Source: Aliidiomarina sedimenti (GTDB taxonomy: Bacteria; Pseudomonadota; Gammaproteobacteria; Enterobacterales; Alteromonadaceae). From it: a DNA stretch of 64,000 nucleotides. Under the pieces are notes generated by a model. It was not told the DNA's origin. It did no database searches and was given only the letters and a program-made list of their open reading frames with translations. Location of the stretch: positions 1 to 64,000 of the forward strand of contig NZ_PIPN01000004.1 in NCBI RefSeq assembly GCF_003986955.1. The letters run 5' to 3'. A program made the position numbers and the translations under genes. Positions 1 through 64,000 of the stretch are shown here, in pieces. Numbering within the stretch: the first letter of the stretch is position 1; each line of letters opens with the position of its first letter.

Positions 1-4
1 AATT

Positions 5-124
5 TGTCTGGCGGCCATAGCGACGTGGAACCACCTGAATCCATTCCGAACTCAGTAGTGAAACATGTCAGCGCCGATGGTAGTGTGGGGCCTCCCCATG
101 TGAGAGTAGGACACCGCCAGGCAT
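5..124 (+). rRNA. rrf: 5S ribosomal RNA
   Basis: A 120-nt block matches the gammaproteobacterial 5S rRNA almost base for base. The 5' end reads TGTCTGGCGGCC and the 3' end GCCAGGCAT, and these pair to form the terminal helix. The conserved internal CCGAACTCAG and GCGCCGATGGTAGTGTGGGG segments are present. It is the last gene of an rRNA operon whose 16S and 23S genes lie upstream, outside the window. A terminator follows 12 nt later. Confidence 0.97.
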
Positions 125-135
125 CCATATAAGTC

Positions 136-165
136 AAAAAGGCCACCCATCTGGGTGGCCTTTTT
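136..165 (+). terminator. rRNA operon intrinsic terminator
   Basis: A 9-bp perfect stem (GGCCACCCA at 141-149 with TGGGTGGCC at 152-160) and a 2-nt gap form a tight GC-rich hairpin. It is flanked by an A-run at 136-140 and a T-run at 161-165. It sits 12 nt after the 5S rRNA, so it ends the rRNA operon. The flanking A-run allows activity in both directions. Confidence 0.93.
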
Positions 166-185
166 GCTTATGGTTGTTTAAAAGC

Positions 186-273
186 AGGCGCGGGGCTTGA
201 ATCTTGAATGGGTCTGCAGGTGCCAGCAACGTTCACCATCTCGTTCCCATTCAAGATTCAAGCCCCGCGCCTG
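186..273. repeat. 28-bp perfect inverted repeat, 32-nt loop
   Basis: The left arm (186-213) and right arm (246-273) are exact reverse complements over 28 bases, separated by 32 nt. Each arm holds a GC-rich outer part (CAGGCGCGGGG) and an inner tandem heptamer, CTTGAAT twice (197-203 and 204-210). No T-run follows either arm, so it is not a standard intrinsic terminator. It lies between the rRNA terminator and sodC, with no gene inside. Such an arm pair could extrude as a cruciform, fold as a long RNA hairpin, or be a repetitive or mobile palindromic element. The role is unknown. Confidence 0.9.
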
Positions 274-389
274 GGTTGCCCATCCACCACCGACAGCCAA
301 TCCAAGCACCATCCACACACCCCCCCGCAACCCCTCAATCTATGCTAACCTATTCATGTAGTTAATATTTTCCTTAAGGGAGTCAGACC

Positions 390-929
390 ATGAAGAAACT
401 AATATTAGGTGTTATACCAGCGTTGATGCTGAGTGCATGCGGTGAAAGCGGTACCGACGATGTCTTACATCAGGCGGGTATTGAAGAGTACACCACCGCG
501 ATGGTAGCAACGGAAGGAAACGACGTAACAGGCATGGTAACTTTTCGCCGAACCGGCGACGGTATAGCGGTTACCGCGCATATTGAAGGCTTACAACCTA
601 ACCAGCAGCATGGGTTCCATATTCACCAGTACGGCGACTGCAGTGCTCCGGATGGTACCTCCGCAGGTGGTCATTTTAATCCAGAGTCCACTCGCCATGG
701 TGGTCGTGATCATGACGAACGTCATGTTGGGGATTTGGGCAATTTAGAGTCAAACGAAAATGGCGAAGCCCATGTTGAGTTCATCGATGATCGTCTGCAA
801 ATGGATGGCCCGCACAGCATTCTCGGTCGGGGTGTTATTGTCCACGCTCAGGCTGATGACCTTGAAAGTCAGCCAACAGGCGATGCCGGTAGCCGTTTAA
901 GTTGTGGCGTCATTGGCGTTGCAGACTGA
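390..929 (+). CDS. sodC: Cu,Zn superoxide dismutase, lipoprotein form
   Basis: This enzyme converts superoxide to oxygen and peroxide in the periplasm or at a membrane surface. The protein has 179 residues. A lipobox (LSAC, Cys17) predicts a lipid anchor rather than a free periplasmic enzyme. The copper and zinc ligands can be read by alignment with SOD1: His77, His79, His95 (bridging), His103, His112, Asp115 and His152. Arg169 is the active-site guide residue, and Cys84-Cys172 can form the structural disulfide. The RHGG, ERHVGDLGN and GDAGSRLSCGVIG segments are much closer to eukaryotic SOD1 than to the usual gammaproteobacterial SodC. The start is set by AAGGGAG at 376-382. The gene stands alone, with a terminator just downstream. 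Confidence 0.95.
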   Translation: MKKLILGVIPALMLSACGESGTDDVLHQAGIEEYTTAMVATEGNDVTGMVTFRRTGDGIAVTAHIEGLQPNQQHGFHIHQYGDCSAPDGTSAGGHFNPESTRHGGRDHDERHVGDLGNLESNENGEAHVEFIDDRLQMDGPHSILGRGVIVHAQADDLESQPTGDAGSRLSCGVIGVAD

Positions 930-949
930 AGCTGAATTCAGAGTGAATG

Positions 950-976
950 AAAACCCCTCCTGATGAGGGGTTTTTT
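950..976. terminator. bidirectional terminator between sodC and tamB
   Basis: The hairpin AAAACCCCTC (950-959), loop CTGAT, GAGGGGTTTT (965-974) is a perfect 10-bp stem. A T-run continues to 976 on the plus strand, and the A-run gives a T-run on the minus strand. It lies between two convergent genes and can end both. Confidence 0.92.
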
Positions 977-980
977 ATTA

Positions 981-3900
981 CTAGTTACGCTCAATCGAAT
1001 AGAAGAAATCTGCGCCGCTTCGTTCGTTGCCGGTGTGCGATTCGAAGTTAAGGTTGTCTGTTAACCGATACATAATGAAGAACGTACTGACCGGTTCGAC
1101 CAAGCCTACCCCGTACTTAATATACAAACGAGATGAAATTTGTTTGCCAATATAGAGAGAGGTGGACTCAAAGGTATCGCCTGCATCCAGACTGATCTCA
1201 TCAACGCCCAAGGTATTAGTCAGTCGTTCGCCGAGTCGGTTACCGCCGCTCATGCCTAAAGCAAGCGTTGCCCGGGCCAGCATATTCGCTTCACCGGTAT
1301 CACTTTGTCCTGGCCCCCGCCCAAATAAAAGGTAGGACAGAATGGCGCTATCCTGCATGCTGGGCGAACTAAATAAGTTGAATGTCGGGTTCTGTAATGT
1401 CCCGCCTACCCTTGCGCCGGCCGTCACACTGTCCATTTCGATACGACGCTCTACACGCAGATCGAGTCCCGGGTTGGCCACCGGCCCCCCAGTAAAGATA
1501 AGTCGGCCCCGTTCTATATTGAGATTCTGTCCATAAATTTCATATTCACCCGTCGCAACGTCGATATTACCGACAGCAGAGGTTTCCTGGCCGGGTTGTT
1601 CAATGACTCTTAGCTGACCAATGAGTCGGCCCTCAAAGCCATAGGCACTAACCTGAACGTCATCTCCCAGGCGAACGGTAAGATCCATATCGAGCGGTAC
1701 TGCGGTGGCATCGATGTCATATTCAGTGCCGTCGCGTCCGATAAAAACCGTATCTGATGAGATGGAATCGACCGTTTCAAAATCGGGAGGGGTAATTCGG
1801 GCGCTAGGCACATCTACTGATCCTCGCAGACGTATAAGCTCAGGTGTATATTCGATTTCGAGTTGAGGTGCAATGGTGACCTTAAGATCGCGGGTGTTCA
1901 ACGCAGGAAACGCATCGCCTTGCACACTTACCTGCGCGCGCTGTTGCTGTAAATTATAGCTCCCTTCAATACTGACCTGGCCTTCCCCGGCATCTACTGA
2001 GCCAGTGAACTGAAAGGGTTCCCGGGCAGCACTGGGCGCCTCTACGCTCATATTCAGATTGCGTAAATCGAGGCCGGTAGCAGGGATTTCCGCATGCCCG
2101 TCGCGTAGCTCTAGTCCGCCGCCGACATTTAAATCATTTATAGTTCCTGAAAAATCGAGACGTCCGTTGAGGTTGCCAGAAATGTTCTGAACCTCTGGAA
2201 CCACGGCGGAAATTAAGGTTAAACGTTGTACATCGATACCAACGTAGCCCTCGAACTCGCGATCAGGCGTTAACACGTTGAAGATATCGAACTCCGCTTC
2301 CACACCGCCTTCGAGTTGCTCTGAAAGCAGCTGAAGGTAAACCTCAAGCTGCTCCTGGCCACCCTGAATACGCAACACTTCACCCGCATCGAGGTCAACG
2401 CGGAGGTCTTGAGTCGGGATCTGGACGGATGAATCGGAAATGGACAGACGAACGTCACTCTGTAGCTGGTCGTCTTGCAGACCGAGGTCGGCGAACAGGC
2501 TGAATTCACCCAGAATATTGAAATCCTCAGGAAACCAGGGCGCAAACATTTGATAAGGTACGTTTTCGGCGGCCACTTGCAAAGTCGAGTTGTTCGAATC
2601 TCGTTGCCAATCCGCCTGCAGACATATTTCAGACTCACGGGACGCTATTAAAATACAGCTTTGGCCGAGTTCGACAGCCTGCTCTGACAGGTGCAACGGA
2701 GCCGGCTGCGTCAGACGCCATCGACCAAGTTCAGGATAACGAAGCTCCAGTTCCTGCAGTTCACCTTGCCAGGTAATCTGCTCCCGGGACCAGCGCCCCT
2801 GCAGCTGTGTGTGCATCGTTAGTTGCTCGTATTCGACATCGAGCGCGACCTGATGTGGTTGGTTGGAGTTTTGCTGTAGGGTTAAATTAACCTGTTCAAC
2901 CTGGTGTTCAGCAATGGCTAGATCAGAGACCTGCAGTGAACCTGTTGGTAAATTTTCAAAGTCTGTATTCAGGTCCAGATTCAGCCCAATAGTGCCTATT
3001 GCGTAGTCGCCGTAGACGAGGTCCGCCCCGTTAACTTCGACGTGCAGAACCGGTGCGCCGGGGTCACCGCTTAAGCGGCCGCTGGATTGCAATTGTCCCT
3101 GAGCTTGAGAATACAGACTTTCGATGTCGGGCACTTGCAGGGTCCAGCTTAGTGTCAGATCATCCGGGCCATAACGACCATCGGCCTGTAGTAAGGCATC
3201 GCCAAGCTGCAATTCAAAGTCGTTGGCCTGGATGCGGTCACCGTCGATTTCAATTTCGCCACGGCCACTAACCTCGGATGAATCGAGGGTACCACTCAGG
3301 CTTTCAATGGAGGCAAACACCTGCAGGGTGTCTGTGTAGTGTCCCTGGGTAGTGATATGGCTATTAAGGTTTCCGCTCACCTGGTCGGTTAAACCTTCTA
3401 ACTCCAAATTATCAACACGAACGGCCAGGTCCCAACGTAAATCCGGTTGCCACAGAAAACTGCCGTCGATCGCTATTTCGCCCTGACCCGTTGAAGCACT
3501 GACACTTAACTGTGACGCCCCTTGTTGATCACCTTCAGCCTGAAGGGAGAACTCAGATAACGTAAAGCCAAGAAATTCCACTTCACCCTGAATATCCACT
3601 TCCAGCTGCTCGCCGAGTTGTGCAAATCCATTGAGGTTGAATTCTCCATCGTTGCTGTCCACTTCTGCTTTAAAGTGGTCAATGTCGAGCCTTTGATCGG
3701 CATAGGTGAACAGTCCATCGAGGTCGACACGGCCCTGGCTCACACTATCTAACCAACCCGACACTTCAATATCGAGTTGCTCAAGGTTACCCTCTCCAGC
3801 AATGCTCACGTCAAGGTCATTGATTCTATCGTCCGTCGCGGCAAGGGATAACTGGGTCAGGTTGAGGTTGGCTTGCCAGCGTAACCTTTCCGCTTGCAGA

Positions 3901-4658
3901 TAATTGCCTAGCTCTGCAGTCAGGACACTATCGGCGATACCTTCAGTCGTGGCGGTAAGCTCCACTTGGTCCAGATCGCCATTCGCTTCAGCGACCAGTG
4001 CCAGTTCACCGGTATCGCCCAGATCAAGGGTCGCCTCGGCGTTCAGGTCAAAGGGGTAGCGTCCTCGTGTATCGACTTCCCCGTAAAGAGTGACCATTCC
4101 CTGTGGCGCTTCAATCTTTAGGTACTCGATGTGCTGTTGGCTGCCCAGGCTTTGCGCTCGTAGCTCAATGGTATCCACCTGTTGTGTGGTGCCGTTACTG
4201 TGAATTCTGATGTTCCGAAGTGCCACATGCTCGAGCTGGATATTTACCGGCAGATTAATCTCGGGCGGTTGAAAAGGCGGCTGGGAGCTGTCGTCTGTAT
4301 CCTCGCCCGGCGGCAACGTTAATTGCATGGCGCTGAATTCAAATGATTCGACATCTAGTAAGCGCTTACCTAGTTGAGCCGGCTTCCATTGCAGATGCAG
4401 ATCGGAAATATCCAGTTCAAGTTCACCTTGCTGATAACGAACCCGTCTCAGGTTGAGTTCGCCGAGCAGATGGCCATCAAGGTGTTCGACTTCAAGCGTG
4501 CCTGGTGCCAGTTTACTGGCCAGGCTGAAGGTTGCCCGGGTACCCGCTTCAGTCCCCAGAAGCAGCAGAATAGCGACAACAAGGCTGATTAGTAGCGATG
4601 CTAATACTAGTAGCCCGACACTGGTGTAATGAAGCGTACGTTTAATGGCAGGCTTCAT
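981..4658 (-). CDS. tamB: translocation and assembly module protein TamB
   Basis: TamB is a very large inner-membrane-anchored periplasmic protein that spans to the outer membrane. It works with TamA in placing some outer-membrane proteins, and the AsmA-like superfamily is tied to phospholipid transport. The 1225-residue protein has a single N-terminal membrane segment (about residues 12-33), then a long run of alternating polar and hydrophobic beta-strand sequence. The conserved TamB (DUF490) C-terminal domain is at about 850-1225, including the ARVGGTLQNPTF and SYLLFGRGPG segments. Length is typical of the family (E. coli 1259). The start overlaps the tamA stop by 4 bp (ATGA), so translation is likely coupled. 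It is last in the hem-tam gene run and ends at a strong bidirectional terminator. Confidence 0.95.
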   Translation of the reverse strand: MKPAIKRTLHYTSVGLLVLASLLISLVVAILLLLGTEAGTRATFSLASKLAPGTLEVEHLDGHLLGELNLRRVRYQQGELELDISDLHLQWKPAQLGKRLLDVESFEFSAMQLTLPPGEDTDDSSQPPFQPPEINLPVNIQLEHVALRNIRIHSNGTTQQVDTIELRAQSLGSQQHIEYLKIEAPQGMVTLYGEVDTRGRYPFDLNAEATLDLGDTGELALVAEANGDLDQVELTATTEGIADSVLTAELGNYLQAERLRWQANLNLTQLSLAATDDRINDLDVSIAGEGNLEQLDIEVSGWLDSVSQGRVDLDGLFTYADQRLDIDHFKAEVDSNDGEFNLNGFAQLGEQLEVDIQGEVEFLGFTLSEFSLQAEGDQQGASQLSVSASTGQGEIAIDGSFLWQPDLRWDLAVRVDNLELEGLTDQVSGNLNSHITTQGHYTDTLQVFASIESLSGTLDSSEVSGRGEIEIDGDRIQANDFELQLGDALLQADGRYGPDDLTLSWTLQVPDIESLYSQAQGQLQSSGRLSGDPGAPVLHVEVNGADLVYGDYAIGTIGLNLDLNTDFENLPTGSLQVSDLAIAEHQVEQVNLTLQQNSNQPHQVALDVEYEQLTMHTQLQGRWSREQITWQGELQELELRYPELGRWRLTQPAPLHLSEQAVELGQSCILIASRESEICLQADWQRDSNNSTLQVAAENVPYQMFAPWFPEDFNILGEFSLFADLGLQDDQLQSDVRLSISDSSVQIPTQDLRVDLDAGEVLRIQGGQEQLEVYLQLLSEQLEGGVEAEFDIFNVLTPDREFEGYVGIDVQRLTLISAVVPEVQNISGNLNGRLDFSGTINDLNVGGGLELRDGHAEIPATGLDLRNLNMSVEAPSAAREPFQFTGSVDAGEGQVSIEGSYNLQQQRAQVSVQGDAFPALNTRDLKVTIAPQLEIEYTPELIRLRGSVDVPSARITPPDFETVDSISSDTVFIGRDGTEYDIDATAVPLDMDLTVRLGDDVQVSAYGFEGRLIGQLRVIEQPGQETSAVGNIDVATGEYEIYGQNLNIERGRLIFTGGPVANPGLDLRVERRIEMDSVTAGARVGGTLQNPTFNLFSSPSMQDSAILSYLLFGRGPGQSDTGEANMLARATLALGMSGGNRLGERLTNTLGVDEISLDAGDTFESTSLYIGKQISSRLYIKYGVGLVEPVSTFFIMYRLTDNLNFESHTGNERSGADFFYSIERN

Positions 4659-6412
4659 AAGTCCGGCCCTAAAGTAAGGTGTAAACGTACATTGCTGCCT
4701 TCCGGACCGAAACCGTGAGCTAGATCGATACGAATAGGGCCCACCGGACTTTGCCAGCGAACCCCAAAACCGGCGCCGTGGCGAAAGGCGGTCGCTATAT
4801 CGTTGAAGGCTTTACCTGCGTCCCAAAACGCAGCGACCCGCCAGTTTGGCTTAAATTCATAATCGGCTTCGAGGCTGGTGACGATCAAATGACGTCCACC
4901 GCGCATGAATCCTTCGTCATCGCGTGGACCGACTTCGCGATAGCCATAGCCACGAATGCTCGAGTCACCGCCTGCATAAAAACGCAGCGAGGTGGGAATA
5001 CGCGAAAAATCAGAAGAGACGGTGGTGCCAAGATCAGCGCGGGTGAGTAAGCGAAAACGGTCCATAAAGGGAACCACCAGCTTTCCTCCCAGCGAGACCT
5101 GGAAGAAATTGGTGCTGGAAAGGATTTCTTCGGTGGCGCCACGTAAGCCAAGTGAGGTACGAAAGCCCTCTTGCACATCGAGGCGGTTGGGTGTGTGTAC
5201 GCGATCCCACTGAATGCCTGGGATTAAGAACTGGGTATCGCGGCGCTCTCCGGAAAGCTCATCTCTCTCGTCCTGCCAGTCAAGACTGATGGTGCGCTGG
5301 GTGCGATCGAGTTGATGTTGCCAGCTTACCCCCACGTTAATTAGTTCGGAACGGGTGGTTGAGGTGTCTTCATCACTCCAGGCGGCACGGACAATATACT
5401 GATCGGTTTGCGGTTGTTCACCCGGAATAATGTAGTTCGTACCGACCGCAGAAACTAATTCGGAAATTTGGAACTGGGTATTAAAACGATGCCCGCGGCG
5501 GTTTACCCAGCGGCGATTTTGTTCAAAGCTAATGCGTGCCCCCGTATCGGTGCCGTAGCCAATACCGGCCCGATAATGAGTGCGCTTATTCGGCTCCAGG
5601 GTGATATCAATGGGAACCTGATAATCTTCGCTTGTTTCGTCCCAAAGTGGCTGGATTTGCACCCGGCTGAAATAATTACTGTCAGCGAGTCCCATTTGCA
5701 GCTCGACCAGCTCCTCGGAGGTAATGTGCTCGCCTTCTTCGAACTGCACAAAGCGCTGTAAAATTTCTTCGTCAAGTTGTGATTCACTGAAACTGACCCG
5801 GCCAAAGCGATGACGCGGTCCCGAGTCAAAGTGGAGGATAACATCTGCTGCATAGTCACCCATATCGAGGCGCAGCTCGCTTTCTTCGAAACTGGCATTA
5901 CGGTAGCCGCGGTCTGCCGCCAGCGACCGTAGTCGACTTTTCGCATTCTCGTAGTTGCGATGGTGAATACTTTGGCCGGGTTGAATCGGAAGGTCGTTGA
6001 GAAGACTGGAAAATGCGGCGTCGTCCTGAGCATCACCCATGAGGCGGATGTCGACCTCACGGATCGGCATCGCGTCACCTGTTTCGATACGGTAGGTTGC
6101 TTGCCACCCATCGTCATGGCGTTGCAGTTCGCTATCGATGTCGCTGCGATAATAGCCGGCCGGTGCCAGGGCGCGGCGGATTTCCTGTTCAGCCCTGCGG
6201 TGAAGGTAACGCACCCGGCCCGGGCCAGGCGCGGCCTGATTGTGATAGGCGTAAATAGAAAGACGGTTGCGGACATTGGTGAGCAATTGTCCACTGACTC
6301 CCTCAATGACGACCTGGAGTTGGGGGTTTGCTTCATCTTCGTCCTGCGCTGTGACTTGCAGGGACAGTACCATCAAACAAATTGTCCCGAGTGGAAGCCA
6401 CCACAGTTTCAT
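4655..6412 (-). CDS. tamA: outer-membrane assembly protein TamA
   Basis: TamA is an Omp85-family outer-membrane barrel that partners TamB. The 585-residue protein has a signal peptide (about 1-22, ending near VTA-QDED). Three POTRA-type periplasmic repeats span roughly 30-265, and a 16-strand barrel fills the rest. The family signature for the barrel lid appears as SIRGYGYREVGP, and the C-terminal GPIRIDLAHGFG segment is also typical. The last residues are LTLGPDL, so the usual terminal Phe is absent. The ATG lies 13 bp after the hemY stop, so it probably shares the hem transcript. A 277-residue open frame inside this gene in another frame is a coding shadow. Confidence 0.95.
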   Translation of the reverse strand: MKLWWLPLGTICLMVLSLQVTAQDEDEANPQLQVVIEGVSGQLLTNVRNRLSIYAYHNQAAPGPGRVRYLHRRAEQEIRRALAPAGYYRSDIDSELQRHDDGWQATYRIETGDAMPIREVDIRLMGDAQDDAAFSSLLNDLPIQPGQSIHHRNYENAKSRLRSLAADRGYRNASFEESELRLDMGDYAADVILHFDSGPRHRFGRVSFSESQLDEEILQRFVQFEEGEHITSEELVELQMGLADSNYFSRVQIQPLWDETSEDYQVPIDITLEPNKRTHYRAGIGYGTDTGARISFEQNRRWVNRRGHRFNTQFQISELVSAVGTNYIIPGEQPQTDQYIVRAAWSDEDTSTTRSELINVGVSWQHQLDRTQRTISLDWQDERDELSGERRDTQFLIPGIQWDRVHTPNRLDVQEGFRTSLGLRGATEEILSSTNFFQVSLGGKLVVPFMDRFRLLTRADLGTTVSSDFSRIPTSLRFYAGGDSSIRGYGYREVGPRDDEGFMRGGRHLIVTSLEADYEFKPNWRVAAFWDAGKAFNDIATAFRHGAGFGVRWQSPVGPIRIDLAHGFGPEGSNVRLHLTLGPDL

Positions 6413-6425
6413 GTCATTACCTTAT

Positions 6426-7586
6426 TCAGAGTTTATACGACTGCGCCTCTTTATACGCCTCCACTGCCTTTTCACTGTGCCCTGAAGCGAGGTAGGCATC
6501 CCCAAGCAGTCGATAATAGTAGGGCGTACTATGCAGACTTAGCGCCGTTCTGAGTGCTCGCTGGGCAGGTTCTGAGTCACCTTGCTGCAGATACAACACT
6601 CCAAGTAACGCGATGGCATCCGCGTCTTGCGGTGCCCCCTTTATGTACGCTTCAATATAGCCAGTCAGGTCACTGGCTGTCTGCCAAGTATGTGTAAAGG
6701 GTGAGTATAGTAGCTCTGCGGGCGTCAGGTACTGCTTTTGCAGACCTTTTATTAATACGCTCTGACTTGCGCTTTGCTCTCCTCGCTGGTCGAGTACCGC
6801 GGCATAGGCCAGGCGCACTAATGCACGCTGGCGGGATTTTTTGTGTAGCGAACGCCAACGCTGTTGTAAATCAGTACTGGAAGAGGCAGCAGTGAAATAG
6901 CCAATCACCGCTTTTCTTTGATACTCAGTTAATAAAGTCGAGAGCAGTGCACGGTCGCTTTCTAAGGCGGGCAACAGTTCGAAAAGTAACTCATGGCGAT
7001 TATGACGCAGATAAAACGCGGCCGCCGCACGTGTTACCCCGGCATGTCCGGGGTGTTCTGAAAGTAAGCGTTTGAACGCAGTAACACCAGCATCTGGTGC
7101 AGAGCTGGCAGCATGCTGGATTTGCAGTGCCAGAAGCGGATCTGTTTTGTCGCTGGCTTGTTCAAGCAAGCGGCGTTCAGTATCGTCGTCTTTCAGCAAC
7201 CGTGCTGAGGTGGCTGCAAGCAATAGAGCATTATGGGGCGCTTTGAGCAGACTGGCCGCACGTTCGGCATGTTTCTGCGCCTGCTCGTAGTCACCCGCGG
7301 TGAGCTGCTGCAGCGCCTGAGTGAACTGCTCGTGGGCTTTACGCTCTCGACGCTGGCTTGCCCACCGGGAGCCGCGTCGGGTGCTGCGGACTATCTTTTT
7401 AATTAACCAATCCAGCAGCCAGATGAGTAACAGTGCTGCGAGGACTACCAAAACCAGTACCACGACGCTGGTTTCTATCTGATACCCGGCCATCACAATA
7501 AGCACATAACCGGTTTGACCGGAAAATAACGGCCCAGCGATGAACCCAGCCAGAACTATAAGGAGCAAGATCAGGGCTTTAACCAC
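6426..7586 (-). CDS. hemY: heme biosynthesis-associated TPR protein HemY
   Basis: This HemY is the proteobacterial TPR membrane protein of the hemCDXY operon, not a protoporphyrinogen oxidase. It has 386 residues. Two N-terminal hydrophobic segments (about 2-22 and 38-60) are followed by basic residues, then helical TPR-like repeats to the end; the last ones contain DADAIALLGVLYLQQGD and YRLLGDAYLASG. The start codon is GTG and shares one base with the hemD-hemX stop (TAGTG), which implies coupled translation. The exact role in heme synthesis is not settled for the family. Confidence 0.93.
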   Translation of the reverse strand: MVKALILLLIVLAGFIAGPLFSGQTGYVLIVMAGYQIETSVVVLVLVVLAALLLIWLLDWLIKKIVRSTRRGSRWASQRRERKAHEQFTQALQQLTAGDYEQAQKHAERAASLLKAPHNALLLAATSARLLKDDDTERRLLEQASDKTDPLLALQIQHAASSAPDAGVTAFKRLLSEHPGHAGVTRAAAAFYLRHNRHELLFELLPALESDRALLSTLLTEYQRKAVIGYFTAASSSTDLQQRWRSLHKKSRQRALVRLAYAAVLDQRGEQSASQSVLIKGLQKQYLTPAELLYSPFTHTWQTASDLTGYIEAYIKGAPQDADAIALLGVLYLQQGDSEPAQRALRTALSLHSTPYYYRLLGDAYLASGHSEKAVEAYKEAQSYKL

Positions 7587-9490
7587 TAGTTTGCTCCTTC
7601 AAGTCGGTCATCTACTGCATCTTTAAGCATCGCTTCAGACAGTAACCGTGTCGGGTAGTCAGGCTCTAAATCGTGTTCACTCAGTTGCCGTAATTCACTC
7701 ACTAACTCCTGCACTCGTTGGCTTTCGATATCGAAATAGCGCTCTATCCAGTCTGCTGTCTGGCGTAAAGCTTCACGGTAATTAACCGTTTGCCGTTGCA
7801 TCAATGCCTGCTGGGCTAACTGCAATTGCAGCTGCAACTGACTTACCAGTAAGCTCCGTTGCTCATGGCCCAGCTGCATTGCTGGCAGTTCATCAGTGCG
7901 CTGAACGCGAATGAAGTCGTCGGTGAAGGAGTCCCAGGCTTTGGCAAGGTTGTTGCGCCATTCTGAGAAGTCTCCACTGATATCACTGTTGTTCTCTGTC
8001 GGTTGATCCAGTTGCGATTGTTGCTGATTGAATGGCAGGTCATGGATCTGACGGCGCATCGAGCTCAAGCGAATAGCGAGCTCTTCCAGATTGGGCTCTT
8101 CGATGTTCTCGAGTAAATCAATGTCTGCCTGCAATTGCTGGCGCAGCGGAATCAAACTCCGGTCATCGGCGTCGCGCAGTAATTCGTCCGCTCGTTGTAG
8201 TAAACGAATCGCGGTCGGCCGGTCCATATCCAACCACAGCGTCCGGCCTGCGGCCATAACCAGATCACGTGCTTCAACCAGATAGAGGTCCTGCGACATG
8301 CGCATGCCTGAGCTATCTAAATCCTCTTGTAGCCGCTCTAATTCATTGCGTTGCTGGGAAAACTCGTCACGCATCGCCTGGCGTTCTTCCGCCTGTTCTT
8401 CCCGTCGTTGGTTCGCCTCTTGTTCGCGTTCCTGTTGCAATCGACTCATGCGTTCATCGAGACTATTTTGCAGGCCTCTGAAAAGATCCCCTTCCAGTCT
8501 TTCCTGAGCCCGGGCTGACGATTCAATACGCTCATTCAGCGTTTGTAACTGAGCGTTGGTCTGCGACCGATAACTCTGTTGCTGCGTCCATACCCAGTAG
8601 TTTCCTCCCGCGAGTATAATGACGCACACTAACAGGATGAGGCTGAAAAAGAGGTAAAAGCGACTACGGGGGGTCGGCTCAATAGGCTTGGCAGAATGTT
8701 CGGTGCGGTCAGAAGATTGACTGGTCACAGTTTTAGTCTCTTTAGTTTGCAGGTTTTGAATGGTCGTCACCAATGCATTCGTGGTGGCATTCTGTGCCTT
8801 ATGTACATGTGTGGTTTTGACCCCTTGCTGGGTCAACGCATCGTGCAGGCGCTGACTGGAAACGACCCAGTTTAAACGTTGCGCCCACTGCAGCCCGTCA
8901 TCAATAAGGTCGGAAAAAAACAGTTCCAGCTGCTGCATGCTGGTGACCACGGCGATATCTACCTGTTGCTGCCATTCTGGAAGTTTGGCCGAGATATTCG
9001 GATGCAACGGGCTGCGCTCATAGACCTCCAGCGTCTCAACGCTGGCGCCTCGCTGGCGCAGTGTATCGGCAATCAGGGTACGACCGTCTTTACCGGTAAC
9101 AAATAACCAGTGCTGGTTATCCAGTTTACCTAATTCGTCGAGGGCGAGTAGTGACTCGCCGGTATGCTCGGGCGCCGGATAGGTTACCGCTTGATGAGTA
9201 GCGGCAACGAGACGCTCAGCGGTGCCACTGCCGACACAGTAATAACGGCCTTTTGGCCAGGTAAGTTTGTGCCCGCTAAGCTGCTGATCGAGAAAACCAA
9301 CGGCCGTCGGGCTGACCACGACAATGCCGTCATAGGTATCAGCAAGCTGCGCCAACACCTCGTCGGATAAGGTGATCTGTTGAGTTTCAATCACCGCATG
9401 ACGAAACACCTGATAGCCTTCGCTGGACAGAGTTTGCTCAAGCGCGTTGGCCTGATCATGCGGTCGGATTAACAGAACACCGGTGGTCAT
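7586..9490 (-). CDS. hemDX: fused uroporphyrinogen-III synthase / HemX
   Basis: The N-terminal part (about residues 1-250) is a uroporphyrinogen-III synthase, which cyclises hydroxymethylbilane with inversion of ring D. It starts MTTGVLLIRPHDQANAL and contains the conserved VSPTAV and VTGKDGR segments. After a Thr/Ser-rich linker comes one membrane helix (about 278-302), a long Gln/Glu/Arg-rich coiled coil (about 310-400) and a HemX domain to residue 634. In E. coli these are two genes, so this is a genuine in-frame fusion with no internal stop. That places the soluble HemD domain on the cytoplasmic side of the inner membrane. It lies 3 bp after hemC and overlaps hemY by 1 bp. Confidence 0.93.
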   Translation of the reverse strand: MTTGVLLIRPHDQANALEQTLSSEGYQVFRHAVIETQQITLSDEVLAQLADTYDGIVVVSPTAVGFLDQQLSGHKLTWPKGRYYCVGSGTAERLVAATHQAVTYPAPEHTGESLLALDELGKLDNQHWLFVTGKDGRTLIADTLRQRGASVETLEVYERSPLHPNISAKLPEWQQQVDIAVVTSMQQLELFFSDLIDDGLQWAQRLNWVVSSQRLHDALTQQGVKTTHVHKAQNATTNALVTTIQNLQTKETKTVTSQSSDRTEHSAKPIEPTPRSRFYLFFSLILLVCVIILAGGNYWVWTQQQSYRSQTNAQLQTLNERIESSARAQERLEGDLFRGLQNSLDERMSRLQQEREQEANQRREEQAEERQAMRDEFSQQRNELERLQEDLDSSGMRMSQDLYLVEARDLVMAAGRTLWLDMDRPTAIRLLQRADELLRDADDRSLIPLRQQLQADIDLLENIEEPNLEELAIRLSSMRRQIHDLPFNQQQSQLDQPTENNSDISGDFSEWRNNLAKAWDSFTDDFIRVQRTDELPAMQLGHEQRSLLVSQLQLQLQLAQQALMQRQTVNYREALRQTADWIERYFDIESQRVQELVSELRQLSEHDLEPDYPTRLLSEAMLKDAVDDRLEGAN

Positions 9491-9493
9491 AGC

Positions 9494-10435
9494 TCAGGCC
9501 TCGTTACTTTCGTAGACGTCGCGTAAAATCACACCAGCACCACGGGACAGCAGGTCATCGGCAAGCGCGGTGCCTAAGTCTTCAGCGTCAGTTTTATCGC
9601 CGCGGATTTCACCACGAACAATTTCGCTACCGTCAGGGCGGCCCACCAGGCCGCGCAAATAAATTTCGTCGCCGTGCAGTTCAGCAAAGGCTCCGATAGG
9701 AACCTGGCAGCCTCCTTCCAGACGTCGGTTCATGGCCCGTTCTGCGAGCACACAAATACGGGTGATCTCGTGTTCCAGCGGCTTCAGGTAGGCCTTGACG
9801 CGATCATCGTCACTGCGACATTCAATACCTAAGGCACCCTGACCATTGGCCGGCAATGACTCCTCTGCGGGTAAGCGCATGCGGATCCGCTCACCAAGCT
9901 CCAGCCGAACCAGTCCCGACGTCGCCAGGATAATGGCATCGAACTCACCTTCATCGAGCTTGCGTAAACGGGTTTGCACATTGCCCCGTAAATCTTTAAT
10001 CCGCAGATGCGGAAACCGTGCTGCGATCTGGCAGCGGCGGCGCAGACTGCAGGTGCCGACCACGGCCCCCTCTGGCATCTGCTGCAAATTGTCGTACTGA
10101 TTCGAGACAAAGGCGTCGCTGGGCTCTTCACGTTCACAAATAGTGAACAGCTCGAGACCAGGTGGGAACTCAACCGGCAGGTCTTTCATTGAGTGGACAG
10201 CCAGGTCAGCACGGCGTTCGATCATGGCAACTTCAAGTTCTTTGACAAACAGTCCTTTGCCTCCGATTTTCGCCAGCGGCGTGTCCAGAATAACGTCGCC
10301 GCGCGTGCTCATTGGCAACAACTCCACCTGCAACCCCGGATGTAGCGCTTCCAGACGTGCTTTAATATGTTCTGCCTGCCATAGGGCAAGCGCGCTTTTG
10401 CGTGTTGCAATGACCAGTTTATCGTTTTTGCTCAT
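9494..10435 (-). CDS. hemC: hydroxymethylbilane synthase (porphobilinogen deaminase)
   Basis: HemC joins four porphobilinogen molecules into hydroxymethylbilane, the substrate of the HemD domain encoded next. The 313-residue protein shows catalytic Asp85 (HSMKDLP) and the dipyrromethane-cofactor cysteine Cys243 ([12 protein letters not shown]). Substrate-binding arginines are in TCSLRRRCQ and LRGNVQTRL. Length and motifs match the family throughout. It follows the DUF2914 gene by 37 bp on the same strand and may share its promoter. In E. coli hemC faces cyaA; here it faces lptM-lysA. Confidence 0.97.
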
Positions 10436-10472
10436 GAACCTGCTCTACTACTTAAAGAATGAGGCAGCACGA

Positions 10473-10904
10473 TTAGCGCTGCACCTGGAAGTTATACTCT
10501 ACCAATTCATCACCACCGTCATTGACCACGCGCACGGTCCAGTCGCCTTCTTCCAAATGACTGATCTGTTTAGTGGAGTAGGTACGCCAGCTGTTACTAC
10601 CGACAGCAAGCTCGATTTCAGCATCCAGTTCGCCATTGCGGTACCAGCGGTGAGTAATACCGCGTCCATCGTGATTAACCATATGAGTGAAAAAAGCCAG
10701 ACGGTCGAACTCTTCACCGCTGTGAGTGTAACTGCTGCCCAGGTCATCAACGGGTTCGCGATTTTCTACTGCAGTGGTCAGTACAGCGCGTTCAACATAT
10801 TGTTCATTAAGAGTGACGTGGTCTGTCTCGGAAGCCGTCACAGCAGAAAACTGGAACAGGAAAAGTAAAGAAAGTGAAATTGTCGCGAGTTTGTTTAGCA
10901 TCAT
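10473..10904 (-). CDS. exported DUF2914 protein
   Basis: A 143-residue protein of unknown function with a signal peptide (about 1-25, ending SAVTA-SETD). The mature part matches the DUF2914 pattern: HRWYRNGEL, a WRTYSTKQ block, then GDWTVRVVNDGG and a final hydrophobic strand. This is a small beta-rich domain found in exported proteobacterial proteins. AAGGAC lies 6 nt before the first ATG. It is first in the minus-strand run DUF2914-hemC-hemDX-hemY-tamA-tamB. The 163-bp gap upstream (10905-11067) separates it from the divergent lptM and must hold both promoters; I see no clear operator there. Confidence 0.85.
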   Translation of the reverse strand: MMLNKLATISLSLLFLFQFSAVTASETDHVTLNEQYVERAVLTTAVENREPVDDLGSSYTHSGEEFDRLAFFTHMVNHDGRGITHRWYRNGELDAEIELAVGSNSWRTYSTKQISHLEEGDWTVRVVNDGGDELVEYNFQVQR

Positions 10905-11067
10905 CTAAGTCCTTGTATTGGGCAGCCACCATGAGTACCACTTTAACTTGCCTGGCTGTCATTGAATAGCCGCGTGAATAGCCACACGAAAACCCCTGGA
11001 GTCGGGTGACAAATGCCCCTTTGAATGCGATTATAGGCCCTTTGCCGTCTTAAGTGTAACGCGAGCT

Positions 11068-11247
11068 ATGATAAAACGCATCTTCCACCTGGTAACTGTT
11101 GTTTCCGTTGTTTCTGCCCTGGCTGGCTGTGGGCAAAAAGGGCCGCTTTATATACCGCCGGAACCTGAAACCACAGATATTGAGCAACAACGCGATGAAG
11201 CCGATCAGAGTGCGCAGTCCCAGCAATCAGTGAGTAACAATGGCTAA
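11068..11247 (+). CDS. lptM: LPS-assembly lipoprotein LptM (YifL)
   Basis: A 59-residue lipoprotein. The lipobox LAGC puts the modified Cys at residue 21, and the family signature GQKGPLY follows directly. In E. coli LptM binds the LptDE translocon and helps its oxidative maturation. The rest is a short acidic, Gln-rich tail. Its stop codon overlaps the lysA start by 8 bp in another frame, so lysA translation is probably coupled. The order lptM, then dapF-DUF484-xerC, is conserved in gammaproteobacteria. Confidence 0.92.
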   Translation: MIKRIFHLVTVVSVVSALAGCGQKGPLYIPPEPETTDIEQQRDEADQSAQSQQSVSNNG

Positions 11248-12511
11248 TCAGAGTTTTCAAGCATTTACGTTCCAGGCGACTCACCTCCATGCAGAAAATG
11301 TGACGGCGGCTAGTCTGGCCGAACGTTTCGGCACGCCGCTGTATGTATATTCCCGCGCTGCGATCGAGCAAAACTGGGATGCGTTTAATCAGCACCTGCC
11401 GGCCCCACATCGCACCTGTTATGCGGTAAAGGCGAACAGCAACCTGGCGATCCTGCAATTACTGGCGTTAAAAGGGGCCGGTTTCGATGTTGTTTCGGGC
11501 GGTGAAATCGCTCGCGTTTTAAAAGCCGGTGGCCGCGCAGACAGCATCGTTTTTTCCGGGGTCGCTAAATCGAAAGCTGAAATTGAGTACGCACTAGAGG
11601 TCGGCATCCTCCAGTTCAATGTCGAATCCTTAGCCGAACTTGAACGTATCAGTGCGATTGCGCAGCAGCGTCAACAGCAGGCGCGGATCTCATTGCGTGT
11701 TAATCCTGACGTAGACGCCCGCACTCATCCCTACATTGCGACCGGGCTTGAAGCGAATAAATTTGGTATTCCGATGCGGGATGCACTGGCTGCCTTTAGC
11801 AAAGCGAGTCAGTTGCCGGGTCTGCAGGTGGTCGGTGTGGATTGCCATATCGGCTCGCAACTGACTGAGTTGACTCCTTTCCTTGACGCCATGGACCGTA
11901 TGCTCAAGTTGATTGACGAGCTGGCCGCCCAGGGTATTGAAATTACTCATCTCGACATGGGCGGCGGTTTAGGCGTGCAGTACGAGGATGAACAGCCCCC
12001 GGCAGTAGGTGACTACATCCAGGCAATGCTTGCCAGGCTTGCAGATTATCCTCAGTTGGCCTTGTACCTTGAGCCTGGCCGCGCCATTGTCGCCAATGCA
12101 GGCATGCTGTTGACCCGGGTTGAGTATATTAAAGCCAGTCAGAAAAAAGACTTTGTGATTGTCGATGCGGGTATGAATGACATGTTGCGTCCGTCGCTGT
12201 ATCAGGCCTATCATCGTGTTGAGAATAGCGTGCAGGGTAAGCCACTTATTACTAAGCCGGTCGACGTGGTCGGCCCGGTATGTGAAACCGGCGATTTTTT
12301 AGCGCAAGGACGAACACTGGCCGCCGAAGAAGGTGATGTACTGGCGGTTTTCGGTGCTGGCGCCTATGGTTTTGCTATGAGTTCAAACTACAATACCCGG
12401 GTACGGCCCGCTGAAGTCATGGTCGACGGCGATGCCGCTTATCTCATCCGCGAGCGAGAGGAGCTGGAGCAGCTGTGGCAACACGAACGACTGGCGGACT
12501 TTAAATGTTGA
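11240..12511 (+). CDS. lysA: diaminopimelate decarboxylase
   Basis: LysA is the PLP enzyme that makes L-lysine from meso-diaminopimelate. The 423-residue protein has the PLP lysine Lys64 (CYAVKANSN). It also has the glycine-rich phosphate-binding [10 protein letters not shown], the [11 protein letters not shown] segment, and the active-site [11 protein letters not shown] from the partner subunit. The length is typical. Its 3' end overlaps dapF by 7 bp. Pairing lysA with dapF, the preceding step, puts the last two lysine steps in one operon. E. coli keeps lysA elsewhere. Confidence 0.97.
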
Positions 12512-13332
12512 TTCATTTTTCGAAAATGCATGGTCTTGGCAATGACTTTATGGTCATTGACAATGTGACTCAGAATGTCTTTCTGAACAACGATCAAATT
12601 GCCATGCTTGCTGATCGTCACCGTGGAGTAGGCTTTGACCAATTGCTGATGGTCGAAGCGCCGTACGATCCTGACGTGGATTTTCATTATCGAATTTTTA
12701 ATGCGGATGGCTCGGAAGTTCAGCAATGCGGCAATGGCGCGCGCTGTTTTGGACGCTTTATCCGCCATAAAGGATTATCCAATAAGAACCGTTTCCGCGT
12801 CAGCACGAAAAAAGGGGTGATCAGTATTAGCCTGTTAAGCGATGGGCAGGTGGAAGTGGACATGGGCCAACCCGTGTTCGACCCTGCACAGATTCCGTTC
12901 CGGGCGAATAAAAGTGAGACCACCTATATTTTAAGAGCAGCGGAACAAACCTTCCTTTGCGGTGTATTAAGTATGGGTAACCCCCATTGTGTGATGCTGG
13001 TTGATGATATCGAGCAAGCGCCAGTGAACGAGGTTGGCCAGTTGCTGACCCAGCATGAACGTTTTGCGGAAGGTGCCAATATTGGCTTTTTACAGATTAT
13101 AGACCGCCAGAATGCGCGCTTACGTGTATTTGAGCGCGGTGTCGGCGAAACACAAGCCTGTGGCAGTGGTGCATGTGCCGCCGCCGTTTGGGCAATGATG
13201 CAAGATAAACTGGATGCGACTGCCACGATTCAGCTACCAGGTGGACCACTACAGATAACCTGGCAAGCAGGGCAAAGCGTAATGATGACCGGGTCGGCGA
13301 CCCATGTATTTGATGGACAAATGGTATTATGA
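12505..13332 (+). CDS. dapF: diaminopimelate epimerase
   Basis: DapF converts LL- to meso-diaminopimelate, used for both lysine and peptidoglycan. The 275-residue protein has both catalytic cysteines: Cys75 in QQCGNGARC and Cys219 in [10 protein letters not shown]. It begins [15 protein letters not shown], the usual family N-terminus. It overlaps lysA at its start and the next gene by 4 bp at its end, consistent with tight coupling. Confidence 0.97.
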
Positions 13333-14024
13333 GCAAAGCCGAGATGTTAGTCAGCGAAAGTGAACTGCGCCTGGATGACCAGGCGATCGCAGAATACCTC
13401 AAAGAAAACCCAGAGTTCTTCGCTCGCAATCCGGAATTGATTGCATCGATGAAGCTACCCCATGAACAGCAGGGGACAGTGTCACTGATCGAGCGTCAAC
13501 AGCGTTTGCTGCGCGACCAGATTGAACTGTTGCAGGAAGAAATTACTGACTTAATGAGCAACGCCCGGCGTAACGAACATATTTTCCGTGGTTACAGTGC
13601 GTTGTATACAAGGCTGCTACGCTGTCAGTCGTTGACTGAAGTGTCAGCGGCGTTGCATGACACCTTTATCAATGAATTAAGTCTGCCTGAGTTAACCTTA
13701 AAGTTCTTCATTGACGACCACCGCGTGCCGGATCGTTACCGGTTCAGCGCCGACACGCACAAGCAATTACTCAGTAAACGCTTTGTCGATGAGCCGGTCT
13801 ACTTTGGCCGACTTACCCAGGATGAACTGAATTTACTATTCCCGGGTAAACCAGTTCAGTCCGTGGCCTTGATGCTGTTGGGGCGTGATCCGAAAGTCGG
13901 GTTGCTGGCGCTTGGCAGTCATGACCCGTCGCATTTCGAACCCAATATGGATTACCTGTTAATCAGTCAGTTACAGGCGCTGCTAAGTGTCGTTTTACCT
14001 GGACTGGTTACCACACCAGAGTAG
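13329..14024 (+). CDS. DUF484 family protein (YigA-like)
   Basis: A 231-residue cytoplasmic protein of the DUF484 family. The N-terminus has the family motif of a hydrophobic pair followed by [16 protein letters not shown] (about 24-40). A helical region with [15 protein letters not shown] comes next, and the C-terminal two thirds looks like a GAF-type domain. Its function is not established. In many gammaproteobacteria it lies exactly between dapF and xerC, as here. It overlaps dapF by 4 bp and is 11 bp from xerC. Confidence 0.9.
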
Positions 14025-14035
14025 CGGAAGCCCCT

Positions 14036-14953
14036 ATGGCTGAGTCCATCGAGCTTGAACGACTGGTCGAACGGTTTATTGATTACCTGCAGGGTAGTCG
14101 CGGCTATGCGGTGCATACGCTCACCCAGTATCGCCGCCAGTTAGGGGTCATTACTCAGGCGCTTGCTTCGCAGGGACTGCAACAGTGGTCGGAATTAACC
14201 GCCCGCGCCGTCGAGGGCCTGGTGGTGAGCTGGCGTCGCCAGGAAGTCGGTATTCCTTCGATTCATCAGCGTCTGGCCGCGTTGCGCAGCTTTTGCGATT
14301 ACCTTGGCGAACGTGGTGAACTGCAACACAACCCGGCTAAACTGGTGCAGGCACCGAAGCAAGGTCGGCGCTTACCAAAAAACATGGATGTCGATGGGGT
14401 GGCTCATCTGCTTGATGAGGAGCCAGACGACGAACTCGGTATTCGTGACCGTAGTATGTTTGAATTGATATACAGTGCCGGTTTGCGTGTGTCGGAGCTG
14501 GTTAGTCTCAACCTCTCAGATATCCCTACCGGGCGGCTTGCTACCCATGAGCTCAGAGTGACCGGGAAAGGCGGTAAGACCCGAATAGTACCCTATGGCG
14601 CTGAAGCCGGGTTGTGGTTAAAACTATGGATAGCGACCCGCAAAAACTGGCCACAGACAGAACCCGAGGCATTGTTTTTAAGCCAGCGCGGACGGCGGCT
14701 GTCGGTCCGTTCGGTGCAGTTGCGGCTGAAACAATGGGCCTTGCGCCGGGGTATCAGCGATAACTTGCATCCACATAAACTGCGCCATAGTTTCGCCTCG
14801 CATATGCTGGAGTCGAGTGGCGATCTGCGCGCGGTGCAGGAGCTTTTAGGGCACGCCAATTTATCCACTACTCAGGTCTATACCCATCTCGACTTCCAGC
14901 ATCTGGCTGGTGTCTATGACAACGCTCACCCACGGGCAAAGAAGAAACCATGA
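14036..14953 (+). CDS. xerC: site-specific tyrosine recombinase XerC
   Basis: XerC acts with XerD and FtsK to resolve chromosome dimers at dif. The 305-residue protein has a SAM-like N-terminal DNA-binding domain (about 5-95) and a complete tyrosine recombinase catalytic set: Arg151 (AGLRVSEL), Lys178, His247 and Arg250 (HKLRHSFASHML), His273 and nucleophile Tyr282 (LGHANLSTTQVYTH). It is not an integrase of a mobile element: position, length and neighbours are those of the housekeeping gene. Its stop overlaps the following HAD gene by 4 bp. Confidence 0.97.
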   Translation: MAESIELERLVERFIDYLQGSRGYAVHTLTQYRRQLGVITQALASQGLQQWSELTARAVEGLVVSWRRQEVGIPSIHQRLAALRSFCDYLGERGELQHNPAKLVQAPKQGRRLPKNMDVDGVAHLLDEEPDDELGIRDRSMFELIYSAGLRVSELVSLNLSDIPTGRLATHELRVTGKGGKTRIVPYGAEAGLWLKLWIATRKNWPQTEPEALFLSQRGRRLSVRSVQLRLKQWALRRGISDNLHPHKLRHSFASHMLESSGDLRAVQELLGHANLSTTQVYTHLDFQHLAGVYDNAHPRAKKKP

Positions 14954-15660
14954 TCCAATTTCACCGTCGCTTACGACCGGTCAAAGTGATTAGCTTTGAT
15001 CTTGATGACACTCTGTACGACAACCTTCCGGTGATGCAGCAGGCTGAACAGGCGCTGCTTGAATACCTTCATCAGCAGTTCCCGCAAACAGAGGCCTTCG
15101 GCCTGCATGACTGGCGCGCGCTGCGTGACAAACTGGCGGCGGCTGATGCCATGCTGGCAACCAATATGACCGCGTTACGCCAGGCCACACTGCGCCATGG
15201 ACTGGAACAACACGGCCTCGCCGCTGATCTGGCCACGCGCGGTGCTGAAGACGCCATGCTTCACTTTCTTGAACATCGAAACCAGGTGGACGTCGCGGAT
15301 GATGTGCATCGCCTGCTGGACGCCTTAGCCGGACGCTTCCCGCTGCTGGCTATTTCCAATGGCAACGCGGATATCAGTAAGATCGGCATCGGCGATTACT
15401 TTACCCACGCATGGCAACCCAGTGACCGTTTACGCGGTAAACCGACCGCGGATATGTTTCGTGCCGCACAGCAGAAACTGGGCTTTAACCCAGTTGAACT
15501 GCTGCATATCGGCGACCATCCGGTAAGTGACGTGCAGGGCGCGGCCCGCTTTGGTGCGCAAACTGTGTGGCTGAACCAGAGTGGCCGTTTTGACCCGCGC
15601 CTGACCTGGTTGCCCACGGTCACAATTGCGCATTTGCCGCTGCTGTCCGACTTTCTGTAA
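14950..15660 (+). CDS. yigB: HAD phosphatase YigB
   Basis: A HAD-superfamily hydrolase of 236 residues. Motif I is DLDDTLYDN (nucleophile and acid Asp near residues 17 and 19), motif II is AISNGNAD, and motif IV is HIGDHPVSDVQGA. A helical cap lies between. In E. coli YigB is a phosphatase that removes phosphate from 5-amino-6-(5-phosphoribitylamino)uracil in riboflavin synthesis and also acts on FMN. It ends the lptM-to-yigB gene run and is followed by the uvrD promoter. Confidence 0.92.
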   Translation: MIQFHRRLRPVKVISFDLDDTLYDNLPVMQQAEQALLEYLHQQFPQTEAFGLHDWRALRDKLAAADAMLATNMTALRQATLRHGLEQHGLAADLATRGAEDAMLHFLEHRNQVDVADDVHRLLDALAGRFPLLAISNGNADISKIGIGDYFTHAWQPSDRLRGKPTADMFRAAQQKLGFNPVELLHIGDHPVSDVQGAARFGAQTVWLNQSGRFDPRLTWLPTVTIAHLPLLSDFL

Positions 15661-15667
15661 CGCCGAG

Positions 15668-15702
15668 TGCTGGTTGCATATACAGTATACGGGCCGTACA
15701 CT
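15668..15702 (+). promoter_or_regulatory. uvrD promoter with LexA (SOS) operator
   Basis: A LexA-type box lies at 15668-15687. It has the CTG-N10-CAG core and matches the E. coli 20-bp consensus at 15 positions, with the right half ATATACAGTA perfect. It covers a plausible -35 (TTGCAT, 15674-15679). A -10 (TACACT, 15697-15702) follows after a 17-bp spacer. LexA binding here would block RNA polymerase, so uvrD should be SOS-induced, as in E. coli. Confidence 0.85.
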
Positions 15703-15765
15703 ATAGGCTGAACCGCCTGGGCAGCAGCCGTTGCCTTTTGCTTATCTTGTTATATGGGGCTCGCA

Positions 15766-17937
15766 GTGGACGTATCTTACTTACTTGATGGACTTAACGA
15801 CAAGCAACGTGAAGCGGTCAGCGCGGGTGAGCAGCACATGCTGGTTCTGGCCGGAGCTGGCAGCGGCAAAACACGGGTGCTGGTCCATCGGATTGCCTGG
15901 CTGATCCAGGTTATGAACCAGTCACCGTTGTCGGTGATGGCGGTGACCTTTACCAACAAAGCGGCCGCGGAAATGCGCGGACGAATTGAAAAGCTAATGG
16001 GCCGCGATGTCCGTCAAATGTGGATCGGCACGTTCCACGGTCTCGCCCACCGTCTGCTGCGCGCTCATTACAAAGATGCTGGTTTGCCACAGAACTTCCA
16101 GATCCTCGATAGTGATGACCAACTTCGCCTGGTCAAACGCACCATTCGTGCTTTGAACATTGATGAAAAGCAATGGCCAGCGAAACAGGCGCAGTGGTAT
16201 ATCAATGGGAAAAAAGATGAGGGCCTGCGTGCGCACCACATCGATGCCTATGATATTGCCGAGCAAACCCACAAATCGATTTATCAGACCTACCAGGAGT
16301 CCTGTGACCGGGCTGGCCTGGTCGATTTTGCGGAGCTGTTGTTACGTGCTCATGAGCTACTTCGCGACAATCAGTATGTACGGGAGCACTACCAGCGACG
16401 CTTTCGTCATCTACTGGTCGACGAATTTCAGGATACCAACTCCATTCAGTATGCCTGGGTCCAGTTGCTGGCCGGTAAAGACAATCATGTCACCATCGTC
16501 GGTGATGACGATCAGTCGATCTACGGCTGGCGCGGAGCCCAGGTAGAGAATTTGCAGCACTTTCTGCGTGACTTTCCGACTGCCGAGACCATTCGGCTGG
16601 AACAAAATTACCGCTCGACCAGCACCATCCTTAATGCCGCCAACGAGGTTATTGCCAATAACAGCGACCGCTTAGGCAAAGATCTCTGGACCGACGGGGT
16701 AAGCGGCGAGCCGATTAAGGTGTACGCTGCGTTTAATGAGCAGGACGAAGCACGCTATGTAATAGGGCGTATTCAGGAATGGCTGGATCAGGGCAATGCC
16801 TTGCAGGATGTCGCTATTTTGTATCGTTCCAACGCCCAGTCACGGGTGCTGGAGGAGACCTTGCTATACAACAGCCTGGCCTACCGGATTTACGGTGGCC
16901 TGCGCTTCTTCGACCGGCAGGAGATTAAAGACGCCCTCGCCTACTTACGCTTAATCAGCAACCGAATTGATGATGCCGCATTTGAGCGGGTGATTAACAC
17001 CCCCAGCCGCGGTATTGGTGATCGCACCTTAGGCTTAATCCGTGAAGCAGCGCGCGATCAGCAGCTACCCATGTGGGACGCCGCCGCGTTTCTGGTTCGC
17101 GAAGGGCGGCTGACCGGACGTGCGAAGTCAGCGGTGCAGGGGTTTATTGACCTTATTACCCAGCTGGAAGATGAAACCACTGATCGCCCGCTGGCAAAAC
17201 AGACGGATATTGCGATTTCACGCAGTGGCCTGATGGCGATGTATGAGTCGGAAAAAAGTGAAAAGGCGGAAACCCGGGTAGAAAACTTACGTGAGCTGGT
17301 CAGTGCAACTGAAAGCTTTATGCCAACCGGCGATGAAGAGATGACACCGCTGGCTGAGTTTCTCTCTCACGCCGCGCTTGAAGCCGGTGATGAGCAGGCA
17401 GATGAGCACCAGGACGCGGTGCAGTTGATGACGCTGCACAGCGCCAAAGGGCTTGAGTTCCCTCTGGTGTTTATGGTCGGTGTCGAGGAAGGTTTATTTC
17501 CGTCGCAGCAGTCGATGGGAGAACCGGGGCGGCTCGAAGAAGAACGACGCCTGTGCTATGTCGGTATGACACGCGCCATGCAGCAGCTGGTCATTACCTA
17601 TGCCGAGAGCCGTCGCTTGTATGGGCAGGAACAGTTTCACCGTAAAAGTCGTTTTATAGGAGAAATGCCGCCGGAAGCATTGGATGAAGTGCGGATGCAA
17701 GCCCGGGTCAGCGCGCCGCAGACAGGTTTAGGTCGTTTCCATACCGGCGCCAGTCACGAAACCTTTGAGCAAACGGGTTTTCAGCTGGGGCAGCGAGTAT
17801 TGCATGCAACCTTTGGCGAAGGCACGGTGCTGAACTATGAGGGCAGCGGGCCGCAAAGTCGGATTCAGATTAATTTCGACGATCGCGGCAGCAAATGGCT
17901 GGTGGTGGCCTATGCTAAATTAACCCCGCTGTCTTAG
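15766..17937 (+). CDS. uvrD: DNA helicase II UvrD
   Basis: UvrD is a 3'-5' SF1A helicase for nucleotide-excision and mismatch repair. I chose the GTG at 15766 because it gives M-DVSYLLDGLNDKQREAV, which matches the E. coli N-terminus; GGGG lies just upstream. An ATG at 15754 adds four residues but has no Shine-Dalgarno. The 723-residue protein has Walker A AGAGSGKT, motif Ia TFTNKAAAEM, Walker B DEFQDTN, the DDDQSIYGWRGA motif, LEQNYRS, TLHSAKGLEF and VGMTRA. A C-terminal Tudor-like segment (LGQRVLHATFGEGTVLNYEG) binds RNA polymerase in homologues. The stop codon lies inside a 12-bp hairpin. Confidence 0.96.
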   Translation: MDVSYLLDGLNDKQREAVSAGEQHMLVLAGAGSGKTRVLVHRIAWLIQVMNQSPLSVMAVTFTNKAAAEMRGRIEKLMGRDVRQMWIGTFHGLAHRLLRAHYKDAGLPQNFQILDSDDQLRLVKRTIRALNIDEKQWPAKQAQWYINGKKDEGLRAHHIDAYDIAEQTHKSIYQTYQESCDRAGLVDFAELLLRAHELLRDNQYVREHYQRRFRHLLVDEFQDTNSIQYAWVQLLAGKDNHVTIVGDDDQSIYGWRGAQVENLQHFLRDFPTAETIRLEQNYRSTSTILNAANEVIANNSDRLGKDLWTDGVSGEPIKVYAAFNEQDEARYVIGRIQEWLDQGNALQDVAILYRSNAQSRVLEETLLYNSLAYRIYGGLRFFDRQEIKDALAYLRLISNRIDDAAFERVINTPSRGIGDRTLGLIREAARDQQLPMWDAAAFLVREGRLTGRAKSAVQGFIDLITQLEDETTDRPLAKQTDIAISRSGLMAMYESEKSEKAETRVENLRELVSATESFMPTGDEEMTPLAEFLSHAALEAGDEQADEHQDAVQLMTLHSAKGLEFPLVFMVGVEEGLFPSQQSMGEPGRLEEERRLCYVGMTRAMQQLVITYAESRRLYGQEQFHRKSRFIGEMPPEALDEVRMQARVSAPQTGLGRFHTGASHETFEQTGFQLGQRVLHATFGEGTVLNYEGSGPQSRIQINFDDRGSKWLVVAYAKLTPLS

Positions 17938-17947
17938 CGGGGTTAAT
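17919..17947. terminator. hairpin overlapping the uvrD stop, between convergent genes
   Basis: ATTAACCCCGCT (17919-17930) and AGCGGGGTTAAT (17936-17947) form a perfect 12-bp stem with a 5-nt loop, GTCTT. The uvrD stop codon lies inside it. No clear T-run follows on either strand, so it is a weak intrinsic terminator or a 3'-end-protecting hairpin. It separates uvrD from the convergent rarD. Confidence 0.6.
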
Positions 17948-17978
17948 GTTAACGTGGATAACGTTGGCGAGAGCGGGT

Positions 17979-18920
17979 TTAATGTTGCTCGTTGCGATAA
18001 CGCCGGGCCGCAAGAATGGTTTGACGGTGGGTACGCGCGGCGTCAAAGGAGTAAATCGCCAGGGCGGTCCAGATAATCGCAAAGGTAATAACTTTGTCTT
18101 TGCTAAAGGTTTCGCCATACACCCCCACCGCGAGTAAAAACATCAGGCTGGGGCCAATGTACTGGAAAAAGCCAAGGGTCGAGTAGCGAATCCGCTGTGC
18201 CGCGCCGGTAAAAAATAGTAAGGGCACTGTGGTAATCACCCCTGCGGCTATTAACAGCCCATTTAATTGCCAGCTGTTGGCCATCAGGTTGCTGGTTTCA
18301 CTGTCTGCCCAGAAGAAAAACCAAAGCAGAATAAACGGCAGTAACAAAAGAATTTCCAGCCACAGCCCGGTCAGCGAATCAAACGGCAGCTTTTTACGGA
18401 TCGCCCCGTAGGTAGCAAACGAGGCGGCCAGTGCTAATGCTATCCAGGGAATAGAGCCAAAGGTAATCAGCTGAAAGAGCACGCCGAAAAGAGCCAGAAA
18501 GACCGCCGCCAGTTGCAACCGGCGCAGGCGTTCGGCAAAGAAGACCATGCCAATCACCACGTTCAGTAACGGGTTAATGTAGTAGCCCAGACTGGCCTCA
18601 AGAATAAAGTCATTGGCGATCGCCCAGATAAACAGCAACCAGTTAAAGCCGATCAGGCAGGCTGCAATACCCAGCCGGAATAGTAATGCTGGCGCCTTGA
18701 AGGCGGCGGCGACCCGCCCCATTCGACCAGTCGCGATAATAAGTATCAGCACCAGGACAAAGGCCCAGATAATCCGGTGGGCAAGAATTTCGAATGCCGG
18801 GACATGGCCCACGGCTTTGAAATAGATAGGCGCCAGCCCCCAGATGGTATACGCCACAATGGCGAAGATAACACCCTCGCGGGAGCGCTTATGTTGTTCT
18901 GCAGCGTGCAGATCGTCCAT
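17979..18920 (-). CDS. rarD: EamA-family transporter RarD
   Basis: A 313-residue inner-membrane protein with about ten hydrophobic segments in two EamA halves. The N-terminal GVIFAIVAYTIWGLAPIYFK is the usual RarD opening, and LGYYINPLLNVVIGMVFF is a well-conserved stretch. RarD is a drug/metabolite-superfamily permease whose substrate is not firmly known; it is named for chloramphenicol sensitivity. The ATG starts 2 bp after the yigI stop, so the two are co-transcribed. The rarD-yigI-recQ neighbourhood is kept from E. coli, but pldA is missing. Confidence 0.94.
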   Translation of the reverse strand: MDDLHAAEQHKRSREGVIFAIVAYTIWGLAPIYFKAVGHVPAFEILAHRIIWAFVLVLILIIATGRMGRVAAAFKAPALLFRLGIAACLIGFNWLLFIWAIANDFILEASLGYYINPLLNVVIGMVFFAERLRRLQLAAVFLALFGVLFQLITFGSIPWIALALAASFATYGAIRKKLPFDSLTGLWLEILLLLPFILLWFFFWADSETSNLMANSWQLNGLLIAAGVITTVPLLFFTGAAQRIRYSTLGFFQYIGPSLMFLLAVGVYGETFSKDKVITFAIIWTALAIYSFDAARTHRQTILAARRYRNEQH

Positions 18921-18922
18921 TA

Positions 18923-19381
18923 CTAACCCACCATGTAAGTGCCGGTGCCAAAGGCTATCAGCATGTTGTCTTCATTATGCATTTCCATCCGCGCGACAGC
19001 GACTTTATTGCCCGAACGAATGGTGTGCGCCGTGGTGATAAAGGTCTTGCCCCGGCCCGGGCGCACATAGTCGACCCGTAAATCAATGGTGCCACAACGT
19101 GAGATACGCTGAATCACCTCGTCCGGTGACGTATCGTCCGGCAATGTCTCGACCACGCCTGCGATAGCGACCAGACCGCCACACATATCCAGCGCCGTAG
19201 CGGTGACCCCGCCATGTAAAATGCCCTGGGGGACATTCCCAATCAGGTCAGCCTGCCAGTGGAACTGAACTTCCGAAATATCGGACGCGAACCGCTTCAC
19301 CTCAAGCCCAATAAGGCGATGGAAGGGAATTTGTTCATTCATTAAGCGCGAAATTTGGTCAAGTAGCGGCGATGTCGGCAT
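18923..19381 (-). CDS. yigI: YigI-like hotdog-fold thioesterase
   Basis: A PaaI/YigI-type acyl-CoA thioesterase of 152 residues. The start at 19381 gives MPTSPLLDQISRLMNEQIPFHRLIGLE, a good family N-terminus; a longer open frame upstream would cover the recQ promoter. The hotdog motif is QGILHGGVTATALDMCGG, followed by DLRVDYVRPGRG. The E. coli homologue is active on long- to medium-chain acyl-CoAs. It sits between rarD and the divergent recQ, as in E. coli. Confidence 0.92.
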   Translation of the reverse strand: MPTSPLLDQISRLMNEQIPFHRLIGLEVKRFASDISEVQFHWQADLIGNVPQGILHGGVTATALDMCGGLVAIAGVVETLPDDTSPDEVIQRISRCGTIDLRVDYVRPGRGKTFITTAHTIRSGNKVAVARMEMHNEDNMLIAFGTGTYMVG

Positions 19382-19453
19382 TTGTAAATGGTTATTAAGG
19401 GTCGGGACGCATACAATAGGGGGCGAACAAATCGCCGTCAACTCTGGAGTACC

Positions 19454-21280
19454 ATGCAAAGCCTAGCCACCTCAAACCACGATCACATGCAACAGGCCCT
19501 CGAGGTTCTGCAGCGGGTGTTCGGCTACCGTCAGTTTCGCGATGGTCAGGAGGGGGTGATAGAGCAGGTACTGGCGGGGCGCGATGCGGTAGCGCTGATG
19601 CCGACAGGTGGCGGTAAGTCATTGTGCTACCAGTTGCCAGCGATGTTACTGCCCGGAGTGACCATTGTGGTGTCGCCGCTGGTCTCGTTAATGGATGATC
19701 AGGTCAGTGCTCTTAAAGCTATGGGTATCTCAGCTGGCGCTATCCACTCCGGAATGCAGGGACCTGAGGTGATGGAGGTGTTACGGGCGCTGCAGGACGG
19801 CTCTATTAAGCTGCTCTATGTCGCGCCTGAGCGGATTCTGACCCCGGCGTTTCTGGAACGGCTACAAACCTTGCAGGTGGCGCTGATTGCGGTCGATGAA
19901 GCGCATTGTATCTCACAGTGGGGGCATGACTTCAGACCCGAATACGGTCGCTTAGGCGAGCTGCGCCAGCTGTTACCTAATGCCCCCCTGTTAGCACTCA
20001 CTGCTACTGCAGACCACGTGACGCGTGATGATATTGTGCAACGCCTGGCGCTGCGCGACCCCTTTATATTCCAAAGTTCCTTCGACCGCCCCAATATCCG
20101 TTACCTGGTGCAGGAAAAGTTTAAGCCGCAAAAGCAGGTTATTGATTACGTCAAAGCACAGCGCGGGGCCTCCGGAATTATTTACTGCGGAAGCAGAAAG
20201 AAGACCGAAGAGCTGTCGCTAAAGCTGCAAATTGAAGGCGTGAAGGCGCGCCCTTACCATGCAGGCTTACCGCACGAAGAAAAACGCGAAACGTTGCACG
20301 GTTTTTTGCGCGACGACATTGATGTCGTGGTGGCGACCATCGCCTTTGGGATGGGGATCAACAAGCCCAATGTGCGTTTCGTGTTGCACTACGATATTCC
20401 GCGAAGTATTGAAGCGTACTATCAGGAAACTGGTCGGGCTGGCCGCGATGGGGTCGCCTCCGAAGCGGTTATGTTCTACGAGCCGAACGACGCCGGCTGG
20501 ATCTGGCGTTTGTTCGATGAGCAGCCCGATAGTGAACGGATCCGTGTTGAGCGGCAGAAATTTCATGCAATGACCTCGTTTGCGGAAGCACAAACCTGTC
20601 GCCGCCTGGTGTTACTGAATTATTTTGGCGAATACCGCGAGCAGCCCTGTGGCAACTGCGACCTCTGCATTGACCCGCCTAAACAGTACGATGGCACCGT
20701 GGATGCGCAGAAGGCGCTAAGTTGTGTCTACCGGACAGGCCAGCAATTCGGCGTTAATTACATTGTTGAAGTGCTGCGCGGGGCGCAAACGCAAAAGGTC
20801 AAACAGCATGGCCACAGCCAGCTTTCTACCTATGGCATCGGTAAAGAAGAAAGCGCGGAGCACTGGGTGTCGGTTATTCGTCAACTTATCCACCGTGGCC
20901 TGCTAATCCAGGATATTCGTCGTCATAGTGCGATGCATCTGGCCCAGAATGCGCGGCCGGTTTTGCGTGGAGAAGTCGCACTGACCCTGGCTAAACCGCG
21001 TTTGGATGCGATCAAAACTGGCGCGGCCGTGGCCGAGCGGGGCAACCACGACAAAGTACTGTTTGGACGCTTGCGCAAGTTACGCAAACGCATTGCTGAA
21101 CAAGCGGAAGTGCCCCCTTTTGTGGTCTTTGGCGACAGCAGCTTGCAGGACATGGCGACCCGTTTACCGACCACTGAAGCTGAGTTCCTGCTGGTGTCCG
21201 GTGTCGGTCAGGTTAAGCTTGAGCGCTACGGCAAAGCCTTTCTTGAAGAGATTACCAGCTACCTGACAGGAAACTTGTAA
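19454..21280 (+). CDS. recQ: ATP-dependent DNA helicase RecQ
   Basis: RecQ unwinds DNA 3'-5' for recombinational repair and RecF-pathway initiation. The start at 19454 follows GGAG (19446-19449); an upstream in-frame ATG at 19388 has no such site and would overlap the promoter. The 608-residue protein has Walker A PTGGGKSLCYQ, DEAH box DEAHCISQWGHDF, and motif VI QETGRAGRDG. The RQC zinc cysteines are in CRRLVLLNYFGE and CGNCDLC, and a winged-helix and a C-terminal HRDC domain follow (about 530-608). A TACAAT at 19412-19417 is a candidate -10, with a poor -35. Confidence 0.96.
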   Translation: MQSLATSNHDHMQQALEVLQRVFGYRQFRDGQEGVIEQVLAGRDAVALMPTGGGKSLCYQLPAMLLPGVTIVVSPLVSLMDDQVSALKAMGISAGAIHSGMQGPEVMEVLRALQDGSIKLLYVAPERILTPAFLERLQTLQVALIAVDEAHCISQWGHDFRPEYGRLGELRQLLPNAPLLALTATADHVTRDDIVQRLALRDPFIFQSSFDRPNIRYLVQEKFKPQKQVIDYVKAQRGASGIIYCGSRKKTEELSLKLQIEGVKARPYHAGLPHEEKRETLHGFLRDDIDVVVATIAFGMGINKPNVRFVLHYDIPRSIEAYYQETGRAGRDGVASEAVMFYEPNDAGWIWRLFDEQPDSERIRVERQKFHAMTSFAEAQTCRRLVLLNYFGEYREQPCGNCDLCIDPPKQYDGTVDAQKALSCVYRTGQQFGVNYIVEVLRGAQTQKVKQHGHSQLSTYGIGKEESAEHWVSVIRQLIHRGLLIQDIRRHSAMHLAQNARPVLRGEVALTLAKPRLDAIKTGAAVAERGNHDKVLFGRLRKLRKRIAEQAEVPPFVVFGDSSLQDMATRLPTTEAEFLLVSGVGQVKLERYGKAFLEEITSYLTGNL

Positions 21281-21355
21281 CCCGGTTGTGTCCCGACGTA
21301 TGGTATCAGTTGCGCAATGTGCGTAAACCGACTTACCTATGTAAAGGATCTTCCG

Positions 21356-23047
21356 ATGCGGCAACTAGTTACTTCTACTTTGGTGTGTTCAGCTCTGCTG
21401 GCCTGCACCCCAACCTCAGGGCCTGACGAACCGAAAACGGCCAGTCAATTCCCCCTGGTCGAAGACGCCGACGGCTATTTCGACACCGACTTCTCAACCA
21501 CCTATCGTGAGCATTTACGGACCCTCGCCTCTGACGAGTTTGAAGGGCGTGCCCCCGGGACCCGGGGTGAAGAGCTCACCATCGACTACATTACCAACGT
21601 TTTTCAGCAGGCCGGCGTGCAGTCGCTCAGCGGGACCGAAGGCGACTATACGCAAATGGTGCCGATGGTTCGTATCGCGCCAACCCGGGTGACCGACATG
21701 ACATTACGCGGTGGCGAGGCTGAGGAAACCTTGGCGTACCGTCAGCAAATGATGGGCTGGACTCATCGCGCCGTCAACGAGGTCGAAATTGCAGACAGTG
21801 AGATGGTCTTTGTCGGCTACGGCATTGTTGCCCCGGAATATGACTGGAATGATTATGAAGGCCTCGATGTCGAGGGTAAAACTGTGGTGATGCTGGTGAA
21901 CGACCCCGGTTATGCGACTCAGGACGAGGCGTTATTTAACGGCAATTCGATGACCTACTATGGGCGCTGGACCTACAAGTTTGAAGAAGCAGCACGGCAA
22001 GGTGCCGATGCGGCTATTATTGTCCATGAAACAGGGCCAGCGGGCTACGGCTGGGGTGTGGTGGCGGGTGGCTCACCCATTCGTTACAGCATGAAAAGTG
22101 AGGACATGAATGCGGGCCGCGCCAAGGTGGAAGGCTGGATCACCGAGGACAGCGCAGAACAACTGTTCGCCAACGTCGGCATGACCCTGGACCAGGCACG
22201 GACTCAGGCTCTGGCAGCCGACTTTGAACCGCTGCCCTTGCAGCGCGAGCTGTCACTGATTATAGAGAATGAGATTGAGTATTTTGAAACCGCCAACCTG
22301 ATCGGCCAGGTTGAAGGCAGCCGTTACCCGGATGAACATGTGATCTACATGGCGCATTGGGACCATATGGGGGTCGAACCCATTAGCGGCGAAGTGTTTA
22401 ACGGTGCCCAGGACAACGCGAGCGGCGCCGCCGCCCTGTTAGCACTGGCTGAGAAGTTTGCCGCCATTGAACAACCTGAGCGGACTGTGGTGTTTGCTAT
22501 GGTCGGCGCTGAAGAGCGCGGCCTGCTAGGGTCCAAATGGTATGCCGAGAACCCCTTGCTACCGCTCGACCAGGCTGTCGCCGGAATCAATATGGATATG
22601 CAGAATATGTACGGGCCGGTGCGTGACTTCGTCGTGGTCGGTTGGGACAATTCTGAAATGCAGGACATTGCGGCCCCTTATGTTGAGGCGCAACAACGCT
22701 ATCTGGCGCCGGAAACCAACCCGGAACGAGGCTTCTTTTACCGCTCGGACCACTTTAGCCTGGCCAATAAAGGTGTGCCGATGCTCTACGCGAAGGGAGG
22801 TATAGACCACTTCGAGTTTGGCAAAGACTATGGCCGTGAGAAGTTTGATTATTTATTTGCAGAGTTGTACCACAAACCAGCAGATGAATATGACCCTGAG
22901 TGGGACTTACGTGGCATGCAACAGGACCTCTGGATCTACTTCCGGGTTGGCCATGAACTGGTTAACAGCCGCACCTGGCCAGCCTGGCGCGAAGGCAATG
23001 AATTTGAAGCAGAACGTCTTCAAACTGAGTCACAACGGTCTCAGTAA
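21356..23047 (+). CDS. M28-family zinc peptidase, lipoprotein
   Basis: A lipid-anchored exported aminopeptidase-like enzyme. The ATG at 21356, preceded by AAAGGA (21343-21348), starts a clean lipoprotein signal (MRQLVTSTLVCSALLAC, Cys17); an upstream ATG would hide it. The 563-residue protein contains a protease-associated domain (about 145-270) inserted before the M28 catalytic core. Di-zinc ligands and base are visible: His334 (AHWDHMG), Asp353 (GAQDNASG), Glu386-Glu387 (VGAEERG), then NMD and YRSDHFS. It probably trims peptides in the periplasm or at the surface. A strong bidirectional terminator separates it from the TonB receptor. Confidence 0.92.
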   Translation: MRQLVTSTLVCSALLACTPTSGPDEPKTASQFPLVEDADGYFDTDFSTTYREHLRTLASDEFEGRAPGTRGEELTIDYITNVFQQAGVQSLSGTEGDYTQMVPMVRIAPTRVTDMTLRGGEAEETLAYRQQMMGWTHRAVNEVEIADSEMVFVGYGIVAPEYDWNDYEGLDVEGKTVVMLVNDPGYATQDEALFNGNSMTYYGRWTYKFEEAARQGADAAIIVHETGPAGYGWGVVAGGSPIRYSMKSEDMNAGRAKVEGWITEDSAEQLFANVGMTLDQARTQALAADFEPLPLQRELSLIIENEIEYFETANLIGQVEGSRYPDEHVIYMAHWDHMGVEPISGEVFNGAQDNASGAAALLALAEKFAAIEQPERTVVFAMVGAEERGLLGSKWYAENPLLPLDQAVAGINMDMQNMYGPVRDFVVVGWDNSEMQDIAAPYVEAQQRYLAPETNPERGFFYRSDHFSLANKGVPMLYAKGGIDHFEFGKDYGREKFDYLFAELYHKPADEYDPEWDLRGMQQDLWIYFRVGHELVNSRTWPAWREGNEFEAERLQTESQRSQ

Positions 23048-23073
23048 ACAGGCCGCCTTCAATCAATAATAAA

Positions 23074-23109
23074 AAAAAGGCCCCTCACGTTGTCGTGAGG
23101 GGCCTTTTT
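23074..23109. terminator. bidirectional terminator
   Basis: GGCCCCTCACG (23079-23089) pairs perfectly with CGTGAGGGGCC (23094-23104) around a TTGT loop. A-runs before and T-runs after make it work in both directions. It lies between the convergent M28 peptidase and TonB-receptor genes. Confidence 0.94.
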
Positions 23110-23144
23110 ATTGTTGGTAGATTAACTACGTTTCTATAAGTGTC

Positions 23145-26100
23145 TTAGAAGTCGTATTTAACACCTACACGAATTTCCCAAACTGATGGCGCCTGAACGC
23201 GCGACTGACCAGATGGTGAGAAGAACTCGTTGAACTGGTACTGGTAGTTACCTTCAGAGCCTACTAAGTCGACATTGACAACATCTGTCATCTGAGGGAA
23301 TCCAGCCTGGTACATCACGCCCCAGTCATCGTTCAACAGGTTTGTCAGGTTGTTGATGGTGAAGAAGGCTTTAGCACGATGGTTCTCCATGAACCCAGGA
23401 AGCTCCTGCTCAATCCGCAAATCGACTTTAGTCCACCAGTCACTGTAGAACGCATTTCGGTCTGCAATGCCACCAGCATACTTATCCAGTCCTGAATTCT
23501 GAACGAAGTCAAAGAATGCGTCAGTGTTGAAATCAGCTCCAAAAACTACGTTTGGATCGTCGATGCCTGTTGGTACGTACAGCAACTGACGGTCGTAGCC
23601 ACCATCGCCGAAGTTTTGACCGCTAAATGTGTAGCTATAGGGGCGGCCTTTGTTGTGGGTACCGACTAAACTAAAGGTCGTGTTGTAACCACTAACGAAC
23701 TCGTGCTGATACGTAGCTCTCATCGTAAAGCGATGCGGAATCTCGTAATTCGAGGTCGCAAGGCCTGGGTTGTTGAAGTCACTAGCAGCGTATGATGACC
23801 AGTTTGAATAGGCAACTGAACTCGTCATTGGGTTAGCATCTTCTGCGTCTGCGTAAGCATAGGCAAGTGACCAGCTTAAGCCGAAATCATATGACTTGCT
23901 CAGAGAGGTAGAGAAGACGACTGACTTACCATCTTCGGCAGCGTTACCCAAAATGAAGTCTTCACGCGCTTCCAGCTCACCGTCTGAATTCTCGAAGATA
24001 GGAGAATACAACGGACGTCCATCCGGCAATGTATCAGTTTGTTCAACTGATCCGTCATAGACAATGACTGAATCTTTTTTCTGCGTGTAAATCAGATCAG
24101 CATTTACTACATAACCACTGTCGAACGAGTACGTAGCACCTAACGCATATTTCCACTCGCTTGGAATTTCAAAGTTAGGATCTAACGTATTAACACCTGA
24201 GTCAGGGCTTGCGTTTGCAACCTGATCGACCATGTCTGCTGGCGCATTGGCGATTGGGTTGCCGTCACCGCTGATTTCACGGTCAAACAAACTTTGGCCA
24301 GTGCGGTCAGTTAACTGAACCTGAGTAATACCGTCGTTTTGATAGCCGTTCGCTACCCAGACGTTCGGGTTACCACCAGAGTAGAGACCAATACCACCGC
24401 GAACTTCCAGCTCTGGCAGGGCGCGCCAGTTAAAGCCGAAGCGTGGTTGCAGCAGGCCTTCGCCATCAAAGTTCTGGGCGTTGCTATACCCGTAGCGCTC
24501 AGTAAAGTTAGCGTTTTCTGCTGGTAAGTCACTGCTGGTGTACCAGTCGTAACGCAGACCGAAAGTAAAAGTTACATCCCAGTCGTAGTGATAGTACTCG
24601 TCCTGCAGATAAGCCGTGTTAATCGCATAGCTGTATTCAGCCGCAGCATCACGCGGGTTTAGGGTGTCTGCGGCATTACCGTAATAAATAACGCTTGGAG
24701 TGCCAGCTTCGAATGCGTCAATTGAGTCGAAGCGATATTCGCCAATGCTGTGCTGAACGAACATGTTGAAGATATCGAACTCTTCGCGCTCGAAACCAGC
24801 TGACAATGTGTGGTCATTTAACTGATAGGTGGCCATCGCATTGAAGAACGTTGAATCATAGCTGAGAGAGTTTGATTGACGAGAGTCATCCACACCCAGG
24901 TAAACCGTTGCCGATGATGGCTCTGACTGGTCTGGGGCAATATTGGTGGTGGCAATCTGAACTTCACCGAAGCCGCCTGGACCATTGTTTACCTGAGAGT
25001 TCTCAACAGATGTTGAACCAACCCGAACTTCGGTAGAGAAGTCATAGGTCCAGTCAGAGAACAACTGAGCCACATGCGACTCTAGCTTAGTGCTACGGTT
25101 ATAAAAGTGGTCAGAGAATTCGTATTCGTCCGAGTCACCATCTGAGCGACGTACGTTACCGCCGTCATTATAATTGTAGGTGTAGGCTAAACGATGGTCG
25201 TCATTGATGTACCAATCTAATTTGACCAGTAATTTTTCATCTTCAACCGGCGCTGAAGCTATCGGTTGACCTACCTGGTAGCCATAACGTTCACTCGCGA
25301 TTTGAGCAATGCGGTCAATCTGTGATTGGGTCACGCCGGCAACCTGAGTAGCGGCTGTCGAGTCGGCAGGACCAAAGGAAAAGTTTTCAACACCTTCGAG
25401 TTTTTCGTAAGCGGTGAAGAAGAATAACTTGTCTTTAATTAGCGCACCACCGACGTTAAAGCCATAACGTTCCTCGGTGTAGTCGCCATTATCAAAGTTA
25501 TCACCTTCAAGGGAATCGCCGCTTAAAGAATCGCTGGTGTAGTCAAAAAAAGCAGAACCAAACAGCTCATTCCCACCCGATTTAGTAACAGCGTTGATGT
25601 TACAGGCGGTGAAGTTACCGTACTGTACGTCAAAAGGCGCGAACTCGACGGCTACTTGCTGAATGGCGTCGAAAGAGAACGGGATGCGCTCAGTTGGGTA
25701 GCCATTTGAGTTCAGACCAAAGTTATCGTTCATGCGCACGCCGTCAACTGTCAGTGAGTTGTAACGTGGGTGAGCACCACCACATTGAATGGCATCACCG
25801 AAACTCTCGTCAACGTATACGCGTGGGTCGATGCGCAGGACGTCTTTAATATCACGGTTAATAGCAGGCGCATTTTCTAAATCTTCTTGCGAGAAAACGG
25901 CGGCTGGGCTGTTGCGACCGATCATTGGGTCGCTCATGCGGCTACCAGTGACTGCGATGCGTTCGAACTCTTCCTGAGAACGAATGGTTACGCTAACGTT
26001 TTGCGTATCACCCAGTGACAGGAACACATTTTCGACGGTATCGCGACGGCCTTCAGGACCTTCGACAACCATCATGTATGGACCACCAACCGCCAGACCG

Positions 26101-26324
26101 CGCGCGTTGAAAGTACCATTTGCATTCGAGGTGAGTGTGCGGCTTGTACCTGTGCGGGTATCAATCAGCTGAATAGTCGCGTTTGCAACTGTCTGCCCCT
26201 GCTCGTTTGAGACAACACCACGTACCGCGGAGGTTGTTTCCTGAGCTAAAGCAACACCAGAGGACATTCCGATGGTAAGCGCGACTGCCGCTGCGATGCG
26301 AGTCAGTTTCGTCTTCTTAGTCAT
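23145..26324 (-). CDS. Oar-like TonB-dependent receptor
   Basis: A large outer-membrane receptor that imports a substrate using TonB energy. The start at 26324 is preceded by AGGA at good spacing and gives MTKKTKLTRIAAAVALTIGMS, a signal peptide ending near ALA-QETT. An ATG five codons earlier lacks such a site. After the signal comes a carboxypeptidase-regulatory-like beta domain (about 25-105). A plug (about 110-235, with SLTVDGVRMNDNFG and INAVTKSGGNELFGSAF) and a long barrel ending in Phe (GVKYDF) follow; 1059 residues. This architecture is that of the Oar group. The substrate is unknown; the divergent cstA and nearby M28 peptidase suggest peptides. The 273-bp upstream gap is AT-rich, and I could not fix a promoter in it. 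Confidence 0.9.
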   Translation of the reverse strand: MTKKTKLTRIAAAVALTIGMSSGVALAQETTSAVRGVVSNEQGQTVANATIQLIDTRTGTSRTLTSNANGTFNARGLAVGGPYMMVVEGPEGRRDTVENVFLSLGDTQNVSVTIRSQEEFERIAVTGSRMSDPMIGRNSPAAVFSQEDLENAPAINRDIKDVLRIDPRVYVDESFGDAIQCGGAHPRYNSLTVDGVRMNDNFGLNSNGYPTERIPFSFDAIQQVAVEFAPFDVQYGNFTACNINAVTKSGGNELFGSAFFDYTSDSLSGDSLEGDNFDNGDYTEERYGFNVGGALIKDKLFFFTAYEKLEGVENFSFGPADSTAATQVAGVTQSQIDRIAQIASERYGYQVGQPIASAPVEDEKLLVKLDWYINDDHRLAYTYNYNDGGNVRRSDGDSDEYEFSDHFYNRSTKLESHVAQLFSDWTYDFSTEVRVGSTSVENSQVNNGPGGFGEVQIATTNIAPDQSEPSSATVYLGVDDSRQSNSLSYDSTFFNAMATYQLNDHTLSAGFEREEFDIFNMFVQHSIGEYRFDSIDAFEAGTPSVIYYGNAADTLNPRDAAAEYSYAINTAYLQDEYYHYDWDVTFTFGLRYDWYTSSDLPAENANFTERYGYSNAQNFDGEGLLQPRFGFNWRALPELEVRGGIGLYSGGNPNVWVANGYQNDGITQVQLTDRTGQSLFDREISGDGNPIANAPADMVDQVANASPDSGVNTLDPNFEIPSEWKYALGATYSFDSGYVVNADLIYTQKKDSVIVYDGSVEQTDTLPDGRPLYSPIFENSDGELEAREDFILGNAAEDGKSVVFSTSLSKSYDFGLSWSLAYAYADAEDANPMTSSVAYSNWSSYAASDFNNPGLATSNYEIPHRFTMRATYQHEFVSGYNTTFSLVGTHNKGRPYSYTFSGQNFGDGGYDRQLLYVPTGIDDPNVVFGADFNTDAFFDFVQNSGLDKYAGGIADRNAFYSDWWTKVDLRIEQELPGFMENHRAKAFFTINNLTNLLNDDWGVMYQAGFPQMTDVVNVDLVGSEGNYQYQFNEFFSPSGQSRVQAPSVWEIRVGVKYDF

Positions 26325-26597
26325 GCCATTTTCCTGCATAGTTTGTGAGAGAGTTTGAGAGTAAAGCTTGTTGAATGCGTGAGGTTACATCCAGTTTGTG
26401 ACAACACCATGACAATGTGGCGCGTATTTTATGACAAAAAGTAACCAATTTCATACTTTTTTCATGTTTATTTACTCCAAAAATGGAACTTTCTGCCATT
26501 TTCGGTATTTGTCACCCTATACCTTAGTCTAATCTCGGGCTATAAACGTACATGGTAGAATCTCTAATTCTGTAAATATACCTAGTGAGAGCAACAC

Positions 26598-28286
26598 ATG
26601 AATGCAATCTTCGTACTCATAGTAGGGCTTGGCGCAATGGCGCTTGGTTACGTCTTTTACTCGAAGTTCATTGCCGAACGGATTTATCGGCTCGATCCTA
26701 ATTTTCAAACGCCAGCGCATGAGTTTGAGGATGGCGTTGATTTTGTGCCTACCAATAAATACGTGTTATGGGGCCACCACTTTACCTCTGTCGCTGGCGC
26801 GGCGCCGATTATAGGCCCTGCGATAGCGGTTATCTGGGGGTGGGTGCCTGCCTTTTTGTGGGTCATATTAGGTACTATTTTCTTTGCCGGCGTGCATGAT
26901 GCCGGAGCGGTATGGGCGAGCAACCGCAATAAAGCGAAGTCAATGGGTGCATTGACCGGGGATGTGGTTGGAACTCGTGCCCGCAGCTTGTTTATGATTG
27001 TAATCTTCCTTGTACTGCTGATGGTAAATGCCGTGTTTGCCACCGTCATTGCAGGCTTACTGGTCGATTTCCCGACATCGGTAATTCCGGTCTGGGGCGC
27101 TATTTTTGTCGCCTTGATTATCGGCCAATTGATTTACCGTAAGTACATTGGTCTTATTACGGTTTCTATTGTTGGTGTGATTGCACTGTACGCGTTGATC
27201 GGGCTCGGTCCGGTGATGCCGATCAGCTTACCTGAAACTATGGTCGGGCTGTCTGACCGCGCGATGTGGATTGTCATCCTCTTCGGCTATGCAGCAATTG
27301 CCTCGTTATTGCCTGTCTGGATGTTGCTCCAGCCACGCGATTACATCAATGGTTTGCAGTTGTTTATCGGCCTCATCCTGCTTTACGCAGCCGTGTTGGT
27401 AATGGGGCCTGAAATGGTTGCCCCAGCGTTTAACAGCGACGTGCCCGAGGGAACGCCATCGATTATCCCACTGCTCTTTGTAACGATTGCCTGTGGTGCA
27501 ATTTCTGGCTTCCACGGTCTGGTTGCGGGCGGTACTACGTCTAAGCAGCTGGATAAAGAAACCGATGCCCGTTTTGTTGGTTATTTTGGTGCGGTAGGTG
27601 AAGGCTCACTGGCCTTAGCCGCTATCATTGCCGCGACAGCAGGCTTTGCCACCTTTGCTGACTGGAATGCGGTTTACTCTGCCTTCGGTCAGGGTGGTGT
27701 CAATGCCTTTGTCGAAGGGGGCGCATACATCATTAATAATGGGCTTGGCATTGAGATTGGTCTGGCTGAAACGCTGCTCACCGTAATGGCGGTATTATTT
27801 GCCGGGACCACGATGGATACAGGTTTGCGCTTGCAGCGTTATATCTTCCAGGAATGGGGTAGCATCTACGATATAAAATGGATGCAAAAAATTATGCCGG
27901 CCACCCTACTCGCGGTGGGCACCTGTTTGTTACTGGCGTTTGGAGCCGGTGGCGCGGACGGTTCTGGTGGTCTGGTTATCTGGCCGCTGTTTGGCACCAC
28001 TAACCAGTTACTTGCCGGCCTGACCCTGATGGTAATTACAGTGATTCTGGTGCGCATGGGTCGTCCAGCATACTACACGCTTATCCCCTTAATTTTCCTG
28101 TTGCTAATGACGGTTGCAGCGCTGATTCTGCAATTGAAGACATTCTACGCCAGTGGCAACTGGTTCCTCTTCAGTCTGGATATTGTGGTGCTGGTTGCTG
28201 CTATCTTTATAGTGTTTGAGTGTGGCACTACATTGAGCCGACTGCGTAAAGAGCGGGTTGAAAAAGGAATCAATGAAAATTCATAA
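26598..28286 (+). CDS. cstA: CstA-family peptide/pyruvate transporter
   Basis: An inner-membrane permease with about 15-16 hydrophobic segments over 562 residues. Family motifs include YRLDPNFQTPAHEFEDGVDFVPTNK near the N-terminus (in pieces), HHFTSVAGAAPIIGPA, FAGVHDAGAVWAS, and SGFHGLVAGGTTSKQL. E. coli CstA imports peptides in carbon starvation, and its paralogue BtsT imports pyruvate, so the substrate here is open. It is shorter than E. coli CstA (701), as in many CstA proteins. GAGAG lies before the start. Its end overlaps the next small gene by 14 bp. Confidence 0.92.
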   Translation: MNAIFVLIVGLGAMALGYVFYSKFIAERIYRLDPNFQTPAHEFEDGVDFVPTNKYVLWGHHFTSVAGAAPIIGPAIAVIWGWVPAFLWVILGTIFFAGVHDAGAVWASNRNKAKSMGALTGDVVGTRARSLFMIVIFLVLLMVNAVFATVIAGLLVDFPTSVIPVWGAIFVALIIGQLIYRKYIGLITVSIVGVIALYALIGLGPVMPISLPETMVGLSDRAMWIVILFGYAAIASLLPVWMLLQPRDYINGLQLFIGLILLYAAVLVMGPEMVAPAFNSDVPEGTPSIIPLLFVTIACGAISGFHGLVAGGTTSKQLDKETDARFVGYFGAVGEGSLALAAIIAATAGFATFADWNAVYSAFGQGGVNAFVEGGAYIINNGLGIEIGLAETLLTVMAVLFAGTTMDTGLRLQRYIFQEWGSIYDIKWMQKIMPATLLAVGTCLLLAFGAGGADGSGGLVIWPLFGTTNQLLAGLTLMVITVILVRMGRPAYYTLIPLIFLLLMTVAALILQLKTFYASGNWFLFSLDIVVLVAAIFIVFECGTTLSRLRKERVEKGINENS

Positions 28287-28554
28287 GCTGACAGCCATCA
28301 AAAAGTGGTGGCAAAAAGCGAACTACTTCGCGGAGGAGGCGTATAACGCCCCCTACCGCGCTGCCATAGCAAGAGCAAAACGCGAGCAGGATGATTTATT
28401 CATGCTGCTCGTCTTTTCTGAAATGATGGGTGTTCCCAATCCCGCCAGCTATTACACCCTTGAGTTACAACCTTTATTACTGGAACGTTTTCATGACTGG
28501 CATATGCGCATGGGCATGGAAAAATCCCCTTTGGATCATTTTAAATGCTGCTAA
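28273..28554 (+). CDS. small CC-ended protein between cstA and arsA
   Basis: A 93-residue protein; AAGGAA lies just before the ATG at 28273. It is basic and helical at the N-terminus (KKWWQKANYFAEEAYNAPYR), then has FMLLVFSEMMGVPNPASYYTLEL, and ends in Cys-Cys directly before the stop. I recall a family called cory-CC-star, named for this CC-stop end, but cannot confirm the assignment here. It has no signal peptide and no clear membrane helix. It overlaps cstA by 14 bp and the ArsA gene by 10 bp, so all three are co-translated. It takes the position that YbdD/YjiX holds after cstA in E. coli, but does not resemble it. Confidence 0.85.
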   Translation: MKIHKLTAIKKWWQKANYFAEEAYNAPYRAAIARAKREQDDLFMLLVFSEMMGVPNPASYYTLELQPLLLERFHDWHMRMGMEKSPLDHFKCC

Positions 28555-29555
28555 CTGATAAAAATGTTCTCCTTGTCGGCGGCAAAGGCGGGGTCGGCAA
28601 GACGACGATGTCGGCGACCCTGGCTTTACTGGCTGCGTCGCGGGGACGTAAAACGCTGGTGATCTCAACGGATCCCGCTCATAGTCTGGCAGACGCCTTT
28701 GGTCAGCCGGTGGGTGATCAGGAAGTTAAGCTACGGGAAAATCTGTGGGCCCTGGAAATCGACCCTGATCGGGAAGTAAAAGCTCACATCGATCGGGTGG
28801 CGGCGGAAATGAAAAAGCTTACGCGCCCTGAGATGTATCATGAGATTGAACGTCAGTTACGCCTCACTCAGCAGTCACCGGGGGCGCAGGAAGCGGCTTT
28901 GTTAGAACGCATAGCGTCTATTCTTGATAGCGGCCTCAATGAGCAGGGCTATGACCTGATTATTTTCGACACCGCACCGACCGGGCATACCCTGCGACTA
29001 CTCAGTCTGCCAGAAGCGATGGCGGCATGGACCCAGGGTTTGCTAAAGCATGACAGCAGATCGCAGAAGCTGGCAGGGGTGCTCGATCACCTGACGCCGA
29101 AGCAGGGCCGTGATATTGCCAACCCGATGGCGGACCCAAAAGAGCATGAAACGGACGGCATGAGTAAACGTAACCAGGCTATTACGGAGCGCTTACTCAC
29201 GCGGCAGCGTTTGTTTCAGCGGACCCGGCGACTGTTTACCGACAGTAAGCGCTGTGCCATGCTATTTGTGCTGACCCCGGAAAAGCTACCGGTACTGGAA
29301 ACCGGCCGTGCCGTTGAGACTCTCAAGGGTGAAGGGTTACCGCTGGCTGGCCTGATCGTGAACCGGGTTCTGCCAGATGACGCGGATGGGGAATTTCTGG
29401 CTAAACGACGGGAACATGAAAAACAATATCTGCAGCAGATAGATCAGCGCTTTGCTCATCTGAAGCGTTATTTTGTGCCGTTGCAGGCAATGGATATTGA
29501 AGGAATCGAAGGGCTTGAACGAATGAGTTCGCTGCTGGAAAGCGCGGGTCTTTAA
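28545..29555 (+). CDS. ArsA/Get3-family ATPase
   Basis: A 336-residue cytoplasmic P-loop ATPase of the ArsA/TRC40 (Get3) family. It has the deviant Walker A GKGGVGKTT (13-21), switch I STDPAHSLADAF, and switch II DTAPTGHTLR (142-151). Only one ArsA half is present, so it should work as a homodimer. It lacks the CxxC zinc motif of eukaryotic Get3 and the metalloid-binding cysteines of ArsA, with only one Cys in the C-terminal half. No arsR, arsB or arsC gene is near, so arsenite export is unlikely. Overlap with the CC-ended gene and cstA suggests a role in handling a membrane or tail-anchored client of that operon. Confidence 0.9.
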   Translation: MLLTDKNVLLVGGKGGVGKTTMSATLALLAASRGRKTLVISTDPAHSLADAFGQPVGDQEVKLRENLWALEIDPDREVKAHIDRVAAEMKKLTRPEMYHEIERQLRLTQQSPGAQEAALLERIASILDSGLNEQGYDLIIFDTAPTGHTLRLLSLPEAMAAWTQGLLKHDSRSQKLAGVLDHLTPKQGRDIANPMADPKEHETDGMSKRNQAITERLLTRQRLFQRTRRLFTDSKRCAMLFVLTPEKLPVLETGRAVETLKGEGLPLAGLIVNRVLPDDADGEFLAKRREHEKQYLQQIDQRFAHLKRYFVPLQAMDIEGIEGLERMSSLLESAGL

Positions 29556-29599
29556 AATCCCAGGCCTTAAAAACAGGATACGTAACCGGAGGTACCTCT

Positions 29600-30613
29600 A
29601 TGCAAGCAGTTGTTGCGCGTAAAGGCGAATTAGTGGATGTGGAAATGGCTAAGCCAAGTCCGCAGGAGCACGATATATTAGTCCAGGTGCAGGCGGTATC
29701 GGTCAACCCGGTAGACACCAAGGTACGGATGCGAGCAAAGCAAAGTGGCGATGAAAAAGTGCTTGGTTATGATGCGGTCGGTATCGTTGAGGCAGTAGGT
29801 GATCAGGTAGAAGGCTTTAAACCTGGTGACCGTATCTGGTACGCCGGCGACGTCACCCGGCCTGGCAGCAACGCTGAATTTCAGTGTGTCGACTGGCGAA
29901 TAGTCAGTCATGCACCAAAGTCATTAAGCGATGCCGAAGCCGCTGCAATTCCGTTAACGGTATTAACCGCCTGGGAACTGCTGTTTGACCGCTTGCAATT
30001 GACCTCGGATGCCAGTGACGATGCAGGGGACACCGCCAGTAGCGAACGGGTACTGCTGGTCGTAGGAGCCGCCGGAGGCGTGGGTTCGATGTTGGTGCAA
30101 CTTGCCCGACAGTTAACCAAAGCGACGGTGATAGGCACTGCCTCTCGTCCTGAATCAAAAGACTGGGTGAGTCGTTGTGGCGCACATCATGTGATTGACC
30201 ATTCTGAACCGCTGTCAGCAGGGCTTGCAGAATGTGGTCTCAGCGATATCACCGATGTGGCCTCGTTAACGCACACCGACAGTCACTTTGATGAGCTGGT
30301 GCGAATGCTCAGACCACAAGGGCGGTTTGCATTGATTGATGACCCTGAGCAAGCACTCGATATCGGCTCGATGAAACAAAAATCGCTGTCATTGCACTGG
30401 GAGTTCATGTTTACCCGGGCCATGTTCAAAACCGCCGATATTCAACGTCAGGGCGATATTCTCAAACAAGCGGCAAGGTTAATCGATAGTGGGCGTTTAC
30501 AAACAAGCTTGCAGCAGCATCTGTCTCCGCTGAACGCGGCGACTCTCGGGCAGGCCCACCAGCAGCTGATGTCGCAGCGAACCGTAGGTAAAGTGGTGGT
30601 AACGCGGGACTAA
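29600..30613 (+). CDS. zinc-type alcohol dehydrogenase-like MDR oxidoreductase
   Basis: A 337-residue medium-chain dehydrogenase/reductase. The N-terminal GroES-like part contains VQVQAVSVNPVDTKVR and YDAVGIVEAVGDQV. A Rossmann fold follows with LLVVGAAGGVGSMLVQLARQ. The catalytic-zinc cysteine and structural-zinc loop of true alcohol dehydrogenases are absent, so it is a quinone-oxidoreductase-type NADPH enzyme (YhfP/zinc-binding-like group). The substrate is unknown. A strong GGAGG (29588-29592) precedes the ATG. It starts 44 bp after arsA and could be the last gene of the cstA operon; a bidirectional terminator follows. Confidence 0.9.
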   Translation: MQAVVARKGELVDVEMAKPSPQEHDILVQVQAVSVNPVDTKVRMRAKQSGDEKVLGYDAVGIVEAVGDQVEGFKPGDRIWYAGDVTRPGSNAEFQCVDWRIVSHAPKSLSDAEAAAIPLTVLTAWELLFDRLQLTSDASDDAGDTASSERVLLVVGAAGGVGSMLVQLARQLTKATVIGTASRPESKDWVSRCGAHHVIDHSEPLSAGLAECGLSDITDVASLTHTDSHFDELVRMLRPQGRFALIDDPEQALDIGSMKQKSLSLHWEFMFTRAMFKTADIQRQGDILKQAARLIDSGRLQTSLQQHLSPLNAATLGQAHQQLMSQRTVGKVVVTRD

Positions 30614-30636
30614 AACTCAGATAGAGCCTGAGCTAT

Positions 30637-30668
30637 AAAAAAAGCATGCCACCCGGCATGCTTTTTTG
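30637..30668. terminator. bidirectional terminator
   Basis: AAGCATGCC (about 30642-30650) pairs with GGCATGCTT (30655-30663) around ACCC, with an A-run before and a T-run after. It separates the plus-strand MDR gene from the convergent S41 peptidase gene. Confidence 0.93.
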
Positions 30669-30684
30669 TCCCCGTTGAACGTCA

Positions 30685-33600
30685 TTAGGGCGTAATGTCA
30701 TCAGCGACCGGTAACATAATGGGCTGACTCCGCAGCTCCGGAATAGGCTCATCATCCAGTTTGCGCTGCAACAGTTCGATAGCGTAATTGAGCTGGGCAT
30801 CGATGCCGTTGAAGGTGGCATGGGGCAGATTGTCCACTTCAATGTCCGGTTCCACGCCGTAGCCTTCAATAACCCAGCGTCCGTCCATGGCAAACTGCGC
30901 GGTCTCAGCCACTCGTGCCAGTCCGCCATCTGCTAACTGATTACGCCCTGAGAGCCACACCCCGGCCCCGGCCGTGCGTTTACCCACCAGCGGCCCGAGG
31001 CCAAGCGCTTTAACCCCGGCAGCGAACGTTTCACCGTCAGAGTAGGTCAGTTCATCAGTAAGAATGACCAGATGCCCGCGGAAGGTTTGCTGCATATTGG
31101 TATACGGCGCGCCGTGCGTATTAGGCTCCCAGAATGACCAGGCGCGGCGCAGCAGTTTTTCGATAATCCAGCTGTCAATATTGCCGCCACGGTTACGCCG
31201 CACGTCGATAATCAGGCCCTCACGGTCGACATTGGCATAAAATTCACGGGCAAATGAGGCGATGTCGTTGGGTCCCATCGCATACAGGTGCAGGTAGCCG
31301 AAATTTTGTTCCGAGGCCGCGTCTACTTTCTCGCGGTTGCGCTGAACCCAGTCCTGATAACGTAACTGATGGTCTTCCTGCACAGTAGCGGGGTACACCA
31401 TGGTCTGTAGCGAGGATCGTTCACGTCGCAGATCTAAGCGCACCGGTTTATTGGCCTGGTTGCGCAGCGCCTGGCTAAGGTCCGCCTGGGTGCTGATGTG
31501 GCGCCCATTGACTGCTGTTATGTAGTCTCCCTCAGTCGCATTAACACCAGGTTTGGCCAGTGGAGAGGCTTGCTCGGGCAGCTCTGGATCGGTCCGGTAG
31601 ATACGCAGAATACGCACGCCGTTGTCGGTTGTTTCTAAGGCGGCTCCCAGGGTTGCCGCCGATGGCTGATCGTCCGCGGCTGGATAGTCACCGCCGCGAA
31701 CTTGCGAATGCAATACGCTGAGTTCGCCCATCATCTGTGCGAATAAGTCATCTAACTCATGCCGGTCAGTAACACGGGGCAACAACGACTGATATTTTTC
31801 CCGGGTGGCACGCCAGTCTAACCCACGCATGTCCGCGTCAAAGAGGAAGTCGCGGTGCATTAGCCAGGCATCGCGGAACATTTGCTGCCACTCTTCAACC
31901 GGGTTGAATGCCAGTTGCCACTGGTCAGTTGCTAAAAGCGAGCGGCTCAGATCGTCAGGTGCGGTGGCCTGAACATCGTCAATATAGAAGTCATTGTTGC
32001 TGGTTCGCCAATACAGACTGTCTCTCTGCGAGCTTACGGCGTAGTCCTCGACCTGGCTCGCAAATACCTTAACCTCTGGTTGATGCGGGTCAATGGCTAC
32101 ACTTATCAGCTGCGGATGACTATCCCCGGCGCGCAGCAGGTAGAGGAATTCATCGCTTACTTGCAGTTGGCGATAATTGCCGGCTTCCAGTGGAACTTGC
32201 CACAGGCGGTCAGCAAGGCCGTCCCAGTCAACCGGTTGGCGGCGCGAGCGTTCTTCAGTAGCATCCGGATCACACTGACTGACTTCACTTTCTGGCTGAA
32301 ACGGGAAACATGCCTGTGACTTCAGGCTCACTGCAAACACTAGCCCACGCTTGTCGAACATCGGGCCCAGGTTGCGGTCGCCCCATGGGGAACGCGGATT
32401 GGCATCGAAATTACGGTTCGACACAAAGTACAACCAATGACCGTCAGTACTAAAGGCCGGCGAGAATGAATCATACTTAGTTGTGCTAACCGCTTGTTGA
32501 CGCTCTTCATCGACCGAATAGAGTAAAACCTGTGAGCGGTCGCCGTCCTGATTGCTTTTACTGAATGCGAGTAATTTACTATCGGTGGACCAGACGACGT
32601 CTGCGTAGGGAGAGTGACCCCAGCCGCCTTCGGCGATGCGCCTGTTGCTACCATTGCTTAAATTAAGCAGCCAAAGATCGCCGTTTTTATCGTCATGGGC
32701 AAGGTAGTTGCCATCTGGCGAGAGGTGGATACCCCAGCGAAATACATTGCCATCATCAGTCAGTTGGCTGGCACCACTGGAGCCATCGGCCGGGAAGCGC
32801 CAGATTTCATTTTCACCACTGTGATCATTGAGCGCGTATATCCAGCGCCCGTCAGGGCTCATGACCGCACCACGGGAGCGGCTGCCAACCGGGGTCTGCA
32901 CTTCAAACAGGCGTTGATGGCTTTTACCTGCCACCGCGATTTGTGAGCGGGCTGTTATCACTACCCGCTCCTGCTCGCCGTTATAGCTGGTGTCAGTCAG
33001 GTAATCCAGTGGGTTTTCAATCCAGCGTTCCTGGCGGTGGGCAAAGTCGCTGGTAAGCTGGATATCGAGTGTTTCGCTCTGCCCTGATTCGAGGTCCAGT
33101 AGCTTCAGATCTGCACCAAGTTGGTAGACAATCCGGCCCTGACTTATATCTGCCGACCAGACTTGCCAGTCATTGTATTCTGTTACTTGCTGTTTCTCGC
33201 TGCCATCGCCATTCATTGACCACAAGTTTGGAGTACCAGTGGCGTCCGAAATGAAATACACACGAGTGCCATCAACCATCGGTTGGCGAACGGATGCAAT
33301 ATGGTCGTCGGTCAGCAGTTCTGCTTCTTCGTCTCCGGGGTTAAAGCGCCACAGCTGGCCCATTGCCCCACCACGATAAATACGCGTGTTGTCGCCAGTT
33401 GCCTGCAGACCAAAACGGGTGAAGTAGAGAGTTTCGGGGTTAACCGGGTGAATGGTTTCGCTGCGAACTTCGTAATTGCCGTCCGCATCCGGCTCGTCGC
33501 TGCGGTGCTCTATTACCCGGCCCTCAGCGCGCAGGTTGTAACTGCCTTCTATCGCGTCAGTCAGCGGGATTGTGCTGGTGGTCAGTGACTCCGGATTGAC

Positions 33601-34023
33601 ACTGCGCAGTAGCCACTGATTTGCAGGGCCCATGACATGATCGGTGCTATAAAGCACCTGGCCGTCAGCCGTCCAGCCCTGCACTCGTACGCGGCTGTTT
33701 TCAAACGTAATCCGTTTTGGAATACCGCCCTGAAGTGGCATGACATAGGCTTCTGGTGCGCCTTCGTAGTCAGCCACATAGGCAACCCAGTCGCCATCGG
33801 GAGAAATGGCTGCATAGCGTTCTTCAGCATCACTTGTGGTAAGCCGGGTAGCGTTGCCACCATGCACCGTGGTGCGCCAAAGGTCGCCTTCAGCGGTAAA
33901 AACGATCTGGTTCTGATGAATGCTGGGGTTGCGATAATAGCCACGAGTACTCTCCTCGGCGACTACGTGCATCGAGCCACTCGCCAAGAGCGCACCGGAC
34001 GCCAGGTACAGCGCTAACTTCAT
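30685..34023 (-). CDS. tricorn-like S41 peptidase, exported
   Basis: A 1112-residue exported serine peptidase with a signal peptide (about 1-22, ending VVA-EEST). The first 650 or so residues hold many WD40-like PD40 beta-propeller repeats (for example GDWVAYVADYEG, DGRWIYALND and GHWLYFVSNRN). Then comes a tricorn C1-type helical region, a PDZ domain (about 770-860, GDYITAVNGRHISTQADL) and an S41 core. The predicted nucleophile is Ser995 in ELTYSDGETFAAG; VRRNRGGNID and EGYGVEPDIEV are also core motifs. Tricorn cuts oligopeptides into small pieces in the archaeal cytosol; this version is periplasmic. It is alone on its strand, 27 bp downstream of DUF502. Confidence 0.93.
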   Translation of the reverse strand: MKLALYLASGALLASGSMHVVAEESTRGYYRNPSIHQNQIVFTAEGDLWRTTVHGGNATRLTTSDAEERYAAISPDGDWVAYVADYEGAPEAYVMPLQGGIPKRITFENSRVRVQGWTADGQVLYSTDHVMGPANQWLLRSVNPESLTTSTIPLTDAIEGSYNLRAEGRVIEHRSDEPDADGNYEVRSETIHPVNPETLYFTRFGLQATGDNTRIYRGGAMGQLWRFNPGDEEAELLTDDHIASVRQPMVDGTRVYFISDATGTPNLWSMNGDGSEKQQVTEYNDWQVWSADISQGRIVYQLGADLKLLDLESGQSETLDIQLTSDFAHRQERWIENPLDYLTDTSYNGEQERVVITARSQIAVAGKSHQRLFEVQTPVGSRSRGAVMSPDGRWIYALNDHSGENEIWRFPADGSSGASQLTDDGNVFRWGIHLSPDGNYLAHDDKNGDLWLLNLSNGSNRRIAEGGWGHSPYADVVWSTDSKLLAFSKSNQDGDRSQVLLYSVDEERQQAVSTTKYDSFSPAFSTDGHWLYFVSNRNFDANPRSPWGDRNLGPMFDKRGLVFAVSLKSQACFPFQPESEVSQCDPDATEERSRRQPVDWDGLADRLWQVPLEAGNYRQLQVSDEFLYLLRAGDSHPQLISVAIDPHQPEVKVFASQVEDYAVSSQRDSLYWRTSNNDFYIDDVQATAPDDLSRSLLATDQWQLAFNPVEEWQQMFRDAWLMHRDFLFDADMRGLDWRATREKYQSLLPRVTDRHELDDLFAQMMGELSVLHSQVRGGDYPAADDQPSAATLGAALETTDNGVRILRIYRTDPELPEQASPLAKPGVNATEGDYITAVNGRHISTQADLSQALRNQANKPVRLDLRRERSSLQTMVYPATVQEDHQLRYQDWVQRNREKVDAASEQNFGYLHLYAMGPNDIASFAREFYANVDREGLIIDVRRNRGGNIDSWIIEKLLRRAWSFWEPNTHGAPYTNMQQTFRGHLVILTDELTYSDGETFAAGVKALGLGPLVGKRTAGAGVWLSGRNQLADGGLARVAETAQFAMDGRWVIEGYGVEPDIEVDNLPHATFNGIDAQLNYAIELLQRKLDDEPIPELRSQPIMLPVADDITP

Positions 34024-34049
34024 GCTTAGTTCCTGCTGGTCGTTGGTAA

Positions 34050-34673
34050 TTATTTAATTGTGGTGTGTGGCGCCTTCTTGCTCCCAAGCCCGCCGCTCAG
34101 AACCAGTTGCAGAGCTTCAGCAGGTTTCATGCTTAAATTGCGTGTATAGGATTTGGGCACCATGATCATATAACCACCAACGTTGTACGCCATTGGTAAA
34201 AAGACTGCAAGTTGTTCTTCGTCCAGCAAATCGGCAATTTTGTCGTTTTGATCTGTGCCTTTCTTGGTCACTATTCCAATCATTTCGATCTCGGAATTAG
34301 GCATTTTCACCATAACCACTGACTCGTCTTCAAAGTTTTCACCGCTCATCACTTCAAAGAGATCCTGAATAATACCGTACACCTGACTCACCCCCGGAAT
34401 GTGCGCCAGGATACGACCAGGGATTTTCCACAACCTTGCACCGCGCCGTGAGTAGGCAGTAAAACCAATTAGGGCGCAGATGGTGAGAAAGGCAAGCAGC
34501 GCCATGCCTGGGATATACCAATGGGCAGGAACAAACGCCTCGAGTGTGGGCGACAACCAGCTTTCGATGGTCATTAGTAGCCAGCGCACCAACTCGATGG
34601 TGATGACCAGAGGTAAAATAATGAATAGGCCGCGCACAATAAAACGCGATAGCTTACGCATGGTAAACCGCAT
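34050..34673 (-). CDS. DUF502 family membrane protein
   Basis: A 207-residue inner-membrane protein of the DUF502 family, with two N-terminal hydrophobic segments (about 11-33 and 52-74). The soluble part carries the family motifs IPGVSQVYGIIQDLFEV, PNSEIEMIGIVTKKG and VFLPMAYNVGGYMIMVPKS. The function is unknown in bacteria. GGAGC lies 6 nt before the first ATG. It reads in the same direction as the S41 peptidase and is 27 bp upstream of it, so they may share a transcript. Confidence 0.92.
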   Translation of the reverse strand: MRFTMRKLSRFIVRGLFIILPLVITIELVRWLLMTIESWLSPTLEAFVPAHWYIPGMALLAFLTICALIGFTAYSRRGARLWKIPGRILAHIPGVSQVYGIIQDLFEVMSGENFEDESVVMVKMPNSEIEMIGIVTKKGTDQNDKIADLLDEEQLAVFLPMAYNVGGYMIMVPKSYTRNLSMKPAEALQLVLSGGLGSKKAPHTTIK

Positions 34674-34786
34674 ATAAAGCTCCGAATAATGTTAAGAGAC
34701 AACTATAGTGCATTTTCGTAAGCCGTGATAACCGCGGCCTGCTCAGTCAGCATTCGCTGGTTTAGCGTTGAGCTGATGCCAGCTCA

Positions 34787-35209
34787 CTAAAATAACGCAA
34801 TAAGTGCGCTGATCAGCAATGCCAGGTTCGCAACCCAGGCCAGCATGAAAAAGTAACTACGGGGGCTCGGGTTACTGTTGGTCGCAATCGCATAGTAAAG
34901 CACCATATGTAGCACCCGGGCGAGCAGCATAATCCAGGTTAGCCAGGCAACCAGTACCGGGTTCACGCCGACCACTATGGCGAATACGCTGGCGCCCAAC
35001 ATAGTACCTAGGTTCTCCAGCGTATTCTGGTGCGTACGCCAGGCGCGAAAGGTGAAGCTATGATGGTCGCTGGCCTTCGGCGCCGTGCCAGGAATAGCGC
35101 CTTCTTCGCGCGCTTTGCGTCCACTGGCAATAAGCCACTGCACGAACACCATTAATAAAAGCAGTCCGATAGCCAGCAAACTTATGCGATAGTCAGTAAA
35201 GTCGATCAT
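34787..35209 (-). CDS. MAPEG-family membrane protein
   Basis: A 140-residue membrane protein with four hydrophobic segments, typical of MAPEG (membrane-associated eicosanoid and glutathione metabolism) proteins. The family motif RAWRTHQNTLENLGTML lies at about 57-73, after the first helix, and RVLHMVLYYA is in the third. Eukaryotic members are glutathione transferases or leukotriene synthases; bacterial members are mostly uncharacterised. A 113-bp gap separates it from DUF502, and it is divergent from the beta-lactamase-like gene. Confidence 0.9.
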   Translation of the reverse strand: MIDFTDYRISLLAIGLLLLMVFVQWLIASGRKAREEGAIPGTAPKASDHHSFTFRAWRTHQNTLENLGTMLGASVFAIVVGVNPVLVAWLTWIMLLARVLHMVLYYAIATNSNPSPRSYFFMLAWVANLALLISALIALF

Positions 35210-35357
35210 AGGGTGAGGTCCTTGTTTTTTAATTCTTAATTTGGATTAGCCTAGCAGCTAAAGGTTAAAACTGGTTACAATTTTTTACTGCATGATCTGT
35301 TGCCAGCAATGCATACTAAAGTTATCAGCGTCAGGATCGAAAATACGGGAGATTTCT

Positions 35358-36755
35358 ATGTATCCACGAGGGTATCCAACAGCAAAAACTATTGGGGCTA
35401 TTGCTGCTCTGGCAGCAGGCTTGCTAAGCCCCTTGGGCAGTGCCAACGGCGCTGATATTTCTACTGCTGTTCAGGCTCGCATTGAAGGCGACAGCTCAGG
35501 TGGATGTCTGGCGGTAGGGCGAATCCAGGTAATTGAGGACGGTGCAGATATCAGGCGCGAGACCACTTTCGCCTGTGCGGACAATGAAACAAACAAGCCT
35601 GACGCCCGCACAGTTTTTGAAATAGGCTCCATCAGTAAAGCAATGCTTGGCGTCTTAGCAGCCGATTTGGTGCTGCAAGGGGAGCTTGATATTGAGCGTC
35701 CGGTAGCGGATTACCTGCCTTACTCTGGTCCACCGGACAGCGCTGAGACCATGTTGGTGCGTCACCTGCTAACTCATACCTCCGGGCTGCCGCGGCTACC
35801 CGCTTTGCAACCAGCGGACCATGAAGACCCTTATGCAGACTTCACCGACGAAGCTTTGTGGCACTCGTTTGAGAACGCGCCACTGGCAAGCGAGCCGGGA
35901 GCGGAGTACAGCTACTCAAATTTTGCTTTCATGATCCTATCTAAGCTCATTGCGGAGGTGACCGGGCAGTCGCTGCAGGATTATTACCAGACGCGTTTAT
36001 TTGAGCCACTGGCAATGGAGCATTCCGGCTTCGGGCTGGAAACCATTGAAGGGCGCCTGGCGAATGGGGATGCGGCTAAAAACTGGAATTTCCCTAAGGA
36101 TATGGAAGCCGTCGGAGGAGTGCGCAGCAGCTTACATGACATGCTTAATTTTGCGCAGTTACAGCTCGGCTTAGGACCACCTGAACTGGTCGATGCGGCT
36201 CAGCAATCGCATCAGCTGCTGGCCGAGGTCGGGGAGCACAGTATCGCCTGGGGCTGGATGCTGCATGAGCGCAACAATCATCAGTATATTTTGCACGGGG
36301 GTGGCACGGGTGGTTTCAATGCGGTAATTATTATTGAACCTGCAGAACAGCAGGCGGTGGTGGTATTGGCTAATGCCGCGCTCTATAACACTCAGGACGT
36401 GCAATCGCTGGGACTGCATTTACTGGATGAGTCTGTCGAACCTGGTCTGGCGCACCGCGTAGCCGCTCAGCCCGAGGCATTGAGCCTTGACGACTATGAG
36501 GGCGATTATCCATTGATGCCCGGCTTTAATCTGCGTATTTTTGTTGAAGATAACCAGCTGTACTTGCAGGCAAGCGGGCAGCCTGCGGCACCTCTTAATT
36601 ATCAGAGTGAAGATACTTTTGAAAATCTTCAGCATGGCGTCGAAATCGAATTTGAACGTGACGAAGACAGGCACGTTAGCGGGCTGGAACTGCGGCAATT
36701 CGGGCAGACGTTGAGCGGGCCACGGGAAGTCGCGGATGACAATACTAACCCCTAG
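35358..36755 (+). CDS. serine beta-lactamase-like / DD-peptidase-like protein
   Basis: A 465-residue exported protein of the beta-lactamase-related (PF00144-type) family. The start at 35358 follows GGGAGA and gives a signal peptide (MYPRGYPTAKTIGAIAALAAG..., cleaved near ANG-AD). Active-site motifs are Ser91-x-x-Lys94 (SISK), Tyr186-Ser-Asn188 (YSN) and HGGGTGG at 313. A C-terminal beta domain follows. Such proteins include class C beta-lactamases, D-amino-acid peptidases and esterases; this one lacks features proving antibiotic hydrolysis, so I do not call it a resistance gene. Its 3' end overlaps the convergent methyltransferase by 11 bp. Confidence 0.9.
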   Translation: MYPRGYPTAKTIGAIAALAAGLLSPLGSANGADISTAVQARIEGDSSGGCLAVGRIQVIEDGADIRRETTFACADNETNKPDARTVFEIGSISKAMLGVLAADLVLQGELDIERPVADYLPYSGPPDSAETMLVRHLLTHTSGLPRLPALQPADHEDPYADFTDEALWHSFENAPLASEPGAEYSYSNFAFMILSKLIAEVTGQSLQDYYQTRLFEPLAMEHSGFGLETIEGRLANGDAAKNWNFPKDMEAVGGVRSSLHDMLNFAQLQLGLGPPELVDAAQQSHQLLAEVGEHSIAWGWMLHERNNHQYILHGGGTGGFNAVIIIEPAEQQAVVVLANAALYNTQDVQSLGLHLLDESVEPGLAHRVAAQPEALSLDDYEGDYPLMPGFNLRIFVEDNQLYLQASGQPAAPLNYQSEDTFENLQHGVEIEFERDEDRHVSGLELRQFGQTLSGPREVADDNTNP

Positions 36756-37413
36756 GTTTTTGCCACAGTACGGTATCGCGGCGTCGCTCTAACTCGTGCA
36801 GAGGCCAGCGTTGACTAATGTAGTCCATGCTTTTGTCACTGAACAGGCTGATATGGGTCGGATCGTGAATATAGCGCCAGCTGACGAATTCAGCTTTGCT
36901 AGTCGCACGCTGGGTCATGATCATCAGTAAGCCGCCAGGTTTAAGGCACTGACAGAGAGTATCAAGAGCCTGAGCTGGCTGGCTCAGGTGTTCAAACACT
37001 TCGGTGGCCGTGATGAAGTCGTAATCCTGGTGCAGACGGGCAGGTTCATTGGCGTAATAAATATCGTAATTGGCACAGCTAAAACCAGCCTCTTCGAACA
37101 TCAGCGACAGGGCTGGGCCGGGGCCACTGCCAAAGTCCAGCCCGCTTGCCCCCGGTTTCAGCCTTGTTACCACAGGCTCAAAGGCTCGGTTCAAAAAACG
37201 CCGGTAACCTGGATCCTGTGGGTTATTCTGATGCAGTTCATAGATTGCCTGTTCCTCGCTGGCGCCAGGCTGTTGCTCAGCGGGCACCTGCACCAGGCCA
37301 CATTCGAGGCAGGCAAAGTAGTCACGATTCTCAATCGCACCATGCTGGCCCTGATACCAGTGTTCGAAATTGGTTGAGGCGCATAAGACACAGGGTGTCG
37401 ACAGAGTTTTCAT
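36745..37413 (-). CDS. SAM-dependent methyltransferase with N-terminal zinc ribbon
   Basis: A 222-residue class I methyltransferase. Two CxxC pairs at the N-terminus (Cys8/Cys11 and Cys35/Cys38) look like a zinc ribbon. The SAM-binding motif GLDFGSGPGPALSLMF is at about 95-110. Later motifs are FITATEVFEHLSQP and LKPGGLLMIMTQRA. This is the Methyltransf_23 type; the substrate is unknown. It stands alone between the beta-lactamase-like gene and a TonB receptor. Confidence 0.87.
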   Translation of the reverse strand: MKTLSTPCVLCASTNFEHWYQGQHGAIENRDYFACLECGLVQVPAEQQPGASEEQAIYELHQNNPQDPGYRRFLNRAFEPVVTRLKPGASGLDFGSGPGPALSLMFEEAGFSCANYDIYYANEPARLHQDYDFITATEVFEHLSQPAQALDTLCQCLKPGGLLMIMTQRATSKAEFVSWRYIHDPTHISLFSDKSMDYISQRWPLHELERRRDTVLWQKPRG

Positions 37414-37474
37414 GGGCTACAGGCATAATACGTAAAGTAACGGAAGGCGTTACTTTAGCGCAGCAGCAGGGATT

Positions 37475-37497
37475 AAAAAAGGGCCCGCAGGCCCTTT
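37475..37497 (-). terminator. terminator of the lipoprotein-TonB receptor operon
   Basis: On the minus strand GGGCC, loop TGCG, GGCCC is followed by a six-T run. The flanking A/T bases extend the stem to AAAGGGCC. It lies about 20 nt after the TonB receptor stop. Confidence 0.88.
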
Positions 37498-37517
37498 GTA
37501 GTCGCTCTTAATCCTGC

Positions 37518-40190
37518 TTAGAAACGGTAGGTCAGGCTGGCACTGACACTAGTCCCAGGGTCGCGACCTTGCAGAATTTCCCCTTGCTGGAGAATTTCAG
37601 TGCGCTCCCCGAGCAGGTTCTTCGCTGCCAGTTTCAACGACAGTCCTTCCACCGGATAGTAGCTGTATGTGGCATCGACAGAGTGGAACGGTTGCTCAAA
37701 GGCATCGTCTTTGCCATTCACGCCGGCAAAGTTAATCCGTTCGCCAAATACGTTGTAGCTAAGCGTTGCTGAGTGGCGTTCATTGTTGGAATCGAAGCCG
37801 AGCTGCGCGTTAACAACATACTCCGAGTGTCCACTCATGCGACGTTCCAGGTTGGTGATATTGGACGCGCCGAACCGCTCAATACGGATATCTGAGTCAC
37901 TCAGGGTCAGGTTACCAGCGACAAAGAACTGATCCAGCCAGCCCGGAGAGGTTGACCATAGCCCACCTAAACGGCGTACAAACTCGGTTTCCACACCGTA
38001 AATGCTGCCTTCTTCCGCATTACGGAACGAGACCAGTAAGTTACCGTCCGAGCCCATGATTTCAATGCTTTCAATCGGCGCGTCAATGTCCTTATAGAAG
38101 GCGCCAATGCTAAGGCTGTTGCCGGAGGGTAGGTACCACTCCCAGCGCACGTCAGCATTGAGCAGCTTCGAGCTTTCCAGATCCTGAAAGCCGATCACGT
38201 TGAAGTCAGTTAATGGGTCGACGTAGAGAACCGGCGTGACTTCACGTAAATCCGGACGCACTACCGACTGGCTGAGACCAAAACGTAGCTGCATATCAGG
38301 GTGGTACAACCAGGTTAGTGCAGCGCTGGGGTACCAGTCTTCATCCAGCAACGGATAATCAGCAGGGTCACCCTGGATCTCACCCGTGGATGGGCTTAAT
38401 GGCAATGCCAGCTGACGGAAGTCTTCGTAGCGAGCACCCAGTGTAAAGCGCCAGGTGTCATTTAGCATCGAGTCGAGGCCGAGATAAAACGCATCCAGTT
38501 GCTGAGCGGCCACATAGTCGTCCGCCTGGGCGGTAACATCTGAGATGGCGAAGCTCTTCGACGGGTCGAGAATATTGGCATCGGAAAATATATCCGAAAA
38601 GCGCTGCTGCAGCTCAACGTTATCGAAGCCACGGCTATCCAGCTTGAAGCGGTCGACTTCTGAGTTACGTGAGCGCTGGAAGTACATATAACCGCCTTGC
38701 AGTTCCAGCTCCCAACTTGCCAGACTAACTGGCAATTTGAAGTCGATGCTGCCGTTCTCGGTCCGATCTTTCATATCGCCAAAGATATACTGCACCGCAT
38801 TGTCGCTGCGGCGCAAGGTGGCGGTTTGACTACCGTCATCCTCAATCGAGCGAATGTAGCGGTACTCAACTTCGCCAGGTGCGTAGCGGCGGGCGCGGGC
38901 ATCTGTCCATTGCCACTGCATATTGAGATCACTTAGGAAATCAAAATGATGGTCGCCGCGAAACTGGTTAGCAGTCAGGGTGCGTTCTTCATAACGGGCC
39001 GAGTAGTCCATGTTTTCACGGTTCGGCTCGTTGATGGTTTCGATGGTATCGCCAACTTTCAGTTTTACTTCATCGCTCGTATCAAGCAGGTAAATGGTGC
39101 TGCTTTCGAGCGTGTGCATGTTGTCGTAATTCAGCCCGAAGTTCACAATCGAGGACACCTGCGTGCTGTATTCGGTGCCTGAAATATCATCGTAGCGAAC
39201 CAGTGGAGTCAGTTCACTGCCACTGGTGATTGAGTAGTAGCGTTCCTGTTCGTCAATATTTTTGCTGGAACGGTCATAAGCGAAGGAGCCAATGGCACCA
39301 AAGGTCAGTTTATCAGTTAACTGCAGACTGTCGCCGTAGGTCAGGCTGGCATCCATGTCTGGACCAATCGAGGTACGCTCAATGTCCATTTCCCGGTTCA
39401 GGGCGACACCCAGTTCACGGTTGATGGTTTCGGCACGCGCCAGGTTTTCGGCGTTGATACCGCCAAGTTGGCGGGCAATCGGAATGGTTTCCAGCGAGCC
39501 ATACAAATCCAGCGCCTGCTGAATGTCGGTTGGTAAACCGCGGGTGCCGTCATCACGGCCGCGCCAGTCGTCGTCTCCGCCAGCATATTCGAGTCCGTCG
39601 TCTGAATTCAGACTGTTGTACCCGGTACCCAGCGACAGCTCGAACACACGTTCACGTGGCAGGCTTAGGGTACGAATGTTAACGCCGCCGCCGCCAAATG
39701 AAGCCGGTTGATCTACCGAGAAAGACTTCTGCACCATCAGGCTTTCGATGATAGCAGTTGGAAACATATCCAACGGTACCACGTTCCGGGTCGGGTCAGG
39801 ACTGGGAACCATGGCTCCGTTGAGTAAGGTACTGGAATAACGCTCGCCGAGACCACGGACGTAGATAAATTTGTTATCAATCAGGGTCAGGCCAGTGATT
39901 CGTTTCAGTGCCGCGGCAACATCCGAGTCGCCAATACGGCTGATCATTTCTGCATCCAAAATTTCGGTAACCTGCGATTGCTCACGGCGTTCAGCCGCGG
40001 TGATCGCCGCCGAACTCATTAATCGGCCGGTTACCTGAATACGCTCAATGCTAGGTGTCACATTACTGTCGGCTGCTTCTGCGCTCTCTGCACTCTCAGC
40101 CCATGCGGGCTGAGAGATACAAGAGACAGAGGCGAGCGCGAGCAGGATGGCCTTGGCCAGCGGGCGTAAGGTCATGTTTGAACAGCTCAT
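37518..40190 (-). CDS. TonB-dependent receptor paired with large lipoprotein
   Basis: An 890-residue outer-membrane receptor. The signal peptide ends near AWA-ESAE and is followed by an Ala/Glu/Ser-rich stretch. The TonB box region reads IERIQVTG (about 49-56). The plug (about 65-185) has AALKRITGLTLIDNKFIYVRGLG and ERYSSTLLNGAMVPSPDP in pieces, plus FGGGGVNIRTL. The barrel ends in SASLTYRF with terminal Phe. It starts 14 bp after the stop of the large lipoprotein gene upstream, so the two form an operon, with a terminator behind. The substrate is not known; the possible Pho box upstream suggests a phosphorus compound. Confidence 0.92.
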   Translation of the reverse strand: MSCSNMTLRPLAKAILLALASVSCISQPAWAESAESAEAADSNVTPSIERIQVTGRLMSSAAITAAERREQSQVTEILDAEMISRIGDSDVAAALKRITGLTLIDNKFIYVRGLGERYSSTLLNGAMVPSPDPTRNVVPLDMFPTAIIESLMVQKSFSVDQPASFGGGGVNIRTLSLPRERVFELSLGTGYNSLNSDDGLEYAGGDDDWRGRDDGTRGLPTDIQQALDLYGSLETIPIARQLGGINAENLARAETINRELGVALNREMDIERTSIGPDMDASLTYGDSLQLTDKLTFGAIGSFAYDRSSKNIDEQERYYSITSGSELTPLVRYDDISGTEYSTQVSSIVNFGLNYDNMHTLESSTIYLLDTSDEVKLKVGDTIETINEPNRENMDYSARYEERTLTANQFRGDHHFDFLSDLNMQWQWTDARARRYAPGEVEYRYIRSIEDDGSQTATLRRSDNAVQYIFGDMKDRTENGSIDFKLPVSLASWELELQGGYMYFQRSRNSEVDRFKLDSRGFDNVELQQRFSDIFSDANILDPSKSFAISDVTAQADDYVAAQQLDAFYLGLDSMLNDTWRFTLGARYEDFRQLALPLSPSTGEIQGDPADYPLLDEDWYPSAALTWLYHPDMQLRFGLSQSVVRPDLREVTPVLYVDPLTDFNVIGFQDLESSKLLNADVRWEWYLPSGNSLSIGAFYKDIDAPIESIEIMGSDGNLLVSFRNAEEGSIYGVETEFVRRLGGLWSTSPGWLDQFFVAGNLTLSDSDIRIERFGASNITNLERRMSGHSEYVVNAQLGFDSNNERHSATLSYNVFGERINFAGVNGKDDAFEQPFHSVDATYSYYPVEGLSLKLAAKNLLGERTEILQQGEILQGRDPGTSVSASLTYRF

Positions 40191-40204
40191 CGCAGCCTCT
40201 CTTC

Positions 40205-42898
40205 TTAGTTAGCTTGCAAACCAATAGTCCAGCCCTGAGTCCAGTCATAGTCAGCAGACGCTGCACCGACGAATGGAACATTCAGGAAGAACTCATCACC
40301 GCTAAAGTCTTTGCTTGGGTTGGCGCTAATGGTCAGGTAACCGTCGACTACATCGTCGATACCAGCGGCGACTGCATTACCATCCTGAGCCAAGAACCAC
40401 TGTTCGGTTGTCTGCGTAGCACTGACATCGCCAAGGAAAGGTTCGTCACAGGCAATCACCGAGTAAGTCATCTCAGTGGTGAAATTGGCAGCAAGGTCCT
40501 CTGCCTCCTGCGAGTTGAACTCCAGGCATTCACCCATTCCGCTCGGGCCAGTTACCAGCATGTTGTGAAGTTTACCGGTGGTGCCTGCGCGCAACAGAAT
40601 GCCCTCAGAGTCTTTGTCCGCCGAGGTGTAGTCATTTCCGATAATAGTCATGTTGGCAATGACAGGATTGGAAATTGGTGTCGCTGTAAGGTCACCAGAC
40701 TGGTTGTCTGCTTCAATACCGCGGTTGGCTACATCGTTATGAGCTGCAAGCATAAACTGTATACGACCTGTCCAGCCATCCGCCCAGTCCAGTGAATCGT
40801 CACCAGCACCCGTGGTAAGCACGTAACGTGCATCGACGGTGCCGCCGAAGAACTCAATGCCATCGTCGAGGTTTTCATGTACCTGGATAAAGGCTACCCG
40901 GGTTTGATCGCCAATGCCTGCGAAAGTGATACCGTTCAGCTCGTTATCAGTTAGTACTTCGTAACCCGCGTATTGAACGCGGACAAACTTCAGTTTGCCA
41001 GAATCGTCGTTGGCATCGGCACCACCGTAAGGACCTGCATCACCTTCTGCTTCGATATCACAGCTGGCAAGGTCAGCCTGGTCGCATTTATTGCTTGGTG
41101 CGTTACCCAGTAATACCAGGCCACCCCACTGACCTTTGCCAGTGTTGGCATCAATTACATCCTGTAGCGAGGTCATAGTGATGGGCGCGTTTGGACGTCC
41201 TTCGGCGATAATTTTAGAACCGCGGGCGATAACCAGGAAATCAGCACCGTTTTCACCGTAAAGGCGCACACCCGGGTCGATAAACAAGGTTGCTGAGTCG
41301 GCATTGTCGTTGCCGATACGGACCAGGCCATCGAGCTGGTAGTCAGCGCCAACGGGCAAGTGAAGGTTCTCAGTGTAGGAGCCAGTTAGTTCGCAAGTCA
41401 GCTTGTCAGTCAGCGACTCAACCTGTGTCGTACCGGCCGGGCAACTAATCGCAGAAGCGTCGTTGTGTAGCGCGTAGGTCCAATCCAGGGTCCAGTCGTT
41501 CTCGCCATCGAAAGCACCGATGTAGTCAACGTCGTCAAACCAGGTATCGACCTCGTTGGCAACGTTCAGTCCGGCACCCAGTGCAGGTGAAACCGCTGAC
41601 GGGAAGTAGCCACCTAACAACGGATCGTCGGTGGAGTTACCAGGCTGTGCCAGGAACCAGGTTTCAGCGTCAAAAATAACGGTGTCGGTCTCATCAACGC
41701 TGTCTTTGAATGGTTCGCTGCAATGAATAATAGAATGCTCAAAACGTAAGTCACCGCTGTCCGCGTTGTCGACCGTTTCCTGATCATTCAGCTCAAAGCA
41801 TTCTCCCATGCCCGGTTCACCGGTCACAACGAAGTTATAAAGCTCAGCACTGGTGCCGCGACGTAGCAGAATGCCTTCACCGTCGTCGTCCCCATCCCAC
41901 TCATTGCCAAGAATAGTCATATTGGAAATAATCGGGCGGCTGCGAGGGGTCGCGCTGAAATTGCTTGAGCTGTTATCAGCCTCGATACCCCGGTTGGCCT
42001 TACCATTGACTGTGTTGTGCTGCACTAATACGTGCTGCAGACGGCCATTCCAGCCAGCATCCCAGTCCAGCGAGTCATCACCGTTGCCGGTCAGAACGAC
42101 GTATTTAGCGTCCGCAGTGCCGCCGAAAAACTCGATGCCATCGTCGAGGTTATTATGTACCTGAATGTATTCAATGGTGGTGCCTTTACCGACGCCGCCG
42201 AAGGTAATGCCATTCAGTTCGTTGTCAGGCAGGACTTCGTAGCCTGCGTAACGTACCTGCAAATAGCGCAAGGTTCCGCTATTGTCATTTGCATCGGAGC
42301 CACCGTATGGACCTGCATCACCCTCTGCTTCAATGGCGCAGTCATCCAGGTTGGCCTGGTCGCATCCGTTGACGGGTGCCTGACCAAGTAATACCAAACC
42401 GCCCCATTGCCCGATTGAAGTGGCATCGGTCAGGCCGAGCAGGTTCTGCAGCGAGGTCATCACGATAGGCTCGTTGCGGGTACCTTCAGCTTCAAGTTGA
42501 GAGCCGCGGCGTACAACAAGGAAATCGGCACCGCTTTTACCGAACAGCGTGGTGCCGCGTTCGATGGTCAGTACTGTGTTGTCCGCTTGGTCGTTGCCCA
42601 CTGCAACACGGCCGTCTAAGGCCCACAGCACGTCATTGGTTAACGTCCGGTCGGTGGTGAAGGTGCCACTGATTTCGCAAACGGTTGCATTCATGCCATC
42701 CACTGGATCGCCAGCTACCGCCCACTCCGGGCAATCAGCAGTGGCTGGAGGTGGAGTACCACCGCCGCCACCGGGTGGAGGCGTATTACCGCCGTCGCCG
42801 TCACCGCCACTGCTAATGTTGATGTCACCGCCACAGGCAGCCAGTGTTAATGCGGCCGTGACCAGGCTCAGCCGGAATAATTGTTTTAGTTGGAACAT
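40205..42898 (-). CDS. large lipoprotein with two homologous halves
   Basis: An 897-residue lipoprotein (lipobox LAAC, Cys22) with a Gly/Pro-rich linker (about 23-55). The rest is two homologous halves starting at Cys56 and Cys486. Both contain LDG.V.IGND.AD, GADFLV..RGS, MTSLQ, GQWGGLVLLG.AP, AEGDAGPYGG.DAND.SG, YAGYEVL.DNELNGITF, NLDDGIEFFGGT, GDDSLDW and GILLR.GT in the same order. The regular short repeats suggest a parallel beta-helix. I do not recognise a catalytic site. It lies 14 bp upstream of the TonB receptor and probably gathers or presents its substrate at the surface, as SusD does for SusC, though it is not related to SusD. Confidence 0.87.
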   Translation of the reverse strand: MFQLKQLFRLSLVTAALTLAACGGDINISSGGDGDGGNTPPPGGGGGTPPPATADCPEWAVAGDPVDGMNATVCEISGTFTTDRTLTNDVLWALDGRVAVGNDQADNTVLTIERGTTLFGKSGADFLVVRRGSQLEAEGTRNEPIVMTSLQNLLGLTDATSIGQWGGLVLLGQAPVNGCDQANLDDCAIEAEGDAGPYGGSDANDNSGTLRYLQVRYAGYEVLPDNELNGITFGGVGKGTTIEYIQVHNNLDDGIEFFGGTADAKYVVLTGNGDDSLDWDAGWNGRLQHVLVQHNTVNGKANRGIEADNSSSNFSATPRSRPIISNMTILGNEWDGDDDGEGILLRRGTSAELYNFVVTGEPGMGECFELNDQETVDNADSGDLRFEHSIIHCSEPFKDSVDETDTVIFDAETWFLAQPGNSTDDPLLGGYFPSAVSPALGAGLNVANEVDTWFDDVDYIGAFDGENDWTLDWTYALHNDASAISCPAGTTQVESLTDKLTCELTGSYTENLHLPVGADYQLDGLVRIGNDNADSATLFIDPGVRLYGENGADFLVIARGSKIIAEGRPNAPITMTSLQDVIDANTGKGQWGGLVLLGNAPSNKCDQADLASCDIEAEGDAGPYGGADANDDSGKLKFVRVQYAGYEVLTDNELNGITFAGIGDQTRVAFIQVHENLDDGIEFFGGTVDARYVLTTGAGDDSLDWADGWTGRIQFMLAAHNDVANRGIEADNQSGDLTATPISNPVIANMTIIGNDYTSADKDSEGILLRAGTTGKLHNMLVTGPSGMGECLEFNSQEAEDLAANFTTEMTYSVIACDEPFLGDVSATQTTEQWFLAQDGNAVAAGIDDVVDGYLTISANPSKDFSGDEFFLNVPFVGAASADYDWTQGWTIGLQAN

Positions 42899-42955
42899 AG
42901 AGTTGTCTCCGCAGAGGGTTGTGAGAGAAAAGCGCGGTTAGTGTGCTTCCTCTGC

Positions 42956-43017
42956 GTGACACTATGGTTATGAAAAGGTGACAACTTGGTGTCACCTTTG
43001 TTTCATTTCAATGACAT
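42956..43017 (-). promoter_or_regulatory. candidate Pho box: phased TGTCA-type repeats
   Basis: On the minus strand, heptamers ATGTCAT (43017-43011), TTGTCAC (42984-42978) and GTGTCAC (42962-42956) start exactly 33 and 22 bp apart, multiples of the 11-bp PhoB unit. Between them, in phase, are weaker units ATGAAAC and GTGACAC. Each strong unit matches the PhoB half-site CTGTCAT/C at six of seven positions. A CATAGT that could act as -10 lies about 11 bp after TTGTCAC. The lipoprotein ATG is 58 bp downstream. The match is by eye and no statistical score was computed. Confidence 0.5.
42974..42999 (-). terminator. palindrome: likely terminator of the ABC exporter gene
   Basis: AAAGGTGACA and TGTCACCTTT are a perfect 10-bp inverted repeat around a 6-nt loop. 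On the minus strand it lies 28 nt after the ABC exporter stop and ends in TTTT, so it can act as an intrinsic terminator. It also overlaps the phased TGTCA repeats, so the dyad could be an operator instead or as well. Confidence 0.6.
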
Positions 43018-43027
43018 ACAGGTGCTG

Positions 43028-44863
43028 TTAGCTTACATCCTCCGCCAGGAAGCCGCCTGACTGTCGGCGCCAGAGTTTGGCATACAAACCGTCCTGGGTG
43101 ATCAGTTGTTCGTGCGTGCCCTGTTCGATAACCCGTCCCTGATCCATGATCACCAGACGGTCCATCGCGGCAATGGTGGACAGTCGGTGGGCAATTGCGA
43201 TCACCGTTTTACCTTCCATCAGGTTATAGAGGTTTTCCTGGATAGCGGTTTCCACTTCACTGTCGAGTGCCGAGGTCGCTTCATCCAGAATCAGAATGGG
43301 GGCATCCTTTAACATCACCCGGGCAATGGCGATCCGCTGGCGCTGGCCTCCGGACAGTTTGACCCCGCGCTCACCAACATGCGCATCGTAGCCAGTGCGA
43401 CCTTTGTGGTCACTTAAGCCGGCGATAAACTCATCGGCATGGGCGCGCCGCGCTGCATAGAAGAGTTCATCCTCGCTGGCATCCGGACGGCCGTACATAA
43501 TATTGTCGCGTACCGAGCGATGCAGTAACGAGGTGTCCTGCGTGACCATGCCAATATGTGCCCGCAGGGTGTCCTGCTGCACGTCAGAAATATTCTGACC
43601 ATCAATCAGAATACGACCACTCTGTACATCGTAGAAGCGCAGCAACAAGTTGACCAGGGTCGACTTACCGGCGCCGGAGCGACCGACAATACCAACTTTT
43701 TCGCCGGGTTTGATGTTCAGCTTGAGCCCGTCCATCACCCCGCTGGCTTTACCGTAGTGGAAGTTAACGTCGTCGAATTCGATCCCACCTTTGCTGACCT
43801 GCAATGGAGGCGCGTCGGGCTTGTCTTCGACCGTACGCGAGACTGCAATCGAGCCGATCCCGTCCTGCACGGTACCTATGGCTTCAAACAACTGAGTCAG
43901 TTGCCACATCACCATTTGTGACATTCCAAACAATCGCAGCACCAGGCCTACTACTACCGCGACGGCGCCCAAGGAGACAGCTTCATTGAGCCATAAACCG
44001 ATCGCCAGGGCGGCAGAAGCAAACAGCAAAAGGCAGTTGATGACATATAGCAAACCATACAGCAACGTCACCAGGCGCATCTGTTTGTGCACGGTGAGCA
44101 GAAAGTCATCCATGCCATCGCGGGCAAAACTGGTTTCACGCGCGCCATGAGAGAACAATTTCACGGTCTGGATATTGGTATAACTGTCGACGATACGACC
44201 CGTCATAATCGAACGGGCATCGGCCTGCTCCTGGGAGATTTTGCCCAGCCGCGGAACAAAGATATAAAGCAGCAATGCATAGATAACGATCCAGCCAGCC
44301 AGTGGCAGGATCAGACGCCAGTCGGCAGTAGCAATCAACACAAACATGGCAAGGAAATAAACGCCGATGTAATTGACCACTTCGATAAAGCTGACCACGA
44401 CCTGACGCACCGAGAGCGCGGTTTGCATCAGCTTGGTTGCAACCCGGCCGGGAAACTCGTCCTGGTAGTAGCTCATAGACTGCTTCAACAGATAGCGATG
44501 CACCAGCCAGCGAATACGCATCGGGTAGTTGCCGAGCAGAGTCTGGTGCATAAGCAGTGACTGAAACCAAACCAGTGTAGGCAGGCCAATCAATACCACC
44601 GCCGACATGGCGGTCAGTTTTATCCATTCGTTGGCGAGAAAGTTAGCGCGATCCTGCTCTGAGAGCCAGTCGACAATACTGCCAAGAAAGCCGAACAGCC
44701 AGACTTCGGTAATGGCTACCAGCGCCATCAGAATGGCGACCATAATCAGGTACTTTTCTGAGCCTTTGGTGAAGTGGTAACAGAAGGCAAAGAAACCCTT
44801 CGGCGGTTGGGCCGGCTCGGCTTCAGGAAATGGGTCTAAACGATTTTCAAACCAACGAAACAT
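43028..44863 (-). CDS. ABC exporter, fused permease and ATPase
   Basis: A 611-residue MsbA-like ABC exporter half-transporter. The start at 44863 is preceded by AGGAAG and gives MFRWFENRLDPFPEAEP; an upstream frame extension lacks such a site. Six membrane segments span about 45-335. The ATPase has Walker A GRSGAGKST, Q-loop VTQDTSLLH, signature LSGGQRQRIAIARV, Walker B ILILDEATSALD and the switch AHRLSTI. It should act as a homodimer. The substrate is unknown; similar proteins are annotated as multidrug or lipid exporters. It is not in the same operon as the lipoprotein downstream, given the terminator-like palindrome. Confidence 0.92.
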   Translation of the reverse strand: MFRWFENRLDPFPEAEPAQPPKGFFAFCYHFTKGSEKYLIMVAILMALVAITEVWLFGFLGSIVDWLSEQDRANFLANEWIKLTAMSAVVLIGLPTLVWFQSLLMHQTLLGNYPMRIRWLVHRYLLKQSMSYYQDEFPGRVATKLMQTALSVRQVVVSFIEVVNYIGVYFLAMFVLIATADWRLILPLAGWIVIYALLLYIFVPRLGKISQEQADARSIMTGRIVDSYTNIQTVKLFSHGARETSFARDGMDDFLLTVHKQMRLVTLLYGLLYVINCLLLFASAALAIGLWLNEAVSLGAVAVVVGLVLRLFGMSQMVMWQLTQLFEAIGTVQDGIGSIAVSRTVEDKPDAPPLQVSKGGIEFDDVNFHYGKASGVMDGLKLNIKPGEKVGIVGRSGAGKSTLVNLLLRFYDVQSGRILIDGQNISDVQQDTLRAHIGMVTQDTSLLHRSVRDNIMYGRPDASEDELFYAARRAHADEFIAGLSDHKGRTGYDAHVGERGVKLSGGQRQRIAIARVMLKDAPILILDEATSALDSEVETAIQENLYNLMEGKTVIAIAHRLSTIAAMDRLVIMDQGRVIEQGTHEQLITQDGLYAKLWRRQSGGFLAEDVS

Positions 44864-44917
44864 AAGGCTTCCTTGTATACGGCGCGCTTTAAGGGGTACG
44901 ACAAAAACGCGCATAAC

Positions 44918-44941
44918 AAACAGGGGCTAAAAGAGCCCCTG
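44918..44941 (-). terminator. terminator of the HExxH lipoprotein gene
   Basis: CAGGGGC (44921-44927) pairs with GCCCCTG (44935-44941) around a 7-nt loop. On the minus strand a T-rich tail (TTTGTT) follows. It lies about 28 nt after the stop of the gene starting at 46396. Confidence 0.8.
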
Positions 44942-44968
44942 AGTATACAATAAAAGCGGCCTATTCAA

Positions 44969-46396
44969 TCAGAGCTCTGTTACATCAATATGTAAATGAC
45001 TTCCTTGCTGACGAACACTGGTCTCGGCAGCATGGCTAAACTCAATACCCTGCCAGGTAAAGTCAATCGACTCGAGCTGACAGCTCTCGTTTCCGTCACA
45101 CAAGACGGGCAATGAATCGACTTTAACCTGCAGTCGCAATACCGGACTTTCATCACCCGGTGACTGCATATGGGTTGCAGCACCTTCGATAAGAAGCTTG
45201 GTCATGTTGCCGTAAATAGAAATCGACTGCGGCTGCGGCAGAACATACGAGCCCTGCTGTGGCTGGGTAAAGCCTCCCGTACCGCTTGAGAAGTTAACAT
45301 CGAGCCCGGCGGTCGCCTGCTTACTCTTTAAATGAATGGCGAAATCCAGGGTCGCTTCAGTCAACGCGGCGAACTGTTCAAGGTTAAGTGCCTGGTCCGG
45401 GCTACTTTGCTGATAGGCCCATTCGACAAGCGCTTCAATAGGGTAGCGGGCTAACAGGTCATTGATGCGCGCTTCATCAGGCTCTTCGAACTGACGCCAC
45501 TCGGCGAGCAGGGCGTTTAATGACGAGGCATCGTTGATCTGCTGCTGCGCATCCTGTTCCAACCGGGTTGCCAGGATCACCTGGGCCGCGCCGGTCCCAT
45601 AGGAATAACGGCGCAGGTTACTGCTGTTGTGAACCCCTTCAGGGTTTACTTGCAGGTGGTCTTTAACGCGGCGTGTGACGTTAAAGCGCGGATGCACCAG
45701 ACGACCGGCGGTGAGCCCGATGTATTCAGCAGTCCCTTCAATAATTTCAAGCTGGTGCATACGTTCCATCGGTTCAGCGCCCATTTGCATGACCAGTAAA
45801 TGATCAATGGTCAGCAGGTCATCCAGCAATCCGGGCACGCGCTCGACAGGTGCATCCAGCGCCTGCTCCAGCAGATCGCGGCGAAGCTGCAGTAAGGCGC
45901 GAACTTGTGGATTTTTAAACGCGTCAGGGTCGACAAATTCAGCCACCGCGGTGCGCGAAAAGTGGCTGCGTTGATAGCCGTGGAAGGCTTCATGAAACAG
46001 CAGGCTTAAAGTGTCCTGAGGGCTGCTTTGTAAACTCACAGCCGTGGCCACGATATCGCCCGCCTGGTAGTCAATATGAAAGCTGTCGCTGAGTCTTGGC
46101 AGACTATCTTCATAGTAATAATAGCGCTCGCTAAGCTGCTGGTAGTCGCCCTCTGGCACCTGCTCGCTAACCAGCAACGCGGGCCCTTGTCGAAAATAGA
46201 CAATGAAGGGGGTGTTAGCGCTCCAGAAATCCGGCCACAGTTCTTCAGCCTGAGCAGCAGCGCGTTCGATATACTGAGCATGCTCGACCAGCTCGCGCTG
46301 AGTCTCGTTTTCGGTGGCAATCTGTGAGCTACAGGCCGCCAACCAGCTAATTAATAAACTGCTAATGAGTAATGAACGCCAGGCAATAGATTTCAT
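44969..46396 (-). CDS. putative zinc metallopeptidase lipoprotein (HExxH)
   Basis: A 475-residue lipoprotein (LAAC, Cys22) that I cannot place in a named family. A zinc-peptidase motif HEAFH is at 135-139, inside a hydrophobic helix (LSLLFHEAFHGYQ). A possible third ligand, Glu224, occurs 85 residues later in IEGTAEYIGL, as in gluzincin peptidases. The part between is helical; the last 130 residues are beta-rich, with a Cys pair (about 438 and 444 in VLCDGNESCQLES). The two terminal domains suggest a peptidase plus a binding module. It is divergent from the Old Yellow Enzyme gene and has its own terminator. Activity is inferred from motif only. Confidence 0.75.
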   Translation of the reverse strand: MKSIAWRSLLISSLLISWLAACSSQIATENETQRELVEHAQYIERAAAQAEELWPDFWSANTPFIVYFRQGPALLVSEQVPEGDYQQLSERYYYYEDSLPRLSDSFHIDYQAGDIVATAVSLQSSPQDTLSLLFHEAFHGYQRSHFSRTAVAEFVDPDAFKNPQVRALLQLRRDLLEQALDAPVERVPGLLDDLLTIDHLLVMQMGAEPMERMHQLEIIEGTAEYIGLTAGRLVHPRFNVTRRVKDHLQVNPEGVHNSSNLRRYSYGTGAAQVILATRLEQDAQQQINDASSLNALLAEWRQFEEPDEARINDLLARYPIEALVEWAYQQSSPDQALNLEQFAALTEATLDFAIHLKSKQATAGLDVNFSSGTGGFTQPQQGSYVLPQPQSISIYGNMTKLLIEGAATHMQSPGDESPVLRLQVKVDSLPVLCDGNESCQLESIDFTWQGIEFSHAAETSVRQQGSHLHIDVTEL

Positions 46397-46546
46397 AGTT
46401 CAGACCATCCTAGTGGTTAATTTCCATGCCAGACTTCAGTCCCAATTGGGGGCCTCGGCAATGCGTTAGTATAAAAACGAATAATTTATCCGATTATTGT
46501 CTTTTTAACAGACCTTGTGAAGCAGCAAATCTGACCTCATAGCGTA

Positions 46547-46567
46547 GACAAGCTTAGCTTACTTGTC
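46547..46567. promoter_or_regulatory. dyad upstream of the alkene reductase gene
   Basis: GACAAG (46547-46552) and CTTGTC (46562-46567) are a perfect 6-bp inverted repeat with a 9-bp spacer containing CTTAGCTTA. It lies 43 bp before the reductase start in the 213-bp divergent gap 46397-46609, a suitable place for a repressor site. No regulator gene is adjacent, so the assignment is weak. An AT-rich stretch near 46471-46505 may hold promoters. Confidence 0.3.
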
Positions 46568-46609
46568 CTGGTTGCTATTCAACCAACAGTCTCTTGAAAG
46601 GATCGTCTA

Positions 46610-47653
46610 ATGCACACCAACCTGTTTTCCCCGGTGACTTTAAACCCGACACTAACCCTGAAAAACCGTGTCGCTATGGCCCCATTAACCCGCTGCATGG
46701 CGGCTGCGGATCTGACTCCGACCGATGACATGGCCGCCTATTATGCGCGCCGTGCCGATGTCGGTTTAATCATTTCCGAAGCGACCATCATTCGTGCCGA
46801 CGCGCAGGGCTACCCGAACGTGCCGGGTATCTTCCGCCCGTCCCATATTGAAGGCTGGCAGAAAGTCACCGACGCCGTGCATGAAAAAGGTGGCACCATG
46901 TTTTGCCAGTTGTGGCACGTAGGCAGGGTTTCGCATCAGGTCTTTCATGGCTCGCGCCCGGTCTCAGCGTCAGCGATTGGCCTTAATGAGCGCATTCCGC
47001 GGATGCCGGGTCTGACGTACCCGGTGCCGCGCGCTCTCGGCAGCGGTGAAATCGAGCAGCTTATCGAAGACTATGCGGTGGCCGCTTCCAATTCACGCGC
47101 CGCAGGGTTTGACGGGGTTGAAATCCATGGAGCCAATGGTTACCTGCTCGACCAGTTCCTGCATTATGCCAGTAACCATCGTGAGGACGAATTTGGTGGT
47201 AGCCCGGAGAACATGGTGCGTTTCCCTCTGGCGGTGGTCGATGCAGTCATTGCAGCAGTCGGTGCCGATCGCGTTGGCCTGCGTTTATCGCCGGGCGCTT
47301 ATGCGAATATGACCGGAGATCCGCGCGACAAAGCGGTCTTTCAATTGCTGTTAGCAGAGCTGGACAAGCGCGACCTGGCCTATCTGCATGTGGGTATTTT
47401 CGATGACAGTATGACCTTCGACGCCCTTGACGGCATGCGTTCCAGCGAGTTCCTGCGGGCTAACTACAAAGGCACCTTTATGGGCTGCGGCAGCTACACC
47501 GCCGATCAGGCTGACCAGGGTATCGCTGAAGGCAAATTTGACCTCGCTGCAATCGGCCGGCCGTTGATAGCCAACCCGGATTACATCCAACGCGTGCAAC
47601 AGGGCGAAGCGCTGGTTGAATACGACGCCGAGATGCTGAAAACGCTGCTTTAA
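46610..47653 (+). CDS. Old Yellow Enzyme-family alkene reductase
   Basis: A 347-residue FMN-dependent NAD(P)H reductase of the NemA/XenB group. It reduces activated C=C bonds, quinones or nitro compounds. The N-terminus LFSPVTLNPTLTLKNRVAMAPLTR is the usual opening. The key motifs are EIHGANGYLLDQFL and NHREDEFGGSPENMVRFPL, which bind FMN and substrate. The C-terminal AAIGRPLIANPD is also typical. AAAGGA (46597-46602) precedes the ATG. Its stop codon directly abuts that of the convergent gene, leaving no gap. A dyad sits just upstream. Confidence 0.94.
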   Translation: MHTNLFSPVTLNPTLTLKNRVAMAPLTRCMAAADLTPTDDMAAYYARRADVGLIISEATIIRADAQGYPNVPGIFRPSHIEGWQKVTDAVHEKGGTMFCQLWHVGRVSHQVFHGSRPVSASAIGLNERIPRMPGLTYPVPRALGSGEIEQLIEDYAVAASNSRAAGFDGVEIHGANGYLLDQFLHYASNHREDEFGGSPENMVRFPLAVVDAVIAAVGADRVGLRLSPGAYANMTGDPRDKAVFQLLLAELDKRDLAYLHVGIFDDSMTFDALDGMRSSEFLRANYKGTFMGCGSYTADQADQGIAEGKFDLAAIGRPLIANPDYIQRVQQGEALVEYDAEMLKTLL

Positions 47654-48340
47654 CTAGTCGCTGGATTGCAGCAACTGCCGACTGCGTTGCTGCAATCCTT
47701 CGAGGTATTGGGTTTCTGATTCAATTGAGTCATATTCATCAATCATACGGCCGAGGGTGACCACTTTAACCTGCTTGTCGCCGGAGCCGCTAATGGTGCC
47801 GGGCATGCTGAAGGTTAGTGCCATCAGCGCAGCAGACTCACAGTCAAGTGCTCCGCGCACCTCATCGCTGAACTCCGTTTGCCGCACGAACCGCTCATCG
47901 ACCCGCTGGTAAGTATGCATGTTGAGTTGGCCGTTCTCGCTGTTTTCGGTCACCAGGCTAAAGCCGGTGAGTTGCTCATCGTCGGTCTGCGTGTCCGCCT
48001 GACTGTAGAGGTGAAGTACATAGGTGCGTTCATTGTCCGTCAGTGTAGGGGCAGACTGAATGTCTGTGGCGAATTGGTTTAGCAACGCATGCCGGGTAAA
48101 GGTCTGCAATGTAGCTGCAGGCATCCAAAGCGTATCCTGAGCTAGCTTTCTGATGCCATAAGCAGTTACGTCTTCATACCCGTCCGTACCGTAGGTTCCC
48201 ATCCATTCAGACGAAAGTGTCTGCCGCACTTCGATCGCCTGGCCAAGCAGCGTAACGTCCGTAGAAGGTTCTTCTGCCGCCGCGCAGGGCAAAACAATGC
48301 AGCTAAGTACGGCAACAAGTAATCGAGTAAAAAAGACCAT
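47654..48340 (-). CDS. uncharacterised exported protein
   Basis: A 228-residue protein I do not recognise. The ATG at 48340 is preceded by AAGGA; a TTG two codons earlier is less likely. The signal peptide is hydrophobic and ends CAA-AEEP (about residue 22). The mature protein is acidic and Thr/Ser/Gln-rich, with a single Cys after the signal (LDCESAAL). It shows no repeat, metal motif or membrane segment. It is probably periplasmic. It follows a 78-bp gap from the next minus-strand gene, so it may be co-transcribed with it. Confidence 0.75.
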   Translation of the reverse strand: MVFFTRLLVAVLSCIVLPCAAAEEPSTDVTLLGQAIEVRQTLSSEWMGTYGTDGYEDVTAYGIRKLAQDTLWMPAATLQTFTRHALLNQFATDIQSAPTLTDNERTYVLHLYSQADTQTDDEQLTGFSLVTENSENGQLNMHTYQRVDERFVRQTEFSDEVRGALDCESAALMALTFSMPGTISGSGDKQVKVVTLGRMIDEYDSIESETQYLEGLQQRSRQLLQSSD

Positions 48341-48427
48341 GGCCAAATCCTTATGTGGTTTCTTACTCCCCAGCTAACCTGATCCCAGGTTGGTTGTAAA
48401 GACCTGAGCCCGGCGGTACGGATCAGT

Positions 48428-49138
48428 TTAAAGGGATTGAGTGGGGTTCACCCTTAGGCCCTGAACAAACCCGCAATTTTCAATTTGGCGGTAGTTCTGG
48501 CTTTCTAATGGTCGTAGTTTCGTGATGTCTACCCGGCCAGAAAAATCATGCGTCACTTCACTTTCAATCTGATAGTAGAAGTTTACATAGGGGCTCTGCT
48601 TCGACAGGTTAATATAGGGCATGCCATCAATCGCCCACTGACCCTGCAAGGTCTCACCGTCTGTATAGGTCAGCGTAAAGCGATTGTCGTTGGTCAGGGT
48701 GAGGGTTTGCATCAACTCGCAGTTGTCTGCCTGATAGGTCCCGATAACAGAATGCATTGCTCCATTTATGAGTGTGTCATCAACCAGGTATAACCCCATA
48801 TTGCCAGCCCGGTACCAGTGGTTACCGCGCTGGATAATCGAGGTGGCAATGTTCTCGTAGCCTAAGCCATGAAGAAGCGATGCGACGCTGTCGACCTCGC
48901 GGCCAAGAGTCGCCGCTGAGCCCAGAATTATGGTCGAAGCATCCATCGTTGCGGGGTGTGGAATCGAGATAACCGTAACCTCAAGCCCCGCTTTCTCCAG
49001 TTCTTGCTGTACTTCTATAACGCTGGAGGGGTTTAACTTATAGTCATTGAGGAAGACTGTAGGCGATGTGCAGCCGCTAGCAATGACTAAAGTCGCCAGG
49101 ATCAGGCAAATACGTTGCACAGATTGATAAACAGGCAT
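48428..49138 (-). CDS. uncharacterised lipoprotein
   Basis: A 236-residue lipoprotein with IASGC at the signal end (Cys23). I do not recognise the family. The first half has SSVIEVQQELEKAGLEVTVISI and two later stretches with GLGYENIATSI and WYRAGNMGLYLV. This resembles domains that pair a short helix with strands (LytR C-terminal-like). The second half is beta-rich, with C140-area and a terminal-region Cys (NCGFVQG). I chose the ATG at 49138; a TTG two codons earlier also exists. It is divergent from the alpha/beta hydrolase, with a 7-6-7 dyad between them. Confidence 0.72.
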   Translation of the reverse strand: MPVYQSVQRICLILATLVIASGCTSPTVFLNDYKLNPSSVIEVQQELEKAGLEVTVISIPHPATMDASTIILGSAATLGREVDSVASLLHGLGYENIATSIIQRGNHWYRAGNMGLYLVDDTLINGAMHSVIGTYQADNCELMQTLTLTNDNRFTLTYTDGETLQGQWAIDGMPYINLSKQSPYVNFYYQIESEVTHDFSGRVDITKLRPLESQNYRQIENCGFVQGLRVNPTQSL

Positions 49139-49166
49139 TGGCAAAAGTTTCCGTCCTTGATTCTTT

Positions 49167-49186
49167 CTTCTACTGTACGGTAGAAG
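49167..49186. promoter_or_regulatory. 7-6-7 dyad in divergent promoter region
   Basis: CTTCTAC (49167-49173) and GTAGAAG (49180-49186) are a perfect inverted repeat around TGTACG. It lies between the divergent lipoprotein gene (start 49138) and the hydrolase gene (start 49256), in an AT-rich stretch. The position suits one operator serving both. It may instead be a small hairpin; no T-run is adjacent. Confidence 0.4.
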
Positions 49187-49255
49187 TGCGCCAGGGGGAA
49201 CGAATCGCTTTTTTCTTTAAAGACTTTAATTTGATCAAAACTCAAGGAATAAGAT

Positions 49256-49984
49256 TTGAAATCTTTTGTATTAATTATTGTTTCACTATTCACTGCTTTC
49301 AGTGCCGCAGCTGGTACCGTTTATGATGAATCGAGAGATAGGCATATTCCGATAGAAATATCGCATCCCACCTCACAAAGAGACTGCAGTGAGGCTGAAA
49401 AATGTCCGGTTGCATTTCTTAGTGCGGGTTATGGTGTCTCGCATGTCAAATACTCCTTTTTGTCGCAGCAGTTGAATCAATTGGGTTACATGGTTGTGGC
49501 TATCGGGCATGAACTAGAGAGTGATCCGCCGTTATCGGTGTCTGGTGACCTGTATGAATCCCGCAGTGAGAACTGGAGCCGGGGCGCTGAGACACTGGAC
49601 TTTATTAAACACAATCTTGAACCTGTTCATCAAAACTACAATTTTAGTGAATTGTTGCTTATCGGTCATTCAAACGGAGGTGATATATCGTCCTGGCTTG
49701 CCAATCAGGGTACAGACTACATAGCAACCGTCATTACGCTTGATCACCGGCGCGTTCCGCTTCCACGTAGTACGGATATCGACGTGCTTTCAATTCGGGG
49801 CAGTGACTACCCTGCGGACGATGGGGTGTTACCTTCATCACAAGAAAGCGAGCGCTACGGTATTTGCGTTAAGACAATAGCGGAATCGCGGCACAATGAT
49901 ATGACTGACTACGGCCCCGTCTGGCTTAAAGACGAGATTGCTCACACAGTCGCTAATTATCTAACAGGTGGGCGCTGTAGCTAA
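49256..49984 (+). CDS. secreted alpha/beta hydrolase
   Basis: A 242-residue exported hydrolase. It starts with TTG at 49256, preceded by AAGGA at good spacing; this gives a clean signal peptide (MKSFVLIIVSLFTAFSAAA). The nucleophile is Ser139 in GHSNGG, an elbow of alpha/beta hydrolases, and a His near the C-terminus (SRHNDM) is a likely triad member. Four Cys residues could make disulfides (Cys44, Cys50 and two near the end). It resembles dienelactone-hydrolase or platelet-activating-factor-type esterases only loosely. Base composition at its 5' end is AT-rich relative to neighbours. Confidence 0.82.
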   Translation: MKSFVLIIVSLFTAFSAAAGTVYDESRDRHIPIEISHPTSQRDCSEAEKCPVAFLSAGYGVSHVKYSFLSQQLNQLGYMVVAIGHELESDPPLSVSGDLYESRSENWSRGAETLDFIKHNLEPVHQNYNFSELLLIGHSNGGDISSWLANQGTDYIATVITLDHRRVPLPRSTDIDVLSIRGSDYPADDGVLPSSQESERYGICVKTIAESRHNDMTDYGPVWLKDEIAHTVANYLTGGRCS

Positions 49985-50019
49985 TTAGGTTGTCTGGTAA
50001 AAGGGTATGGTTTTAGCGG

Positions 50020-51207
50020 TCAAACCGACTCACCGCAGACCCAGGCGCTGGACCATGCCCATTGGAAGTTGTAGCCGCCGAGCCAGCCGGTGACGTCGAG
50101 CACTTCGCCAATGAAGTAGAGGCCTGGTTGCAGTTTGCTCTGCATGGTCTTGGAACTGACCTCATCAACGTTGACGCCGCCGAGAGTGACTTCGGCGGTG
50201 CGGTAGCCCTCGGTACCGTTGGGTTTAAGCGACCAGTTGTGGAGGCATTCGGCGATGCTACTGAGTTCGGCATGACTGTAGTCGGCGAGGTTCTTCTGTG
50301 GCCATTTTTCGCGCTCCAGCAGAATGCTTACTAAACGCTTGGCGATGTGCTGGCTTAACCAGGCTTTCAGGCCCATTTTGGGTTGTTGCTGTTTGCTCGC
50401 TTTCAGCGCTTCAAAGGCATCTGCATCGGGCATTAAGTTAATATGCACGCTTTCGCCCGGCTGCCAGTAGGAGGACACCTGCAAAATCGCCGGTCCGCTG
50501 ACGCCGCGGTGGGTAAATAGCATGGCTTCTTTAAAGCTGGCACGGTCGCTGGCAGCAATGACATCACAGGCGGTGCCGGCAAGGGGCTCAAACTGCGCTT
50601 TGTCACTGTCATGCAGGGTAAAAGGCACCAGCCCGGCACGTACTGGCTGGATGCTGTGACCGAACTGCTCCGCTAGCTTGAAGCCAAACGCGGTCGCGCC
50701 GAGTTTCGGCATGGATAAACCGCCAGTCGCGACCACCACTGACTTAGCGTTGTATGTTCCCTGCGATGTGTCGAGCTGGTACTCCTGGCCGTCGAAGCTG
50801 ACATCAGTCACGTTGGTGCGCAGTTGAACACGCGCGCCATGTTCAGCGCATTCATCGAGCAACATGCGGACGATCTGTTTAGCAGAGTCGTCGCAAAATA
50901 GCTGACCCAGGGTTTTCTCGTGGTAAGCAATACCATAACGGCTAACCTGCGCAATGAAGTCCCATTGGGTGTAGCGACTTAATGCAGACTTGCAGAAATG
51001 CGGGTTTGCCGACAAAAAGTTGTCTGGCGCGGTGTACATATTGGTGAAATTGCAGCGTCCGCCGCCGGAAATCAGGATCTTTTTGCCTGCCTGCTTGGCG
51101 TGATCGAGCACCAGCACCGACTTTCCGCGTTTAGCGGCGGTGGCGGCGCAATGGAGTCCGGCCGCGCCAGCGCCCAGAATAATGCAGTCAAATGTCTTAG
51201 TTTCCAT
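50020..51207 (-). CDS. BaiN/YhiN-family FAD-dependent oxidoreductase
   Basis: A 395-residue flavoprotein of the YhiN (HI0933-like) family. The N-terminal FAD motif is DCIILGAGAAGLHCAATAAKRGKS in pieces (about 5-28). Family motifs GGGRCNFTN and VATGGLSMPKLG are present, and the C-terminal TLGGVNVDEVSSKTMQSKL and GEVLDVTGWLGGYNFQWAW are highly typical. Substrates in most bacteria are unknown; BaiN of gut clostridia reduces bile acids. It is convergent with the hydrolase and divergent from the YfcC-type gene. Confidence 0.93.
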   Translation of the reverse strand: METKTFDCIILGAGAAGLHCAATAAKRGKSVLVLDHAKQAGKKILISGGGRCNFTNMYTAPDNFLSANPHFCKSALSRYTQWDFIAQVSRYGIAYHEKTLGQLFCDDSAKQIVRMLLDECAEHGARVQLRTNVTDVSFDGQEYQLDTSQGTYNAKSVVVATGGLSMPKLGATAFGFKLAEQFGHSIQPVRAGLVPFTLHDSDKAQFEPLAGTACDVIAASDRASFKEAMLFTHRGVSGPAILQVSSYWQPGESVHINLMPDADAFEALKASKQQQPKMGLKAWLSQHIAKRLVSILLEREKWPQKNLADYSHAELSSIAECLHNWSLKPNGTEGYRTAEVTLGGVNVDEVSSKTMQSKLQPGLYFIGEVLDVTGWLGGYNFQWAWSSAWVCGESV

Positions 51208-51353
51208 TTACTTAGCTCAAAGCAGGCAAGTTCGCGGTTGGCTTCAACCGTTAAAAGCGGGCAGTTTAGCACAGTTGTGAACAAATCGGATTTGCCTCGG
51301 AGCCCCCTTTTGCATAGTCTAGAGCGCGTTTAAATTTCGGGAACTGATTTGTT

Positions 51354-52727
51354 ATGTCAAAAATAAAAATTCCACACACGCTGGTGCTGATGTTCATCAT
51401 GATGATGGTGGCGCTGGTGTTAACCTGGATTTTGCCAACCGGTTCATTTGACCGTCAGGTTGAAGATGGTTTGACCGTCGTGGTACCAGGCAGTTATGAA
51501 ATGCAGGAAGATGTCCCCCGGCTGAGCCCTGTGCGCTTGCTTACGGTGATTCCGGAAGCGCTGGAAGCGGCTCAAAACGTTATTTTCTTCGTTTTTCTGA
51601 TCGGTGGCGTGCTCGGTATTATTCGTCACACTGGCGCACTGGATGCGGTGATCGGCAAGCTGCTGGAGAAATTCGGTAGCCGCATGGGTCTGCTCATTTT
51701 CGGTGGCATGTTCATTTTTGGCCTGTTCTCATCGGTGATCGGCATGGCCGCCGAGTACGTGGTCTTCGTGGCGCTGCTGGTCGGGTTGTGCAGGGCCATT
51801 AAGCTCGATGCAATGGTGGCAATGGGGATTCTGGTGGTCGGCTATGGTGTCGGGTACGGTTTGTCGTTAACCAACCCCTTTACCGTGGTGATCGCTCAGG
51901 CCATTGCCGAAGTGCAACCGGGCAGCGGCGCCTGGCTGCGTATCCTGTTGTTGATCCCGGTCTTTGCCGTTGGTTTCCACCATGTTTACAGCTACGCCAA
52001 AAAAGTCAAAGCTGACCCGGCCAACTCGCTACTGGCGGATTTACCGACCGAAGAGATCAAACAGGACGCCGATGCTTACCCGAAAATGAATAAAACCCAT
52101 ATTGCGGTAATCAGCGCCTTTGGTTTGGCCCTTGCGTTACTGGTTTATGGCATTCAATGGCACGGTTGGTATTTAACAGAGCTGAGTGCGCTGTTTGTCG
52201 GCCTGGGGATAGCGACTATCTTTATCGGCCGGCTTGGCTTCGATGAAGCGGCGCAGAAGTTCATTGACGGTGCTGCCCAGTTAACCGCGACTGCATTATT
52301 GGTTGGTTTTGCCCGCAGTATCGCGATGATCCTGGAAGATGGTCAGGTTCTCGACACCGTTATCCATTACTTGTCGATGCCGGTTGATGCCATGGGGTCC
52401 TATTTTGGTGCGGTAGGCATGCTTTTCATTCAGTCGTTCCTTAACCTGTTCATTCCATCGGGCTCAGGGCAGGCGTTTGTGACTATGCCGATTATGGTGC
52501 CGATTGCGGACACCGCTGAAATTGGTCGTCAGGTGGCTGTACTGGCGTTCCAGATGGGTGACGGTTTCATGAATATGATCGTACCGACTAACCCGGTGTT
52601 GATGGGTATTCTTGGCCTGGCTGGTATTCCTTACGACCGCTGGTTCCGTTTTATGGCGCCTTTGATGTTGAAATTGCTGGTAGTGTGTTCGTTCGCACTG
52701 ATATTTGCGGTGTTTGTCGGCTACTAG
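51354..52727 (+). CDS. YfcC-family inner-membrane transporter
   Basis: A 457-residue membrane protein with about 11-12 hydrophobic helices, of the YfcC/DcuC-like ion transporter group (C4-dicarboxylate or basic amino-acid type). The opening KIKIPHTLVLMFIMMMVALVLTWILPTG-like segment is typical; GVLGIIRHTGALDAVIG and FIPSGSGQAFVTMPIM are conserved helices. E. coli YfcC has been linked to acetate flow, but the substrate is not known. It is alone between the divergent YhiN gene and a terminator. Confidence 0.88.
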   Translation: MSKIKIPHTLVLMFIMMMVALVLTWILPTGSFDRQVEDGLTVVVPGSYEMQEDVPRLSPVRLLTVIPEALEAAQNVIFFVFLIGGVLGIIRHTGALDAVIGKLLEKFGSRMGLLIFGGMFIFGLFSSVIGMAAEYVVFVALLVGLCRAIKLDAMVAMGILVVGYGVGYGLSLTNPFTVVIAQAIAEVQPGSGAWLRILLLIPVFAVGFHHVYSYAKKVKADPANSLLADLPTEEIKQDADAYPKMNKTHIAVISAFGLALALLVYGIQWHGWYLTELSALFVGLGIATIFIGRLGFDEAAQKFIDGAAQLTATALLVGFARSIAMILEDGQVLDTVIHYLSMPVDAMGSYFGAVGMLFIQSFLNLFIPSGSGQAFVTMPIMVPIADTAEIGRQVAVLAFQMGDGFMNMIVPTNPVLMGILGLAGIPYDRWFRFMAPLMLKLLVVCSFALIFAVFVGY

Positions 52728-52743
52728 CCACCGCTGTAATGAA

Positions 52744-52775
52744 GGGCCCCGCTGCACTCGCAACGGGGCCTTTTT
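52744..52775 (+). terminator. terminator of the YfcC-type gene
   Basis: GGCCCCG (52745-52751) pairs with CGGGGCC (52764-52770) around a 12-nt loop, followed by TTTTT (52771-52775). It lies 17 nt after the gene stop. Confidence 0.88.
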
Positions 52776-52829
52776 GTTTGCGCGTTGTATGTTTGCGTGG
52801 TTTTGTCTATGTGGTAGTTGTCTGCATGT

Positions 52830-52849
52830 TTAGCGCCAATGGGCGCTAA
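52830..52849 (-). terminator. hairpin overlapping the rsmJ stop
   Basis: TTAGCGCC (52830-52837) and GGCGCTAA (52842-52849) form a perfect 8-bp stem around a 4-nt loop. The rsmJ stop codon (52846-52848) lies inside it. No clear T-run follows on the minus strand, so it may be a weak terminator or a 3'-end hairpin for the minus-strand operon. Confidence 0.5.
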
Positions 52850-53649
52850 TAGGCTTGTTTTATATAAATATCGAAGCGGTGCTTCTTGCTGGGAACCTGG
52901 GCGCTTGGATGCTGCCCCGCCAGATACGGCGCTTTCGCCGGGCGCTTGACGACTACCCGGTGCGTGGCAACCGCAAGCGCTGCGGGTAACAGCTGGTCGC
53001 TGTCTTCATCCGTTCCTGCCAAATGTTGCAGCATCTGCATGTCTTTTTTGACTGCCGCTGATTTATCCCGGTGCGGAAACATAGGGTCTAGATAAATCGC
53101 CATGGGTGGCTCTTTCGTCAGTTGCTGAGCGTATGCCTGCTCAATGATACTGCCGCGCGGCAGTACCCGTGCGCGTTCAGTCACCCATGGACCTATGCTG
53201 TCATCATGCTGAGCCCGGTTGATCGCGTCACTCAACAAAACATGAATGGCTGGGTTTCGTTCTAAAAAACGTACCTGGCAACCTGCATGCACCAGGATCA
53301 TGCCGTCGCGGCCCAGGCCTGCAGTCGCATCCAGAATAGTTGGCCGATGCCCCTTCGCAATGCCAAGGGCGCGGACAATGGCCTCGTCGCGAGCGCCGCC
53401 AGCCTGACGACGCCAGGCTTGTTTGCCGCGGACAAAATCGACCAACAAAGGCGTTACTTTCGGTTGTGACTTCCAGCGTAGTTGAACCCCGAATTGGGTT
53501 AGTTCAAGAACAAAGTCATGCTCATTGGCTTCTTCAGGTAACTGATAATGCCTGGCTAATTGTTGGGCGGCGGCTGCGAGTTCGGGTTCCGCAGCCATCA
53601 GTGCAGGAGTCAGTAAACCACCGGGGGTGTGCTCAGTGTCTGTGGCCAT
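52846..53649 (-). CDS. rsmJ: 16S rRNA (guanine-1516-N2)-methyltransferase
   Basis: RsmJ makes m2G1516 in 16S rRNA. The ATG at 53649, 1 nt after the elaA stop, gives MATDTEHTPGG; a longer upstream frame overlaps elaA and is a shadow. The 267-residue protein has SAM motif DATAGLGRDGMIL, VRFLERNPAIHVLL, and the catalytic region IYLDPMFPHRDKSA. Length agrees with the E. coli protein (250). Coupling to elaA is likely. Confidence 0.95.
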   Translation of the reverse strand: MATDTEHTPGGLLTPALMAAEPELAAAAQQLARHYQLPEEANEHDFVLELTQFGVQLRWKSQPKVTPLLVDFVRGKQAWRRQAGGARDEAIVRALGIAKGHRPTILDATAGLGRDGMILVHAGCQVRFLERNPAIHVLLSDAINRAQHDDSIGPWVTERARVLPRGSIIEQAYAQQLTKEPPMAIYLDPMFPHRDKSAAVKKDMQMLQHLAGTDEDSDQLLPAALAVATHRVVVKRPAKAPYLAGQHPSAQVPSKKHRFDIYIKQAY

Positions 53650-53650
53650 C

Positions 53651-54133
53651 TTAGTCAGCCCTGGCGATGTGGCGCATGTCCTGGTGCGGAATGCCGTCTT
53701 CGAGGTATTCCGACCCTTCACAGACAAAATCGAGGGAGCGATAGAAGTCGAGCAGGTAGCACTGCGCACCGATGACAATCTGCTGGCTAAGGCTATTGCT
53801 CAGGGCTACCTGCATCGCCTTTTTCATCAGTACCCGACCGAGTTGTCGTCCACGGGCGTGCGGTGCCACAATAACCCGGCCAATTCGATGTACATCGGCA
53901 TCGGCGCCGTGCAGGCTGGTTTTCTTTTTACCTGTGGCATGAAAAATACGCGCGTAGGCGATCAGTTGCTCATTCTCGTAACCGAGCAGATGCAACGCCT
54001 GTTGATCTTCGCTGTCGGCGTCCTGATAAGGACAGTTTTGTTCGACTACAAAAACGGCCTGGCGCAGAGCCAGTACCGCATAAAGGTCCGCTACGCTAAG
54101 TTCGTTAAAGGTCTTTAATTGCCACTCAATCAT
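53651..54133 (-). CDS. elaA: ElaA-like GNAT acetyltransferase
   Basis: A 160-residue GNAT protein. The ElaA motifs are LYAVLALRQAVFVVEQNCPYQDADSEDQQALHL in pieces (about 17-49) and the acetyl-CoA loop VIVAPHARGRQLGRVLM (about 91-107). The substrate is unknown. It lies 16 bp after dam and abuts rsmJ, so the three minus-strand genes dam-elaA-rsmJ are likely one transcript. Confidence 0.92.
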   Translation of the reverse strand: MIEWQLKTFNELSVADLYAVLALRQAVFVVEQNCPYQDADSEDQQALHLLGYENEQLIAYARIFHATGKKKTSLHGADADVHRIGRVIVAPHARGRQLGRVLMKKAMQVALSNSLSQQIVIGAQCYLLDFYRSLDFVCEGSEYLEDGIPHQDMRHIARAD

Positions 54134-54149
54134 GGTTTGTCAGCCTGAA

Positions 54150-54977
54150 TCAGGTGAAAAGCTGGGCCGGATAAAACGCCAGCAACTCGGCGGCTTTGCT
54201 GCGGCCGTCGCCTTTCTGTGAAATGTAGCGATTAACCTGCAACTCGGTCAGCTTAGCTTTATGGTAGAACAAACGGCTGTGTTCTGTGTCATGGTTGCTG
54301 ATTAAAACCGGGATCCCGCGTTTGAAAGCTGCTCGTTCTGCTTTTTGCGCCAAAATGGCCTGTTCGTCCAGGCTGAAACCACCGCTGGCATAGCTGGTAA
54401 AGCTGGCAGTCGGACTAAGCGGTAAATAGGGCGGATCGCAATAAATAGCATGCCCTTTACGCGCCCGTCGAAAGCTATTCTGAAATGGCTGGCAGGTGAA
54501 GGTGGCTTTTTTCGCTTTCTCAGCAAAAAACTCCAGTTCGGCTTGAGGAAAATAAGGCTTTTTGTACTTGCCAAATGGCACATTGAACTGGCCGCTGGCA
54601 TTGTAGCGGCACAAGCCGTTGTAGCCGTGGCGGTTAAGGTACAAAAAAAGCAACGAGCGGTGGTAAATGTCGTCGCTTTGGTTGAACTCACGGCGTAGCG
54701 CATAGAAGGCATCGGCCTGGTTATTGCGCATCTCAAACAAGCGCCTGGCGTCCTCAATAAAGGTTTTCGGGCGACGTTTAATAATCTGGTAGAGGTTAAT
54801 CAGGTCGGCATTGATATCGTTCAGCAAATAATGGTCATAATCGCTGTTTAAAAACACCGAACCGGCGCCAACAAAGGGCTCAATTAGCTTGTCAGCGGGC
54901 GGCAACAACTGGTTAATGGCTTCGACCAGTGAGTATTTACCGCCGGCCCACTTTAAAAAGGCGCGTTGCTTTTTCAT
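54150..54977 (-). CDS. dam: Dam DNA adenine methylase
   Basis: Dam methylates adenine in GATC for mismatch repair and replication timing. The 275-residue protein begins with motif X (RAFLKWAGGKYSLV) and has motif I FVGAGSVF (35-42) and catalytic DPPY at 181-184. The DNA-contacting segment RYNASGQFNVPFGKYKKPYFP in pieces is present. It is an orphan methylase with no endonuclease gene nearby. The damX-dam order is as in E. coli, but rpe, gph and trpS, which often follow, are replaced by elaA and rsmJ. Confidence 0.96.
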   Translation of the reverse strand: MKKQRAFLKWAGGKYSLVEAINQLLPPADKLIEPFVGAGSVFLNSDYDHYLLNDINADLINLYQIIKRRPKTFIEDARRLFEMRNNQADAFYALRREFNQSDDIYHRSLLFLYLNRHGYNGLCRYNASGQFNVPFGKYKKPYFPQAELEFFAEKAKKATFTCQPFQNSFRRARKGHAIYCDPPYLPLSPTASFTSYASGGFSLDEQAILAQKAERAAFKRGIPVLISNHDTEHSRLFYHKAKLTELQVNRYISQKGDGRSKAAELLAFYPAQLFT

Positions 54978-54979
54978 CG

Positions 54980-56497
54980 TTAGTTGGTCGCAGCGGCGTT
55001 GTCGCCCATTACCGGTGCCAGATCCTGACGCACGCCAGCGATCGACTTCGGCCAGGGCTGCAGGCCCTGCAGTTCGCTGTCTTCCTGTTCGCTTTGCTCA
55101 GCCACATAGTCGCGTGCAGCCTGTGCCGACGGGTAATCACCGACCACCACAAAGTACCAGCTTTCATCATCGCGCAGGGTCTGGTATATCCGCAATTGCG
55201 GATGACTGAATTCGTTTAGAAACAGCTCTAAGCGAGCTGCGTCACTGAATGCGGCAACCTGTAGCACATAGCGTTGCGCATTGCGCTGCCATAGCTCCTG
55301 GTTATCGTAGGCCGTTTCAGCCTCGTCACTAGCGTCAGCTGAGGCACTGGCTTCTGCAGGTTGCTCTGCAACTGGTGCAGGCGTAATGGTATCCGGCTGC
55401 TCGCTTAACGGCGCGGTAAGTTCCTCCACTGAGGCTTGTTCCTGACGCTGACTACTGCGTTCACGCAGCCGTGTTATGGCCTGGTCGTAATCCATTGCAA
55501 CGCCGTCGTCAGCGGGTTCAACCACCACAGGTGGTGTTTCCTGCCCGGCTGGCGCGGGCTCTGGTTCGTTGCTGGTTTCGACCTCGGTCTCGACAGGAAG
55601 GCTCTCGGGTTCGCGGTCACCGGGCTGTCCTTCGTGCAACATCCAGGCGACGTAAAGCGCCAGTGCAAATGCAATCACCGTCATCAGCAACAGTAGTTTA
55701 TTCAGTGCCGAACCTGACTTAGGCGCTTTGGCGGCGCCTTTTTCGTTACTCGTTGCCTCGCCGCGTTTCGCTGACCTAGGTGCTGCTTTAGGTTTAAGTA
55801 ACAAGGTTTCTAATGCCTGCTGGATTTCACCAGGGTAACCCTGTGTTTGTTGCAGCACGGCGCTTAGTTTTTCTTCCGGAATTGACTTGGACTGAGTTTC
55901 AACCAGCTTACGCGCAAAACTTGCCTGCTCACGCTTGCTAAAAGGTGATACCTCAATACGTGATGCCGGTTCCTTGCTGCCCAATGAAAGCCCTTTACTG
56001 GCCCGCTTTATCCACTCCGCCGATCCGGCAATAACGACACTGACTCGTTGATCCGGTTTAAATAAATGGCGGCTGGTCGCCAGTTCCTGCAGTTCACTTA
56101 AAATAGCCGCGGGTAATGATTCGCCGTTGTCGACGCAAACCACCAAATGCTGGCGGCCTGGTTTCATATTGCGTTGCAGTGCTTCGAGGATTCGGTCATC
56201 GGTAGAAAACGCGTCGAGGCTGACAAGCTGGCGCAAAATTTTGCTGCGCATGGCGTCGGCATTGATCTTGGACGGCTGTGGCAGATAAGCGAGGTTGGCG
56301 TAATCTGAGGCCTGCTCAAGAAAAACTTCAAGAATAGTGGACTTGCCAGCGCCCGGCGGGCCGCTTAGGAAAATCAGGCTCTCGCTGAACGCCACATGGT
56401 TATGTAGCTGGTCAAGGATAGCCTGTTGGCTGGCCGTTATTTTAGTGGCAATTGCCAACCCTGGCTCTTGAGACTGCTCTGGTGCTTCAATGCGCAT
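54980..56497 (-). CDS. damX: DamX: AAA-type ATPase with SPOR domain
   Basis: DamX is a division-site protein of the inner membrane. I chose the ATG at 56497, which follows GGAAAG; a GTG at 56521 (no site) would add eight residues. The 505-residue protein has a cytoplasmic ATPase-like part with Walker A GPPGAGKST (46-54), a helix-rich region, one membrane helix (about 265-287), an acidic Glu/Pro/Ala-rich periplasmic linker, and a C-terminal SPOR domain (about 415-490, YVLQVAAFSDAARLELFLNEF), which binds denuded septal glycan. It overlaps the aroB end by 11 bp. Confidence 0.9.
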   Translation of the reverse strand: MRIEAPEQSQEPGLAIATKITASQQAILDQLHNHVAFSESLIFLSGPPGAGKSTILEVFLEQASDYANLAYLPQPSKINADAMRSKILRQLVSLDAFSTDDRILEALQRNMKPGRQHLVVCVDNGESLPAAILSELQELATSRHLFKPDQRVSVVIAGSAEWIKRASKGLSLGSKEPASRIEVSPFSKREQASFARKLVETQSKSIPEEKLSAVLQQTQGYPGEIQQALETLLLKPKAAPRSAKRGEATSNEKGAAKAPKSGSALNKLLLLMTVIAFALALYVAWMLHEGQPGDREPESLPVETEVETSNEPEPAPAGQETPPVVVEPADDGVAMDYDQAITRLRERSSQRQEQASVEELTAPLSEQPDTITPAPVAEQPAEASASADASDEAETAYDNQELWQRNAQRYVLQVAAFSDAARLELFLNEFSHPQLRIYQTLRDDESWYFVVVGDYPSAQAARDYVAEQSEQEDSELQGLQPWPKSIAGVRQDLAPVMGDNAAATN

Positions 56498-57596
56498 GGA
56501 TCTTTCCGCTATCTGCGTCACGTTGGCGGCTCACCGCCTGACGGATTAATTCTGGGTCAAGCTCTGCGGTGAGAACCGCATGGCCTAAATTCTCGGGTAA
56601 TACAAAGCGGACTTTGCCTTGCTTCACCTTTTTATCACGCAACATCAGATCTTGCCACTGCTGCCAGGGCATTTCTACCGGTGCGCTCACTGGTAGGTCC
56701 GCGGCTTTCAATAGCTGCAGGGTACGTTGGTAATCACTTTCGCTAAGCATGTCGCGTTGACAGGCAATATCGGCGGCGATGGCAATACCTGCGGCGACCG
56801 CTTCACCATGCAGCCAGCTACCAAAGCCCTGTGCCTTTTCAATCGCATGGCCAAAGGTGTGGCCGAGGTTAAGTAAGGCGCGTTGCCCCTGTTCTTTTTC
56901 ATCGGCTGCCACTATCTGCGCTTTAATTGCACAACTGCGGACGATCGCCTGTTCGAGTTTGCTCTCATCGAGGCCAACTAAAGCAGGCATGGTATTTTCC
57001 AGCCAGCTGAAAAAGTCGTGATCCGCCATCACGCCGTACTTGATGACTTCAGCCAGGCCTGCGCTGAGTTCTCGCTGTGGCAAGGTCCGCAAACAGTTGG
57101 TATCGATCAAAACCGCTCGTGGTTGGTGAAAGGCACCAATCAGGTTCTTACCGCGTGGATGGTTAACCGCCGTCTTTCCACCGACCGATGAATCGACCTG
57201 AGCCAGCAAGGTGGTCGGGATCTGAACGAAATCAACGCCGCGATGGAAGCTGGCGGCAACAAACCCTGCAAGGTCACCGACTACACCACCGCCTAATGCC
57301 AGCACGGTACAGTCCCGGGAAAAGCCACTGGCCAGCAGGGCATCCAGCGCCGCTTGCCAGGTTTGCAGGCTTTTCGCCTCTTCGCCATCGGCCATGATAA
57401 AGATATCCAGCTGATGGTCGTTGGATAATGCAGCTTTAATCTTTTCCAGGTACAGGGGCGCCACAACCTGATTGGTAATGACGAAGACCTGTTGGTTCAG
57501 ATAGGGTTTTAAATGCAGAGCCAGGGTCGACAGCAGACCGCTGCCGACCAGTATCGGGTAACTACGCGTGCCAAGTTGCACAGAAAGCTGTTGCAT
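56487..57596 (-). CDS. aroB: 3-dehydroquinate synthase
   Basis: AroB makes 3-dehydroquinate from DAHP, the second shikimate step. The 369-residue protein has NAD-binding LGGGVVGDLAGFVAASFHRG in pieces (about 102-122), PTTLLAQVDSSVGGKTAVNHPRGKN-type motif and zinc ligands in NLGHTFGHAIE and SWLHGEAVAAG. Length and motifs fit the family. It follows aroK by 48 bp and overlaps damX, giving the standard aroK-aroB-damX-dam order. Confidence 0.97.
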   Translation of the reverse strand: MQQLSVQLGTRSYPILVGSGLLSTLALHLKPYLNQQVFVITNQVVAPLYLEKIKAALSNDHQLDIFIMADGEEAKSLQTWQAALDALLASGFSRDCTVLALGGGVVGDLAGFVAASFHRGVDFVQIPTTLLAQVDSSVGGKTAVNHPRGKNLIGAFHQPRAVLIDTNCLRTLPQRELSAGLAEVIKYGVMADHDFFSWLENTMPALVGLDESKLEQAIVRSCAIKAQIVAADEKEQGQRALLNLGHTFGHAIEKAQGFGSWLHGEAVAAGIAIAADIACQRDMLSESDYQRTLQLLKAADLPVSAPVEMPWQQWQDLMLRDKKVKQGKVRFVLPENLGHAVLTAELDPELIRQAVSRQRDADSGKIHAH

Positions 57597-57644
57597 AGAC
57601 CTACCCTGCTAAGAAAGTTCGCTGACCTAAATCGGAAATGGCGT

Positions 57645-58163
57645 TTAAAAGCCGAGCTTTTCGATGATCTGAGTGGCTACGACTTTAGCACTTTGATCGT
57701 CAGTTTCCACCACTACATCGGCAATTTCTTCGTACAGCGGGTCACGCGTTTCAGCCAGGTCTTCCAGCACTTCGCGAGGATTCTCTGCTTCAGCGATGAG
57801 CGGACGGCGTTTGTCCCGTTCGGTGCGGGCGACTTGCTTGTCGATGGTGGTTTTGAGGTACACCACGATGCCGCGTGCCGATAAACGGTTACGGTTTTCT
57901 TTACTGACAATCGAACCGCCACCAGTAGCAAGGACAATGCCCATGTGTTCGGTCAATTCTTCAATGACTTTCTCTTCGCGCGTGCGGAAGCCTGCTTCCC
58001 CTTCAAGCTCAAACACCCAACTAATATCCGCGCCAGTTCGTTTTTCGATCTCAGCGTCAGAGTCATAGAAGTCAAGGTGGAGCGAGCGTGCGATTTGACG
58101 GCCAATGGTGCTTTTACCTGCGCCCATCGGGCCAACTAAGAAAATGTTACGTTTTTCAGCCAT
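57645..58163 (-). CDS. aroK: shikimate kinase I
   Basis: AroK phosphorylates shikimate using ATP. The 172-residue protein has Walker [10 protein letters not shown] (11-19), shikimate-binding [19 protein letters not shown] in pieces, FRTREE, GGG at the [11 protein letters not shown] loop, and the lid RDKRRPLI. Length matches E. coli (173). Its 106-bp upstream gap (58164-58269) separates it from the pil remnant, so pilQ, which usually lies here, is absent. Confidence 0.97.
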
Positions 58164-58269
58164 ATCTTTGTTTACTTCACTTAATAGCTGTTACTTACCA
58201 AAAGAAACGAGTGTTTAATTAGCACCCCTGAACTTGCAAAAAAGACACGCGATTATGGCAAAAAGACCG

Positions 58270-59058
58270 CTAAATGGCAACCGCCACGCGGTGCATTTGT
58301 TGACAGACAGGATTTTGACTGGTCCATTGAAATTCTAACCAATCGCGGCGTATTCGCTTCAGTTGCCAGCTATTTTCAAGTACTTGATTTAATTGCAAGC
58401 GCCGGGTTTGCCCCTGATAGACGACCACAACGTAGTCGCGTTGAGGCCAGTTTGCGGTAACAATTAGCTGCGGCGGTAATGGCGATTGGCAGTTGCTGGG
58501 CGTTGATGAATGAGCTGCTTCATGGCGATCCGCATCATTTAACCAGTCGGTTAACTCGGAAAAAGCGCGCTGATCAGCGGCTATAAACTGGCCTGGCTGC
58601 AGGGAGAGGGTAAGCTGAGCCTTGGCCCGACCGCGGTTATCTGCAGCCTGACTCTGATCAGGCAAGACTAGCTGGTAGCGACCCGGGCTGTGCGAGGAGG
58701 TGGCAAGGTTTGCCATGAATGCTGTTAGCTCTGACAGTCCACCGTTGGCACTAAGTTGATAGTGCTGATCGCGAATCGTTAATGAGGGTGAATCGAGCGC
58801 CTGCAAAGCATCTTGCAACGCCGACAGTGACAGTTCAGGCAACGCCATTTGCGGCGCTTTATCCGGTAACGCGGTGGGGCGGGCGAGCGTGGCCACCGCA
58901 ATTTGATGCTCTGCATGCTTTGGATCTGGCGCATCGGCGACATAGGCTATCAGCCATGCGACCACGGCCAGCAATGCCACGGCTAGCCAGCGGACCCGGG
59001 GGGTGACCAGGCTCCAGCGATAACCGAGGTGATAAAGACCATGGTTAAGGCTAGTCAT
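58270..59058 (-). CDS. PilO/HofO-like fused to PilP/HofP-like protein
   Basis: A 262-residue protein in the place of pilO and pilP. One membrane helix (about 24-44) is followed by a periplasmic domain to about 175, as in PilO. The C-terminal part has a Cys pair (about 190 and 253) framing YQGQTRRLQLNQVLENSWQLKRI, the pattern of E. coli HofP. Both similarities are weak and from memory of family form; I regard the fusion as probable. It overlaps the PilN-like gene by 4 bp. No secretin follows. Confidence 0.62.
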   Translation of the reverse strand: MTSLNHGLYHLGYRWSLVTPRVRWLAVALLAVVAWLIAYVADAPDPKHAEHQIAVATLARPTALPDKAPQMALPELSLSALQDALQALDSPSLTIRDQHYQLSANGGLSELTAFMANLATSSHSPGRYQLVLPDQSQAADNRGRAKAQLTLSLQPGQFIAADQRAFSELTDWLNDADRHEAAHSSTPSNCQSPLPPQLIVTANWPQRDYVVVVYQGQTRRLQLNQVLENSWQLKRIRRDWLEFQWTSQNPVCQQMHRVAVAI

Positions 59059-59507
59059 GGCCCGTTAACCTCAATCACAATCAGGTAACCGGCGCCATGG
59101 GAATTGCTGCTCACCAGTTGCGTCGTCCACTGTTGCTGTTGCAGGGTGGTACTAAACATGGTTAACCAGTCGCTGAGCCAGAGTGTGTTGTCTGCTTCCA
59201 GCGTTAATTGCCAGTTTGCTGTTGCACCACGGGCAAACTGAATCGTCTTCAGTTCGGCAGCGACGGGGAGCGAGGAAAGCGTCAGTAGCCATAACCGCGC
59301 ATGCGCAGCAAGCGGGTGCTGAGCAAGGGGCTCTGCCACAATGGCCGGCGTTTCCGCTGGTCTTACAACGGCGACAGAAGATGTCTCAGCGCCCAGTCGT
59401 GGTCCGATAACAGCCACAATCAATATCAGCATAGTGCCAAGCTGTGCCTGAGCGATACGAACCTGCTGGCGTAGTCGAATTCGTTGCGGCCGGGCCAGGT
59501 TCAACAC
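59055..59507 (-). CDS. PilN/HofN-like membrane protein
   Basis: A 150-residue bitopic inner-membrane protein with one membrane helix (about 24-40), in the position of pilN. Typical PilN sequences start MxxxNLLPWR; here the start reads MLNLARPQRIRLRQQ, a weak match. The rest has ELKTIQFARGATANWQLTLEAD, which fits the periplasmic part of HofN. It overlaps both neighbours by 4-7 bp, so the three are translated together. Confidence 0.62.
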   Translation of the reverse strand: MLNLARPQRIRLRQQVRIAQAQLGTMLILIVAVIGPRLGAETSSVAVVRPAETPAIVAEPLAQHPLAAHARLWLLTLSSLPVAAELKTIQFARGATANWQLTLEADNTLWLSDWLTMFSTTLQQQQWTTQLVSSNSHGAGYLIVIEVNGP

Positions 59508-60130
59508 AATGACCTCGTTCCCAACAAAGCACTGAGCGCGATATCACGACTGGCCGTGCACAACCACGGACCGCTAACCGAGTCTGCTAACGTTGTCTCG
59601 TCGCCGTCAAAAGGGGAAGGCGGTGCCCCTGCAAACCTGACTTGCCGGGGGTTGAGGTTAAGTGCGCGATAGAAGTCCTGCAGTTTATCTTGGTTGATCA
59701 GCACCACCTGATAGCGCTGTTCAGTGTCGTTCGTGATCTCGCTGGTAGTAATTTTTTCTGCGTCCCAGATGAAAGTGTCTAATGGAGCAAACCCCTGTTG
59801 TTCGAGGAGAAATCCGAGCGTCGAGTCGAGCTCAGCGACTGGGACATCCTGCGGCAGTGCTAATTCGAGGTGAGTGAGTGCTGAGCAAGGTAAAAATAAT
59901 GCAATGCTGGCTGAACTTTTAAATTGAGCGACTATCCTAGCAATGTGAGAGAGAGCATATGACTGGGTTAAAGCGAGTAATTCAAACTCGCCTCCCAGTC
60001 CTTTTTTTATCTGCGGTCCGCTTTTTGCTTTTTTTATTTTTATAACCGCGATACTGACATGGTCGTCAGTCCAGACAATACCGAGGCGATTACCTTTACC
60101 TGAATGTCGTAAAGCGTGCCAAAGCGCCAT
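59501..60130 (-). CDS. PilM/HofM-like protein, truncated
   Basis: A 209-residue protein in the pilM position. It is shorter than PilM (about 350) and HofM (about 260), and I see no actin-like ATP-binding motif. Matching features are GIVWTDDHVSIAVIK, the ELALPQDVPVAELDSTLGFLLEQQGF region and VVLINQDKLQDFYRALN. It divides a divergent gap with mrcA. I judge it a reduced pilM/hofM. Nothing shows it to be a pseudogene: the frame is open. Confidence 0.62.
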   Translation of the reverse strand: MALWHALRHSGKGNRLGIVWTDDHVSIAVIKIKKAKSGPQIKKGLGGEFELLALTQSYALSHIARIVAQFKSSASIALFLPCSALTHLELALPQDVPVAELDSTLGFLLEQQGFAPLDTFIWDAEKITTSEITNDTEQRYQVVLINQDKLQDFYRALNLNPRQVRFAGAPPSPFDGDETTLADSVSGPWLCTASRDIALSALLGTRSLC

Positions 60131-60282
60131 GCTACGTATCCTTTTATAAATATAACATCCTTAATTTGACGTCCTGTCAGTTGTCCGCTGTGTACACTGG
60201 GAGGAGATGGGATTAAGCATAGATGTTCGCGCCGCGAAGCAGAGCGCCAATTCTGTAAGTAATCGCTGAATGGTCGAAATTG

Positions 60283-60311
60283 GTTAAATTTAACGCGAAA
60301 ATCAGTATAAT
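60283..60311 (+). promoter_or_regulatory. mrcA promoter
   Basis: A perfect -10 TATAAT lies at 60306-60311. A fair -35 GTTAAA lies at 60283-60288 with a 17-bp spacer. The 12-bp palindrome GTTAAATTTAAC (60283-60294) covers the -35 region and might bind a regulator. The gene starts 33 bp downstream. Confidence 0.6.
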
Positions 60312-60343
60312 GCCGGATTGTTTTGCACCTTACTCTGCGCTAA

Positions 60344-62920
60344 ATGGGGCCTGCCTTGAAGTTTCTTAAATATTTGCTGCTGACGTTGCTGACCCTGATC
60401 ATTTTTGGCCTGGGTAGCGTGGTCGCGCTTTATTATTATGTGAAGCCTGAATTACCCAGTGTTGAAACCTTACGCGATGTTCGCTTGCAGATACCGATGC
60501 AGGTTTTCACAGCAGATGGCAAGCTGATCTCACAATTTGGTGAGCAACGGCGTATTCCGCTTACCCTGGACGAAATTCCGCAGCAGTTAAAAGATGCGAT
60601 TTTAGCCACTGAGGACAGCCGTTTTTACGAGCATTTCGGCGTTGACCCTATTGGTGTTGCGCGTGCGTTTAGCGTGCTGGTCACCACGGGCTCTATCCGC
60701 GAAGGTGCGAGTACCATTACCATGCAGCTGGCGCGGAATTTCTTTCTGACCCGCGAACGGGCGTGGATGCGCAAAATAAAAGAAGCCTTCATCGCGATCC
60801 ATATCGAGCAATTGCTCAGCAAAGACGAAATTCTTGAATTGTATCTGAACAAGCTGGCGCTGGGGCACCGTGCCTACGGTGTTGGGGCCGCGGCAGAAGT
60901 CTATTACGGTCGTTCGCTGGATGAACTCACCCTGGCGGAAATAGCAACTATCTCAGGATTGCCGAAAGGGCCTTCAATTCTCAACCCAATTTCAAACCCT
61001 CCTGCTTCGGTTGAACGTCGTCGGATCGTGCTGCGCCGGATGCTGGATGAAGGCTATATTAGCGAAGAAGCCTATCAGGTTGCTTATGATGCTCCTGTCA
61101 CCGCGCGTCTGCATGGTGCCACTATTGAAGTTTCGGCGCCCTACCTGGCTGAAATGGTACGCCACAATATGGTTGAGCGTTTTGGCGCCGAGCAGGCGTA
61201 TACCAGTGGGTATCGGGTTTACACCACGGTAGAGTCAAAGCATCAGCTGGCGGCGGAAAAGGCCGTGCGTGACAACCTGCACGCCTATGATGAGCGACAT
61301 GGCTATCGTGGGCCGGTGAACCGGTTGTGGGGCGAGTTTACGGCGAGTGAAGAGGCGGACCAGCAACAGCAGAATTTGATCAACCCTGAGACCATGGTCA
61401 TCCCTGAAAACCGGGGCGTCGAGCCCTGGTCAGTGGAGGAGATCACTGCATACCTCAATCGGCAGCCAATGTATGGTCCTTTGCACCCGGCGGTGGTGAC
61501 TGAGGTCAGAGAGCAAAGTGCCGTGATTCTGGTCCGCGAAGGGGTGTCAGGCACCAGCGAAATTGAACTCGACTGGGCCGCTCTGGATTGGGCACGACCG
61601 TATATTGATGAGAGCACTCAGGGTGAAGCACCGGATCAAGCCAGTGATATTTTGCGCGCAGGCGACCATATCTGGGTACGCCGTTCAGAACCGGATGCAC
61701 CCTACAAGCTGGCACAAATTCCCGGACCGAGCTCGGCGCTGGTCGCCATGCATCCAAATAACGGCGCACTTGCTGCCGTGGTGGGTGGTTACAGTTTTCA
61801 GATGAGCCAGTATAACCGCGCTTTGCAGGCAGAGCGTCAGGTAGGTTCAACCATAAAGCCGTTTATCTATGCGGCGGCGATCGAAGATGGCTACACCCTG
61901 GCCACGATTATGAATGATGCGCCTATTACCCAGTGGAACCCGGGATCAGGGTCTGCCTGGCGGCCACGAAATTCACCTGAAGTCTATGACGGGCCGATTC
62001 GCCTGCGCAAGGCACTGGCACGGTCAAAAAACGTCGTTTCAGTCCGCCTGATCCGCTCGGTAGGGGTCGATCGTACCGCCGATTTCATGCAACAGTTTGG
62101 GTTTGAAGCCGCGGACATTCCGCGTAACGAATCGCTATCCTTAGGTTCTGCGTCATTTACCCCACTTGAATTAACGCGTGGCTTTGCGGTGTTTGCCAAC
62201 GGCGGCTATCTGGTGGAACCGCATTTCGTGGCGCGTATTGAAGACGTCAACGGCGACGTGCTGGAAGTGGCTAATCCGGTCCAGACCTGTGCCGACTGTG
62301 TGCTGCAGGACCTCTATGAAAACTGGTGGGAACATGAACTGCCGCAGGCGCCGCGAGTGCTGTCCGAGCAAACCGCCTTCCTGGTGAGTGATGCGCTAAC
62401 CTCAGCGGTGTGGGGCGGTGGTAGCTGGCCCAATCAAACTGGCTGGAATGGCACCGCATGGCGGGCACAGACGCTGCGTAACCGCAATATTTCCGGTAAA
62501 ACCGGTACCACCAATGACGTCAATGATGCCTGGTTCGTGGGTTATGGCAGTGGCTTAGTGGTTAGTACCTGGGTCGGTTTCGATAATCTCGAGTATTCGC
62601 TAGGGCGGGCATCGCTGAACCCTAACCTTGGCCGTGACCGGCAGCCAATCGTTGGGTCTGAGGCGGGTGCGACCACCGCATTACCAGGCTGGATCGACTT
62701 TATGCAGGTAGCGATGGAAGATTTCGCTTTCGACCCCTTTGATTTGCCAACTGATATTGTCTCGGTGCGGATTGACGATAAGACAGGTAAGCTGAGCAAT
62801 CAGTCTGATTACACCAGCTTGTTTGAATATTTCATTTCTGGCACTGAGCCGACTGAGTTCGTGGATATAGAGGGCAACTCGCCGCGTTTGTTTGAGGATG
62901 ACGACGACGAGTTGTTTTGA
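60344..62920 (+). CDS. mrcA: penicillin-binding protein 1A
   Basis: A bifunctional peptidoglycan synthase with transglycosylase and transpeptidase domains. The 858-residue protein has one membrane helix (about 7-31). The GT51 domain includes catalytic Glu90 (TEDSRFYEHFGVDP) and GASTITMQLARNFFL. An OB-like insert follows. The transpeptidase has Ser502 (GSTIKP), SKN and KTGT at 719. It ends with an acidic tail. The ATG at 60344 has no clear Shine-Dalgarno; a TTG at 60356 would give MKFLKYLLL, which matches the E. coli N-terminus MKFVKYF, so it may be the true start. The pil-mrcA-divergent order is as in E. coli. Confidence 0.95.
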   Translation: MGPALKFLKYLLLTLLTLIIFGLGSVVALYYYVKPELPSVETLRDVRLQIPMQVFTADGKLISQFGEQRRIPLTLDEIPQQLKDAILATEDSRFYEHFGVDPIGVARAFSVLVTTGSIREGASTITMQLARNFFLTRERAWMRKIKEAFIAIHIEQLLSKDEILELYLNKLALGHRAYGVGAAAEVYYGRSLDELTLAEIATISGLPKGPSILNPISNPPASVERRRIVLRRMLDEGYISEEAYQVAYDAPVTARLHGATIEVSAPYLAEMVRHNMVERFGAEQAYTSGYRVYTTVESKHQLAAEKAVRDNLHAYDERHGYRGPVNRLWGEFTASEEADQQQQNLINPETMVIPENRGVEPWSVEEITAYLNRQPMYGPLHPAVVTEVREQSAVILVREGVSGTSEIELDWAALDWARPYIDESTQGEAPDQASDILRAGDHIWVRRSEPDAPYKLAQIPGPSSALVAMHPNNGALAAVVGGYSFQMSQYNRALQAERQVGSTIKPFIYAAAIEDGYTLATIMNDAPITQWNPGSGSAWRPRNSPEVYDGPIRLRKALARSKNVVSVRLIRSVGVDRTADFMQQFGFEAADIPRNESLSLGSASFTPLELTRGFAVFANGGYLVEPHFVARIEDVNGDVLEVANPVQTCADCVLQDLYENWWEHELPQAPRVLSEQTAFLVSDALTSAVWGGGSWPNQTGWNGTAWRAQTLRNRNISGKTGTTNDVNDAWFVGYGSGLVVSTWVGFDNLEYSLGRASLNPNLGRDRQPIVGSEAGATTALPGWIDFMQVAMEDFAFDPFDLPTDIVSVRIDDKTGKLSNQSDYTSLFEYFISGTEPTEFVDIEGNSPRLFEDDDDELF

Positions 62921-62937
62921 AGCAGCCGTCTTGTCGC

Positions 62938-64000
62938 TTAGGTTGCGGCAAGACGGGCTAGTAGCTGGTGCAGATCGGACTGCACGCCGCCCGCTGTGAC
63001 ATGGCGCCCGGCCCCCGGGCCACTGATAACAAGGGGCATTTCCTGATACCAGTCACTGTGTATGACGAAAATGTTCTCACCCGGAATCAAATTGGCGAGC
63101 ATATCGCCTTCTGCGATGAACTCGATACCAACCCGGGCGTAGCTGCGCTCATTGTCCACCGAGAAACTGGCCATTAAACGGGGCACCTTGCCGTCCTTTT
63201 GCGCCTCATCCCATAGCTGCTGCATCGGTGCATCAAGCTCTTCGATACGCTCCCAAAACTCTTCAGGGCTGACATTCTGCAGCTGCCAGGGCAGCAAACT
63301 GTTTACTTCGACGTCCTGCCAGTCCAGTTGAGCGCCAATGTCACGGGCCACAATCAATAATTTACGCACGATATCGTGGCAGGATAAGTCTTCGCGCGGA
63401 TCCGGTTCGGTTAAGCCGGTGGTTTTTGCTTCCTGCACCAGCTCGCTGAACTTAACCTTGCCGTCGAACTTCTCGAACAGCCAGCTCATGGTGCCGGAGA
63501 ATATACCGGCGATACTGCGAATGTGGTCACCGGAGCGGATCAGGTCATTGAGCGCATAATTGAGCGGCAACCCGGCACCCACCGTGGTGTTGTACAGCCA
63601 TTCGCGTTTGTATTCGTGCTGAATGGTGCGGATTTCCCGGTACAAAGCCTCTTCTGCAGCACCGGCGCGTTTGTTGGCGCCGATGATGTGCATGCCGTTG
63701 GCGAAGAAACTTGGATACATCCGGGCCACTTCACGGGCGTCGGTAAGGTCCATTACCACCAGCTCATCGTAGGGCGCATTCGGCAGTTCGCGAAGCAGCT
63801 CCGTTAATACGTAGGGGCGCGCCAGACGTTCGAAATTGTCCTGCCAGTCCTGCAAATCAACGCCGCTGTAGTCAAGCCAGAGACGGGTTGAGTTGGCGAT
63901 GCCCATAATTCGTACATCAACGTTTTCATTCAGGCGGTCGCGTTGTTGGCGGAACATATCCAGCCACTGACTGCCGATATTGCCGCGACCCAGCACGAGC
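62938..64000 (-). CDS. metL: homoserine dehydrogenase part of aspartokinase II-homoserine dehydrogenase II (partial)
   Basis: The window holds about 354 C-terminal residues; the gene runs off at 64000 and the kinase part is outside. The first residues read LVLGRGNIGSQWL, the NAD(P)-binding start of the homoserine dehydrogenase domain. The catalytic region is typical: ISANK-type ANKRAG, YNTTVGAGLPLNY, SIAGIFSGTMSWLFEKFDGKV and GLTEPDPREDLSCHDIVRKLLI. The order and details match MetL better than ThrA. It converts aspartate semialdehyde to homoserine. It is convergent with mrcA, 17 bp apart. Regulation cannot be seen because the 5' end is outside. Confidence 0.94.
   Translation of the reverse strand, partial: LVLGRGNIGSQWLDMFRQQRDRLNENVDVRIMGIANSTRLWLDYSGVDLQDWQDNFERLARPYVLTELLRELPNAPYDELVVMDLTDAREVARMYPSFFANGMHIIGANKRAGAAEEALYREIRTIQHEYKREWLYNTTVGAGLPLNYALNDLIRSGDHIRSIAGIFSGTMSWLFEKFDGKVKFSELVQEAKTTGLTEPDPREDLSCHDIVRKLLIVARDIGAQLDWQDVEVNSLLPWQLQNVSPEEFWERIEELDAPMQQLWDEAQKDGKVPRLMASFSVDNERSYARVGIEFIAEGDMLANLIPGENIFVIHSDWYQEMPLVISGPGAGRHVTAGGVQSDLHQLLARLAAT

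Follow-up and report, generated by a model that had tools for sequence, protein, structure and literature searches.

A two-domain ElpS-type lipoprotein and its TonB-dependent receptor in Aliidiomarina sedimenti, probably a phosphorus-scavenging pair

The window analysed here is a stretch of 64,000 nucleotides of Aliidiomarina sedimenti DNA (contig NZ_PIPN01000004.1, positions 1 to 64,000), taken from a genome of 2.85 Mb. Two neighbouring genes on its minus strand are considered. The first (40205-42898) encodes a two-domain, ElpS/FI-like surface lipoprotein of 897 aa, recognised by its open reading frame, its relatives and an AlphaFold2 model with a pLDDT of 85.4; the second (37518-40190, minus strand) encodes its partner, a TonB-dependent receptor of 890 aa, recognised by Pfam, Foldseek and a model with a pLDDT of 84.6. 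An earlier, sequence-only reading had placed the lipoprotein gene 14 bp upstream of the receptor gene, and the open reading frames lie exactly so; the intergenic gap (40191-40204, minus strand) has no terminator-like site. The lipoprotein begins with a signal peptide ending in a lipobox (42833-42898, minus strand), where Cys22, presumed to be lipidated, is followed by GGDI; this cysteine is invariant in an alignment of 22 two-domain proteins that includes the window's, and a lipobox, searched as a loose pattern, is present in 20/20 relatives. Then come two predicted right-handed parallel β-helix domains, delimited by BLASTP, the model and VIA-align: repeat A (residues 56-485; 41444-42733, minus strand) and repeat B (residues 486-897; 40208-41443, minus strand). 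Pfam searches gave a weak Beta_helix match under the curated cut-off for the lipoprotein; in the receptor they indicated the plug domain (residues 69-161; 39708-39986, minus strand; PF07715, E 1.1e-9) and the TonB_dep_Rec_b-barrel domain (residues 400-859; 37614-38993, minus strand; PF00593, E 5.1e-24), with no other domain above cut-off. Upstream of the lipoprotein gene, consensus scoring revealed a weak Pho-box-like site (42989-43006, plus strand), and a terminator-like hairpin (42974-42999, no strand assigned) lies between the lipoprotein gene and the upstream ABC transporter gene.

The receptor scores 213.2 bits with the TIGR01782 TonB-Xanth-Caul model, whose cut-off is 310; judged by this score, it is related to these proteins and lies beyond the model's boundary. 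The nearest relative of the lipoprotein is found in Aliidiomarina maris, where the neighbours on both sides, compared by eye, are largely those of the window; the same comparison showed no counterpart of the window gene 35292-36755 in the A. maris locus. Pfam scanning of 14 window proteins found no phosphate genes, and inspection by eye together with Pfam found no type II secretion system (T2SS) genes among the immediate neighbours of the pair. The same genome encodes PhoB elsewhere, and its gspD sits on another contig than the pair, both being above cut-off.

BLASTP comparison of half A (430 aa) with half B (412 aa) clearly indicates the homology of the two halves that had been read from the sequence (218/410 identities, 53%, 405 bits, E=3e-144; best score of 50 shuffles of half B, 24.6 bits), and the two share the order of the motifs named in that reading. 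Each half retains all 49 of the columns that reach 93% conservation or more over 130 related domains, and the lipoprotein therefore likely has two working copies of the domain. Of the earlier proposal that the duplication implies two binding sites, this much is upheld: two equivalent sites are plausible from the conserved columns, but the duplication is not fixed, the relatives having one, two or three domains, with identities between domains inside one protein ranging from 51% to 75%. A domain tree was built from 93 of these 130 domains, with 37 single-domain rows omitted to limit its size (5/101 loci, namely two same-genome repeats and three cut or incomplete ones, had been dropped beforehand); in this tree, N and C domains cluster by lineage more than by position, and the N label must change at least 15 times along well-supported branches. 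A single ancient duplication giving two domain clades was rejected: forcing 32 C-domains together resulted in an AU p-value of 3e-8, and C-domains as one clade cost 1605 log-likelihood units in a quick tree. Since the C-domains do not form one clade, the duplication has, on this phylogeny, either been repeated or been followed by homogenisation of the copies (gene conversion), and the tree fits either; the doubled form seems to have arisen repeatedly. Within the window's own clade a single duplication suffices, and the single-domain relative L022 nests within the N branch of that clade, a position consistent with the loss of one domain.

A search of other genomes for the pair, proposed as a check in the sequence-only reading, came out in its favour. 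In a sample of 98 family genomes that includes the window's own, lipoprotein relatives (E up to 0.001) and receptor relatives (E up to 1e-60) were each found in 79, and these are the same 79, with 19 genomes containing neither (98/98 concordant). The two genes share one contig and strand in 78/79 genomes, at most 1.6 kb from the listed lipoprotein match; the exception is an 80% complete genome in which the pair is split over two contigs. A few genomes (e.g., G001, G047, G065) hold weaker, distant extra matches. The receptor gene is downstream of the lipoprotein gene in 20/20 fetched loci, 3 to 705 bp away, and it adjoins the lipoprotein gene on the same strand in 78/80 named loci (out of at least 550), in 13 of which the called ORF start overlaps the neighbour, the strand still being the same; in the other two, the contig stops within or just past the lipoprotein gene. 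Lipoprotein and receptor identities over 95 pairs are correlated (r=0.85), a value to which common descent alone contributes.

In a phylum-wide sample, the lipoprotein profile matched 60/398 genomes, nine of them weakly (E above 1e-10), and it matched 47/119 presumed Caulobacteraceae genomes. Relatives of the lipoprotein are also encoded in 21 plasmid records; among the ten examined, eight show an annotated TonB receptor next to the lipoprotein, the Phocaeicola plasmid record has no gene table, and a conjugative Marinobacter plasmid encodes a lipoprotein relative that has no annotated receptor as its neighbour, a clear and distant exception to the pairing. The receptor gene comes first in the Bacteroidota records of Aureibacter, Parabacteroides and Bacteroides finegoldii, and the lipoprotein gene comes first in a Hymenobacter plasmid; the Aureibacter and Parabacteroides proteins match both profiles (receptors, E 1e-105 and 1e-110; lipoproteins, E 1e-68 and 1e-71, respectively). 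That the pairing survives a change in gene order is good evidence that the two genes form a functional unit, the Marinobacter case speaking against the pairing being absolute. Judging from these matches, the family is widespread, its TonB route being found in Proteobacteria and Bacteroidota. In some relatives a cluster encoding ExbB, ExbD and TonB lies beside the pair and is possibly its dedicated energiser.

The sequence-only reading had taken the lipoprotein for an independently evolved capture partner; this novelty has to be given up, since the pair falls in the known ElpS/CC0171 family, in which the co-occurrence of lipoprotein and receptor was remarked in 2010 by Le Blastier and colleagues (PMC2996285). 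According to that paper, ElpS (CC0170) of Caulobacter crescentus is a palmitoylated, protease-accessible outer-membrane lipoprotein, induced by phosphate starvation and released in a T2SS-dependent manner, and elpS precedes the TonB receptor gene cc0171; cc0171 was reported as constitutive (authors' data not shown), unlike the inducible elpS. The co-expression earlier deduced for the window genes is a supposition. Phosphatase activity was the same in an elpS deletion as without it, and intracellular phosphate showed no detectable change, by a method that the authors called insensitive (PMC2996285). In Flavobacterium, Lidbury and colleagues described the lipoproteins FI, FII and FIII, which are strongly induced by phosphate depletion, FI making up 18.7% of the exoproteome, and which share 31-36% identity with the Caulobacter lipoprotein over 50-54% of the length; the accessible text mentions no T2SS genes in the Flavobacterium clusters (PMC8115612).

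The window lipoprotein resembles ElpS in its N-terminal lipobox and in lying directly before a TonB receptor of the cognate family. Homology to the ElpS family was established through profile matches in Phenylobacterium, Brevundimonas, Sphingomonas and Xanthomonas loci, by way of members of Caulobacteraceae and Xanthomonas in which receptor and T2SS genes follow in the order known from elpS. Family models gave the order lipoprotein-receptor-gspD-gspE in Phenylobacterium and Xanthomonas dyei, T2SS genes of other named loci being recognised by sequence pattern; gspD was also verified by family models in Eilatimonas and Kordiimonas, and a Sphingomonas plasmid has, by its gene table, the same arrangement. 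T2SS pattern markers are not universal, occurring within the stretch in 29 of the 80 named loci (kept of at least 550), and adjacent Caulobacter-type T2SS genes are lacking in the window. By published description, ElpS is a protein of ~50 kDa, with one domain by size, T2SS neighbours and release after cleavage, whereas the window protein has two domains. FI-FIII are surface lipoproteins as well, FI and FII being encoded beside TonB transporters, and their modelling fits a β-helix; in Flavobacterium, however, the lipoprotein follows the transporter, whereas it comes first in the window (F. johnsoniae is likened here by its published description). None of the 30 Caulobacteraceae-family loci checked combines the published signs of ElpS, LAGC at positions 17-20 and Asn38; one of them, locus L157, has Cys20 and Asn38, but LAAC. 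By sequence relationship, the window pair represents the ElpS-type lipoprotein/TonB-receptor pair in Aliidiomarina, in a two-domain marine gammaproteobacterial variant of a known, poorly understood family. The titles and abstract openings found in the open-licence literature contain no account of the tandem-duplicated form or of phoBR linkage in Alteromonadaceae; a polygalacturonase-like fold and a Pho link are already known for the wider family (PMC8115612, PMC2996285).

AlphaFold2 modelling, another of the checks proposed from the sequence, predicted two strand-rich domains in the lipoprotein (pTM 0.79), both halves being right-handed parallel β-helices in the model. VIA-align searches with each half gave Z-scores of 18.8-22.6 and identities of 7-16% among the matches listed (50 rows), the best (Z 22.6) having an rmsd of 3.6 Å over 283 residues; the rmsd is mostly 3-5 Å and reaches 15-17 Å in three of the rows listed. 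We take these matches to be right-handed parallel β-helices, and the predicted structure has the fold of PL6, GH28 and alginate epimerase proteins. A Foldseek search with the whole model found the same kind of matches with low TM-scores, which the two-domain query may explain. The sequence search of solved structures revealed nothing meaningful for the lipoprotein, its three matches, at E 0.9-1.1, being AcrB-type pumps; an AcrB-like identity was discarded, as the NCBIfam matches were weak and under cut-off. For the receptor, the same search found no match at E up to 0.1, and Foldseek matched its model to classical TonB transporters (PhuR, E 5e-29).

The closest folds listed are tailspikes, alginate epimerases and lyases, pectate lyase and polygalacturonases, and they raise the question of whether the lipoprotein is itself an enzyme, a β-helix lyase, hydrolase or esterase cutting surface phosphorylated polysaccharide, with the receptor importing the products. 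A polygalacturonase-like modelling of FI-FIII has already been suggested (PMC8115612), the acidic residues DDG-E and DD--D are invariant at 98% or above across the 130 domains, and overexpressed ElpS raised the phosphatase activity of the supernatant (PMC2996285). However, the identity to such enzymes is only that 7-16% among the matches listed, a shared fold shows no function, and ElpS was inactive as a phosphatase both after refolding and after immunoprecipitation (PMC2996285); an enzymatic role seems rather doubtful.

The claim that the lipoprotein is not SusD stands: no SusD Pfam families were found in it at E up to 1, Pfam found no CarboxypepD_reg domain in the receptor, and the locus thus has neither a SusD-family lipoprotein nor a SusC-type receptor with that domain at its N-terminus. 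A true SusCD system, in which a strongly diverged SusD stands beside its SusC, would account for the adjacency of lipoprotein and receptor, and both Bacteroidota receptors of the family that were tested (Aureibacter, Parabacteroides) do contain CarbopepD_reg_2 and CarboxypepD_reg; but the two Bacteroidota lipoproteins match no SusD family at E up to 0.001 and the window lipoprotein is modelled as a β-helix, which makes such a system extremely improbable. The SusD/SusC assignment of the pair was discarded on the Pfam results and the predicted β-helix. With SusCD and PusCD the pair has in common the working principle, a surface lipoprotein combined with a TonB transporter, and it may work like SusCD without belonging to it. 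A further lipoprotein to be compared is BtuG, a β-propeller. The BtuB-BtuG pair likewise joins a non-SusD surface lipoprotein to a TonB receptor but differs in its substrate, described as vitamin B12 (PMC10404256); the principle of a separate non-SusD partner is therefore already known.

Relatives of the pair are Pho-linked. Within the fetched stretch, relatives of phoB and phoR are present in 11/20 loci and a PstS-type gene in 6/20, while 8/20 contain none of the phosphate genes sought; NCBIfam matches above the curated cut-offs confirmed PhoB (two proteins), PhoR (two) and PstS (one). A locus of the same genus, L015, carries on one strand phoB, phoR, the lipoprotein, the receptor, a PstS-type gene and a PstC-like gene, the product of the last scoring under its cut-off. 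According to its gene table, an Alteromonas macleodii plasmid carries, one after another, phoB, phoR, a phosphate-binding protein, a 2OG-Fe(II) oxygenase, the lipoprotein (1356 aa, annotated as "hypothetical protein") and the receptor. Pho-box-like sites, scored with a Pho-box consensus (at least 11.8 of 14), occur in 15/21 lipoprotein upstream regions and in 8/133 controls, which were regions preceding the remaining ORFs of these loci and may extend into coding sequence; five of the eight high-scoring controls themselves belong to PstS, PstC or DUF3450/ExbB-cluster genes. The window site scores 11.3 of 14, a value reached by 20% of the control upstream regions, and the sites of two other scored same-genus loci are weak as well (11.1 and 11.2 of 14). 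By analogy with its relatives, the Aliidiomarina pair may be Pho-regulated too. The phosphate esters guessed at in the sequence-only reading pointed in the right direction, as the Pho linkage of the relatives indicates (PMC2996285, PMC8115612).

The pair might, on another reading, import a cargo without phosphorus, such as a metal, a cofactor or a glycan, the Pho linkage being a regulatory coincidence in some lineages. The loci lacking the phosphate genes sought would fit such a cargo, as would the nearest solved structures of the receptor, which are siderophore, haem and PQQ transporters; but TonB receptors share their fold whatever the substrate, induction in Caulobacter and Flavobacterium is described as phosphate-specific (PMC2996285, PMC8115612), and elpS is not raised by iron depletion (PMC2996285). 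We consider a non-phosphorus cargo unlikely. In the receptor family, 12 Arg and 2 Lys, compared with 5 Glu and 1 Asp, are found among 63 near-invariant columns (at least 97%); this composition would suit an anionic substrate, the comparison being confined to this one family of receptors.

Taken together, the pair probably serves ElpS-type phosphorus scavenging under phosphate starvation, with the lipoprotein capturing and the receptor importing; most likely, the lipoprotein captures a scarce phosphorus compound at the cell surface on behalf of the receptor. Anchored in the outer membrane and carrying two acidic parallel β-helix domains, the lipoprotein would bind an extracellular phosphorus-bearing compound or polymer with each domain, perhaps via a metal ion bound to the conserved acidic residues, and would hand it to the adjoining receptor, which would import it with TonB energy. 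The present analysis shows homology, near-obligate pairing, the predicted fold, a Pho linkage of the relatives and variation in copy number; for the relative ElpS, lipidation, outer-membrane location, surface exposure and phosphate-starvation induction are published (PMC2996285). From these we infer the same role in this species, direct substrate binding by the lipoprotein, its docking on the receptor and a phosphorus ligand. Counted against this reading are the weak Pho-box-like sites of the window and of the two other scored same-genus loci, the lack of phosphate genes among the 14 window proteins scanned with Pfam, the 8/20 loci without the phosphate genes sought, the Marinobacter plasmid and, in the published data, constitutive cc0171 and the unaltered phosphatase activity and intracellular phosphate of the elpS deletion, the latter measured by the insensitive method.

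What ElpS does was left undecided in 2010 and is not settled by the later papers considered here; the window pair raises the testable question of whether organic or polymeric phosphorus is imported via a dedicated TonB route with a non-SusD surface partner, for which the repeated shifts in domain number offer natural variants. As a tentative extension, the lipoprotein could be an adjustable multivalent surface rod, whose β-helix modules are repeatedly gained and lost, which would adjust its reach or its avidity towards some long polymer containing phosphorus (polyphosphate, nucleic acid, teichoic acid or a phosphorylated polysaccharide, for example); this would place it in a TonB uptake route across Proteobacteria and Bacteroidota with a lipoprotein unrelated to SusD. 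The strong acidity of the window lipoprotein is left out of the evidence on the ligand: the mature protein has a net charge of -100, compared with -9 to -21 in six single-domain relatives, all of them alphaproteobacterial or from Xanthomonas and about half its length, and this acidity may be an adaptation to salt.

The Xanthomonas-type lipoprotein, represented by the loci L131 and L070 (numbers with L denote fetched loci containing relatives of the window lipoprotein, with coordinates counted inside each locus), clusters in the tree with those of Caulobacteraceae. By identity, the two loci are each other's closest counterparts, together with alphaproteobacterial loci, for the lipoprotein as well as for the receptor. 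The tree placement of the lipoprotein, taken together with the nearest identities of both proteins, suggests that the lipoprotein–receptor pair has moved between classes as a unit. The domain tree and identities also indicate that the pairs of L067 and L111, loci recorded as belonging to one Acidobacteriota MAG and one Hydrogenophilaceae MAG, are close to alphaproteobacterial pairs; either transfer or mis-binning would account for this. In Xanthomonas arboricola (L066:9001-10479), the lipoprotein ORF delimited by the ORF caller falls short of the full matched stretch, which may point to an interrupted gene at this locus.

The receptor precedes the lipoprotein in three Bacteroidota plasmids (L182:4023-7969, L183:2691-7179 and L190:2022-5516); the lipoprotein precedes the receptor in Hymenobacter (L187). 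A conjugative Marinobacter plasmid (L189:4539-6116) carries a lipoprotein relative with no annotated TonB receptor alongside, and two short genes with carboxypeptidase-like domains and a transposase gene are located nearby.

In several marine relatives, the pair is adjoined by a cluster encoding ExbB, ExbB, ExbD and TonB (L124:13154-16968, L181:1-2802 and L186:1-2708), accompanied in L124 by DUF3450; a possible role of this cluster is that of a dedicated energy source. Some relatives contain a 2OG-Fe(II) oxygenase gene between the phosphate genes and the lipoprotein (L018:5665-6462, L028:9588-10391 and L184:4652-5443).

Within the window, a putative lipoprotein of 475 aa is encoded upstream of the ABC transporter gene (44969-46396, minus strand), and a Pfam scan assigned it to no family above the cut-off. 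The window also encodes a large outer-membrane protein (23145-26339, minus strand) that contains CarboxypepD_reg and OMP_b-brl_4 domains and whose gene is adjoined by the divergent gene of a CstA carbon-starvation transporter (26598-28286, plus strand); perhaps these two proteins compose a peptide-uptake pair.
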